64,000 bases of DNA from Certhia americana (taxonomy: Eukaryota; Chordata; Aves; Passeriformes; Certhiidae), in contig CM031858.1 of NCBI GenBank assembly GCA_018697195.1, positions 90,491,120-90,555,119 on the forward strand, written 5' to 3'. The notes beneath the pieces are model-generated. The model was not told the DNA's origin and did no database searches. It worked only from the letters and a program-made list of their open reading frames with translations. This document shows positions 1 through 64,000 of this stretch, piece after piece. Both the position numbers and the translations under genes were made by a program. The number at the start of each line of letters is the position of its first letter. Position 1 is the stretch's first letter.

Positions 1-3000
1 TGATGTCCCAAACACTGTGAAACATACAATAATATGGAAAGATCCTAAGTATAAATTGCTGAACTCTAGCCATAACTTTAACAATTCAATTTGGCTTCCC
101 TTCTCCCAGGCAATATTCTTGAGAAAAAAATGACAACAAATCATGCTGATTTATCAGCTGATAAAAAAGTTCTAGGCTTGTCTTTGTCCAGTGGTTGCAG
201 AAATTTATAAATATTCCCAGAATTAGACAAAGGATTTTACTAATTTACGCAGTTGTTTTGTGGATAATCCATTTAGCCACAAGTCCAACTTCATGACATG
301 GGAAGGGTTGTCAAAACCACTTTAAATTGGCTTTGTTCACTCTCATCACAGGTGTCAGAGGGTTGTGATGGGCAGAATCTCCTAAAAGGCCCTTCATGTC
401 ATGAAAAAAAATGTAGATCGTATATTGTGCTAGTCAATCCTACTGTTCAGTATCAATGCAAGATCATAAAACGGATTTTTTTTGACCTATGTGCAGAATT
501 TCTGGACATCTGACTGTTCTCCTTCTCCTGTCACACTCTGCCATCAGCGTCATCACCTAGTTGCCCATATGTTTATAAGAAATAAGGACTTGGATAAAAC
601 CCAGGAGCCTCCAGATTAACTAAAGCATGAATAAGGAAACACATTGCACAACTGACAGACAAGTTGAGAAAGTACTTATCTACTGACTGTCAAGGAATGC
701 GTGCTTTGAAGGTCCGACTGTATTTGTACCTTAACCTATATGGTAAAATAGCAATACTCACTATTGTACGCTTCCCTCTTTTTCTTTCCTGCCTGGACAT
801 TAAACATTTGTTCCAGTGAGATAAAAAGCTCATTTGTTTGTCCTAAAAAATTATGCCATTTTCTTTTGGTAGTATCTAACAAGTGAGTTGTATAGAGTTG
901 CTTCCATGAGTGTGCTTAGACCTTCTGTAGTAAGGATGAGAAAAAATGAATCATATGGTAGAGAGTAGTGCTTTACATGTAGCCAAATATATTTTGATAC
1001 AAAATGGTCAATTAACTGTTTTTAGCTTTTAGCTTTTCAGAAAACATTCCTCTATCCTTAAGCTCCTCTTCTCTGCAGTGCTGCTGCCTGTGCAGAGGCT
1101 TTCAGCTGAGGCAAGCTGAGCACAGTGCTGTTGACAGGGTGGCTGGATATGGCCTATTATGAAAAGCATCTTTCTTTGTCTCTTTGCTTTGTCTGCAGAA
1201 CCAGTTTAGTCTTCTGACATCCACCAGTTTCAAAGTTCACTTGCTGAACTTCATTCTCTCTGAGGTATGCCTTAGATCTACCTATCAATGTAGCAAAGTT
1301 ATATTCTCATATCCAAGTTTTTCTATAAAGAATGTGAGGACTGGAAATACGCATTTTTGTAATTTAAATGTAGAACTTTAAATTGATGGGCTTCTTTAGA
1401 AGCTGGATGCAGAAGATCCTTGTATCATTTACCTTCTTATTTTTCATGTTTGTAATGATAATTAGTGTACTTAAGTTGTACTGATTGTATATACTAAGTC
1501 CTGCTAGTGGTGTATGTGAACACATCATGTTTGAATTCTGATACTTGTTATACAAGTGGAATACTCAGGAAAAGTGAATATTTTGGTAATTCTGACTTCA
1601 CTTACGTTCTTACGTATATATGTAATCATAAACTACTCATGAAAAAGAACACACTGCAAAGAAGCATACCTAGTTAAAACTAGTCTCATAATCTTTTATA
1701 CGGTTTTAATTTCTGTTTTTACAGTTAGCACTTGTATAAATCTCCACTCTTCTCCGAAGAGAAATGCACTCTGAATGGTATATGATGCAGCAGTAACACA
1801 AATCTTTCATTATGTTTTATAGTATCACAGGTAAAACAGAGCTACAAAATTTAACATAGAGATATTTGTTTTGTAAAGGTGGAAGAATGAATCTGAAAAT
1901 AATCTGATCCTGTGCCTTATTTTTTCTGCATAAAGATTCAGCTTCATGAGAAGCAAAGTCCTCTGTCTATCACTCCTGTGACATTTTGTAAGGTGATGAC
2001 TGCAGCTAGTTCCTGAGGGGATCACTCAAGCCTATCTAGGTGAAGGAAGAGCTAGATCCCAAATCTAGACATTCTCTGTCTGGAAAATGGACTCTGTGTT
2101 TTGTGTCTGGAGTCTTTGCTGCACAAAGTCTGTCAAGACAATCTGTCAAGGGTTTACCATGACCTTCTGAAAAAAAGCACAAATGTTCTGTCTGCCTCTG
2201 GATGACAAAGCAGTTCCCTGAATCCCATTTCTCATGTCTGACTGGGACACATGCAACCTTGTGAGTCTGGCTCTGCTGTATAACTAAATAAATATATTAG
2301 CCCACAGGAAGGAGCTGACTACTTGCCTCAGGTGCTTCAAGGTTTTGCTGTTACTTGGACATGAGCATTCTGATCACTCTCAGTGGCTTGCTTCCCAAAG
2401 TTCACCCTGTTTAACTGGATCACTTCCTATAGAGGTTTGCAATAAATTAACCTCAGTAGTGCATATTGAGCAGCTTATTACTTTGTTTTGCATTGCTACT
2501 AAAGGTTCCTCAGCACGTATTTCTAAAATCAGGATTTAGCACTCTGCTTTGCTGCAGGGTTGCCCACTCTGAAGTGAAAGGTCAAAGATGTCACTAATGA
2601 GGAAAATTAAGTTTAATCTCTCTAAGGCAGTCCTGCTGGCCTACATAATTAAAAAATATTTATGACATACTTTGGAGGCAAGTATACTATAAAATCCAGA
2701 CCTAATATAAAAAAGAAAATAGTTTTCATTGTCTGTTCATACGCAAGATAGTAAAACCTTGTGAACAAGGTGAGACAAACTGCTTGGAAATGGATGTTTT
2801 TATGTGCAAACAAGTGAACAGCTACTCTTGACCAGATTCTTCAAAGTTGCTTCAAACAAAAAAGGCACTTTTTAGTGCCTCCCTTGTCTCAACAGTGCTT
2901 GTTGCATATATTAGATTTGCTTCAAGGTGATTTGAATGTACATACTCTGTGTTTAAAACTTCTTTTTTTTTTTTTTTCCATTCATGAAAGATCATTTATT

Positions 3001-5454
3001 CATATTTGATTTTATCCCCCTTGTCTTTTTCTTTATTTGGACTTCACATGCCTGGCAGATACAAATGTATAGAAAATAATCCATATTGTTTTATATTGGA
3101 TTCATGTATATTACAAAGGAAAGTCCCCATAGCATTAGGATTTTGTGCGTATAAATTCCTCTTAGAAGTGTAGCCTTAGTGAGAGCAGCATATTAAGAAG
3201 CTAAGACAGAAGACGAATTTCAGCATTAGAATGGTTCTGATTCCTCTGAGAGAGTTTGGCTTCTAATGATCCTGATTAAAGAAAGAGGATGCTAATGAAG
3301 AAGGCACAGGTAAGTATTTCATGTTGCTTTTTGATAAGTCATAGTCAAGGCAAGACCTATTGGTACAAACTGTCAGTTACAACCAAACAACATAGAAAAT
3401 TAAAAAAAAACAGAGATTAAATTAGTCTCAAAATAGTAATTTAAAAATTCTTTCAATAGCTCCTCCATTTTTTAATTGGTGTAACATCAAGCAGCAGAAG
3501 GGAAAATGGCTGTTAATTTATAACACCACGTTTAATTTTTTTTTTAATCAAAAATTAGAAGTTGTTTTAATTATCTAAAGAAGCAGTTCTGTAAGTTTAC
3601 GGTGATTTAAACTTCCCTAGACCTTCTCAATTCTTTGTTCAGGCATTGTGACCATCATTTTTAGTACTGCTTTTTAAAAACCAGCCAGTGTCCTGAGCAA
3701 TAATTGAGTTCTGCTTAATTATGATCCATTTATAGAGAACTTCCTGTGTTTTCTTTCTCAAAAAAATAAGGACACAACTCAGTTAATTCCCTCTAATTTT
3801 AGAATAAGAATTTCAAATGTTTTTTTTGTTTTCTTTATATCTTTGGAGAATCATGAAGGGGAAGGTGACATTACAAAGAAAAGCATGGAACAAATTAATC
3901 CATTGTCTTGTATATAACATAAGTTTAACTGTGTGATGTTCCCTTCAGTGTTATCCTGTCTCTTGGAATAATCTGCCCAACCATGAGCAGTTGAAGAAGT
4001 TAGTGTCTGTAAGTAGCTGAGATGAGAAAAGGAAGGATTAAAGAATTCTGTCTGGTGGGGTCACTGAAGGTGGATGTGCCACCTCTGACACACTGCAAAC
4101 CAAGCCTGTTGAAGTCCTTCACAGGACCTAATGCTGATGAAAATGAATATCTTCCAAATCAAAATGGAGTGTCTGTATTCTGGGTCATTGTGGTTTTATT
4201 TTTATTCCAATATTATGTTTTGAAAGTACTATGTGACTATGGATTTTTATTATAATAATATAGCACATATGATAATGCTCTAGTGTTCAAAATAATCCAA
4301 AATAATTTGAAAATAATGAGATAATAATTGCTGTCTTTACACGCGGTACTTATGTAATTATTACGGGATAAACTGATCTCATTTAAATTACCTATTTGAT
4401 TATGTAATATATGCTTTGTGAGATAGTGTTACCCAGTCCATTTATGTGTCCGTTTTGATTGACATCACTTTCACACTAAATACTTTCCTTCTGTATTCAG
4501 CTAAAATAGACTGAATTCATCATGCACTGAATAGAAACTTAAGAATAAGTGTTTAGATAATTGGGCATCAGGGATTCTTGGAAGTCTTTATTATGTGAGA
4601 GCGCCCAAATAACATCTGTTCCTACATTCCTGTTATTCAGGGTTGCTTTGTAGTTATTGAGTCTTCAGGGACATCAGAAGCAAGAAACAAAGATATGCTG
4701 AATAAAATCCACTTTATATAAAGCCCTTTACACCCGTCTAGTTAGCAAATGTAGCCTGGTTTAGGATAAGACCAAATATCAGTAAAGAAAGGAGAGACTG
4801 GTTTTTGATATTTAAAAATAGCCATGTGTAAGGGATACAGAAGGAAGTTGTTTAGGAGAGTACCAATGCCTGGACACTTAGTGAAACCAAAATGGAGCCA
4901 GCTTCTTCAAAATTGTTTCAACATCAGTAATTTCCCCCCAAATAACAATAATTTCTAGTATATTCTGTAGAGAAGGCCATATTACAGGTTCAAAGGAAAT
5001 GTAATTAAAGCTAAAAAACATAGTAATGAATTGTTTGAGAACAAAGGAGGAAACAGGTATGGCATGAAGGGGGCCATGCTCCTCAGAGATGGGAAGGAGC
5101 TAGTCAACTGTAAAGTATCAGTTTACTGTAATTATACCTGTTGTCTGTGCCAAATCCAAATCATTTAAATCCAAATTTGTTTAATGGTGAATTATGGTAA
5201 CATAAGCAAGAGACTTGGTTTTCAGTTGACTGAAAATTAATTTCCATCATTTCTCAATATTATGCATGCAATCTTCCTTTCTATTTCTGTTTCAAAGCTC
5301 AACTTTCGAACAGATATTGTTAATGGTTTTAACTCTAACTTTTCACACATTGCTGATAAAGCACACCTTAATCTCATGAAATCTCAAAAGCCAGCAACAG
5401 GTATTTTTTAATTGTGCTGTCCTCAGGAAGTCCACTATTTTATCTGTCTCCATT

Positions 5455-5478
5455 CTCCATTCTGTTCTCCATTCTGTT
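5455..5478. repeat. 12-bp perfect tandem pair
   Basis: The unit CTCCATTCTGTT occurs twice head to tail with no mismatch. This is a very short local duplication, probably replication slippage. Confidence 0.8.
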
Positions 5479-6530
5479 AAAGAGATTTGATCACAACTTG
5501 GATTTTACTACATGCGATGATATCTTGAATTCAAAGCTAGACTTCTTTCTGTGATGTGTTAGCCAAGATAAAACTGATGAGAAAGAAGGCACAAAATTGG
5601 GTTTTCTCTGAGGAAAATAAGGAGTATGACATTGTGCTGCTAAGAATTTCATATAGCATAACTTTAAAATGAAAAGGAACCTTTGATATAATTTAAGAAC
5701 ATGTACTGTGGCAATGTATGGACAGGAAATTGACAATCAGGGAATCAGTGCTTAAAGAAATTATTTTTCCATGTGTTCCGTTTCACTGTAGTGATTTTCA
5801 GCATGCTCCACTTCTATTAACTAATGGTTATATGGAAGCTTTTATCTTTCACTAGTATTATCTCAGATGATTATAAAATGAAGCTGTACTTAAAAACAGA
5901 AAAAAAGAGAGAATTGTTAAATTATTATTCATTCTTAAAGAACAGTGAATAAATATATATGAAATTAAAATTCACAGGCTTAGGAATTCAGAGGATCTTT
6001 TTCCTAATTTTTTTTTTAATAGCACACCTTTTTTCTTAATTAATTATAGATTACAACCTAATTATCATTCCAAACTTAAACTATTGTATCAGACTTCTTC
6101 ATGTCTAAACTGTAGTTTTGGATAGTCAAAATATCAAAGCAAGGTTCTTTACATTTTCTAGATATATAGTACCATTTATGTTCTGGTCTCTTGAGTGCCA
6201 CTGGAGAGTTTCACTGCATTCCTGCGCCTTAATTTTTCTATTTGTAGAATGGTGATGACAGCACTGACCTCTTCAATTGTTTTACACCGCAAAATCCTTT
6301 AATTCATTAGGGTGAGCAGAGGCTGTCAAGACTTGCTCACAGTTGTGAAAGTAGAGGGCTGTGATTTAAGAGTGACCTTGAAGGATGTGCAGGGGCTGGT
6401 GTGGGTCTGTGAGAGCAGCTGTGCTCAGGATTATGTAGATGCCTAAAGCAGATGTCTATATGGAAGTAAATCACCACCACGAAAGTTAGGTAGCAATAAG
6501 GAAGCTAAAGAAGTAGGAACAAACTGAGTC

Positions 6531-6550
6531 CAGAGCTGCTCCCAGCTCTG
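6531..6550. repeat. 8-bp perfect inverted repeat with 4-nt loop
   Basis: Arms CAGAGCTG (6531-6538) and CAGCTCTG (6543-6550) are exact reverse complements around the loop CTCC. It lies in a patch that is more GC-rich than its surroundings (about 6300-6670). Such a stem can occur by chance in 64 kb; no function is implied. Confidence 0.6.
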
Positions 6551-7480
6551 TCAGCCTGTGTGCCACCAGCTTGCTGGGAAACAGAGACTGTGTGGGTCAC
6601 ATGGGAGGAGGTGGAGGAGAGGGAACCCCAGATCTGTGTTTCCCTGATGGGGAGCACAGCCTCTTGACATCATTTTGTCCCTAGCAGTGGCTTCACAAAC
6701 TCTTCTCCTAACCTAATTTTCAGCACATCGTTAGATAAAAAGATACTTAGAGTCTAGTGGCCCTTGTCTCTCCTACAGGGCGTGTTACAACCTGTTAAAT
6801 AGTTATGTATATATTATCATCTTCATCAGTGGAAGTCATATCTCAGTCTTCAATTGAAGGCTCTATATCCCAATAAATAAAATCTGCTTCTCAGTTAATA
6901 ATATATAATCCTATTTAGCTAGTATGCTATTGAAAACAAATTAATGTTATTCATATTTGCTTTTATCAAACTGGAATAATATAACATGGGATTTATTTGT
7001 ATTTCTTCACTAACTACTGTTCTGATTTTATTTCTTACTTGCTTCCTCCAGAGGAATCCAATCCCTTATTGCAATGGCTAGAAATTTTGGTGAAATTGTT
7101 CTTTTCTGTTTTGCACTACTTCTCGGTTAATTTTAATAAGCTGCTAATAAAGCCTGTTCAGAAGAATTGTTCAGAATAGTAATATCTCCTGAACATCTGC
7201 AAGTAAGGAAAGAAGGGAGGAAAGGAATAAGATTTTAAGTATTGTCTCTCCTGCAGTCTGTCACCATCTTCACTATCCACAATGTATCACTAACTTCATG
7301 AGATATGAAAAGATCACTTGTGCTTTGTGCATGATTAAAAAATGCAAGGAATTTCCTGTAATGAAATAACTATAGCTTTCTGAAGAAATCAATTTCTGGA
7401 GGCCAAAATTCAGATATGCTCTTGGATGGAATTTTGTGATCGTTTTGTATGATAAGCCTAAGCCTTATATTCTTTTTTTC

Positions 7481-7501
7481 TTTTTTTTTTTTTTTTTTTT
7501 T
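7481..7501. repeat. Poly(T) tract, 21 nt
   Basis: An uninterrupted run of 21 T follows an interrupted T-rich lead-in. On the minus strand it is poly(A), so it could be the tail of a retroposed sequence lying at higher coordinates. No recognisable retroposon body or target-site duplication was found there, so a plain homopolymer is the safer reading. Confidence 0.85.
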
Positions 7502-9278
7502 GCAATAACAATTTATTCTTTTAGGAAGTTGCAAAAAATCCTGTGAAATAAACAACGTGATATGTTACATTATTAAAATGATTATATACAGCTTCTGAAA
7601 ACAGCCTGTTTTTAAATTCATACCTCCTACTGAGTTATTTTCTATAGATTCAATGCAACATTTTCCGAAGATGTTTTTCTTTTTGTTCTTTGAAAGTAGT
7701 TTTTAAGACATTATTTCAAATTATTTGCCAATTAGATGTAATTATAGAAAGCTATCAGACTGCTTTCCATAATCCACTGGTTTACTAAAAAATTAATTTG
7801 CTTTATGTTTGGTTTCTTCTTGCAATTTGCACACCATCACTGTGTACAAATTTGCAGCATTCCCTCTATCTACATCTCTTCAGCCCTTCATAAGTGTCTC
7901 TGTCTGTGTTACTGTTAAAGGGAAAAATATTCACTGCTGTCTTTTTCTTTTTAAAAAAAAAAAAAAAATGTAATTTGAATCTTTCCACATTAGATAGAAA
8001 ATATCCAAACCCTTGATAGAGATGCTCATACAGATAAAATACAAACCAATAATGAATAAAATAATGAACATTATTTGATTTATTGCTTTCTATCTCGCTG
8101 ATCTCCTTCCTTCCTTCTGGTATAACGATATTTGATGGAGAGCTATAATTGTAAATATTTTTTCATATCTGATTATTGGAGGTTTTTTCAAAGTATTGCA
8201 CACTTTGAAGTACTTAAAAAATTTAATAAACTTCTAAAGATCTAGTATTTAAATATTTGATATTTATGTTATAGAATTGTGTTATTTTCCAGTTAAATAG
8301 CATTCAATTAACCCTATGTTCACTGATCTAGTGGTTTTACTGTGATATCCCTGTGATTTTAGCTCATATCCTAGAAATGTAAAAATGGTAAGCAGGTATT
8401 TATACCAGTCATTTGTATCCTTAAGACAAAATGGCGTGCACATATATTTTAGCTTAGGAGATGTATGATAGCTCTTAGTAATTTTGGAATATTGCAATTG
8501 CCATGCTAGCCCTAATTATGCAGCTAAACTATAAGCTAAAGGAACTATCGCATAATTTCTATATCTGTTAAAGTTGTACATAATGTGTCTAGTTCCTGTT
8601 GTATGTATTCCCGTTATGAATTATTTTTGGACAAATGTTTTTTCAGATTTGATAGGTCAGATCTCGCATTCAGTACAATTTTTTCTTGGTAGTCTATTCT
8701 TAAAATAGATTGTCATGAAGTAAAGATAATGGCTTCTAAATGTAAAATTATTTAATCTGATGATTTACAATAACCTTTTAACCCTTGATATCAATAAATA
8801 ATCCTTGATGAAATGAGAATCTCTTCCATATTCATGCTCATAGTTATAGAGACAGTTCTTCAAATTTCCATTGTAGATTAAAAAAAATACTGAAATTAAT
8901 TGACTGTACTTGACCAGATCTCTTCCAGTGTTAAAACTGCATAGAAGTACTTCCTCATGTTTCAGAAGAATGCAAGAATTATCTCTAATAAATACCATCA
9001 TGCCTTTGGAGTAAAGACAGATGGACTCCAGTTTACCTCACACCCATTCCTTACGTTAACTCAAAGCAAAGATTCTTATGCTGTGCTTTTCAGAGTGGAC
9101 AGAAATGAGGTGAAGTGGAGCACCGTACCAAACCACAAATGTGTCCTTGAAACTTTCTGCCATGTAAAGGTAGCACTGAGGGCATGGAAGCTACTTTAAT
9201 TTGCATGGTGGTTGCATAATGACACTTTCCTTAGTTAAAATGACCAAATGAAATATTTCTCCTTCATTTCTTTCCTGC

Positions 9279-9305
9279 TTTTTTTTTTTTTTTTTTTTTT
9301 TTTTT
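9279..9305. repeat. Poly(T) tract, 27 nt
   Basis: This is the longest homopolymer in the window, an uninterrupted run of 27 T. It is likely length-polymorphic. It lies about 185 bp from a CR1 tail but is not part of it: avian CR1 tails end in short ATTCTATG-like repeats, not poly(A). Confidence 0.9.
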
Positions 9306-9489
9306 CTCCCATCTCTTACTACTGAGGCTGATAGAGGTGAGGATTTAAGCCTTGAAACGAACAACAATCAACAATTCAACCATTTCATCTTAACACTCAT
9401 CAGAGTAAAGAAGTGTGCATGTTTCTCCTTGGGAATAAAAAGGTCACAGAAGGTGTGTTACTTAGCAACCAAATATACTTAAAAATGTT

Positions 9490-9685
9490 TCATAGTGTCA
9501 TAGAATGCTTTAGGCTGTAAAGGACCTTACAGACCATTGAGCTCCAAACCTCTGCCATGGAGATGGGTACGTTCCACTAGACAGGGTTGCTCAAAGTCCC
9601 ATCCAGTCTGGCCTTCAAGACTTCCATATTATGGAACATCCATAATTCTCTGGGCAACTTGTTTCACTCCTCATTTTGAGTATAT
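9490..9685 (-). mobile_element. CR1 LINE 3'-end fragment, degraded
   Basis: Read on the minus strand this is the 3' end of a CR1 element. On the plus strand it begins with the reverse-complemented tail (TCATAGAATGCTTTAGGCTG) and runs through recognisable CR1 blocks, namely the GACCTTACAGACCATTGAGC-like block, the CTGCCATGG block and the CACTAGACAGGGTTGCTCAA block, into a part resembling GGGCAACTTGTTTCACTCC. The fragment is severely 5'-truncated, as is usual for avian CR1, and has many substitutions, so it is old. It encodes nothing useful; a 91-codon plus-strand open frame crossing it is fortuitous. Confidence 0.85.
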
Positions 9686-9689
9686 GGAG

Positions 9690-12425
9690 ACTAAGTACAT
9701 AACAAAGCTCTGTAGGTCTGATTCAAGAGATTACTGCTCAGCATCAAAATTATGCTGTATGTTTCAACTTCTCTCAGAAACTGACTTAAAATATTTTCTT
9801 CTTTTTCACTAAATTGAAGTTGAAGGATACAGAAAAATTCAGTCCACATTCAGTCTTAAAGTTAACACAAATCCCTTGTATTTGATTTGGTAGAATTTTG
9901 ACTGTAGGCACAATTAGTCTTCCTGAGCCCCTATTGTCTAAAGAGCTTGATCTGATCTGAGAAGCCAATAAGAAACTTTGATTTTTCTTACGATCTTGTA
10001 CACTGAAGAAACGACTTTGTTCACCTGCTTTAATTTTACACCATGTAAGAATGTTTTATTTAGTAAGTATTTTTTTGTGCCCTGTTTTTTCCAAAGCATT
10101 CTGAAAAGTAGGACAGTTTTTGGCTTTGACAACATTGTCTCCTCAATACAATAAGGTTGATGTTTGGGAAAGACTGCTCACACAGGCTCTTTTTTTAATT
10201 TTATTCCTTTGTGACTCCAAGACACGATTTGTGAGTAGGACTGACTCTCAGATTTCAGGCTCTGGTTAGCCTTGTGTGGATGGGAATAGTTTAAAATACT
10301 GAAATATTCAAATAGATTCAGTGGAAGTATGGATATATTTCACTGGCCAAAGTATGCATGCTATCTGAAATCTTCAAGCCTTACATTCTGAAAACTGTCA
10401 TTAAACATTGGAATATTCTCTGACAGGTTGCATAGCTTTCATGTTACATATTTATATTGTGCAGCTAAACTTCCTCTTTGCCCTCAGAACTGGTAGAAGG
10501 AATGAAAAATACACAGCAAGAGAAGTAGTCCCTGACTGAATGGAAGGTCAAACAAAACAAGCCTTTTTTAAGCAAAAAAGGTGGGATACTGTCAATGTTA
10601 TCAATTAAATTTCTCCTCCTGTCTTTTCTTACTTCTTCATAGAGATGGGGATAAAACACCAGCATGACACTTAGAGATTCTCTCTGCTCTATGCAGCTGT
10701 GATCAAGATGTTAATTTGCTAAAGTAACCAGGTATTTCTCAAACCACTTAAATCCAAGATCCAAACTTTGCAAAAACATATTATATGGTAAACTTGTTTC
10801 TTTAAGGTAGAAGAAACTGAAGAAAAATCATTAAGTGAACTGTAACTTATGCAAAGAGTGACTCTTAATGCTCAGAGTAAATATAGTGAGAGACTGAGAC
10901 AAGCCAAATTTTACCAGGAGATAATCCTTCAGAAGCAATAGGAAATATTTTCTTTCTACTCATGGTCTCTTTGGTGAGATTTTTAATAACAAAGCATAAG
11001 TACATAAGCATGTTTTATATTATGATCTGTATACAGATTGCTAACTCAACATATTTCAGGCACAAGAAAACTGTAAATAGTAATAATACTGTTTATTTTT
11101 ATTAATATAAATTACTTATCTAACTAATATTTTATTGTTATTGCTGATTTTTAAAAAAATTAACATTTTATCAAACCTTAGAAGATTGGCAAGCTTGGAA
11201 CTCAGAGAGTATTTTTCTTATCTCTGACCACCTTACTGGGTTTTAAAAATATTTTCCCCATGAAATCATAAAATGATTTCAAATATTCAGTTTAATTTTG
11301 AGACAAGATAAGAAAAATGAAACCCAGGACAAACATCTATAAGAATTGTACTGATTAGTGCTACATCACTCCCATTCTTTCTCTCTGTAAATTTTGGTTT
11401 CTTCTCTTAATCAGACCCTAAGGTGAAATTTGTGTCCAAGATTTTCTGGAGGAGATGTCAATGGTTATTCTCTGAGTGTCGCTGGAAAAAATTAAAAGTG
11501 TCCTGATTCTCACAAGTCCATAGTGTGCAAGTACTTTCACTGATTTAAGCAAACTTGGTGGGTTTTCAACAGCTTTAGAAATCCTTCCATTAAAGTAGGA
11601 GCTTCTTTTGTCACATGAAGAAATTATAATGAAAAATGTGTTTCCTTTTGAGTCCTATTTCTGAAGCTGTGCTGTTTGCCATTCCTGCTTCTGAAATGGT
11701 AGACATTATCTCTAAGTCTGTAGTTTTAACCATTTTTCCCTTTCTGGTTTCCACTCATGTAACTTCTCTAGCCTTCTGTCTACCCAAAATGCTACACCTA
11801 AGATCACCATCTGCAGCTGTTATTACCACAAGCATTTTGTCATGCTGTACACTGGAATACAAGATGTTACTCTGCCATGAGGATCAACACAATTTTACCA
11901 GTAAATATATCTTACCTACATTTTTGTCCCAGAAGATTTCTTTATATACGCATTGGAAAATTATCCTTTAGATGATGGGATTTTTTGCATCTTCGCATAT
12001 TCCCATGCCCACTGCTCTCTTCCCAATTCCCCAGATTTCTTCTGTTTGCTTTTTGCTTCAAGTACTTTCCAATGTGTTTGACAGCTTTCTTTTGCTGATG
12101 CCAACAGTGATTATGTCTTCATATTTTAATACTGGAGGTAATGTATGTATGAAGTCATCAGGGGGAAGGATTTTGTTTTACAGAGTATTTTGAAATGCTG
12201 TGGACATTTAAAATCAAGCATACTAATGCCTTAAGTTGTAGCTATTATATATTTTCTACTCTGTGCTGTTTTGGTCAGTAGTTTTAGGTTTCATATTAAG
12301 TGCTACTAAGCTCTCTTCACAGAGTAGATAGACAAAACAATTCCTTCTCTAGTTTGATACCAAGGACAACTTTCAGATCAAAAACAATGGTGAAATGAGA
12401 AGAAAAAACAAAGAGGATGGACCTT
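9690..12425. other. AT-rich non-coding stretch with a near-open frame
   Basis: No gene or classified repeat was recognised. At 11636-12193 the plus strand holds two successive open frames in the same reading frame (111 and 73 codons) separated by a single TAG at 11969-11971. The translation is rich in Ser, Leu, Phe and Ile and shows no motif I know. I treat it as chance or a very old relic, not a gene. Confidence 0.6.
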
Positions 12426-12429
12426 CATA

Positions 12430-12690
12430 GCCTGAAGCTATGGGTGGACAATTGATTCTAAGATGCCAATGGACCAGAACTTGTAAAAGTGTGAGACCTT
12501 GTGATCGGTCATCCATTTTGTAACCATTTTATGTGCATCTTGGGTGTGGTCCAGCTGGATTGTTGTGCAAACCAATGTACAGCTGGATTGTTGTGCAAAC
12601 CAAGGTGTACCATTGAGACCTTTTAATAAACACATACTTTATCCTTTTGCTTTGTCTAGTCTCTGTTCCAGGTGAGCCTTGAGAAGGCAT
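12430..12690 (+). mobile_element. Candidate LTR-like 3' segment (ERV remnant)
   Basis: The block is suggestive of a retroviral LTR. It has a moderately GC-richer body, a clear AATAAA poly(A) signal at 12625-12630, and a T/C-rich downstream stretch (about 12637-12668) like an R-U5 region. It abuts a CR1 tail beginning at about 12695. No TG...CA termini or target-site duplication could be fixed, and no internal retroviral sequence flanks it. It could instead be the 3' end of another retroposon or a spurious poly(A) signal. Classification rests on general layout and resemblance only. Confidence 0.35.
12552..12603. repeat. 28-bp tandem duplication, about 1.9 copies
   Basis: The segment starting CAGCTGGATTGTTGTGCAAA at 12552 is repeated at 12580 with period 28. 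The shared 24 bp are identical. The duplication lies inside the LTR-like block just upstream of its AATAAA signal. Short tandem duplications are common in LTR U3 regions, which mildly supports that reading. Confidence 0.85.
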
Positions 12691-12694
12691 CAGT

Positions 12695-12990
12695 AGAATC
12701 ACAGAATGGTTGGGGTTGGAAGGGACTCATCTAGCTCTAACCCCCTTGACATAGGCAGGGACACCTTTCACTAGAAAAGGGGTTTTAAAGCCTTATTCAG
12801 CCTGATCTTGAATGCTTCCAGGGATGGGGCATCCAGAACTTCTCTGAGCATTTTGTTCCAGTGCCTAACTACCCTCAGAGGAAAGCATTTCTTCTCAATA
12901 TTCAACCCATACCTACCCTCTTTCTGTGTGAAACTGTTCCCCCTTGTCCTCTCCCAACATGCTCTTGTAAATAGTCTCTCAAAATAATGT
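12695..12990 (-). mobile_element. CR1 LINE 3' fragment with ORF2 C-terminus
   Basis: On the minus strand this reads as the end of CR1 ORF2 plus the 3' untranslated tail. Translation from about 12980 down to the stop at 12771-12773 gives, in order, ERTRGNSF, a GRYGLNIEKKCF segment, VRHWNKMLREV and DAPSLEAFKIRLN. These are the characteristic C-terminal motifs that follow the CR1 reverse transcriptase. The plus strand shows the reversed tail (GAATCACAGAATGGTTGGGG) next to the candidate LTR. The RT and endonuclease domains are absent, so it is a dead 5'-truncated copy. The last 70 codons remain open, so decay is moderate. Confidence 0.88.
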
Positions 12991-12999
12991 CCAAAGGGA

Positions 13000-15900
13000 C
13001 ATAATGGAGGCAGAACTGTATTAAACTTTTTGTAAAGAAACATGATAAAATACTTTACTGTGACATGCATGGAAAATCTCCACCCATATACTCAGTTCTC
13101 TGCATCCATGGAACAGCCATGAATGCTTTGTTAGCTGCAATAGAACCTTATATTTATGAAAGCCATATGGAGTATAAAAAATTCTATCTCTTTTGGATTG
13201 TCAGAAAATTTAATCTCATGTTTAAAAAAAGTGCTGCAGAATTTAAAAATCAATATTTGCTGGTATGTATTGGAACAGGTAATGAATTAGATTATTTGAG
13301 ATACAGTTTCTCAGGACTGCATCAAATATGTGAACTCCTGCAAATAATTTTTTGACCACTCAAATTTTGTCAATGTTATTTATTTATTTTATAGTAAATT
13401 TTGGACAAGAATTAAGAGTTGTTACCTAAACACAGATCTTTTAGCACAATATGGCCTCAATATGACTTGGGACTTTGTAATTGTTATTAATAGTAATAGT
13501 AAATGACAGTTCTTTCACCAATACTTTCAGGAAACACACTGACTGAATTCCGCTTGGTTATTTTAAAATGCTTTGCCTCATATTGTGTAATAAATCATTT
13601 TCATTTCAGAGTGGTGTTCTATTCTGCCAGTATCACTGTGAGAGTATATCTTGGCCACCTTTCTGATGAGTCACACTTCTGATTCCATAGACCAAACAGA
13701 TTGACAAAAAGAGATATGTAGTACATGTCTCTGCTTTTTTGGGGTTTTGTTTTTTCCTGTTGCATGGAGTTAAAGTGCAAAATCAATACAATTATATTTT
13801 GACTAAAGGACTGTACTTTTATAATAGGAAAACTCACACTGCTCTGTTGAACATTTCAACACAGGCTAGAAAAGAACAGATTTTTTTGCTAACTACTTCA
13901 AATTTAGGAGACACAGCCTGATGGGACTCTGCTCAAAGGGAACCTATGTACAATAGGACTCCTTAGAAGAAAGTTACCTGAATGCTGAAGTTCAGAAGGA
14001 AAAAGAAAATAAGGCAGAGAACATATAGGTGAACCACTGTTTTTATCTAAGTAGATATGCATATTTTAGTAATATATGTTTCCAATATATTTAGTTAATT
14101 CCCCAATAGCCTGAGTTTCATGTGACTTGCTGCTTCATATTCCAGAACAACTAAAATAACAGATAAATAAATTAAATGATGCTTTGACTGTAGACTGTCA
14201 AAAAATTTTAAGATATTGACTCATCATAGAAACAAACAAAATAGGAGATCTTCACTGTTAAAGTTCCACAGAATATGTGCACAGTGTGCTGGAGGAAAAA
14301 AAGACCTGGGTTCACAATTAGACAAGACTGTAGATGATTTAGATTCAAATATAGTTAATGAATGTCAGGCCAGAGGCTTCCATCAGAGCCCCAACACTTT
14401 ACTTTCATCATAATTTTTATGGAAACTACGGGAACACAACAAACAATACTTTACCGTGGTGTTTCAGAAAACCTTCAAGTAAACACTGATTTGCTTTTCA
14501 AGTAAACAACACCTATTTTGTAGCATTAAGCTGCATTAATTTATGTTGCAGAAAAATGAGTTGTCTGTCTGTTCTTTCTGCTACCAGAGCTTGTTTATCA
14601 AAACCTCCCAAAAAATCATATTGACTCAAAAATAAAATTGAAATTGAAAAGAACAGAAACTTTCTTGTCAGTGGAAACCATGTTAAAAAAATGACAAAGA
14701 TCTGTAAAATCTATGTCATGAAAATGCCTACAAGAGCATTTATCACTATCAAACCACAACAAACTTTCATTACCCTTGTCCTACCGATTCAAAAACCTTA
14801 ACAATGTTTCTTATAAGGGTCATGAAAGTTAATTTTGAACGAATCTTGGAGGAACGGTAACAAAACAAATCTAACACTCCACCAAAACTAAATTAAATTC
14901 TGTGTAACTTGGAGGATCTAGGTAATTTCCATAATATAGTCTCAAAGAATGACTGCAGAATTGCTTCCTTTAGCCTTTTAAACACTTCCTATGATGCCAA
15001 TAATGTATAGAAGGCATATTGCAGTTCTTTGATATATTATTTGGTTAGGTCTTAAAAATGATTATCACAGGGCTTGTCTGAATCCTAAGTATTGAAACAA
15101 AATACTGGTTAAGTTAGCTTTGATATTTTCCTGTAACTTTTGTTAATAAATTGTTTTCTACAGTAGTGGCTGTGAACAGTTAAATCACTGAAATTGATAA
15201 GTTTTATTGAATCTGCTCTCCTGTAAGGAACAAGGATTTCTTTTAATTACCTACAGGATGGGTCCCAGATGCTTACTCTGTGTTTGTTCTGCATGCAGAT
15301 CTAGTGTTGCCATCATTGGGATTCCAGAGAGAGCAGGAGTGCAGATGAGATCCTCACAGCAGATAAGGAAGCGCAGTGCAGCCTGAGAATTTTTCCTTCA
15401 AAATGGCTAGTCTACTTGCAGGGGAAAGAAAATTAAAAAAAACTGTTAGATTTTCCTGCCTTGATTGAGAGAGAAAGAGAACATAAGGGGAGACAAGAAA
15501 TTATGCTCTCATTTTTTCTATTTTCTTACTCATTTAAAGATAAGGAGACAATGCCACCTGGGTTTGAGCCTGCCTTGTGTGCACACCTGCTTGAACAGAC
15601 TTTCATGCAGTACTTGTGGCTCCTGTCTTTAGCTGACTGCTGTAACTCACACCTCTTCAGCTGCCTGGCTGTGCCCTGCCGGGTGTATGGCTGGTGCACA
15701 TTAGTGAGATCTGCAGAGTTAACTGTGGCACTAAAGAAATAGTTATATCCCTCCCTATGCAGCAAGTATAAACTAAGGACCTAGGAGCTGTGGAATCTTA
15801 TGGAAATTTTAGACTTTGACACAAATATTTCTTTATTTCCTGCTCTGTAAATTATTCGAGTGAATAATCGTCTTTGAAGAAATCTTGCTGAATTGTAATC

Positions 15901-18900
15901 AAAATAATTTGCATCAGACACCTGAGATTTAATAGTCAAGCTTATCTAGTTTAAGAACAAAAACGAGCTGTGTAGCTAATGTAAATAACCTAGTTTTTAA
16001 ATTAAATATTCAAAATAAACTACCTCAGAGTTGTTAGATATCTAATAAATTATCAGTATATTTTTGAGGAATAAATCTGTAATTCAAATAATTCAATAAC
16101 TGAAGAATAATGTGTTCTGTTTGCTGATAATTTATGAACAGAAAAAAGAAATCAAATAAATCAAATACTATTTTTGCATTACCTGCTCATATTTATTAAG
16201 CATTTATTATAATATGAATTAAAGAACTGAATTGGGTTTCTTGAACTGTCTTGGGAAGGTTGTCTTTGTTATGGCACATTATTATTAAATAGTAGGCTTG
16301 ACATCTTTAAATTATTCTGTATATTGAAGTAATATTTTTAAACTACATGATAGGTATTTTTGAGGCAAACATACAATAAAATGGAATAAGTAAAAAGCCT
16401 GTAATTAGCAGAACGTTAGTGAATTAACACTTCTTATGGAATAGGATGGAACATTTGGATTAAGGTTTTAAGTAGACAGTACTAATTTGAGCTTCCTTTT
16501 ATAATTATATCAGGTTTCTGCAATTCTCATTGAAAATTAGCTGAGATTCATTAATAGCTTTTCTTCTACTACAATTTCCATAGATATCTGAAAACTCAAT
16601 AGTAGCTTAATGGGCCAGAAAAACTATACAAATCTGAATGTATTATTTTGCAGCAATTTTACTCATTAGCATTTTTTCCTCAGGTTTCCATCATCATGAA
16701 TATAGAACTGTAAAATCATATTCAAATTTCCTGCACAAAATTTTAAAGAAGAGAATAATCAGTACTAATTAATTTTTTTTCAGACCAACAAATCTCTCCA
16801 AACCCAGGTTCTATGTTAGCATATGTTTAGAAAAGTTCTGTTAAAAAATTTGTGAATTAAGGTAATTGTCTTAACTTCATGTTGGTGAACTTCCTTTATG
16901 TACAGATTTTTGAATTGTCTACAGTTTTGTGTGTTCCTATGATCATACTTTATATCTTATAATATAGATACCCTAGTATCTTATAATATTTCTTTTTATT
17001 GTAACTCATCTAATCAGATGGTTTTAGCATTCACTTGTTTGTATTCATCCACTACATTTAGTTCTCTCTGGCTCCTGAGCAGACTTGGAAATTCTGGAAG
17101 AAGCCCTCCATTTGAGAAGCTGCACTTTACATTCTTTCAAAAAAGAAGGACTTCTTCTCAATGTCCTCTTGCATTTCTGGTGAGAGTTTCAGTGAATTTA
17201 AAAGTCAGTGGATCTGTAGCATTTGGTTTACATCAGGCAAATTGTGAAATCACATTTAGGAGCTAAGATACACTATATCCTAGCTAGTAATTTACAAAGA
17301 GCTTGACCAGTAAGGTAAGCAAAATGTGCCAGCATTACTACAGCTTTCATAGAAATGAAAACACACTATTATAATTTTATAAGTGACTTGGAGACTGAAA
17401 GAGAAAGGCACTTTTAAAGAAAAAAAATACCCAGGGAAGGAATACAAACATCCATATTAAAAAATCCTGAGGCAGAATTATGTATTGGCATTTCTAAACA
17501 GTAACGTGTTGCTGCTTTAAGACTCATTAGAACAAAATCTTCTTGATGTTAAATTTCTCTTACAGAAGTGCCAGAAGTACTTTATTCTTAGACACCCTAT
17601 GACTATTTAATCACAATTTCTATGAGAAAAGACTATTGTATATCATGATTCTAGCAATTAGGAAGTTTAAATGTATCTTTATATTAAACAGACGCTTTGC
17701 ACATTTTCCAACCTGTAGTCATCTTGAGAGAAATGTCATAATTAATTGCTCTGTTGACTGTTTTGAGGGGGAAAAAAGGAGAATCTCAGTGTTGATGAAA
17801 CTGTAAATAGTCAAACTTTTCTCAGGAAAAAGAGACAACTAAGGCATTTCTTGTGTAAACTGCTAAATATATCTCAATAGGCTAGTCTAACGAAGTCCTT
17901 GAATAGCTAAGCATCTTGACAAAATGATAAATAGTCCCTTTTATCAAGGGAAAAATGTTGTAAATAAGTTTTTCTAATGCTTTTATTTTATGAGATTAAA
18001 TTAATTTTTCATTGCTTTATTTTACCACATTACCTTTAACTAGGACACTGAGTACTCCTTGTAGTTTATATAATGTGCTTTTCTTTTGAAAGAAACTGCC
18101 TTCCCATAGTAAAATGTGATCCCTTTGACCATTTTTCTCTTACTTTATGCCATTGATAACCAGAATAATTCAGCTAAAACCAATGGACTTGCTCAAGATT
18201 TACAGTAATTTAAATGGGAATGGATTTGGTGCTCTCAGTCAGCCACATGTTCCCCCTTTCCTCTGAAATACCAGCCATGCACTTGTCAAACAGTTATTAG
18301 TTCACTAAGTGTTTAAAAAAAAAAAAAAAAAAAAAGGAAAGGAAAGAATATCCTTCTAATTTACTACTTTCACATGATACATTTGTCACTGCAGGCCACC
18401 AAGACAGTGAGCTGAAGAATTTCACTGTGCCTGTGTGAACTAAGTAATTATTATCTTCAGGCTTGACTTGCTGTCTCATAATTTTGGTTGTGCCTGGTGT
18501 CATTTTCTCATAAGACTATCTACATATAAACAGAGGGATGTGTGATGGAGGACCATGAGATTTGAATATGAATTATCTCTTTGTTGTGTATTGTATCTTA
18601 TGCATAAATTCATGGCTTTACCGTTTGCAAGTTATCAGAAGATAAAAACATTTCATGGCTGAAAATTGTTCTCGTTATTCCATTCCTTAAATTATTTTCC
18701 TCCATTGTGGCTTTTAATTCACTATGTTTTGTTGTTAATTTATTTCCAAATAGGCTTTTTATTGAATATTCTATGTCAGGATTTAATAGAGGATGCCCCT
18801 TGCCTGATATTAAGTTCTTGTGTATGTGGTCTATGGTGGTCAACCTACTGAAAGCTAAAAGTGTGCTTTTCCAATGCACACATGACATTTTTAACTCTTG

Positions 18901-20165
18901 TACTCTGCTGATGCTTTCGGGGTTTTTTTGAAACTATACCTCTGTGAGAGTCCTTGCTTAGATTTCCGGTATCCTGACTTACCTGAAAATCAAAGCTGCT
19001 ACAAAAGGGATCAGTTTGTAGGATTCAATGCACCAAACCAGACGAAGAGTGTGTACTCACCACAAAGGTTTTGTCTATTTACTGCAATGGTGCTAAATAC
19101 ACAAACTCATAGAGCTGTCATGTACAATAGATATTAGGCTTGACCTCTTGGCTAAGATCAAGTGAAATCACTTTAAGATCTGATACATTATCTCCCAGGT
19201 GACTGTGCCCTATCCTTGTGAGGAAATGGACTCAGTAATCTGACAGGTACATTTCCTTTGCCAGTTACCTCTAGGCATTCTAAGAGAAGATAGAGAGGGA
19301 AGTTTGTGGAAGCTGGAAGTGGTTGCTAAATGTTTTCTACCATACTGAGAAATAGTCTCCAGCTATCTTAGTAAAGGATGCAGGTTATGGAAAGAAAATC
19401 ACAATTTTGAATCTCTCAACCCGAGCAGCATGTTGACAGAATAAGTGGTGGGTTCACGATTAAGAATTTATATCTTCAGTTTTGGCCTGTAAATCAAGAT
19501 CTTTGTAAAAAGATGTAGAAATGACAGCTAGAGACTATAGATTGGATTTTTTGAGGAGGTAAATATCCCTGACTGTGTCTATCTTGCAACAGCAGTTCTA
19601 CTCCATCAAGCTTCATCAATATTTAGTGCAGACAGTGGGGGTGACAGACAAGACTCTTACTGCTTCCCTTCATCTGAGACAGTGGCACTTGAGATAAACA
19701 ATAGATGTAAACACAAATTTTTCCACTCAAATCCACAAAAGTCTAAAAAGATAGAACCAGCCATTTTTAGCCATCTAGATGGTTAAAATAAAAAAAGAGA
19801 GATTGAGGAAATATACATGCACTTTAGCCACTGCAATTCTTATGCACTTAGCAGGGAGCGATCTAAGCAGATTAAACTAGCAAAAAGGATAAACTGAAGA
19901 GGAAAGCAGGAGGTCAGGTATATTCCTTCACTTAACATCTCACTCAGGGTTGTGTACTATTTTTTTTCCATTAGGACTCAAAGGATGTAATTCAGCCATC
20001 TGATAAGTTGGCTGTGGTTCACACTAGCATCCTGCCCTGATCACTTTACTGCTGATTACTCTTTCACGTCACAGATCAATTATTCCCTTACAAGACAGAG
20101 TTAAGACGCAGTTCAAGCCAGAAACCTTTTACTATACTCCATCTTTGCTTTACTCCATCTACCTA
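13000..20165. other. AT-rich non-coding stretch, no supported gene
   Basis: Nothing recognisable as an exon or repeat family was found. Open frames are 60-93 codons and overlap on both strands. The region includes an A21 tract at 18315-18335 and a GC-richer patch at about 15540-15740 that is open on both strands (93 codons plus, 79 minus) without a known domain. The minus-strand 92-codon frame at 18610-18888 is hydrophilic but unmatched to any family I know. Confidence 0.65.
18315..18335. repeat. Poly(A) tract, 21 nt
   Basis: An uninterrupted run of 21 A is followed by a short AGGAAAGGAAAG purine stretch. It could be a retroposon tail on the plus strand, but no retroposon body or target-site duplication is evident upstream. 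Confidence 0.85.
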
Positions 20166-20169
20166 TGGA

Positions 20170-20375
20170 GGCCTTCAACATTCAAAGAATCACAGAATCA
20201 ATAGAAAAGAAAAGTGCCACTGCCTGATTTCTTGTGTCAGAAGTCAGAAATATGGTAGCATGCAATAAAATATCCTAATGACAAAATTGTAGTATTTTCT
20301 ACAGGGAAGGCAAACCAGGAAAATATGTGTGTTTTGCTGAAAACTAGATTAAAGATCATCTAATTCCAAACAGGA
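20170..20375 (-). mobile_element. Possible CR1 tail interrupted by a 140-bp segment
   Basis: Before the 140-bp duplicated segment the plus strand reads AAAGAATCACAGAATCAATAG, and just after it reads AGATTAAAGATCATCTAATT. These look like the two sides of one reverse-complemented CR1 3' end, in which the tail repeat is normally followed closely by the AAAGATCATCTAGTTCCAAC-like block. The expected linker of about 25 bp between them is missing and the 140-bp segment stands in its place. Each flank is short, so this is suggestive rather than proven. Confidence 0.45.
20204..20343 (+). repeat. 140-bp direct duplication, copy 1
   Basis: Positions 20204-20343 match 22367-22506 base for base except one site (T at 20221, G at 22384), at a constant offset of 2163 bp. 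The segment contains GCATGCAATAAAATATCC, so it includes an AATAAA hexamer, but no recognisable coding motif. Flanks diverge sharply at both ends. Identity of 139/140 next to heavily decayed CR1 pieces implies a recent copying event. No clear target-site duplication or terminal repeats were seen. Confidence 0.97.
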
Positions 20376-21581
20376 GATGTGTTGTGGTACCTGTGTGCTG
20401 AGGTGGTGTCCTAAATGCCTGTTGTAGCTGGGTCATTCTTCTGCAGGGTATGTGGCATTGCTATTGAAGGCCCCTGCTGAGGTGACATGAACCTGCAGAA
20501 GCTGGGAAGGGTCAGTGACTATCAGGCCCAACTTACCTCTGAGCAATTAACATCTTTAGCCTGGTGCCAAATGAGCAAAAAGTTAACAATGTCTGCCCAA
20601 ATGGTATTTGGTTTAGATATGGACATAGTGGGAAATTGTGTTCTTGGAAGGAAAATCATTGCATAATTCTTATGTCATGATTTTGTAAATTATTCCAAGT
20701 GAAATCTTCAGCAGCCAACTGGCTAGCTGAATGTCTGCATGTTATTTACTCTTAAAACAACAGCAATATAAGTTAATGCAGTCAGAAATCTTTCTTGTTC
20801 CAAAAAGCACCATGCACTTTTTATAACCATTGTTGATATGCTTTTCCTTGGCATTTGTGTAGTAGCTGGAGACCACGATCCTGTGACTTTTTCCACTGGC
20901 ACTCTTTCATAAACAAGACTTATACCAGCTAATGTTTTTCTTTAATAATTTGTGGTCAGGCACAGTGCCTGTCACATCTGTGATCCAGCTAAGCATGGAA
21001 GCAATTAAATGTGATTGTCTTTATTTTCAGAATGGATGTGTGGCTATACCTAGAGCTCCAGCAGTAGCAGTGCAAGGCTCAGGGTTCTTTTTGTTAATCA
21101 CTGCACAAACAGTCTGATACATATTTCTTTCTTGAGAAGAAAAAACCTCAAACCTGGAGGTTCTGATGGTGGTGTGTGCATCAGGAATGGAGAATGATGG
21201 CTTCTGGATTATCACTTTATATTTCCTCTTTCAGACTTGTCAACTTGCTGTTTCATTTAACAATGCCGCCTTCCAAGTGAAGCTATGCACCATTCCTTAG
21301 CACAACCTATTTACTACACAGTTGAGGCTTTTTGCTTTTCTATCTTTCTAGCCAGTGTAAGGAAGATGTTTGCACACAAGTGTAGTACAATAGATGACCT
21401 ACTATACTACAAGGAGTCTCTCAGCTCAAAGATAACTTCCTCATCTTCTCAGTGGGTTTTCCCCAGGGAGGAGAAGCTCTTTATCAAGTTCTCAGGAAAC
21501 AAATGTTACAAACTAGTGAGGGCTGCAGCAGCTCCTTCTATAGAGTATAACATGTGAGAAGCCTGGTATTTAATTTCATAC
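20376..21581. other. Non-coding stretch, nothing recognised
   Basis: No gene, RNA gene or classifiable repeat was seen. Short open frames at 20932-21117 and 21285-21557 show no domain and no consistent splice context. Confidence 0.6.
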
Positions 21582-21718
21582 AGCAATAGAATTTTGGGGG
21601 TTGAAAGAAACCATAAGGATCATCTGGTTCCAAACCCTCCCCCACCATGGGCAGGAATGCTGTCCACTAGATCAGGTTGTTCAGAGTTCTATCCAGCCTG
21701 GCTGTCTCTTTTAAAATT
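21582..21718 (-). mobile_element. CR1 LINE 3'-end fragment, degraded
   Basis: The plus strand carries the reversed CR1 3' end: a CAATAGAATTTTGGGGGTTG start, then AAGGATCATCTGGTTCCAAA, the CCCCCACCATGGGCAGGAAT block, CCACTAGATCAGGTTGTTCA and ATCCAGCCTGGC. Only about 135 bp of the 3' end survive, so it is a strongly 5'-truncated, non-coding remnant. It lies between the two copies of the 140-bp duplication. Confidence 0.88.
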
Positions 21719-22366
21719 ATTGTCTGAAACTGTTTTCACTTTTAGAAGACACTGACATTTTCCTAGAAGAAAACACAGGGTGTTTTTTTCCATAAAGACA
21801 AAAAAGGAAAGAAAAATATCAGTATTTCTCTAATGATGTTGGAAAACAAGATGTTGGAAAAAAGGATGCTGGTAAAAATATATTCTGTGACATTCCAATT
21901 TCCATATCATATTCAGTCCTTGAAAAGGTACTCTCTTTTCTAAAATACTTAGTGAAAATTTTCCTGGCAAAATAATGTCAATTAGATCACAAATAACATT
22001 GATACATGAAGACCGAAAATTAGTGGCAAACACTTGAACTCCCTGAAGAGCCCATAGTGTTTACTATCAATTTGAATATAATTTCCTCACCCAAAAATAA
22101 GGGGGGCTTTTTCTCTCCAAAAAACAAATTAACTTCTGAAATTAATTGGAAACAGCACAAGCATTTCTGCAAAGCTATTCTGTTTCTTATGCTATGGGTA
22201 CCATTTCTGTAGCAATTTCTCTTTGGGAAAAGAAATATTTTACTGAGTTCTGTGTATTTAAAGGTATGCACACTCATGGCAGGTGCTGATTTTCCTACTT
22301 GAGTTAAAATAGTATTTGACTTTCTTTCTTGCATTACACAATCTCATTAGATATAGTGCAATCATC
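21719..22366. other. Non-coding stretch between CR1 fragment and duplication copy 2
   Basis: No gene recognised. A 104-codon minus-strand open frame (22020-22334) has no domain I can name and low-complexity Phe/Lys/Ser composition; I regard it as chance. Confidence 0.55.
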
Positions 22367-22506
22367 GAAAAGAAAAGTGCCACGGCCTGATTTCTTGTGT
22401 CAGAAGTCAGAAATATGGTAGCATGCAATAAAATATCCTAATGACAAAATTGTAGTATTTTCTACAGGGAAGGCAAACCAGGAAAATATGTGTGTTTTGC
22501 TGAAAA
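22367..22506 (+). repeat. 140-bp direct duplication, copy 2
   Basis: This is the second copy of the segment at 20204-20343, in the same orientation, with one mismatch (G at 22384). The downstream sequence (from 22507) is unrelated to that after copy 1. Unlike copy 1 it has no CR1-like flanks, so copy 2 may be the source locus and copy 1 the derived one, but the direction is not settled by the sequence. Confidence 0.97.
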
Positions 22507-25500
22507 GCTGTGTTTTGTGTTTTGTCTTCTATGCTTACATTAAAATCAAATAAAAAATACTCACAAAAATATGTTAATTCTGCCTATCCATTTCGCACTC
22601 CTTATGAGCCCTTTTATTGACCAAACTCCAACAGCTAAACAACTAGTTTATTGACTCTAAAAAGTCTTTGTTCAGTTTAATCCACACTGTATGTCCTGGA
22701 TGAGTCTGTATCTACTAGCTGTAAAAATAAACAGAGAATACAAGGAAATAATAATTAAAAAAACCCATAGGCTGGAGCCAATGATAATAAAGTAATAATA
22801 ATACAGCATGTGAACAAAGGATTCTTACATTACAGCTTGCATTGTGGTCTTTTATTTTATTAAACATATTTTAAAGAGAGAATAACTCATCAGTAGCATA
22901 ATATTTTCTGTTTACATTTTCCGGTGTTAGAAAAAGTGCAAGATAGGCTTGTCCCACTTGCCTCCAATAGCAGCAATTGTGTGTAATGCAAAGGTTAGGC
23001 TTTTGGAAGACAGTGGCCTAACCTGGTATTACTGCTTGCAATCACATTACAGCAAACTATTAAAAAGTCACAAAGCTGGGAAAGACATGTATTGATTTGG
23101 GTTTTTTTAGGCATCTTTACCAGAGAAATCTGGATCAGGCCCTGGCTGAACGATGTTGCGAGGGTTACTGTTTTAAAATGGATTACTATTCATTACCTAC
23201 AAATTGGCTGCCAAAAATATGACCAAACAATAAAATGCAGATGCTTGGTTATGGCCAGAAATTCTTTGGAAAATTTATAAAAGTACAAGAAGTCAGAATG
23301 TGCAATTATGTAATTAAGTAATTTTTATGTTTCTTCTGAAATTATAGCAGCATACAGGCTATGTCAGGATGTGGCTCCTATTCACAACACCCACTGCCTG
23401 ATAACATCACAACTATTTTCAGCTCTCTGAGCTAATTGGAAACATCAAATCTGCTTTGCTAGAATTTAGTCATGCTTCATTTGAAAGTTAAAAGCAGCTC
23501 CTGGGAGGAGAGAGATTCTTTATTCAAACCCCCTTTTCTAAGCAGTGTGGTTAGAGCTGGAATATTTAAATACTTGTTTCTAAGCCTTGCTTTAGGTCAT
23601 GCCACCTTTTTATTTTAAGGGGGAGAAACACCATGCAGCTCTAATAACAATTAGATTGTTTTGTTATCCAAATACTGTGTTGACATTGGGCAGCATAAAA
23701 GAAAATACATTATTATGTCAAATGTTTTCATCTGCAGAATATATGGAGAAAAGTGTCTTCATGTTTCCTTCCAGAAATAGAATCTGTTGGCATGATATTG
23801 AGAATTTTAATGGTAGCTTCCCGAGAAAACCTATATTTAACCCAGTAAACCTGCATATTCATGGATATACACATGCTTTTTTTGAAGGCTATTCCAGTCA
23901 CAATAATTATATGCTACCATAGGGCCCTAGGTTTGGATTCTAGAGCTGGTAGTGAGGTAGTACTCACAAATTCTTTGCCAATGTGAGCTGAGTCTCAGCT
24001 GAGGTGGGACACAGTTTTTTGGTGTCTTGAGCACATCTACATGATGACACTCTAGCTGGTAAAAAGATCATATTTTTTTATAAAAAATATAAAATTAAAA
24101 AATCATAAAGGCCTATTTATCTTCAAATAGTATTTTAATCTTCTGATTCCTTAAGCCTTTCTTTGCAGAAGCTTCTTTACAAATAATCTACAACAATGGG
24201 ACTGGGAAGAAAAAGAACAGCAACAGCTGGGTAATATCAGAAATAAATATAGAACTTTTAAGGCCCTTGTTAAATGATATTTTTTCATTAATAGTAATAT
24301 ATTATTTTTCAACTTCTTTTTCAACAATTGAAATTGGTCTTTAGAAAAAGGACTCAAAATTCCTGAGATATTCTAGTAATTAAGGTGTAATTAATGCTGA
24401 ACTTGTCTCCCCTTTTTCAGCATGCTGTGCAAGACTCACATGGCTGATAGTCTGCAATCAGTAGTGAAGGCAATCTGTGCTTTATTGTCTCTCCTGGTTA
24501 GATACCCTTGGGTGTCAGTAATCTCAGTGGGTTTAGGTATCATATTCTTTTTGTGGTGCTCGGGAACATCAAGAGGTACAGGCACAAGAATAAAAATATA
24601 AGGCAGAGGCATCACTGCCTTGGGATGCAGCCAAACCTGTCATCCATGGTGGCTTTAGGAGAAGAATTTTCTTGTGGTCAGGTTAGCTTTTAATTCTTCA
24701 GTAGGAGTGGTATATGCATGGAGCCTTTTGTGTTGACAGGCCAGAGACAGACATGAGAGAAGTAATGTTCACTATTCATATGAAATGGTTCTTTCCTTCT
24801 GCTATGATAAGACTGATTGTCTTCCGTAGGAGGAAGAGCTAGAAAGACACACCTCCCTACCAGAGACTGCTGAAGATATAACCTCATCTAATCTCATCAA
24901 AACTAGTCATCTATTAGCTCATAGGATACTTGGTCCTGAACTGATAAAAATAACAAAAGAAAAAAAAAATATCCTGGTCATTCCACTGTGATTAGGCAAG
25001 AATTTTATCTCATTAAAAAAGACTTGAAGGAAGTGTATGTGAAGCTGCAGTAAACAAAATTCATAAAAGGTCTTAGAAGTGTCCAGGGCTAGTGTATGAG
25101 GAAAGCCTTTTCAAAATGTCACAGTCAGTAGAAAATGTGGATTTCATTTCCGAAAATGCTCTTTTAAAAATCTTCAGCACTGACTAAACCCCACATTGTA
25201 ACAGTAACAGTGTTGCAGTCAATGCACCTGTGAACTTTATTTTCCTCAGGCTTTTATGCTGTGTAGTTTCTAACAGCTATTGATTGCTTCTGTCCACCTC
25301 TTTTGACAATGACACCGTAAAGTGGCATGGAGCATAAACATTTCTAAAGGAGCAGTGTAATTGTTTGAGGCAATAATATAGTGTAAAGCTTTTGTTTAAC
25401 CTTGTAAAACTCTTTAAAGAGTCACAAATTATTCAGTAAGTCCTGAAAAGTATGATATATGTTCACCTTAATCCTTTTAACTCCAACTCCTAGTCCTGTA

Positions 25501-28500
25501 CTTCAGCAACACACATATTAAATTATGCATCAGGGTAGATAATGACTCAAGTAGTTTCAGCAAGAAATACACTTTTGTGGATCTCATTAAGGGTCTCTCA
25601 GTTTCTTCCACAAGATCTTCACCTCCTGCTGAAAGTGGGACTGAAAATCACTGGCTTCCAACCAATGCTTGCAAAAACAATCAAAACAACCAGAGACTTC
25701 CAGCTTAAAATTCTTCAGTAGTGCCTACAATCTGCTAGATATCATTTTGATTCTCAGACAACTCCAGGAGAATTAGCTCTTAAATTTGAGATTAATACCA
25801 CTGGAAAGTTACTTTTCCCCATATAAGAAATTGCATAGCTAAAAGAAAAGGCAGAAATATTTTAAAAGTTCTATTTAAAAGTCTTACCTTATTTCTTCGT
25901 TTGTTTGCATACTCTTAATGAATGGCTAAAATTCTCTCTGTTGTTCTGGGTTACTGGACTGAGGACTTTTGCTCCTGAACACCTTCCCCTTTTCCAAATC
26001 TTGTCTGAGATAGACCAATAGAGTCACTGTAAAATCATCTACACTTTCTTACATCAAAGTAATTAAAATAATGTCATGGCACAGATGAGAATCCAATACT
26101 CATATATGATAGAGAGAAAAAGGAATCCTGGATCAGCTGCCTTGTAATGGAGGGCTGTCACACAGGAGGTCTGAAATCTGGATACTACTATCTTTGCAGG
26201 GAGCCTTTCAGTGGTTCAGAAACTGTCCAAGAAAATGTAACTTAACCACTAAATTTTTATAACTTTTATTTGTGATGCTATCAGCGATAGTGAACTTTTT
26301 AATCCAGATGTGGAGATAATTTTTGAAAAGCAGAAATAAAAAAAACCCCTCTGATAGGGTTGGCTGTAATAATACACTTAATATGTTTTAAGCCCCTGGT
26401 GGGGAACTGATGTTCTCTCACACATGGAAACAGGCATGTTCAATAATATAAACAGATACATGGAGCTATTTGTATTTTTGATATTATGGGGATTTGGTAG
26501 CTTGCTTCCCAGCAGGTAGAAGCATCCTGCATGATGTACAATTAAAACCATTCTTGTTCCTTCTGAGAAGAGAGCTGATCAAATTCTCTGTTCTCAAGGA
26601 AATGCAATACTTTCTGTCTTGTCAGGTTGTGGGGTGGACATCTCAGTTTTGAATATTTTTTCATCCAAATTGGTTGTGCAAAAATAGTTCCTTCCTGCTG
26701 AGCTACTGAGAGAACTTTTCTACCCCTACCATTCTACGGGAGCTGCAGTGAAGCAGCTGTGGGATTTTAATGCTGAGGGGGAAGGACTTGGATCCAAATG
26801 TGATATGAAGAGGAATTGCAAGCATGTTGACATAGAGTGTGATCCTGTAGCAGCATCACTTTATCTCTTCTGATTCTTACAGTCTCAGCACATTTGAAAT
26901 AGACTAGCATGTTCATAACAGTCTGAATAAAGCAAGCATTTGTGGTCCACTTGTAATATTTCTCTGTGCATATCAAAACATGAAATTTTGTTAAAACTTC
27001 TGAATATGCTGAAAAGCAATTTTGTAATGGCAAATAGGTATTTTAATGTTTCTCTCTTAAAGCCCAAGGACTCATATTTTGAAAGCTTTATGTAAATCCT
27101 GTATGTTTACAAAAATCACTTGGGCTTTAACAAAGCTGCGTATTTTCTCTGATGCTTCTTTTTCGGTGAAATTACTCTGAAAAAAATCTAGAATGAAGCA
27201 GTAGAGTCTTCACTTTTATGTTATGACCATCATCTGCAAAGAAGGAATCACACTCAACTCCTTCAATATCCCCTTGCTCAATATTTACTAATAGAAGGAA
27301 AGAGAATTCAACCTGAGACAATATGTCAACAGAGAGATTGTGTAAGCAAAGTTATATAATTTTACTCAACATTAGCATGATTCCTACCTTGTTAAGAAGT
27401 ATATTTACAAATGTCCTGATTTGCAAACAGAATTTGGAGGACTACTCAGAAAAACATTGGTGCATCTTTAGTGTGCATGTGCTAACTTCACATCTCTTTG
27501 CCATCAGTAGCAAACCCAAAAAGTTTGGGTGAATAGTTTGTGTTAATATGAACTCATGCTCTTCAGAGACTTGGAGTATCTTGCCTCATGTGCTTACAGC
27601 TTGAACTCACATGTATTGACATCTACACCAAGCCCATTAGTTTCAGAAAAAAATACCCTCTGATATTGTCACTCACTGGATTTCATGCAGATGAAGATAG
27701 TCTGATACTTGTGGGAAGAATAACCAGACAGTTTTCTTACCAAGATCAAATATTCCAACTGGCACAAATGTGGTCTTGTACTGTTTCACTGAAGGCATTT
27801 ATAGCCCTACTTGGACTGAGTTAAGCTATTGGCTCTTTTAATATAGTATCTCTTGCATGCTGTAGATATTTTCCTGTGTCAAAGAACTTAGTCTTGAATA
27901 TGGGAGAAGTTATTTGAAAATTTTTTATTCCATGGTCTTCATTGAATTCTTCTGTCAGAAAAGTTTGGGTTTTTTGTTTTTTTTTCCACAATTTGTCTAC
28001 TAAAGCTCCTTGATAATGATTGCCTAATATTTGGTACCTTCCATAGTTCATAAGTAATTTCTTCCATTAGGGTGTGAATGACCAAGTGCAAGCAAGGTCA
28101 TACTATTCCTGTATGCCAAGTGTATCCCCTGAGCACAGAAGCTTCATGACCCTCCAGAGAGTGAGATATGATATTTTGTGTATTCCTATGTGGTGCCTTA
28201 GATTCCATAGGCTTGATCAGCAACTTTCAAGGGATGTGGGAATAACTAAGAAAGAAAAAAAACACTCAGATTTTGAGCCTTGCTTGGATGACCTATCTGA
28301 GAGGCTTAGAGTATTAAAATCATGTCATTTTGTCTGCCAGATTAGCTTCCTAGCCACTTTACTTTCCAATATTTTTATTCAGCAGCTTACAGTCTTTCTT
28401 CATTCAATGTGTTTTTCCAGTCAACTGCATTTATTTCATTTTTTCTACTTGAAATGGTAGAAAACTATGGAGAGGAATTTGAATGCTATCAGCATTCCAG

Positions 28501-29700
28501 GAAAAGGATTGGACAATTTATTTGACTATAAAGTATTTGGTCAGATGAATATTTTTATTAATAATAAAAATTTTTATTTTCAATGGTTCCGTGGAAGCTT
28601 CATGAAATCATTTTTCAACTTGTGGATTCTCTGAGAACTATTGATGACAGTTAATTCATCCCTTACATGTGTGAATAGACGCAAAAAAATTCAGAGAGTA
28701 TTTGAGAATTTTTTGCATAAACACCTGTTCAAATTCCTAGTTGTGCATTCTGAAGGGTGCCCGTGCAAACTTGAATATCACAATTCTAAAATAAAAAAGT
28801 AGTTTCTGTAAAAATCATTTAAATTTATAAAAGGAAGTCAAAGTACTTTGAAAGAAAACTTGCAGGGTTTTTTTCCTAAAAATATCAATATCTTGAAATA
28901 TGTTATATTAAAGCTACTATTAATACACATGCACTTCTGCAAATGGGTACTTTCAAAAAGTAGGTAAATCAACTCACAATAAATGTTTGACAGTGTCCAC
29001 ATTCAAGAAACTGTGTGTTTGCCTTTAATGATAGCATAGTAATGAAAATTAGTCCAGGTGTTCTCACAGTGAAGACCATGAAGGTTTGATTAACGCTTCT
29101 GATATGGGCACAAGTTGCACTTATTTTGCTTTGGTGTAATTGAGAGCAATATTCTTCTTAATGTAATTAATTGCTACTGAATTGCTTTCATTTCCTTGAA
29201 AAAATATAGGAAAAGAGATAAAAGTATAAGTCCCTTATCCAATACCCTTATAGGTTTGAAATATATTTGCATTATTAATTATTTATTTTTAAAAAATACT
29301 TAAAAATTCCTCTGATCATTTTGAATGATTCCAAAAATATTTACAGCTGCTTTTTGGGCTGTGGAAGTGTCGAAAGTTTAAAAAGTCCAGGCAGTAAAAT
29401 CTGCAGATGTAATTTACACCTACTAATTCTAAATAACCCAGAACAACACAGACAGCAGTCTGAGATCATGTCTGAATTTGGAGATTTTATCTGATAAAAA
29501 TAGGGAATGTTTTTTGCTTTTGATTTGATTTTGCTGTATCCCTTCTGTTTATTTTAGTTTACAATATTCTACTAATATTTAGTTTACATATTTCTAATAT
29601 GGATGATACAGAATCCATGAAATGTTAAATAACACCTGATGAAGTTCATTTCGTGTTCAAATCAAGATGAGAATCACATGGAATGGTTAAAGGCCTTGGA
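22507..29700. other. AT-rich non-coding stretch, no supported gene
   Basis: Open frames reach 128 codons (28074-28460, beginning at a GTG) but none has a recognisable domain. A perfect 7-bp inverted repeat with a 1-nt centre lies at 23986-24000 (AGCTGAG/CTCAGCT). No classified repeat was seen up to the R2-like relic. Confidence 0.6.
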
Positions 29701-29729
29701 GAATTTCAACTGATTGGCCAAACTGAAAA

Positions 29730-30100
29730 CAATGCCTTCAGAACCATAATCACAGATAAGGAAATGCCAAAAATGTCAAAAAGATGAGTAAGTGCTCTGC
29801 TCCAGGGCCAGATGGGATTACTTTGAGAGACCTTAGTAAAATCGAACCCAAAGTTTTCCAGACCATGGAAATTTTCAATCTATGGCTGGCCATCAGGAAC
29901 GATACTGGACATGATGAAGGGATCCCAGAATGTTTTACTACCAAAATCAGCCAAACCAGAATGACTAAGGGACATCAACAACTAATGACCTATCACCATC
30001 ACCTCATTCATTTAAGGACTATTTTCCAGACTAATAAGAACACTGAGAAGGAAGCCTAGTCCCTGGCCCCTAGGGCACTCTTCTGTTACATCATCTTAGT
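29730..30100 (+). mobile_element. R2-clade non-LTR retrotransposon RT relic
   Basis: This is a decayed fragment of a reverse transcriptase (N-terminal part of the RT domain). The frame from 29784 shows SAPGPDGIT (29796-29822), then a KIEPKVFQ segment, EIFNLWL (29868-29888) and GIPECFTT. The frame then shifts: from 29965 the next frame reads LRDINN, two stops where an aromatic and a basic residue would be expected, PITITSFI, a stop, then GLFSRLI. Returning to the first frame, A-stop-SLAPRALF follows at about 30056-30093. The order GPDGI, FNLWL, DINN(WR)PITI, LFSR, L.PR...F is that of R2-type elements. No Myb/zinc-finger part, endonuclease or 28S rDNA flank was recognised. At least two frameshifts and four stops make it a dead copy. 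Another RT clade close to R2 is possible. Confidence 0.82.
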
Positions 30101-33100
30101 TAATAATAACATTGCATGGGACTACAAATGGACACTGTGAATGTAAAGTCACCACAATCCAGCTAAATCCAGGAATGGGTAGTAGGTAGAGATGACAAAG
30201 GAATTGCATTATGATATGCAACATATCAACAATTCAGGATAAAATTCCACCATGTTTGACCAAGGTGGATTGACCACCTATGCATAAACTGGAAAAGGAA
30301 CATATAAATTTTATACCTTTGATAAACAGACACTCAATTTTTTGATTACTTTCCTGTATATTTGATAAAGATCACATCACAGCCTCCCAACTTAGAAATG
30401 TCATTCTTGTTTGTATGAAAGGCTGTGCATTTGTATGTGGATGAGAAGACAGAAATATGCAGTGGTGTCCAGACTCATTCTGTCCTGCAGAAGACCTGAA
30501 CAGGAATAGGTTAAGTGGCTGAGACAACTGGAGTCTGTTTTTTCTCTTGCCAGTCACTGACCTCATTCAAGATCAATGAAGGAGTTGATCACTGCCAGGA
30601 TCTTTTTTCCTTTGCCTGAAAAATGTGTTTCTAGGTACACTTGTCTTTGTACTGGCAAAATGAAGTGGGAAAAATAAAAAATGGATAAAATTTTCTGTTG
30701 AGACAAGATTTTTAATGTGTGACCATACAGAGAAAACAATTATCAAGTATCACAGGTTGTGATGACCAAATTCTTTGAAGGGAATATACTATTAAGGGCC
30801 CCTATAAACTTAGGGACAAGCTTTTTATGTTCTGTTTATCTTTTTAAATGCAGAGTAGTGACTTCCAGGAGAACACAATTTTGAGTAAGTACATTTCATT
30901 CCCTATCTGCATTTTTTGAGATCACATAATACTCCAAGAGATCGACTTGAAGCCTTGAAAATCAAAAGTCGGTGATTGTTCTTGAATGTTACTCTTTGCA
31001 AACTTAGACTCTGTTTCATGTATATGTCCATTCTGCATGTGCTCTTTCTTATATCAGTTCTGGTCTGATTATGGTGTTTAGTTGTCCCAGACACTGCTTC
31101 CTTGAATGAATGTAGATTTATCCTTATAATATTATTGAATAAAATTTTAAAATCTCTGGGAACAGGAAGGTAAAATCTTTGTTATCTTTTCAGGAGAGTG
31201 CCCTGATCCCTGTGGGGCTGAGTGCAGCATCACCTTGCATCATCTCTAGTGGAACTCATGTTTCTTGTATTTTCATCACTGCTTGTTCTGGCCTTCCAAG
31301 AGAAGATATCCCTTTGGTGAAGGAGGTGATCTCATTAAGAAAGTTGAGTGCAGGTTCACATCTAAATAGGACCTAAGATCTATCCAGGACTCTCTATGTC
31401 TCATTCAATCGACACCTTGCAAAGTGTGTCAATTGTCTATTTCCTGATTGAAAAAGTGCTTCAGATGAGGGTTATAGACCCCTCTAAATGCTTCTGTCCA
31501 GGCAATCCATAGGTTTTCATCATAAGTGTCCACTGATTTCATATATGATAGGGTTAGGCAGTCCTAAAAATCCATGATTGATTTTGTCTGGAATTTTAAG
31601 TGCATTTTTGGTTCCCAAGATGTAGTTTGCCCATAATGACTTGAACACCTGTATCAGTCAGCTGTTGCTGGTATGTTATATATCTACTATACAGAAGGAA
31701 TAGTAGTGGCAACACCATCCCACTCTCCTTCAGTGCCTATCAGCTTCTCTGTGAACTTTCAAATGTTAAGAATGTTAATGATTTTACTTTTTAAAGCAGA
31801 GACACAAATTGTTGATTTGGAACTTTTATTTACTGCAAACTACTGCCTTAATTACGTTCAGGCTGAGCTCCATGCAAGTTGCCTAAAAATCTTCAACATA
31901 TGTTATGCAAATCACAACAGAAACTACTGTTTTCCATATAACTTGCCTAAAACTCATTAATAAGATAGAATGTCTCATTCCTAACCTGGTCTTACTTTAA
32001 TCTTTTCTAAAACCTGTAGGAAATAACTTAATTATGACAACAGCTTACAGTACCAGCATAAAAACCATGGGGAGATAAAAAATGGCTTGTTTTCAAGGCT
32101 TTCAAATAAAAATAGTTAAGTTTTTTTTAACAAAAACCTCATATAGACAGAGGTCTATATTATCCATTGTCCTATTCTTTTATAAATTGTTAAGATAGTG
32201 TATAAAAATACTACAGAAGTGTAATACAGAAACAACAAGCTAAGCTTAATTGAAAGTGCTTGTTTCAATACAGAATATATCAACAGAAAAGCCTCTTGGT
32301 GTTCTCAATGCCTCAGAAGCTTGTAGGAAAATAAAACTGGCAGAAAAAAATTTGTAGGGAAGACCTTAAATTGTTGTTCAGTGTTCCTGAGTGTGTAACT
32401 TCCATTATTAAATCTACTCAAAAAAGGGCATTTAAATTTAAAATAGTTGTATTAATGGCCTTTTTTTTTTTCCAGTATCAGCCAAATTTAATGGTTAAAT
32501 TATTTTAGTAGGAATAGTGTACACATCTGAGGGAAAGTGGAGCTGAGTACAATATTATAGTTTGTCAAACTGAACAGAAAAATGTGAAATGAGAACAGGA
32601 TTTCATAAGAATATCTGGTTCAAAACATGGTTGTTACAGTTCAATACTTACTGTGTTTCTTAATGCATCAGAATTTCTACCAGAAGAATATTATGCATTT
32701 GTACAATGTGTTTGAGAGAAAAAATGACTAAAAAGGGTAAAAAATCCGGTTGCAGATTAAATGTTGTTGCTTTGTGTTATTCTTGCCAGTATCTCTCATT
32801 TCTGGTACAAAAATGCTTAACAATGCAAGAAATGACAAAAATAGGGTCTAAATGTTAACTTACATCCTTCAGAATAAGAAGTTAGAATTTTTTTAATGTC
32901 CAAAAATATCAATAACCTTTATTTGCATATACATTTGTGCTATTATAGAAATATTGAAATTTTATATTAATGGATACATAAAGTCTTGAAAGCATACATT
33001 TACATATCAATCAGAGTTTAATCAATCCATCATTAAATGTTACCATCATTTGCTAGAAGAAGCACTAAAATCCCTCTAAAATTTCCATAATTTAACTTTC

Positions 33101-33118
33101 AGATCATTAACCGATCTC
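30101..33118. other. Non-coding stretch after the R2-like relic
   Basis: I could not follow the reverse-transcriptase reading beyond about 30100; more of the element might persist in unrecognisable form to about 30360. The rest is AT-rich with short open frames (60-95 codons) and no identified family. Confidence 0.55.
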
Positions 33119-33440
33119 TGCTCCTTCCTTCCTTCCTTCCTTCCTAACTTCCTAACTTCCTTCCTAACTTCCTAACTTCCTAACTTCCTAACTTCCTAAC
33201 TTCCTTCCTAACTTCCTTCCTTCCTAACTTATTTCCTAACTTCCTTCCTAACTTACTTCCTAACTTCCTTCCTATCCTCCTAACTTCTTTCCTTGTTTCC
33301 TTCCTTGTTTCCTTCCTTCCTTGTTTCCTTCCTTCCTTGTTTCCTTCTTTGTTTCCTTCCTTGTTTCCTTGTTTCCTTCCTTTCTTGATTCCTCCCTCCC
33401 TCCGTTCCTCCCTTCCTCCTTGTTTCTTTATTGTATATGT
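33119..33440. repeat. Compound pyrimidine microsatellite (TTCC with TAAC, then TTGT)
   Basis: About 320 bp of almost pure TTCC-based repeat. From 33141 to about 33290 TTCC units alternate with TAAC tetramers (TTCCTAAC and TTCCTTCCTAAC higher-order units). From about 33291 to 33385 TTCC units alternate with TTGT instead. The end is richer in C (TCCCTCCC). The opposite strand gives spurious Lys/Glu/Gly/Arg-rich open frames (94 and 64 codons) that are repeat translations, not proteins. The tract is polypurine/polypyrimidine with regular interruptions. Confidence 0.97.
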
Positions 33441-33900
33441 AGAAATTTTCCTTATAAAGTACAACTGTACTCACATTTCATGCAGCCCAGCTTTTGTTGA
33501 AATTATGAAGTTTTTTTTTTTTTTTTAATCAACTGAGGGAAGATGCAAGCAGTCATAAAATAGATATTTTTGTATTCAGATATACTTTGAAAAAATAACT
33601 ATAGAGATGTACTTTTATCTACACGTATTGAAACCCCACATCCGATCACAAAATTAATAGCAGAGAATGAGAAGTCACTAGAAGAAAAAGTTTCACATAG
33701 CAACATGTGGTTGCTTGTCTTACTCATTTTTTTTCAATGACCACACTGGTTATATATTAAAGATCTCTTTAGCATTGCTACTTTATCCTGTGCTTTCATA
33801 ATTTCTGGTTCTTAGTGCTCACACCCTCCTCATTTGACAGTGTATTCTAATTTATTATGCCAGGAAGACACTCAATAAATGGACAGAACTTTGCTGTATT

Positions 33901-33940
33901 ATGGAAATTCTCTTAATGTAATGGAAAGTCTCTTAATGTA
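33901..33940. repeat. 20-bp tandem pair, one mismatch
   Basis: The unit at 33901-33920 is repeated at 33921-33940 with a single T/G difference. It is a small local duplication with no evident link to a mobile element. Confidence 0.9.
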
Positions 33941-34768
33941 AGGGGGAAAATCCAGATAAGAAAATAAAAACTCTCTAGAAAAGAAGCAGTTTTGCTCTAT
34001 GCAGACAAGATCCTAAAGGGGTTTTAGGTACTGATACTACTGGACATTCAAACCTAATAAAGTAAATGCATTAGAATCAGAGTGAAAGATTTCAGTTACA
34101 ATTATTTTAGGCTTTATACTTATGTATTAGCATAAAACATATCAGAATGGTAGTAATATTTTGTGAAAGAGTGAAAAATTCAGGTCTCTGACTTTCCATC
34201 ATAATGCAAAACCACATATGACAAAAATGATTTTGCCAAGCCGTGTTCCAGGGAGATGTATGGTTTTCATATGCAAAGCCAGGAGTTGGAAAAACAAGGA
34301 AAGTCTGAGCCATATCTGTTATTACATCCCAATTAACAAAAACATCCCTAACAGCAGCATTTAACTTTATGCTTCTCTGTAAAGCTTTTTTTTTAAGCAA
34401 GAAAAAATGCTGGTAACAGAAATATTGATTATACTCCATAAAACGAACATAATTTAAAGCTAATTAAGTAGATGTGAGTATATATTTGCAAGTAGTGCTT
34501 TCTAGAAACTATCTCGACTGACTTAAGACATTATGGATAAAATTAACCAGCCCATGTCAAATGAACTTTCCCCCCCACCAAATGTTTTCCTTTTATTACG
34601 AGACATGAAAAGGGAGATGGTTCAAAGAAAACAAACTCATTTTCAGATCCAGTCTACAAAATATGTTGAACATTCAGGCTAATATAATACTATAGAAGAA
34701 AAAATATTTTGGGTGTTTGCTGTAAGTGTCACTACTTTAAGAGGGAAGTATAATTTCTTTGATTCTAC

Positions 34769-34785
34769 AAAAAAAAAAAAAAAAA
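34769..34785. repeat. Poly(A) tract, 17 nt
   Basis: An uninterrupted run of 17 A with no recognisable retroposon body upstream. Confidence 0.85.
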
Positions 34786-36374
34786 GACAATATCATCACT
34801 GTCAAACAGGAACAGAAGTGCAGTCACTTCTAAAAATTTCAGATTCTAACTAATTTAAAATCCATGGGATTTTTCAACTATTTCAAAGAAATTTTATTAA
34901 TAATAAAGCTGAGTGAATAGGTTGTAATGAATTATTTAGTTAATGAATGCCACATGTTTGGGCAAATTTTCTGAGAAAAAGTTTGAAATTATCAAGCTAT
35001 GCATTTTGAATTTAAAATGTGCTGTATTCAGTGAAATATTCTTGCTGTACACAAGATAGGGTTCACATTTCTCTGATTTTTCAGAGACCAAGAAATAGCC
35101 CTTTGACTTCTTCAAAAGATATGTATGACTATTCTATGTTCATTTATAATTTAAATTTTGAAATTATAAATTAAAAAGAAATAAATTAAAAATCATAAAT
35201 TTGGATAAGTTCTCACTGAATGTGTTTAAACACTGGAGGCATGAGCATACTAATATTTTTCCACCATTAGGCTAACACTTTCTCATAAGTATATAAGATT
35301 AATAAATTTGAGGGAATCAAGTAAAAGATTTTCTGATTACTCTGCAAAGCATACAATTTAGGAAATTACCAAAACCTGAAAACTTATCATCTGCCTGATC
35401 AGAGTTTCATTTTGAAGGAGAAAAGATGCAAAAAGGAGCTTTTCCCTTTCTGCCTTGATAGCTACTGAACAGACTAATTGAATTTTCTTGTTCCTTTGCA
35501 AACTGTCTGACCTAAAATTCTTAACTTGGCTACCACTCCATTTAGCAACATATACATACAGTGTCACTTTTCAAAGAAGTTCAGAAGTCCTCAAAAGCTT
35601 CAAAACCCCAAAGGGAAACCGTCCTTCTAGCAATTTTCTGTATAAGTCTTTGACACAACATACCCAAAGTGATATATCCAACTGTTTGATTGTTTACTGT
35701 ACAAAACCAGCATTGACTGAGGCCAATCTGAAAAGGCTAATTTGTGTTTTCTTATCCTTCAGACAGACCTCTCCAGTGTCTATGAAACTGTAAATGACCA
35801 GAGTCTGCAGCTGAAAAAGCCTGATGACTGGCAAGGGACCCAATGAGGACTGAATAATTAAGCTAGGCTATTGAAAGGTACAAGGCATCAGTCCCAAATC
35901 ACTGGGATGAGGCAAATCAGTTATTGTATTTTTTTAATGTACATTCCTTTAATTGAACAGCTCTGTTCATGCTTTGTTGCTATGTGAAGACAAGCCAGAA
36001 CAGGGGAGAAACCGCATTCCAAGGGCCTATTTCTCTAATTGCTAATAAAATCTAAGCTGTCCAAGTTCGTGAGAAAAAGTAATCTCTGCTTTGCTAATTC
36101 TCTTTTTGTTCTTTCCTGTAGACAAAATTGGACAAATGCTTTGTTTATAGATGACATTTACATATATGGAACAGTCAAACAAACTTTCTCTGTCAAAGTT
36201 TGTGACAATCCCTTTTCAAAAATGTACACGGTATGCATGAAGCACAGCTAATACTGTGATTTATATTTAATCTGTTTTCTGTTTTTTCTTTCAGAGAAAT
36301 GATACTATGTGTGATCACTGGAAACTTGAATTTATGGTGGAAAGCCTGCAGGGTTCACAGAGGTGTGTGTAAAA

Positions 36375-36379
36375 CTAGG
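36375..36379. repeat. Target-site duplication, 5' copy
   Basis: The pentamer CTAGG immediately precedes the LTR and is repeated exactly after it at 36779-36783. A 5-bp duplication is typical of ERVL (class III) integration. Confidence 0.8.
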
Positions 36380-36778
36380 TGTTGTGGTTCTGGCCAAGAC
36401 AGGGTTTAATTTTTGCAGAAGCCAGGAGGGGCATTTATTCAGTACTATGTGGGTTGGGGAAGGGATTCTTTTCTGGTGGTGGGTGGTGTGGAGATGCTTT
36501 GTGTGTTGCTAGTTCTGTCATGTGTCATTCATTTGCATTCCTCTTACACCTTGTCATTAGTATTTTTGCTGTATTTTTGAGTTGTTTCTTTTTTCATTGT
36601 TGTTTCCAGTAAATTGTTCTTATTTCAACCTGTAATCTTTATCTTTTGTGCCTCCAATTCCTGTTTTCAGCCCACTACAGGAGGAGACGAATGGAGGAGG
36701 GGAGTCAGCAAACAGTGTATGGTTTGGAGTGTTTCAGTGGGAACACTAAATTAGGGAATACTATTCCTAAAAACAACA
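36380..36778 (+). mobile_element. Solo LTR of an ERVL-type endogenous retrovirus
   Basis: This 399-bp block begins TGTTGTGGTTCTGG and ends AAACAACA, so it has TG...CA termini within an imperfect inverted repeat, and it is bracketed by the perfect 5-bp duplication CTAGG. Towards the middle, CCAGTAAATTGTTCTTATTT and a following TTTTGTGCCTCCAATTC segment resemble the R/U5 part of LTRs that are abundant in songbird genomes; the end (GGGAACACTAAATTAGGGAA) also fits. No internal retroviral sequence or second LTR is present on either side, so it is a solo LTR left by recombination between the two LTRs of a provirus. Orientation is set by the poly(A)/U5-like segment lying toward the 3' end. Open frames of 77 and 86 codons crossing it are fortuitous. 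Class assignment from target-site length and remembered similarity. Confidence 0.85.
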
Positions 36779-36783
36779 CTAGG
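36779..36783. repeat. Target-site duplication, 3' copy
   Basis: CTAGG follows the LTR end directly and matches 36375-36379 exactly. Confidence 0.8.
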
Positions 36784-37279
36784 AAATTTTTTTGCCCATG
36801 TACAGTTTCTCAGAGAAGTCTTTCTATTCATACATATTGCATATATATGCAGGAGAAATATACATATTTTATACAGACAATAATTTATTGTAATTTAAAA
36901 AATTAACTGCAATTTAAAAACAATTTAATTAATATTACTGTATATGTTTCTAAGTACTGCACTGTAAACACACTGAAAAAATGTATTTGCAGTAACATTA
37001 TGGACAGCAGTGAATCCATGAGTAATAAAACAAGATTTTCTATCATATAACATTACAATAGATAATGATGTATGTGTAACATATACAGAGTCTAAAATTA
37101 AGTTCTAGTATTAGTGCTGTGTATAAGAAGAATGAAATATAAGGTGATAAGATCATACCAATGCATATAGCCTCATGTCTTTTATGAACTTCAACCAATA
37201 GCTCTAAAAAGGCAACAAAATGTATAAATCATTAATTTAAGAAGCAGACCCAGATTTACTCCTGAATATACCCATTCTA
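36784..37279. other. AT-rich spacer between solo LTR and CR1
   Basis: About 0.5 kb with no recognisable feature. It contains AT-rich simple stretches only. Confidence 0.65.
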
Positions 37280-38209
37280 AGTCAAGGCAGAAAGATTGGT
37301 GATTAGTGGTATCCCTCACGGTTCTTTCTTGGGACTAATGCTTTTTAACATCTTTATCAATGACAAAGACATTGAGTGCATCCTCAACAAATTTGCAGGT
37401 GACACAACGATAAGCAGTGCTGTTGACACACCTGAAGGACAAGATGCCATACAGAGGCATCAGAAATACTTGAAAATTGAGCTCACAACAATCTCATGGA
37501 ATTCACTAAGTCCATGAGCAATTTGTGTTTGGACAATCTCAGACGTGAGTACAGACAGGGAGAAGCACTCAGTGAGAGAAGCCCTGTGAAGGATAACTTG
37601 GGGGTTCTTGTGTTTGAAAAGTTGGACATGAGCCAACAGTGCACACTTGCAGTTCAGAAGGCCAACCATAACCTGTGCTGCATCAAAACAAGCGTGGTCA
37701 GCAGGTCAGGGAAATTTCTCCCCATCTATTCTACCCTGGTGAGACCCCACCTGGAGTGCTGCATCCAGCTCGGGGGTCCTCAGCACATAAAAAATACAGA
37801 CCTGTTGGAGCGAGTCCAGAGGAAGGCCATGAAGGGGGAGTACCTCTCCTGTGAAGACATGCTTAGAGAGCTGGGGTTGTGCACCCTGGAGAGGGGAAGC
37901 CTCCATGGAGACCTAAGAGCAGCCTTCTAGGACTTGTAAGGGGTCCTCTAGAGAGAGGGACAGTGAATTTCTACACAGGCAGGTAGTGATTGGACAAGGG
38001 AGGATGGTTTTAATCTAAGTAGAGAGACACTGAAACAGGTTGCCCAGAGAAGTTGTGAATGTCCTGATCCTGAAAACTCTGAAGGCCAGGTTGGAAGGTT
38101 CTTTGAGTTGATCTAGTGGAAAGTGGCCATGCCCACGGGATGGGGGGTTGGAACGATAAGAGCTTTAATGTCCTTTCCAATATAAACCATACTATGTTTC
38201 TATGATTCA
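37280..38209 (+). mobile_element. CR1 LINE, 5'-truncated, with partial reverse transcriptase
   Basis: The best-preserved CR1 copy here. From about 37290 one frame gives SGIPHGSFLGLMLFNIFIND, an IECILNKFAGD segment and VDTPEGQDAIQR: RT motifs 4-5 and beyond. The catalytic FADD box reads FAGD (37390-37401), so a required aspartate is lost. After a frameshift and a region of disorder near 37470-37560, the frame at about 37570-37930 gives DNLGVLVFEKLDMSQQC, QKANHNLCCIK, PIYSTLVRPHLECCIQ, DLLERVQRKAM and ELGLCTLERGSLHGDL, the conserved CR1 C-terminal part. The 3' untranslated region follows and ends in CTATGTTTCTATGATTC at about 38209. The endonuclease and most of RT are missing. It is an inactive genomic relic. 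Confidence 0.95.
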
Positions 38210-38500
38210 TTTCTGGCTATACAGTTCTCCTCCCAAAATGGACCCAAATAGACACTAAATGTACATCCAGAGGCAGTGCAACCTGCCAATAAGGATATTG
38301 TCTCAGTTACATTGATGTTTAGAATTCTTCATCTAATGATAAGGAACCCTCATCATCCAAACAGATGTGTAAACCAACTGGCTATTGTAATGGGAATGGA
38401 TCCTGCCTGTCTAAAACTATCCATTTTCATGCAATGTAAAAATATAATTAAATACTCCATTTCTTACTTTTCCTCTTAGTGTACTATGAATGTATATTAG
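38210..38500. other. Short non-coding stretch after CR1
   Basis: Nothing recognised between the CR1 3' end and the next block. Confidence 0.6.
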
Positions 38501-38539
38501 CAATAGACACCTCTACAGACTAGTTGAGCATGTGAGAGA

Positions 38540-38970
38540 GCACACTTTATGTCAACATGGACAGTCATATGCATCTTCAGTGGCAACATCAGAGTAGATC
38601 TGCCAGGTGCCATTTACCTGAGGCAGGCCAGGATATTGAAAATATCGGTGAAGGTCTCTAGACATAGACCTGATCAACTGCAGCCCTTTGTGAATGTCCT
38701 GATGCACCCTTGCTACCCCCTGTCTATGAATCTCACTGAGACAGTGCAGAGCCACCAGCTGAAGGAAACAGCATAGGTAGCAAGTCCAAGCACACACACT
38801 AGTGCCAAGCCTGCTCCAGGTGTGCAGGAGCCAAGAAACATTCAGGATAATTTCAAATTGCCTGCCATTCCCTTTTTTCCATGATAAAGGCAGTTCAAAA
38901 GGTTCCACATATTTTCTGCCAGTATCCAGACAGGCAGCAACATCCATCTCAAAGTTAAGTTTTATCAAAC
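38540..38970. other. Unidentified GC-richer block, open on both strands
   Basis: About 430 bp with base composition richer in G+C than its surroundings. The minus strand is open for 138 codons (38968 down to 38552) and the plus strand for 75 codons (38549-38776). The minus-strand translation has several Cys and Trp residues (for example SWLLHTWSRLG and CLSEIHRQGVARVHQDIH) but matches no family I recognise. It lies between two CR1-type fragments, so an unrecognised transposon part is as likely as an old pseudogene. No start context, splice sites or downstream poly(A) signal support a gene. Confidence 0.3.
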
Positions 38971-39751
38971 AAAAAAAATCTCAAAGTATTTATTTTAGAC
39001 AATAAATAGCCTAGTCTGAGGTTTTAAAACATATGCGCAATTGAACACATGACTTTGACTGATAGAAACCACTCGGAATCTACTTTTAAAACATAATTTT
39101 TGGGTTATTTTAGCATAATCAGATGACCTAGGTCTGTCTAAGCAGAGTTGTTTTTCTCGCTCTTAAGGCCATTTTTTTCCTCTTTTTCCCCTTTGTTATG
39201 TGGCCCACCAAAAAATGCTTCTTCTGAAAAATATCAATGTGAAAAGCCCCCAAACTCTGAGAAACCAAAAGCAGAAACTTCAGAGGGTAGGTCTCTGAGA
39301 GTGCTTTTTGTATAGCTAGTATCCATGAAGACAGGTGACTTGACTGGTGCCAAAAGATGCTGTAAAATGTCTGTTGAATCTTGAGCATTCTCTGTTATTT
39401 GGAGCATTAAAAAAAAAGGCTTACAAGGTTCAGCCATGTGGAAGACCTGCACTGATCCACTGTAGGCTCTGGATGCTGCTTTCCTGTAAGAAAGATGTCA
39501 TGTTTGTGCTCTGGTCACAGAGGAAGCATACCTGGGAAGTAGATGGGTGGAGTATTCCCCAAGCTACTCCATGTTCCTAGAAAAACTCAGCTAAAAATCC
39601 AGGATGTGGCAGGATTTGCCCTTTATCCATCTGGCTAAATATAGAGATGAATGACCATCTATGTCCAGGGGGCACTGTTCCCAGCAAAACAGAAGGACCC
39701 AGAAGCAAAAATTCATTTAAAAGTGTTATCTTTTTGGAATCTATTTTTGGC

Positions 39752-39910
39752 TATGGAATCATAGAAGCATTTAGGCTAGGAAGACCTTCAACATCATCAA
39801 GTCCAACTATTAACTCAGCACTTCCAAGTCCGCTACTAAACCATGAATTTCCCCAACCTAATGACAACTATCACCAGTGATGGTGATTCAACTTCCCCTT
39901 CCTTTGTATT
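39752..39910 (-). mobile_element. CR1-like LINE 3'-end fragment, different subfamily
   Basis: The plus strand reads GGAATCATAGAAGCATTTAG, then AGACCTTCAACATCATCAAG, TCCAACTATTAACTCAGCAC, CTTCCAAGTCCGCTACTAAA and a diverged GTGATGGTGATTCAACTTCC part. This is a reversed CR1-type tail, but the CATCAAGTCCAAC...TTAAC...AGCACT...CCACTAAACCATG layout differs from the fragments at 9.5, 12.7 and 21.6 kb, so it comes from another CR1 subfamily. It is degraded and non-coding. Confidence 0.8.
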
Positions 39911-42283
39911 CCCTCATCCTAGTCAAGGTCACAGATATTTGATGAGAAATGTCTTACTTTATCACATAAATAGTGGGGAAAAAAAAGGTTCTAACATAAA
40001 AAGAGGTAAGGGTGTTTTTTGTCTTATTGATATTTGGCATTTAGTTCCAGTAGCTATTTGTAAATGCACAGTTTTAGAAACATCTTCTGCCACAGATAGT
40101 ATGCAAAAGATATGGATGTTTATGTGAATGTAAAATTAAAAAATATGGATTATGTGATGTTATGTAATTAGTCTTTCTGATAACAGTGTGTTCTGATTAG
40201 TTTGTACTATTGAGTAAATCCTAAATACTTTACTCGAGCACATTTCCTTTGATGTCAATAGGAGACTGTCAGATAAAGATTTTGTTAAAAGAGTAAGTGC
40301 CTCAGGATTTAGCTTTCTCATGTGGATTTCATTTCTAATAGTGTATGTATTGCTTTATGAGCTTCTATGTTTCCATGTTAATATGATTAAGAAGACACAT
40401 TGAGTTACAGGAATCTTCCTGTGTGCAAATTACCCTCTGTAAACAATTTTTGCTGGCACATTGGGGAAAGTTTTTATAAAAATTATATATTTGACTTTTT
40501 ACATATATAAAGTTTTTGCTTGCTTTTTGTTTTCCCAGGGCTATGAAGAATGGAAGAGGACCAAAACCACCTGTCATATGGGAAATATTCTGAAGCATCA
40601 GCAAACTAAGAGACAGTTATTTCACCTAGTCAGGAGGTCCTCTTATGAAGCTACTGTGAAAAAAAATTGTGGCGTATAACAATGATCTGATGAGAAAATA
40701 GTAATTTACCTTCTTAAAGCATTGCTAGGTTGATTTACTTTGGATGTAACCTTCTACTGCCTGTAGAGAACACAAAGTATCTACATGTTTATTTCTATTA
40801 TGTGTTTGTTCCTGCCTTCAGCTCTAATTATGGTGCCTAAAGTGTTTTGCAGATCGATATCTGCCTTTTCTATTTTTTGCAGAGGATGACTGCTTTTCGA
40901 TGCACTTTGTTTACAACTGAGTCATTTGAGGCTTCTTGGTGATGGCTCCATCACTGCTAGATGATATTAGGTAGCTTCCATTTTTGAAATTTTAATTTAA
41001 GAACATGGCATCAAAATATATTATTTGACTTTGTCTTATTAGCAACTTTTTAATGCAGTGCATCAGCACTTCCAGGTTAATATTTACAGCAAATTGTCTA
41101 TAGTGAGATTATACCACTGGTTGAAGATGGGTTTATGCTGACTTGTAATTTCCCTGAAGATTATGAGAGTATTCTCCTCTCTGTTCTAGTTCACCATGTG
41201 AGACATAATGATATGCTACTGTTCACACTTACATTTGGTTGCAATAGGGTAGAAAATGTGTGCTTTCTTGAGTCCTCATGTTCCGGTTCACAATGATTCA
41301 GATAAAATAAATTTGACACAAATTACTATCTGTATAAGCCTTTTTAGTTTGGCTTTTGAGTTGGCACTATACTATTTCATCTGTTGACATCTTGTCACCT
41401 CCTGGCATAATCTAAAATAACACAATGTAATAATAGATTTTGATACAATAAAGTAATACTTTAAAATAAAATGACTCTGTGGACTTGAAGGCTGACAGGT
41501 GCTGATGAAAGTGTTGAAAAAGGCAGATCATCTTTGCAAAAAATGTGGACAAACAATGTAAGAAAATGTACCATGGAGAATTGCAAACCCCTCATCTATT
41601 ACAGTGACCCATATGACACATAAGACTGACTGACTCATGAAAGTCATTTGCTCCTCTTTGAATAAGTTTCTGCCGGAGACCATAAAGTACATTAAACATG
41701 GATTTATTGTATCCAAGGGTTTGATAAACAATGTATAGCACACTACTGTAAATAAAAGTTTTAATCCACCTGAAAGTTTGTTCTCTGTGGGAAGAACTAT
41801 TACAAAAGAGTCTTGCTCATATGGTTAAATTCTGAAAATATATTGTACTGAATCAATTTCTTTCCTATTTGCATTATTCATTGTTATTTTCAAAACATAA
41901 CATAGAAAGACAATTCTCTATCCACTGGAAAAAGCATAAGATCCAGGAATCAAGGAGACAGAAGATACATAAGTTCAAGGCATAACTGAATGTCAAGTTA
42001 ATGTATCAGCTTCATTTTTTTCCCCCATAAATGTTATTTTCTTCAGTTATTCACCTATATCTGTATTAACCATACCTCTGTTACACTGAATGGCCAACTA
42101 GACAGATTTTAGGTTGAGACCTGCACTGTTTAGCCCAATCTCAGAGACTTTTTAAGAGTATTTTGTTTAATGTAAAAATGTCTAGTCGTTGTTAACTTTG
42201 AGACAATATGTAATTTTAACTCTTGAAGCATTTTTTCACAATATTTTCACCTAGATTTGAATCAGGGCAGTGTAAAAGCTTTT

Positions 42284-42306
42284 TTATTTATTTATTTATT
42301 TATTTT
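42284..42306. repeat. (TTTA)n microsatellite
   Basis: About five TTTA units within a longer T/A-rich run. Short and probably of low polymorphism. Confidence 0.85.
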
Positions 42307-42645
42307 TATATTTTATTGAATACAGCTTGTTTGAGGATGGGGTTAAATTCAAAAGTAGTCTTAAGCCTGCACAATTAAAAAAATGTAAGGTCATAGGCAA
42401 AAATAAAAATATGATGACTATCTGGAAAACAATATTTTCCAGAAGCTAAGTGACTTTCCACTTGACCTTTCTGTGAGTGCTAGACTGTCAGTGGGAGACC
42501 AAAGAAAAAAGGAAAGGCAAAAATATCCTGTGCACAAGAATATGACCATCACAGCAATGTCCAGACTGCTCCCAACAGCTCTGTGGAGACTTTGAATAAG
42601 ATGAGTTCATTCAGCTCCAGTGTTCATGTATGTTTGATCTATTGT

Positions 42646-42690
42646 GTATCTATCTATCTAGCTATCTAGTTATCTAGCTATCTATCTATT
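42646..42690. repeat. (TATC)n microsatellite with CTAG interruptions
   Basis: TATC units with regular TAGC or TAGT interruptions, about 45 bp. This is the GATA-type tetranucleotide class common in vertebrates. Confidence 0.9.
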
Positions 42691-43176
42691 CCAAGACTTG
42701 ATTCATTCTGTCACTCCACCTTCACACTAGCTTAACCTTCATGAAACTGTCAAAGTTTGCAGTGCTGCCCAAATTCCACAGAAGCATGAGAGCCTTTGCA
42801 CATATTTGGCTAAAAATGTTGGGAAAATGACATATAAATATAAAATCCTGGCAGAACACCATTTGCACTAGACTGAGGCAGAGATTGTTGCATTCTGAAA
42901 CTGATATATCCAAGGAAATATTTGTCTGCGTCTAATTATTTGGCTTCAGAAAACAGGACGTAGAGGTTATGTTTCCAATAATCATCTATGGCTGAGTCCC
43001 TTTTTTCCCAAGTAAGTCAGAAACAAAACTCTCCAGCCACTAAAGTATTAGCATTTATTAATAAATAAAATGACCATGAAATTTTAAATGATACAGTTTT
43101 CAAAAGAGTCTGTTCAGGAAAGATAATGTCATTAAGTAGTTGAAGCAAAGTTTTCAGATGCAGCCTTCCTTCAACA

Positions 43177-43193
43177 TTTTTTTTTTTTTTTTT
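43177..43193. repeat. Poly(T) tract, 17 nt
   Basis: An uninterrupted run of 17 T, with no recognisable retroposon body adjoining on either side. Confidence 0.85.
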
Positions 43194-46100
43194 GAACTAT
43201 AGGTGATCATGGCTGAATATATTTTAAAATAATTTGAGTGATACAAGAGGCAAGCATGTTCCTTTTACATTCAAATATATGCTTCACAAGGTACAACTTC
43301 ATTCTTTCATCTCTTTTATGATTCAGTCATATTATATTGAAATTTTGTCAGTGTTTCTTTGTCACAGTTCCTGCCAAGCATACACAAACAGCTGAGATGA
43401 GAGGTTGAAAGAAAAGCAACTGAACAGAATTTTAACAAGGGACAGACAAATATCAGATGGTTTGTTTCATATTGTGAAGCAAACTACCTGAATCCACCAT
43501 CCCTTTGAACAGTTTATCCAAGCATTAATGGAGCCTTCCTTCTGAGTCCACAGTGGTACTCAGACTTACAGAGCAGAAGGTGTCTCAAGCTGTGCTGAAT
43601 AATTGCGAATAACAATAATATTCTCAGAGTAATGAGTAATTAAAGTATGTATCTGACATTGTCTTGGTGTTGCTGGAAAGCAGACGAGGACTGGGGTTTC
43701 TGTGCTTAGCTCTGAAAACAATGCCTGAACACATAATTCTGGTCGAGGCAAATCTAAGCACTTGTGTTCACTGCAGTTCTTGCAGTGACAGTGAATTTTT
43801 AATTCTCTGCTAAACAGCAGGCAGTCAATCTTCTTCTAGGACAGAGGTCTAGAGAAGAAAAAGCCCAATATAGTTAGAGGAGTGTGAAATATTTTTGCTA
43901 CAGAACTAACTCACATCATCATAAAAATTGCTGGCATTGGGCTAGCCTCCCTGTTATAAAAAATCCAACTCCACAAAGCTGTAGACATACTACTGCTGCT
44001 TTACTGGCCTCAATTAATGTTGTTTTTTGTTCAAAGAAACAGTTTAAAATAGAAATCAAAGTGAGTAGAAACAAAGCAATCACATAAAATCTGGAAACTA
44101 AAATTTTGAAACTTCTCTGGATGAAACTCACAATACATTGTGTTCCACAGGGTGTGATACTTTCAGCTAGTAAAAAAGTGATTTTCATTTTACTTTTGCA
44201 GCAATATGATAACTAGGAGAATCAGTGTATTGTTTTGTGAAGTATTCACATACTACAAAGGAGGATCCTGTGTGGATGAGAACTGACTTCATCTGACCTG
44301 ATGTAAATTTTGTGCCCTGGATAAAGGTATAGTTTCATTGAAAAAATGTGGTATGAGTAAGGATTGCTGATGAGACTTTTATCAATGCAGGAATCCTACA
44401 GGCTTCAGAGTGCCATTAAAAGTTCTGCTTCATAAGACATCTAAGTACTTCTGAAACTGTACCTTATGTTATGAACGTGCTTTGTAGGAGGCTATATTTA
44501 ACATTACATGGATAAGTTGCCTTCTGGCATTTCCTTTCTCTCAAGTGCTTCATTTCATAATTTAAATAACATTATTTTAATATAAGTGGGTTCAGTTTTT
44601 GTTTGTCTTTGGTGAGGTAAAAGGAAGAGGTAGTGTTTCACTCTTTTTTGCACCCCAATTATGTTGAAATTTAACATTTGTTAAAAAAATAGCAGAGCAA
44701 TGCAACAAATTTTCACACGTCTGTGATCAGAGCACCTGCTTCCTGCTCACAAATATATCCCGTTTGAAACTTAACATTTTACCTTCAAAGTACTTTGAAA
44801 TAGATGCTATTTCAAAGTCCCCTTCTAGAGGCATATTTCATTTTTATCTTCTGCTCTACTGAAATTCATAAGAAGATATCTGTCTAAGAAAGAGTAAGGA
44901 CATGAGAAACTCAATCTAGATCAGTAAGAGAATTTCTGAGAACTAGAATGCCAAAAACTTTCTGTAGTTCACTAGCCAATACAGAGGTACATGGAATTTC
45001 TCTACGAAAAGGAAAGGAAAATTTCTTTGCTTCTTAACAGGACACAGACCATTTAATGCTCTCAAAGCATGATGATAGTAAATAGTTGGAGTGATTTAAT
45101 AATTGTATAGAAAATGTTTATTCACTGGAATTCTGGAACCCTTTTTCCAACAAGAACATTACCATTTGCTAACTTTATACTGTATATGCTATATATATGC
45201 AAAATTATTGAGAAACAGTTACTGTTAAGGAAACTTCATGTGTAAACAAAACCTATAGTGGGCAGAAAGTATTCTAGATTAAAAAAAAAACAAAAAACAA
45301 ACCCACAAAACCTCTCAGAATTCACTAAATAGTACTCCTTTTTTGTGGGGAGTGTCATTGTAAATATTGATCATGAAATAGATGAGGATAAGCCGCATAT
45401 ATCTTGTTATTTTCATTGTAGTTTTTGTCTTGCTGTCTTATGACTGATTTGCTAAAGACTATTGTGCTGTTATTGTCTTTTACCACAGATGTTTTTAAAA
45501 TTTACAGCATTGTCCACAGGAAGTAAAAATGTGTTTCAGAGAAAAAATTGTTGCATTTCCAACCACATCTAATCTGTTCTGTCTAAGAGACAAAAATTTT
45601 CTTCAGGGTGAATTAATTAAGAGCCATTTAAATAGGTAGACCCAAAGTGCTTGGTTCTGTATATATGCATAGGTATATGTTATTTCTTTAGATTTTGAAA
45701 ATAAAAAGATTAATACAGTGAGTGATGTTATATCTAAAAAGGCAAAAATAGAAAATTCTTTTCTTGAGAAATTAACAAACACATTCTACTAAATTCCTCA
45801 GAAATATATATGATGATGGAATGTAGTCTTTATGGTGTGTATTATATACCTACATGCCATACATACATATCAGTCTTTTGCTTTTAGCTTTTATTAGTTA
45901 ATTACTATAAGAACTGAATTCATTTTATGTGCAGTTCATAATTATTAAGGAAGAACATGGGAGGTTTTCAATGCCATATACTTGATATTACACAGTATCT
46001 ACATTTTGCATCTTCTTTTTTAAACAAATTTTTTTTTAACTTTTCTTTTTATTACTCTGCTATAGCCCTTTATTTCTTCTTTCTCTCCTCTGGAGGATCT

Positions 46101-49100
46101 ACAATTTCTATAGGAGACTGTTTAACTCAGTGTTGCTTTCACATTGCAACCAAAGATTAACCGGGAGCAGCTGAAGTTGTTTTCAGCATGAGTTCTTTTA
46201 TACATGATGCTATCTCATCAATAGCACAGACTTGGAAGGATAATTCTTGGTGGTCTCATTCAGTGGCAATTCCAATAGAGTTAGCAAGTTAATGTGGGGT
46301 AGAACTTTTTACAAATCCTTCGTCCATTACAGAACAATTTTTCAAAATATAGAGCACTTTGTAAGTCAAACAAAGTAGAATTATGGTTTAGTGAACTGCA
46401 GTCCTGAGTGTGTTATGGTTTATTTTGCTGGTAAAAAAATAAACTATTACTTTGACTAATAACTCTTATGGAATGCAGGAAAAGATTACCATTAGGTATT
46501 CCTTGCCAAAAGAAATTGATATCATGATACTTTTAAAGCACACGAAAGGACCTGAATTTACTGGTACTTGAATAGATTTTTAGGCCTGGCATATGTCACT
46601 ACTGTAAATCTTTCAAACATTTAGAGTAGACAAGAATCAGTTTCATCTTACTTCTGGAAAAAGTTGCTGCTAATCCTCCTTACACTCTGGGCTTGAACAC
46701 GGAGAATCTGTAATTCTCATTCAGCCAAGTTAAGCAAGGACCACAAGAACTCAACACCTTTCTGGCTGAACTCCTTTAAACTGACTATCTGTATTTAAAT
46801 ACCAGTGTGCTACATATTTGTGTGTACTACAAATGGAGAACAAATGGAAGAAATTTATCAGTTAGCACACAAATCCCACATTGTCCACTCCCAAAAAGAT
46901 CATCAAAATTTATCTTTGTATGAACTCCCTAAACAAGATATTTTAGTATATTCTGGTGGTACCTGTGAAGACCTTTTGCTTGCTGATGGAAGAAGCCCTA
47001 GCAAATAATATTTTTAGGAAGATGACTTTCATCTTGAGTGAATATCTTGAAAAAATATGAAAGTGAAATTTTCTTATGAAGTGTTTATAATTAGGTTTCC
47101 AATAAAGGTTTATCCTTTTACAGCTCCACTTATCCTGTTGCTACACAGAAAGCACTCAAGCATTATTGAAAATTGTTAGGGGTATTTAACTGCTTTAAAC
47201 TGATTCAGGAATCAGCAGCTGTTAGGAATGTTTTGGTCATTGATTAAGTATCTGCACAACTGAATGATTGCAGAGAACTGCCTATGAATGCTACAGCCAA
47301 AGGCAGAGGTCTGCCAGTGGTGCTTGTATCTAAGAACAGCAGGAGAGCATACAAAACTACAGAGGTTTCATGTACAAAATATAAATTATATAAAGATCAA
47401 ACTGATTAGAAAAATGAAATGGTGTTACCACATTGCTACCACTTTTCCCATAACATGTGTCTATATGCATATGCAGAAATCCATTTAATCCCAAGAGAAT
47501 CTACCCTCATGTATGTCAACAAGGAGTGAACACTACAGAGAAAACAATATCCCCCCTTTTGTGCCTACAGTTTTTTTTCAGTAATAATTACAAAATGACC
47601 ACACAGACGTTGATGCAAATAGAAGGAAAATTCCTCAAGCTTCCATGACACTTACTAGCCTTGGAGTTGCAGGATTAGCAGATATGGCCCTGATCCAGCA
47701 AAGCCTTTTAAGCATGTGTTTAACTTCCACCCTGCAGGTTGTTCCTCTGAAGTACTACATGCACAGCTAAAGCTAAGATCTACTTAACTCAAACCTATGC
47801 TAGACTGAGGCCCAAAGTCATTAAAAGGAGGGTGTGAAATTTCATTAGAATTACAGAATGCAAAGAAATACAAAGAATCACAATGGCACCAGCTGTTTTC
47901 AACTGCACAGACTGTACAGCTAGCATGGTCTGCTATAAAGTTACATGAGCCAGGGTTTTTTTCAGTCACTAAGCATGTAGTTTCAAATGGTACTAGTAAA
48001 GCATAAAAGTAAAGATGTAATTGTCAGTTGTGTACTGAAAGATTTGAAGCAACTACAGTAAATATTTGTTGTCTTAAATCTCAAGTTTTGTACACCAGCT
48101 TTGTTACTATGCTGTATTGATTGCCAAGGTTAAAACATGGCTGAATATTTGCACAGGAAAAATGTTGTATTCTTTTGTTAGGACTAAACCTATATACTGA
48201 TTACTGTTGTTTGAAGAAACAGTAGTATAGTGCTTTAAATTGTAACCTTCATAAATACTTTTACTTAAATAAGAACCTCAAAATCCTAAGGCAAACAAAA
48301 GCATGATTATATGTACAGCAATAATGCCCTTATCACAATAGGATAACAAACACAATGGTTAGCAACATTTGAATAGTGTAACAAGAGTGTTTATAATAAG
48401 ATGATTAGAGGCAAAATGCAATGGCCCTTTCACAGGCTGCTTTCTGAGCATACCAAATTGTTTGTCACTTAGGGACTTCAGAACAGTTTCTAGATAATTC
48501 TTCTAGTAAAGCTACTTTTAGAAGGTAAGCTTTTCATAAGCTTTAATAAAGCACATCTTTCAAACTAGCAATGGTAGCAGGGTTTAACATGGCTTGAGGT
48601 AAAAAATATGTTAGAGACAAGGACAGGAAAAGGTCTCTTTGTTCAACTAGACTTTCTCATTTAATATCATACCTTTCCATACTTCACTTCCCAGCTCCTG
48701 CTCTTTGTAATAAGGCCCCATTTATTCATATTTACTACCCTTTTTCACAATTTACACTGTACAAGTTCATGGATTTACTTCTTTTTTTTTTTTTACTATG
48801 AACTTACATAATTTTATATTTTTGTGTTTTCTTATGTTAACATTGTGCTAAATTTTACCACTGATTTACAAGATGCTGGTGATGAGTTTCTAAAAGTAGG
48901 AACTATTTTATAAATGTAACTTGCTAATTGATTTACATGGTGAGATGACTGAAATGGTGAATAAAAATGTTCAGTAAGGAAATTATCTCTTCCTCATACA
49001 ACTCATTTCTGATCCGAGAGACCCCAGTATTGTCACTGAGCATTTAGTGAAGGTGTCAGACATGATAAAGATTTGACTAATTCATTATTAAAAGTGTACT

Positions 49101-50770
49101 TATTTCATCCTAGTAGTAATGTGCTAGAAGAATGATAAGCAGTAGTGAACAAGTAGATTTACAGAAGCTGTTGTTCAGATGCCTTTGCATGTAAGCAAAG
49201 CTTTTCACTTTTGCTGCAACATAAGACGTTCCAGATTCCACTGTCCATCCATCCATGCCCAAGGCAATCCATTTGCACTTTCCATAACAAACACTGACTG
49301 TAGTGGTAAAGGCTGAATTTTCTGAATCTCCACTGCAGCAATTTCCTTCCTTTATTGTGATAATACAGTGTGTTTGCTTTTAAAGCTTGAATTCTCATAC
49401 GAATTATTTTCTTCTGTGTGAACATGGGACCAGTCTTAAAATATTTCAAAGTGAGGGGAGATGCATTCTCCTGAACATTGTAGAACTGGTGGCCAAAAGA
49501 CATTGAAATATGAATTGAAATCTGAAGAAGGATGATGGTTGTCCTTCCTGTACTGACATAAGAAGGCAATAGCTGAAGCTGCGTAGTAAGAACAAGGAAA
49601 GCTGATTAAAAGTATAGTAATACTTTTTATATATAAAAGTAGCCAGTAATGTAAATTATTTCTGGCTTTATTTTAATGACATGCTTGTTTTTGTTCTTTT
49701 TATTAAATTCCATAGGTTATGACTCTAGGATATGATACTTTAGGATGCCATGGCTAAAATGATAAGCAAATGCTTACCCATAAAGACAATATAAGTAACA
49801 GAAAATACATGACAAAAACCTCCAATAAAAGAGAAAAAAAGTTAGCTAGTAGAGTGTAACAAGGGTCATAACAAAATTTTCCTCCCATTTTGATGAAATA
49901 TTTCACTTCTGTTCCATTCTAAGTAAATGCCTTACCAGTCAACGTAAAATTTATTTTCCATCAGTCAATAGGAATAATAATAATAAAAAAAAGAACAAAA
50001 AAAACATTAAAAATCAATCACAAGGCATATTTTGAATTGCCTATGGGCATTCAAATAAATTAAGGTTAAGGAAGAGTATGTGCCCCATTTTGAAGACAGT
50101 TGTCACACATGAATATAGTAGAAATTAACAAATGGGTTTCCTTATGAAATTAATTACATGAATATGTTATTTCATATTCTGCAGGAGAAAATAATTCCTC
50201 ATCATGAATACCGAAATGCAGCTGAGAGGCAGCTGAGGTAGATAGATTTATGTGTTATAGAAACAACACAACAATTAAGGATTTTCTTTCTGATGAAATA
50301 TTTTTTCCCTGTATTTTCAGCATGCCATAACCCAAAGTTGTTCCATCAATTTTATGTAGTTTTGTGGAACTATTTTAAACTCATAGCCATATCTCATTAT
50401 GCCGCAATCTTGTTCTGTGCTTTAAGCCTATCTTAAAATTTCAAAATGCTTCTCTAATAACAGTCACAATTCAATCATGATTAGCATTCAGTCCCACCCC
50501 AGTGACAGAGCTTGTTCCTGTACAGAAAAGAAAGAAGGAATTAGAAATTACTAAAAAACATACTTTCTGTTTTCTATTCTTATATCTTTCTAAGTCCTTG
50601 TAGAAAACACTGATAAACAAAAGTCCCAGCCAAATTAGCAATCCTGAACCACAAACCAAATCTTTTCTGCTTACATTTTGAAAATCATTTCCACTCAGCT
50701 ATTTTTGGCTGAACGTGCTTGTTCTGTGTCAGTGAAACTGACATTAAAACCTATAGTAATGGGTAGAAGG

Positions 50771-50829
50771 ATTTTACTTTATTTTATTTTATTTTATTTT
50801 ATTTTATTTTATTTTATTTTATTTTATTG
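50771..50829. repeat. (ATTTT)n pentanucleotide microsatellite
   Basis: About eleven near-perfect ATTTT units in a row; only the second unit shows a change (ACTTT). Likely length-polymorphic. Confidence 0.95.
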
Positions 50830-50831
50830 AA

Positions 50832-50887
50832 TTTGTATTTCTATTTCTAGAAATTTATTTGACTTTGTATTTCTATTTCTAGAAATT
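50832..50887. repeat. 24-bp direct repeat, period 32
   Basis: TTTGTATTTCTATTTCTAGA with a shared ATT end occurs at 50832-50855 and 50864-50887, separated by 8 bp. It adjoins the (ATTTT)n tract directly, so replication slippage around the microsatellite may have produced it. Confidence 0.9.
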
Positions 50888-51576
50888 CAGTCATGAGATT
50901 TAAATAAAATATGTTACTCCTGAAAATTACATAAAACTAGTAGGAATTAAAACAAATCAAATGTATAAAACTATCATTTATACATATGAAAGAATAATTT
51001 CTCCCCAGTGCTTTAGGCTATCATCTCTAATTTATGTGTGTCATGAATTAAGTCAACCACTGAAAAGTTACTGATAAGTAGATTTTTGCTATCTTGGGCC
51101 AATACTGGGTTGTATTCATTTTTGCTGCTCCCTCTTATGGCTTGAATTTTAGTCCTCAAAAGCTTACTGTCACAGGAATTCTATAAATTCACATAAATTA
51201 CTCCATAGGATGAACTGACTGAACAGTAAGACTGAGTTGACAATGTTGAATAAGATGATAAAAAACATGTATTGTTGCCTTAATATCACATTGTTATCAT
51301 TAGCTGCTTTCATCAACAACCTTGGCTTTTCCCTGCTTTTGGGGGTATGGAGTTACTGCCTCAAAACATAAGCTTTTCATAACTTTCAAAAACTAGAATA
51401 TTTTACATGAACTCTGTCCTACATAGTCCCTCTGTTCTACAGATTTTTCTATTTTATATATAAACTATTTATGTGTAGCAATTTATATGTATGTTTTTAC
51501 AGTACCAAAAGCAACAGAAGCCCGATCTGCAAGAATAAAGTCACTGAGTGTTATGCCAGTCATGAAAACTTTGCTT
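50888..51576. other. Non-coding stretch, nothing recognised
   Basis: No gene or classifiable repeat was seen. Confidence 0.6.
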
Positions 51577-51834
51577 TGGCTGAGGTCACACTAACAGAAG
51601 GGATGTTGTGGATGGATCATACTTTGTGGAAGGATTTCCTCTTGGATATGCAAAAGAGTGCCAGCAACTGCTTTTGATCTCTCAAAACATCAGGATACTG
51701 TATGGCTGCCCCTACCTCATGTGCTCATGCCAGACTGGACCCTTCTGGCACATTGGTCACCCCTCACCTCACAGGCAGATGAGAAAGGCCAGAGATTTTG
51801 TCAGTGTTCTGTCTAATTCACTCTGTGGCTGAAA
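51577..51834 (+). other. Unclassified open frame, about 84 codons
   Basis: The plus strand is open from about 51577 to a TGA at 51832. The translation, for example DGSYFVEGFPLGYAKECQ and then a Cys/His-rich CPYLMCSCQTGPFWHIGH, looks less like random AT-rich translation than most frames here, and the DNA is locally richer in G+C. I recognise no family. A second frame (51471-51677) overlaps it. There is no obvious splice or promoter context; it may be an old pseudogene piece, an unrecognised repeat or chance. Confidence 0.2.
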
Positions 51835-51838
51835 CCGG

Positions 51839-51872
51839 TAAAGTATACCCCGCCCCGGAATTTTATACTTTA
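51839..51872. repeat. 9-bp perfect inverted repeat with GC-rich 16-nt loop
   Basis: Arms TAAAGTATA (51839-51847) and TATACTTTA (51864-51872) are exact reverse complements. The loop CCCCGCCCCGGAATTT is unusually GC-rich for this window. It starts 5 nt after the stop codon of the unclassified open frame. The stem is AT-only and weak, and no function is implied. Confidence 0.65.
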
Positions 51873-54800
51873 ATAGGAGGTTGAACAGGCTGGAAAGGAC
51901 AGCATTTAGAAAGTATGGGTTCAATAACAACCTTCACTCAGTACTCACACTCATTTGTGGTGTGGAATGAAAATAAGCTGAGACAAGAAAACTCCCACCA
52001 AGTCATGTGGTGACATCATAGCATTTGAACTTGTATCCTACCCCCAGAAGAGATACCACAATATTTTTTACAATTCTGTGAAATGAACCCTGAACTAAAA
52101 AATTTAATGCAAAACATTTAAACTGATTCTGAGGTACAATTTTGGCGAGGAGCAATTTGGAATGTCAGTTTTTGCTAATACATGGTGTGTAGTTTGAATT
52201 TGCTTGAATTTGAAATTTAGGTCTGCCTTCTTGCCTCACATTGTGTATGGTTGACATGCCAATGTTAGGGCTCCACATTTCTTAGAAAGAAAGTATTTTT
52301 ATGTAGATCTTTTTTTTTTCCTGTTGAATAAACAAGGCGTAGTTTTGTTATGCTGACCTCTTTGGGTTGTCTCTCTGTCCCTGTAGCAAGTTAGAAGAAT
52401 AATAGGTGAGAAAATTTTTTCACAGACTTCATGGTGATCAGATTAAAGTGGGAATTTAATGGACCCTCTTTACGGAGACATAGAGATTTTTTTCACAAAT
52501 ATCAATGTTCATTTTTTATAATTATTGAAAGTGGGCTAACAGTAAGTTTTGAAGCAATTTCAATTCATAGCTCAGTAAGGTATTTTAAGATATTTAGATC
52601 TATCTGATAATTTGATAGTTAATTTTCTAAATGAAAAAGCCTAATAAAGTGATAAATATATTTTTGCTGAAAACTGGAGCATGAATATATCTTTTAAATT
52701 AGAAATGAAGGTGCTTAGTAACCAGTAATCATCATAGATTAGCCATTAGTAAGATGGCGACAGGATTGTACTGTCTCCTCTGCCTTTGCTTTTCCTACCA
52801 AGAGAATAAAATTCTAGCTTTGCCTCTTAATTTCAACTCAGACCTCCCCTCTAGGCATCAATCCCTGGTCAGCTTTATCAACAATATCAAAACTCTGACA
52901 GTTTGAAGCTTGCATCTAAAAAAACACAGCAAGTGGAGCTTTTTTTAAACCATTGACTTTCAAAACAGCTCTGTCTCTTGCATACAATCTTGATAAAGGA
53001 ACTTTCCAATGAGGAATTTGCAAACTGGATGTTTGATAGCAAGGTTGTCTTCTTGAAGGAAAATTATGGTCATCTTCAGTTTGTATCAGAATGCTATCAT
53101 CTGAAACAAAATACATAAGTGAATACTGGAAGTTCATTCTTTAGGAATAGTGCAGTGCTCGAGAAGATATCTGATGTGCTCCAAATATGTCATTCAAGAC
53201 TGAGTTCACTAGTGGGCTCAAAAAGTAAACATAGTTGTCTGTGGAAATTAAAAGCTGCCCCTGGCTGATTTATTCTGCTGATGTAATCACTTTTCATCAT
53301 CCTGCTAAACCACCTACATCTTTTAATATTCTCTGGTGGACTGAATTAATTTAGCAGTCAGTCGGCCAAATGAGACACAACCTATTGCCATGAAATGACT
53401 ACTGATGATGATTGTAACTGATCTGGAGTTTGTTAGATCCATGGTAAAGCCATGGTACAGTTCTTGAATTGACAGTTTTCCCCACATTTGAAAAGAATTT
53501 GTACATGTATCAGTGTTGGCTTCCTGAAAATTTCCGACTGCCAGTGAACTTATTCAAACAATGAAAAGTCAAATCATCATGACTTCTTTCAACCACTCAT
53601 TGCTTTCTTACAGACCACAAGAAGACCAAAGTTGTCAAATGAAGAATATTTGCCTAGTGATTTACAACTTTACTGGATCCCTTTTTTCCTGTATGGAAAT
53701 TTTCATAAGTGGTTTGGCAAACGCCTTTAAAATAACTGTGGTACTTGGCAGAAAAAAGGCTGCAGAACTTGGCCCTGCTGTTTCCATTTTAGTTCAACAG
53801 TGAGACTCCTCTCAGAGATATGAACCAAATACAGAATTCACAGTCCAAAGACATAAGTTATTAGAAACAAGTTGAGTAAAAAGGAGACATGTGGCTCAAC
53901 CCACAGAAATTCATTAGACAATGGTTTTCGAATGCCTGTTCCAAACAATTTGTCAAATCAACTGCTCATTATAGTGCAGCCTAATACTGACTGCGTACGT
54001 ATATAAATTTACACATCAGTAGCTATAAAAGTGTTTATATTTATCACACAACACTGCTCATTAGAGATAGTGGAGCATGTGAACACACATGTTAGTAATT
54101 TATACCCACAAAAATAATTCAGTTGTTCACATTGCAGAGGTCTGTGTATTATTAGGATGAATCCAAGTATACACACTTATTTTATCACTTTATGAAAGGG
54201 CAGACAAAGGTCATAAGTGACAACTTCCTGAGTTTTGTTTTCTTTTAATTTCAACATATGCCACTAGAAAATATACTAAAACTCAGAGCTTTCAAATGAA
54301 AGGCTAATTTCATTATTATTTCTGACTCATTAATACTTAAAATTGCCTATAATATGTGAAGTGACATGTTGTCAATCACACTCTGCCCATATAGGACTGA
54401 CTTCTGAAACACCCAGGTTGGACTCCAGTGAGACTATTTATGGACCAGCATCTCCCCAACCAGACAGTGGTGATCTGTTGGCCTCAGAGAATTCTCCAGG
54501 CACCTACTCTAACAGAGTCTCAGAAGGTGTAGAGGTTGGAACCATGAGTAAGAAATGAGTCAAGTGAAGCACTGGACCTAGAAACAACATGAATGGACTC
54601 GTAATTGATGGTGATCTCTGCAACTAACCACTAACTCCCAGGATGCTTGGGAGATTTTTCTGAGATACTGGGTCACCTCAGACTTTGTGTTTCTTTCACA
54701 AGATCTAGTTCCATGCCTAGAAGCACAGACTCATCTTAGCAAGTACAAAGAGCAGCAGAAATATTCATCTCCAGAATTAATTCATGTCATCTACATTAGG

Positions 54801-57800
54801 TCCACTGCAACTAGTGACTGCTACTTGCACTCAGGTACGTGGAAATACCTCTATTACAGGTACTATATGGGGTGCATGGAAATCCTCATGTTGATTTCAG
54901 AATTGTAATTTCTACTGTTTGTTAGGTAGTGATCCTTATCTATACTTTTTGGTTTTGCATGATAAATATCTTGCTTTAGTTATGTTAAAGCCATCTCTTG
55001 CCATATCCTATTTTTAAGGAGGGAAATGTTGCAAAAGCAATTTAAATTTGGAGTTCAGTGTTGCAAAATGACAAAAAGCAAAGCTCTTTACTCAAGGAAG
55101 CAAACAAAAAAAAAAATCTTACAGCTTGTCCCTGAGACAAGGTGACAGAGGCACCATGGTATGAATCATCAGGGCATCATATTCAGGCAAACTGTCAGCA
55201 TTGGTAGAGGTCCTGCAACCTTTCTTAGCGAGAGGTTGAAGAAAAGAATTTTGTACCAATTCCTATTGTGCTGAACAAGAATTTGCCTGGAAGCCTTGCT
55301 TGACAGATTGGCCCCTATTCCCACTATGATTTGTGCTACTGTGAAACAAGAGTGTCTAATGCATGGGCTGTAATGTAGTGACAGGCTAGCTTCAGTTCTT
55401 CTGAAAAATGATACAGAGATGAAAGGACGGGCTCTGCTCCACCTTTCATGCTTTTCATATTTGCATTTGGAGTGTACACAGGCAGGACCCCAGACAGAAC
55501 TGACAGACAATTAAAAGGCCACTCAATACAAGCAAGTGTATCTGTGTGACACATGACCTCTGTGAGCACACGATATCATAGGGCATAAAACAATGTCTTG
55601 CTATCAACCTGAAGTCAAAAGAGAATTATATTAAGCCCTGCCAAGAGGTTAACTTCTCTGCAGCAGGAGCTTTGTTCTGACTGTGTCTTTCTTATCAAAA
55701 CTTTGGGATTCCTTTTTCCTGAGGGAACTTAATCTTTCAGATTTGGGTCAGGAGGTATAGTAAGTAACACAAAGAAGTAAACACTGTGAAATTCTAAGGG
55801 GCAAGTAGGACATATTTTTTTAGAATTTAGTTAAGGGAAGTACTATCTTATGCGAACTCTAAGAAAGCAAGCGTGGTGGATGCTATTTGTCCTTTGAAAA
55901 AGCTGCTTAGAAAAGTTGCAAAATAAAGATCCTTGTAGATTGGTATACCTTGTAATTGAAAAAAAAAAGAAGCAACAATATGTGTATTTTAAATGTGCTA
56001 TGTTGTGTAGGGGTTTGATGTAGAGAAACAGATTTTAGAAATGTTTCTAATTTTCTATTGAAATTGTTCTCATTTTCACCTGCTCATCTTTCCTTGTACA
56101 TTCTAGTGGAAAACCTACAGTAGGCATTGCTATTGTTATATGTGAAAAATTTGAGATTTTTAAAAAGCAATTGTTACATAAAGAGGAAATTTGGCAGAAC
56201 AAGACGTTTTGAAACAGTGAAATTATACAGTTCACTTCTACCAGATGTTTAATATCCTATATTTTTCTTTCTCTTTTTTTTTTTTTCCCCCTTTTTGAGA
56301 GTTAGGCTATGTAATGTGCAGGAGTATTGACAAATGCTGTGTGGCACTTTATTGTTGGCTTGCTAGCACATTTATGTTACATAGTGGGCATTGCAGAATA
56401 ATGTTTGCAGTGTTCTATGTCCAATGCATTCTGAAATATTTGCAGCATCATAGAACAGATGGAAATTAAATCAATGTTTAAACTCAAATCTGTTCCCTTT
56501 GATAGTCTGTTGCAAGGATGGTTTTAAGCAAAATTTCTAAATAAACTTTCTAGGTATTTGAGATGTGTGAATATGAATACAGAAAATGTAGTGGAGAGTA
56601 ATTAAACACATGGTAAATATTCTAGTTCTGATTTGACTTGAAGTGAACTAAGAGATAAAATGCTTGAAATGTTGTCAATACTTTTGTATTTTATTGTTAA
56701 AGAGAAGAAAACATTTTGTATATCTGTATTCATTGGACTTAATTTGAGTGAGTTTTTTTCTTCTTGAACATATTATCCAAGCAGAAAAAAGGATGCTTGA
56801 ATAATTGACACGCTTCTGATGTTTGATGGCTTCCATAATTCCCAGTCTGGATGCTCTAGGACTACTTTCAATTTTTATGAGGATGAGTTGCTACAAAATT
56901 GTGAGGGAAAATTTTCCAGAGTTTCAGTTTATTTTGTTAATTTTTGTGTAATCTTTTGTTGTTCTTATTGTTCATTTATTTTATGGTTTCATTTGAATCT
57001 ATGAATACTTTGTTAAAAACACAAATAGGAAGGGAAAATTCCCCAAAGAAATGGACTGGTACTTTAATATCCAAATATTAATTTGCATAAAAATGGGAAA
57101 AATGTTTAAAATATGCAACAGTTTAAAATTTTCAAAAACAGTTATATAAATTAATGATGAATGAGAATTATTTCACACTTGTCAAAGATAATTTTCCACA
57201 TTTGCCCCCTCTCCTTTTTCTGAGCATTTCCCATTTCTGTTCTCGGTGCAGGCGAACAATGTAAGTTAAACTGGGAAAGCAGCAAGAGAGAGAAAGGCTG
57301 CAATGGAACAAGGACTATGAAACATGAGCAGCTGTTAGGGGAGGGTTGGACCCTAACAACCTGCAAATGTGATCAGTAGACAGGCTTGAATCTGAGATGA
57401 GTGTCTGCTAAACTGGGTTTCACTTCCTTGGCAGATACAGGTTTGTCCCTTTCCTTCTCCTGGGAATGAACATAAAATCTTCTGTTGCCTTTTCTGAATT
57501 GGTGCTTATGGGAATCTGCCTCTAAAGTACCTGGAAAGTATCTGGCTTCAATGCTAAAATTGGGTAGGGTTGTTTACAATTCCAAATTATTGTTGACTGT
57601 TATGTTGTGTTAATCATCATTCACTAAAAAATGTGACCTTTCCAGCACAAACTGGTGAGCCATGGGAAATTGCATCCAGAGACTACCTTTAAAAGAAATG
57701 TTAACAAAGGAGCAGGCAGTACTTCAGAGCATTTCTGGCATTTTTTTAAAGCATTGGGGATTGGTCTTTAGAAATCAAATTTACTAATCTAATTGTGATA

Positions 57801-60800
57801 ATACATGTTTCATTCTGTGTCTTCAATCTGCCTTAATTTCAGAAAATAATGGAAGTTACAGTATTTTTTTTGAAGAATGGTAAAAAAAGGCAACTATTAA
57901 TGTTGTTTAAGATTGGAAGGTTAAAAGGACAAAGCAGGAACAAGCTTTAAAATCAAAACCTAACCTATTCTGAAACAAAGAGAAAACATAATGAGGAGAC
58001 CTATTGATTAGAAAAAGCAGGCAGTGCTTGTTCCAACAGCCTTATCTCTGTGATACCTAGGCTTCATGAAACTTACCTCTACACTGGGATGAAATAATCA
58101 CCTGGTAACTAGAAATAAATAGACATATTTTTTTTATTTGACACTCACCTAAGTACCAATTCACCATTTGTAGTGATATGTCTTATACTTGACCATGGAG
58201 GCACTATTTTCCTAATTTACTCTGAATGCTTCATTGTGAATGACAAAGGTATGCTCATTATAATAGCAGTAACTCTGTGCAGTGAGGAATCTTTTATGTA
58301 CAATTAATAAAGAAAATAACAAAAAAAGAATTCATAATGCTATTATCTTCCTTGCTCTACTGAGGATTATAAGATGGTAGCTCAAAGTATTGGCCCTTTC
58401 TTGGCCTAGAGTATTTCAAAATTTATCTGAGAGGAAATCAATGGGGGATTACTAAGAGAGGCGAGCAAAACTAGGAGAAACATTAAGGCACATTAAAGCT
58501 TCTATGGGAATTTTTACTTGGTGAAATTACTTACATACATCTACCTGGAAATTCTTTGGGGAATTTTATCATCTTTTTCCCTTTTTTTCCCTTTAACTGA
58601 AATCAAGACCAATTCACAAAGCCTTCTAGTACTTGACACAACAAAAAAATGTGTTGACATGATTAGCAGTGTTTAGAACACCAGTTCTCAGAAGTAAGAG
58701 AGACTACAGGCATTAGTCTGTTGAGCCATCAAGTCAGAGTCTTTTTCTTACCTCTCTGAGACAGAGAGACTCTTAAAATTGAATAATTGTCATTTTCCAG
58801 CTTTCAGTGAGGCCAGAAATCACTAAAGGTCTCATTTAAACTTTCTGTTCTAGTTCGCAAACAAATTTACGATAGAGGTCAGTCCTTTAGCAAGATTTCT
58901 GGAGGGAATTCTTCATCAAAACAGATGGGGTTTTTTCCCCATTGTAGTTTAACTATCTTCCATCAATTTTCCTTCTCATTTCACTCATCTTATTATGACC
59001 TTCATAGGATAAAAAAACAGTACAACCATGCCTTTACTCTGAGCATTGTGCTTCTCAGTATATTATGTAGTTAATATTGATTATAAATCACAGTGAACTC
59101 AATGAATGACTTCCTACTCCTGTACTACTCCATGACAGGCAGTCTAGTGCTTGTATCCATGCTTGGAAATACTACTATTTTTATATTTCTTCTACAGAAA
59201 GATTATGAGTTCATTGCATTTTTTACAGACAGAACAAACTCAGAAATATCCCAGAAAAATCTATCAAAACACAAGATTATGAAAAGTTATTTTCTTCTGA
59301 GATCGATAAATGCACATTAACCTAATTATCCTAACGATTGAGTTTAGCAAGTTAATAGGATCTGACATCTGTAATGAAAAACAAAGATAGCGATACATGA
59401 GGGAGAGCAAAAGAGTATATTAGAAGAAGCTTATGTGTTTTAAATAACTTTTCTGTACAAGTTTAGAGCTTGTGGACAGGAACATCTGGAGGGTCTGGAG
59501 GCTGACAGTCAGTTTTGAAAGAAGCATGGCTGTGGCAAAGGCAGGCATATTGTCAGCCCTCCTCTCTTGCCAAGAACTTGAAAAAAAGCACCCTCAGCAC
59601 GAAAGAATGAAGGATATTTGACATATGTTAGTTGGGTTGGGTTTTTTGCAATGTTGTCAGAGATTATCAGATCGGATGTGCAGTTCTACCCAGAAACAAA
59701 CAGTGATTACAGAGCACCAACCAGTACTTAAATGAAAATCTAAATTCTTCCTCATTTGTCTCAGCTGGGCTGAGACAAAGCTGAATCATAGTTTCTGAAC
59801 AAAAATATTTGATGTAACAAGACCATTTTTCTGGTGCTATAGCTGTTCTAGTTTTCATTTTCTGTGCTGAGATCCAGCTTCCTTCCCCACCATTTTTTTC
59901 TTTGCTGTGTCTACATAGCAGCACAAAGTTTTCTAATTCCATATTTTAACTAAAGAAACACTGTGTAGAGGCATATAAAGAAAAAATTATAATATATGTG
60001 GCACAATTGCAATAGTGTGTTTCTGTTTCTTAAGTAAAGAAAATTCCAAATGAATTTTTGAGTGCCAACAGTTGACATTTTCTTAAGAAAAAAAAAGAAA
60101 AAAGAGAGGTGAGGAAGGGGCGCAGCTCAGATTTCTTCAATGCAAGAAGACTTGAATAGCACCTTAAGCTGTTAAAAGTCTCCGTCGATCACTTCTTCTG
60201 CCTGGTAGGAGGTATTGTTTTTTCTAACAGTGCCATAAGCTATTTTTGTCACCCTAGCCCAACTTCATCCTCAGACATGGTGCTGGATGGATTAGGCACG
60301 TGAGACTGATGTTTAATCACGAGACACAGAGAAAGCATGGGTAATACCTGGTGTGTGTGACAATCAGAGACGAACACAGCTACAAGACATATAATCAGCA
60401 GCAGCCTGAGGAATGAAGCTGCACACAATTTTCACCTGAAGACCTCAAAGAACTAGACTAATTAATTAATTCTCACAGCATCCATGAGAGTTTATAAGAT
60501 ATTATAAATAAATTTTACAGAGGAAGATCTGAGCTGGCTATTGTTGTTCTTAGGGCACCTCAGGCAGTAGCAAGTTTACACCAGCTCTGAACTGAAAGAC
60601 TCCATTGAAATTTGCATTGACCCTGTTAGACACAGAAAGATCCACCAAAACCACAGAGAAGAGTGATGCAGATGGTGAGTTCAGGTGGATGGGAAGGTAC
60701 TGTCAGAAAGGACTGGAGGACTATATACCTTGCACAGTTGAAAGAAGGATGAGAAGGCTTTTTGCAGGGTAATGGGGCTTTGTTGCCAACAGCAACAGCT

Positions 60801-62485
60801 TTGAGAAAGGAGAGAGAGAAGAGCAAAGGGCCCAGGCTGACTGTGAGAAAGAGAAGAAAAGAGATGCTTGGAGAGTTTTTCCTGTTAAATTCTACATCAC
60901 ACACAACTGCTTTTTATCATTTAAAGCAACATTTATTTCTTTGTGGGGTTTCCCTTAACTTGTCTCATTGTATTAGCATGCCCAGAACACCCTAACAGAA
61001 TATACCTTCTGTTTGTCTAGCACTAGAAGTTCATGAAATCAAAAGTTTAGAGTAATCAATCAAAAATATCAATTAAAAGAGGGGCACACTTTCCTGAGGA
61101 GTGCCTACTTCTTCTCTATTTGCCTTATCCATGTAATGGAAACATAAGTATAAAAATTAATATTTTGTCTTTGCATCTCATGTGAGCCACACAAGAACAG
61201 TAAATGCAACAATGTAAGGAAACTGAACAAAGTAATCTATTTCAATGGGAGCAATGTAGCCTTTTTAGTATCATTAGGATTTTATTATTGTTTTATTTCC
61301 TTATTTATTTATCTGTGTGTAGATTATCTGAAAATTGTCACACCATTGATTTTTAAAGTATTAAATACAACCTGAAAATAAGTTTTAATTCTTACATTAA
61401 CAAGGATCTTTTTCTTTCTTTATTCTTACTAGAATAACTTTTTTTAATTCTACTGTATTCCAAGCCCTTCATATCATGTACTATTTTCTGCCTTGTTGAA
61501 AAATAAGTTCTTATAAAAAATACTTTATGAAATTATTTGGTTTCAATCTTATATTTATATGAGAGACAAAATTTTTAAGAACAATTTCTTAAAGATGACT
61601 GGCTTCGACATATCACATTAGTGCATATTACATGGCAATAAAGTTGGACTGAATATTGATAACAGCCTATGGTTCTTCTAATGACAACTACTGTGGAGTC
61701 AACTTTATGTAGTGTGTTTTAGATAAAGTAACAGACAAAATAAATGAAAGAAAATAGAAACCGATATTTTCTATTTTTCTCTCTTTTGTTATAATTTATC
61801 AAAAATTTTGGATGTAAGGAAGAATTATATGCCAGGTTTTTTTTTGCAATCCATGTAATTTGTTATGAAAATATATATGGTAAACTATCTTAATGTCTCA
61901 TATATATGTATTTAGCATTCAGCAATTATTATGGAAGTTTGATAAAGTGTGTACTCATTGACTTGACCAAAACTGATTTCTCTGCTTATTCATTTTTCAG
62001 TTGTGGTAGATAAAACAATATTTACTTTCTCTACAATAAACAAGAATTTTTCATATAGTAACAAGCAGGAGGCAAAGAGAAAGTTTGTATTATTTGTCTT
62101 TGTTCAGCAATTGTTGCATTTTTCAAATTAATTTGTATGTAGTGCCATATAATGTGTTGTTCTTTTTTTTTTTTTTTCCTAATTAAAACACAGCAAGTTA
62201 GAACAATGTCTACCAAATTTAGATCTTGACAATGTGTCAGTTTGTAAATAGACATTCTTAGGAGCAAGGGAGGTGAACATTCAATTAGTGGACTGGGTCC
62301 TCAGCTTTACAAGAAAGAATAAATTTTTATTACTTCACATTCTCTCAGTGTCTGGCACAGTCATCTCAGTAGAAAAGGAGGAATACTTAAAATTTATTTT
62401 GGAATTCATGGTAAATTCAATTTTGAAAGGTCAGATCTTCATCATTTATGATGGTTCAGTAAGTCAGCAATATTGTGCACTAAAA
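51873..62485. other. AT-rich non-coding stretch, no supported gene
   Basis: Open frames of 60-113 codons overlap on both strands without known domains. A 71-codon frame at 54343-54558 (starting at TTG) has an AG after a short pyrimidine-rich stretch at about 54392 and a Ser/Glu/Pro-rich C-terminus, but nothing identifies it. T13 at 56274-56286 and T15 at 62163-62177 are the longest homopolymers. No repeat family was recognised. Confidence 0.55.
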
Positions 62486-62489
62486 ATGG

Positions 62490-63130
62490 GTTGGCAGGCC
62501 TGATGGTATTGGAGTGGAGCCAGAAGTACAGAACTGCCTCAATTGTGAATTGAAAAACTCACAGGTGAAACCCCTGACTCATTCCGGTGAGTGAAAAGCT
62601 CTATTGGGCATATCTAGCAAGGTTTGGGTGGGTAGCAGGGCTGGTTATCTGCCAGTCACAGATGGCTCTAGGTGGTTCAGCAGTGGATGGAAGCAACCTG
62701 CCAGAAGCCAAAACTTTAACTTATGTGAGGATCATGAGACACCTCGGCTTAAACATACTTGGATGAAAGTAGTGCCTGGTGAGAAAGTAGTGCACACAGG
62801 AGACCAGGATGAGACACATCAGGAAACACAAAAGGTAAAATGAGAGTAGGCAGGTGAGAATACTTGTGAGGACACAGAAAAGGAGGTGGGAACATGGGAG
62901 GATGCACAAAAGGGGCTTGTTTGAAGAAAAAAGTGAAGAGATGCATTTAGAGAAACAAAATGGAAGAGTCATTATTGGGAACAGTCCTGGAGATGCACTC
63001 TTAAGGACTAACTCTTGTGAGCACTGTGACAGAGTAGGGCCCTCTAAGGGGATATGGAGGACACATGCTGGGTCAGGCACTTCCCTGAGGGGACTGCAGC
63101 CTATGGAGCAGAGCCCAAGATGAGACTTCT
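62490..63130 (+). mobile_element. Possible decayed LTR-associated repeat
   Basis: A block of higher G+C in an AT-rich setting. Its last 100 bp contain two diverged copies of a motif (GGGGATATGGAGGACACATG, then GACTGCAGCCTATGGAGCAG with AGCCCAAGATG after it) resembling the tandem CATGG...CCCACGCTGGAGCAG motifs that I associate with avian LTR-element regions. Ends, target-site duplication and coding parts could not be found. Both strands carry open frames (157 codons minus at 62721-63194; 79 and 89 codons plus) without known domains. An unrelated repeat or unique sequence is possible. Confidence 0.33.
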
Positions 63131-64000
63131 TTGCCCACAACAGTCTCCAGGAAGATGAAGGACTGTAAAAGAAATATAAACATTTTCTCCCCATAGTAAA
63201 ACATGAATTAACCTAATTTATCCAGAACTATAATGATTTGGGAGCATACTAAATGGTATTTAAATACCTGCTTTTCTGAAGGATGAGATTAAAGTGGGGT
63301 GTGTGGTATGTTCCAGTCTTCCAGGATTAGAAATAAGCAATAAGAAATAATTCTAATAAGATTAGAAATAAACAGTCTTCATTGTAGCAACATAAAACAT
63401 CTCTTCTCCTTCTCTGTGGAAATACCTAATAGTGACAGTAAATATTACCTGTTCTGTGATAAAGTACATTCTCTGATTTGAAAACTCAAGGTTTTGGGTT
63501 TTTTTAAAAAGAAAAAAATATTTTTTGGCTGATAGATTGTTTTTAGAATATTCAGTGGTTCACACCATTGGAAGAAATCCCTAGGAGTGTACTTCAGGTA
63601 AAGACTTCAGTTTTGGTGAAATTTTGCTGATTGCTGAAATTTTTCTCCCATTGTTTTGAAATGGTGATTGCTTCTTTCCTCTTTAGTGTGCCAATATATT
63701 ATTGTGCCAATAATAAAAAAGTGAATCCTTTGGGGTTGGAAATATATTCAAATCTACAATAATACATCTGTGTTTTTCAAAAGAGAGGGAGTTGAAAAAA
63801 ATTGAAAGGAAAGTTGAAAATTGTTAAAGAAGCAGAAGAACTTATGGATTTGTTTAAGAAATCAAATTTTCAGTTAACAAATGCTTTCTCATTATATTAA
63901 TTTAGTAATTTTTTTTCTAGCTTGAGCAAACCAAGAAAAAATCTGTTTTTTTTTTTTTTAATGATCAGATTTTTAATAGATGAATCAAGATGTAGACTTG
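63131..64000. other. Non-coding stretch to the window end
   Basis: AT-rich, with T14 at 63946-63959. No gene or classifiable repeat was seen. Confidence 0.6.

Follow-up and report, generated by a model that had tools for sequence, protein, structure and literature searches.

Inspection of the window (the whole 64-kb stretch of DNA analysed in this study) revealed, at positions 29595-30326, a decayed and internally deleted copy of the retroelement R2. Its reverse transcriptase (RT) part and its last ~240 nt match an intact R2 that resides in a 28S rRNA gene of the same genome, on contig C310. The initial annotation had confined the relic to 29730-30100, which proved too narrow. The following features were distinguished:

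29553..29600, no strand: two-copy tandem duplication adjoining the R2 homology at its 5′ truncation point, found with Tandem Repeats Finder
29595..30074, plus strand: decayed RT part of R2 (R2 nt 1938-2418; about residues 535-689 of the ORF)
29983..29988, plus strand: TAA TGA replacing the conserved Trp-Arg (DINN-WR-PITI), from sequence and translation
30053..30083, plus strand: approximate zone of the internal-deletion joint between the RT domain and the 3′ end region, from local alignments to the C27, C24 and C310 copies on both sides
30083..30326, plus strand: R2 3′ untranslated region (UTR) up to the R2 3′ terminus (GATAAA), from alignments
30327..30331, plus strand: first five flanking bases, CAGAC, a 3/5 match to 28S TAGCC (proposed primer/template pairing trace, based on the set of copies)

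Anatomy and identity of the window copy

The RT part is interrupted by frameshifts and stops. The four motifs on which the relic was first recognised (GPDGIT, EIFNLWL, DINN..PITI and LFSRLI) are all present, in two phases: GPDGIT and EIFNLWL share one, while DINN-stop-stop-PITI and GLFSRLI share another, and a frameshift separates them. The tandem stops occupy the predicted place of the Trp-Arg pair, the intact R2 of C310 reading DINNWRPITI.

The resemblance of this region to R2 is far beyond chance. At the DNA level, 29595-30074 shares 67% identity over 485 bp with the rDNA-resident R2 of C310 (blastn) and 77% over 444 bp with the C27 copy; in the DNA search of the same genome, the C27 second copy matched the window at E 2.4e-89. 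When the ORF of the C310 R2 was compared with the 64-kb window by tblastn, residues 535-689 were aligned with 41% identity (E 2.9e-26). In a PDB search, the 55-aa frame at 29760-29926 matched three chains of R2, namely 9nl3 (E 2.8e-12), R2Tg 9dou (E 2.9e-12) and 9nl2 (E 1.6e-6), and the sole other match at E up to 10 was an unrelated chain (E 1.5). Neither LINE-1 nor any other LINE was listed for this frame. Together with the tblastn result and a tree placement on the bird side of R2 (see below), these matches bear out the R2 family assignment proposed earlier. Pfam gave no match in two window frames, including one of 99 aa.

The window copy lacks (i) the R2 5′ end with the ribozyme region, (ii) the regions of the zinc fingers, the Myb domain and the restriction-like endonuclease, and (iii) ~2 kb of R2 at the internal deletion, whose joint is placed only to the zone 30053-30083. 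Splicing was considered by eye as the origin of this deletion, and was unsupported. Among 24 pairs inspected for covariation in the 3′ UTR, none had a kept two-sided change. The feature is an ordinary decayed R2 copy in an unusual location. R2 is defined via homology plus the 28S insertion site (PMC13188248); since a test for the 28S site found the window copy to lie outside it, this copy is classed as R2-derived and off-target rather than as a strict-sense R2 insertion.

Elsewhere in the window, positions 33122-33421 contain a pyrimidine-rich (TCCT)n-like array of about 300 bases, and 37481-37930 a 149-aa open frame whose motifs appear to resemble the end of a CR1 RT.

R2 elements residing in 28S rDNA

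The unplaced contig C310 (31.4 kb) carries a 28S gene interrupted by an R2 of about 4.7 kb. The LSU match spans C310:23492 up to the boundary of the stretch searched and is preceded by 5.8S. The element has the ribozyme motif CCTCCTCGTGG near its start and a long open frame without stops, and its 3′ end is directly followed by the 28S sequence TAGCCAAATGCCTCGTC. The encoded protein matches R2Tg (9dou) with 2134.6 bits over query residues 3-1163; Pfam detected Myb and RVT_1, and the fingers and the endonuclease were assigned by eye in the translation, following their known motifs. An uninterrupted run of about 48 A residues (L016:4149-4196, on the searched stretch L016) lies in the 3′ UTR of the intact element, ~160 bases from its terminus, and an A-rich stretch occupies the same place in the C28 relic.

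A second rDNA R2 of C310 (C310:12301-13500, minus strand) is internally deleted to about 1.07 kb and has 28S on both sides. It resembles the short internally deleted elements of flies.

R2 loci outside rDNA

DNA searches and one protein search of the genome (1.067 Gb, 652 contigs) identified at least 23 R2 loci outside rDNA, all locus counts being lower bounds. In the protein search, 60 of 523 first-look candidates were scored, with 62 matches; matches to the RT only, at 24-30% identity, were set aside as other LINEs, presumably CR1. The loci, given as contig and position, are:

C2: 90.52M (window), 79.60M, 58.05M, 38.86M, 67.17M
C27: 6.57-6.58M, 14.17M; C24: 46.05M, 15.25M, 12.78M
C3: 45.54M, 17.43M; C25: 53.20M, 27.13M; C28: 0.91M; C12: 10.64M
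C1: 108.26M, 40.06M; C4: 25.00M, 19.88M; C10: 11.17M; C5: 14.74M; C11: 13.49M

A query with the R2 5′ end recovered nothing from the same genome beyond the two rDNA copies and a small piece of 28S, and added no locus. At C27:6.571-6.584M a long decayed R2 outside rDNA reaches from residue ~52 of the ORF to the 3′ end over about 13 kb, a spread presumably due to later insertions. A 49-base 28S match (92%), corresponding to ~40-90 bases upstream of the R2 site, is also found outside rDNA, at C2:35255159-35255207.

Flanks of the non-rDNA copies

The stretches searched for 28S flanks comprised 64 kb for the window, 9-10 kb for 6 sources, about 3 kb for 12 and 0.6-0.7 kb for 5. A junction query, joining the terminal 60 nt of the R2 on C310 to 47 nt of 28S, matched 19 of the 23 non-rDNA loci at an E threshold of 0.01 and gave no match at C2:58.05M, C2:67.17M, C2:38.86M and C11. 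Seventeen of the matches end 2-11 nt past the R2 terminus, that of the window 6 nt past it, and those at C1:40.06M and C5 before it; both rDNA copies match through the whole 28S part. When the entire R2, extended into 28S, served as query, the matches of nine copies end 2-8 nt past the terminus. A separate R2 query itself ended at nt 4696, so its match ends at 4693-4694 prove little alone; the two queries that extend into 28S provide the actual test.

On the upstream side, the 600 nt of 28S closest to the R2 site matched the rDNA control only. The earlier part of 28S gave three weak matches (E 0.001-0.003) in the searched stretches L013 and L015, which we take as chance. Rfam detected no rRNA in the window at its gathering score, and no rRNA in L009 and L010 (C27:6.571-6.584M) and L016 at E up to 0.1; the latter search also missed the 47-nt 28S end of L016. 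Because Rfam is insensitive to such short pieces, we relied on blastn with the C310 28S flanks, whose upstream flank has no match in the window. In the window, both methods agree with the reported lack of an rDNA flank. Target-site duplications were sought at 9 loci, and none was significant.

The bases immediately following the element resemble the 28S sequence. Over the 15 junctions that could be placed, positions +1 to +5 match TAGCC at 52 of 75 bases (about 18 expected; P about 1.5e-17), which ranks this pentamer first of the 1024 five-mers, and at +6 to +18 there are 53 28S matches in 195 (P 0.33), i.e. background. These P values hold for independent bases with a GC content of 35%. The 15 junctions come from two sets. 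For the 10 copies of the first, an ungapped block matching the R2 sequence GTTCGATAAA defined the end; here 33 of 50 bases agree at +1 to +5 (11.8 expected; P 1e-10), TAGCC is again first of 1024, and +6 to +18 gives 34/130. One of the search queries contained 47 nt of 28S, which introduces a small selection bias for 4 of these 10 copies. The second set was drawn from 13 further copies, found with queries devoid of 28S, in which an element-only profile of the first set had to reach its last two positions. Five copies passed, with 19/25 matches (P 2.5e-8) and TAGCC tied with TAGCT. The six copies found by the window query give 21/30, TAGCC being tied with TAGAC.

Eight of the 23 loci have no 3′ end placed by these rules and were left out of the count. 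By eye, an end can be seen in four of them, followed by TAGCC, CAGCT, AAATA and TAGCT, but not in the remaining four. Because the pentamer of the window copy, CAGAC, agrees at only three of five positions, the signature rests on the set and not on this copy. The window copy and that at C3:17.43M have the identical five flanking bases CAGAC, after which they diverge.

The copy at C3:17.43M has kept both R2 ends, with the middle missing. It starts with a 22-nt stretch that aligns to the 28 nt of 28S preceding the R2 site, with 6 nt lost. The score of this leader (8.0) exceeds that of all 9000 window 22-mers (maximum 7.0) and was reached by 4 of 50000 self-shuffles; these are post hoc figures for the sole copy with a leadered 5′ end, which was recognised before being tested. 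Upstream of -28, the locus shows no 28S similarity beyond chance (56% of nulls scoring as well). The ribozyme of zebra finch R2 RNA is predicted to cut at -28 (PMC3774820). Because the decayed leader begins at that position, and the 28S similarity goes no further upstream, this copy looks like reverse-transcribed, ribozyme-trimmed RNA and not like moved DNA.

Lineages and age of the relics

Over about 148 residues, the window relic shares 0.51-0.60 identity with the bird R2s compared, 0.41-0.42 with three turtle R2s and 0.34-0.36 with four named fish R2s. In the protein tree (20 rows, 158 columns) it falls on the avian side of R2 and pairs with the C27 relic (85/74); inner supports of this tree are modest, 3 of 17 branches being starred. 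Two of its rows, from vulture and condor models annotated as ANKRD55, miss the relic region, and their long branch is meaningless. These models ("ankyrin repeat domain-containing protein 55-like"), like one from a cuckoo annotated as "mitochondrial enolase superfamily member 1", include R2 RT sequence. It is probable that all three are R2 copies absorbed into gene annotation.

The tree of the last 125 nt of the element (12 rows) groups the C28 relic with the rDNA R2 (93) and pairs two other relics (100), the rest being unresolved. Two placements in it are meaningless, namely those of the C2:79.60M row, in which R2 is confined to the final 75 nt, and of the deleted rDNA copy, which sits on a very long branch. 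As far as these groupings indicate, more than one R2 lineage appears to have leaked from rDNA, most branches of the tree being weak. The terminal branches of the window copy measure 0.25-0.29. At bird neutral rates, these lengths and the 77% identity to C27 over 444 bp suggest an age of very roughly 40-130 million years, an estimate not better than a factor of three.

Origin of the non-rDNA copies

Three origins had been put forward in the initial annotation: an old off-target insertion, a moved rDNA fragment and a related lineage devoid of site specificity. We favour the first and consider it highly likely that the window contains a fossil of off-target R2 retrotransposition, and that like events took place at 22 or more other sites and involved more than one lineage. 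Because they end at the R2 terminus, lack a 28S flank, carry TAGCC-like bases limited to +1 to +5 and, in one case, a 28S leader, the non-rDNA copies look like natural off-target products of target-primed reverse transcription of rDNA-derived R2 RNA, and not like moved rDNA. The process would involve the following steps: (i) R2 RNA transcribed inside 28S rDNA would retain a few 28S bases at its 3′ end, (ii) the R2 protein would bind the R2 3′ UTR and nick, or exploit a nick in, a non-rDNA site with a short TAGCC-like sequence, (iii) the 28S tail of the RNA would pair at the target and prime reverse transcription, and (iv) an early stop of synthesis would leave a 5′-truncated copy. The internal deletion may have arisen either during reverse transcription or later.

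The alternative that survives best, though we judge it unlikely, is a dedicated bird R2 lineage that has lost its target specificity. A planarian and a liver fluke have non-specific R2 families of this kind (PMC5035012), and both the number of scattered loci (at least 23) and the pairing of the window and C27 relics in the protein tree would fit such a family. A single lineage is nevertheless not favoured: in a tree whose branches are mostly weak, one relic groups with the present rDNA R2 and two others with each other, which indicates that more than one lineage contributed, and the TAGCC trace and the leader starting at -28 point to RNA that originated from 28S genes.

Still less probable is that a piece of rDNA containing R2 moved to chromosome C2 and then decayed. 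Fragments of 28S do occur outside rDNA, as exemplified by the 49-nt match at C2:35.26M, and many avian R2s adjoin fragmented 28S (Kojima 2016, PMC5035012, bird section). The junctions contradict this origin: none of the 19 matching non-rDNA loci runs more than 11 nt into 28S, whereas both rDNA copies do, and identity to 28S falls to background after +5 over the 15 placed junctions, although 28S sequence should decay at most as fast as R2. The window, moreover, has no LSU match.

It is very unlikely that the relic belongs to another LINE (CR1, L2 or RTE) that resembles R2 by chance, since the R2 identity extends beyond the RT motifs to the 3′ UTR and the terminus and the PDB search lists no LINE-1 chain, even though RT matches of 24-30% identity, probably CR1, are abundant in this genome.

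Relation to known R2 systems

The off-target insertion proposed here can be compared with several described systems. In its RT, 3′ UTR and terminus, the window copy is related to avian R2 of lineage A (R2Tg of zebra finch, Ficedula R2 and others), of which the genome has an intact 28S copy; unlike these elements, it is 5′-truncated, internally deleted, decayed and located outside 28S. R2-2_MUn and other avian R2s are likewise decayed, and one is internally deleted, but R2-2_MUn keeps a weakly 28S-like 5′ flank, which the window copy does not (PMC5035012). Avian R2s with non-rRNA flanks were already in print in 2016: many copies are described as having either fragmented 28S or non-rRNA flanks in the bird section of PMC5035012, where neither a signature at the 3′ junctions nor a mechanism of off-target insertion is given. 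Among the titles and abstract openings surveyed, mostly from outside the subscription journals, no study of the junctions of natural off-target copies in birds was recognised.

In human cells, off-target insertions of R2Tg have 4-5 nt of downstream homology, and also match 19-25 bp upstream, with a motif about 9 bp upstream (PMC12222951). For avian R2 proteins, the template must carry an rRNA tail, of which 4 nt suffice; their off-targets have little else in common, and internally gapped products occur (PMC11371274). The fossils share with the laboratory R2Tg off-targets the 4-5 nt of homology to the downstream 28S tail, a comparison that concerns the downstream side only (PMC12222951, PMC11371274). 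The R2Tg insertions are laboratory events, whereas the copies described here are natural and old.

R2NS-1_SMed and R2NS-1_CSi are also inserted at non-rDNA sites, as here. Some copies of the R2NS families are over 98% identical to their consensus (PMC5035012), whereas the bird relics are old and appear to derive from more than one lineage, and a 28S-resident R2 persists beside them.

R2 is a textbook example of an element with strict target specificity, and the proteins of avian R2s are under development for gene insertion into human 28S rDNA. Over tens of millions of years, the R2s of birds may repeatedly have leaked from rDNA, the pairing of 4-5 nt between the 28S tail and the target being the sole visible requirement; the relics would then form a natural, datable record of such events, possibly with phases of relaxed upstream DNA recognition. 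For this wider proposal we see about as much reason for belief as for doubt. A set of fossils bearing a laboratory-like trace of 3′ pairing makes the off-target rule testable over evolutionary time, as regards the frequency and sites of insertion, the truncations and the internal gaps, and the non-rDNA copies provide datable markers of ancestral R2 activity.
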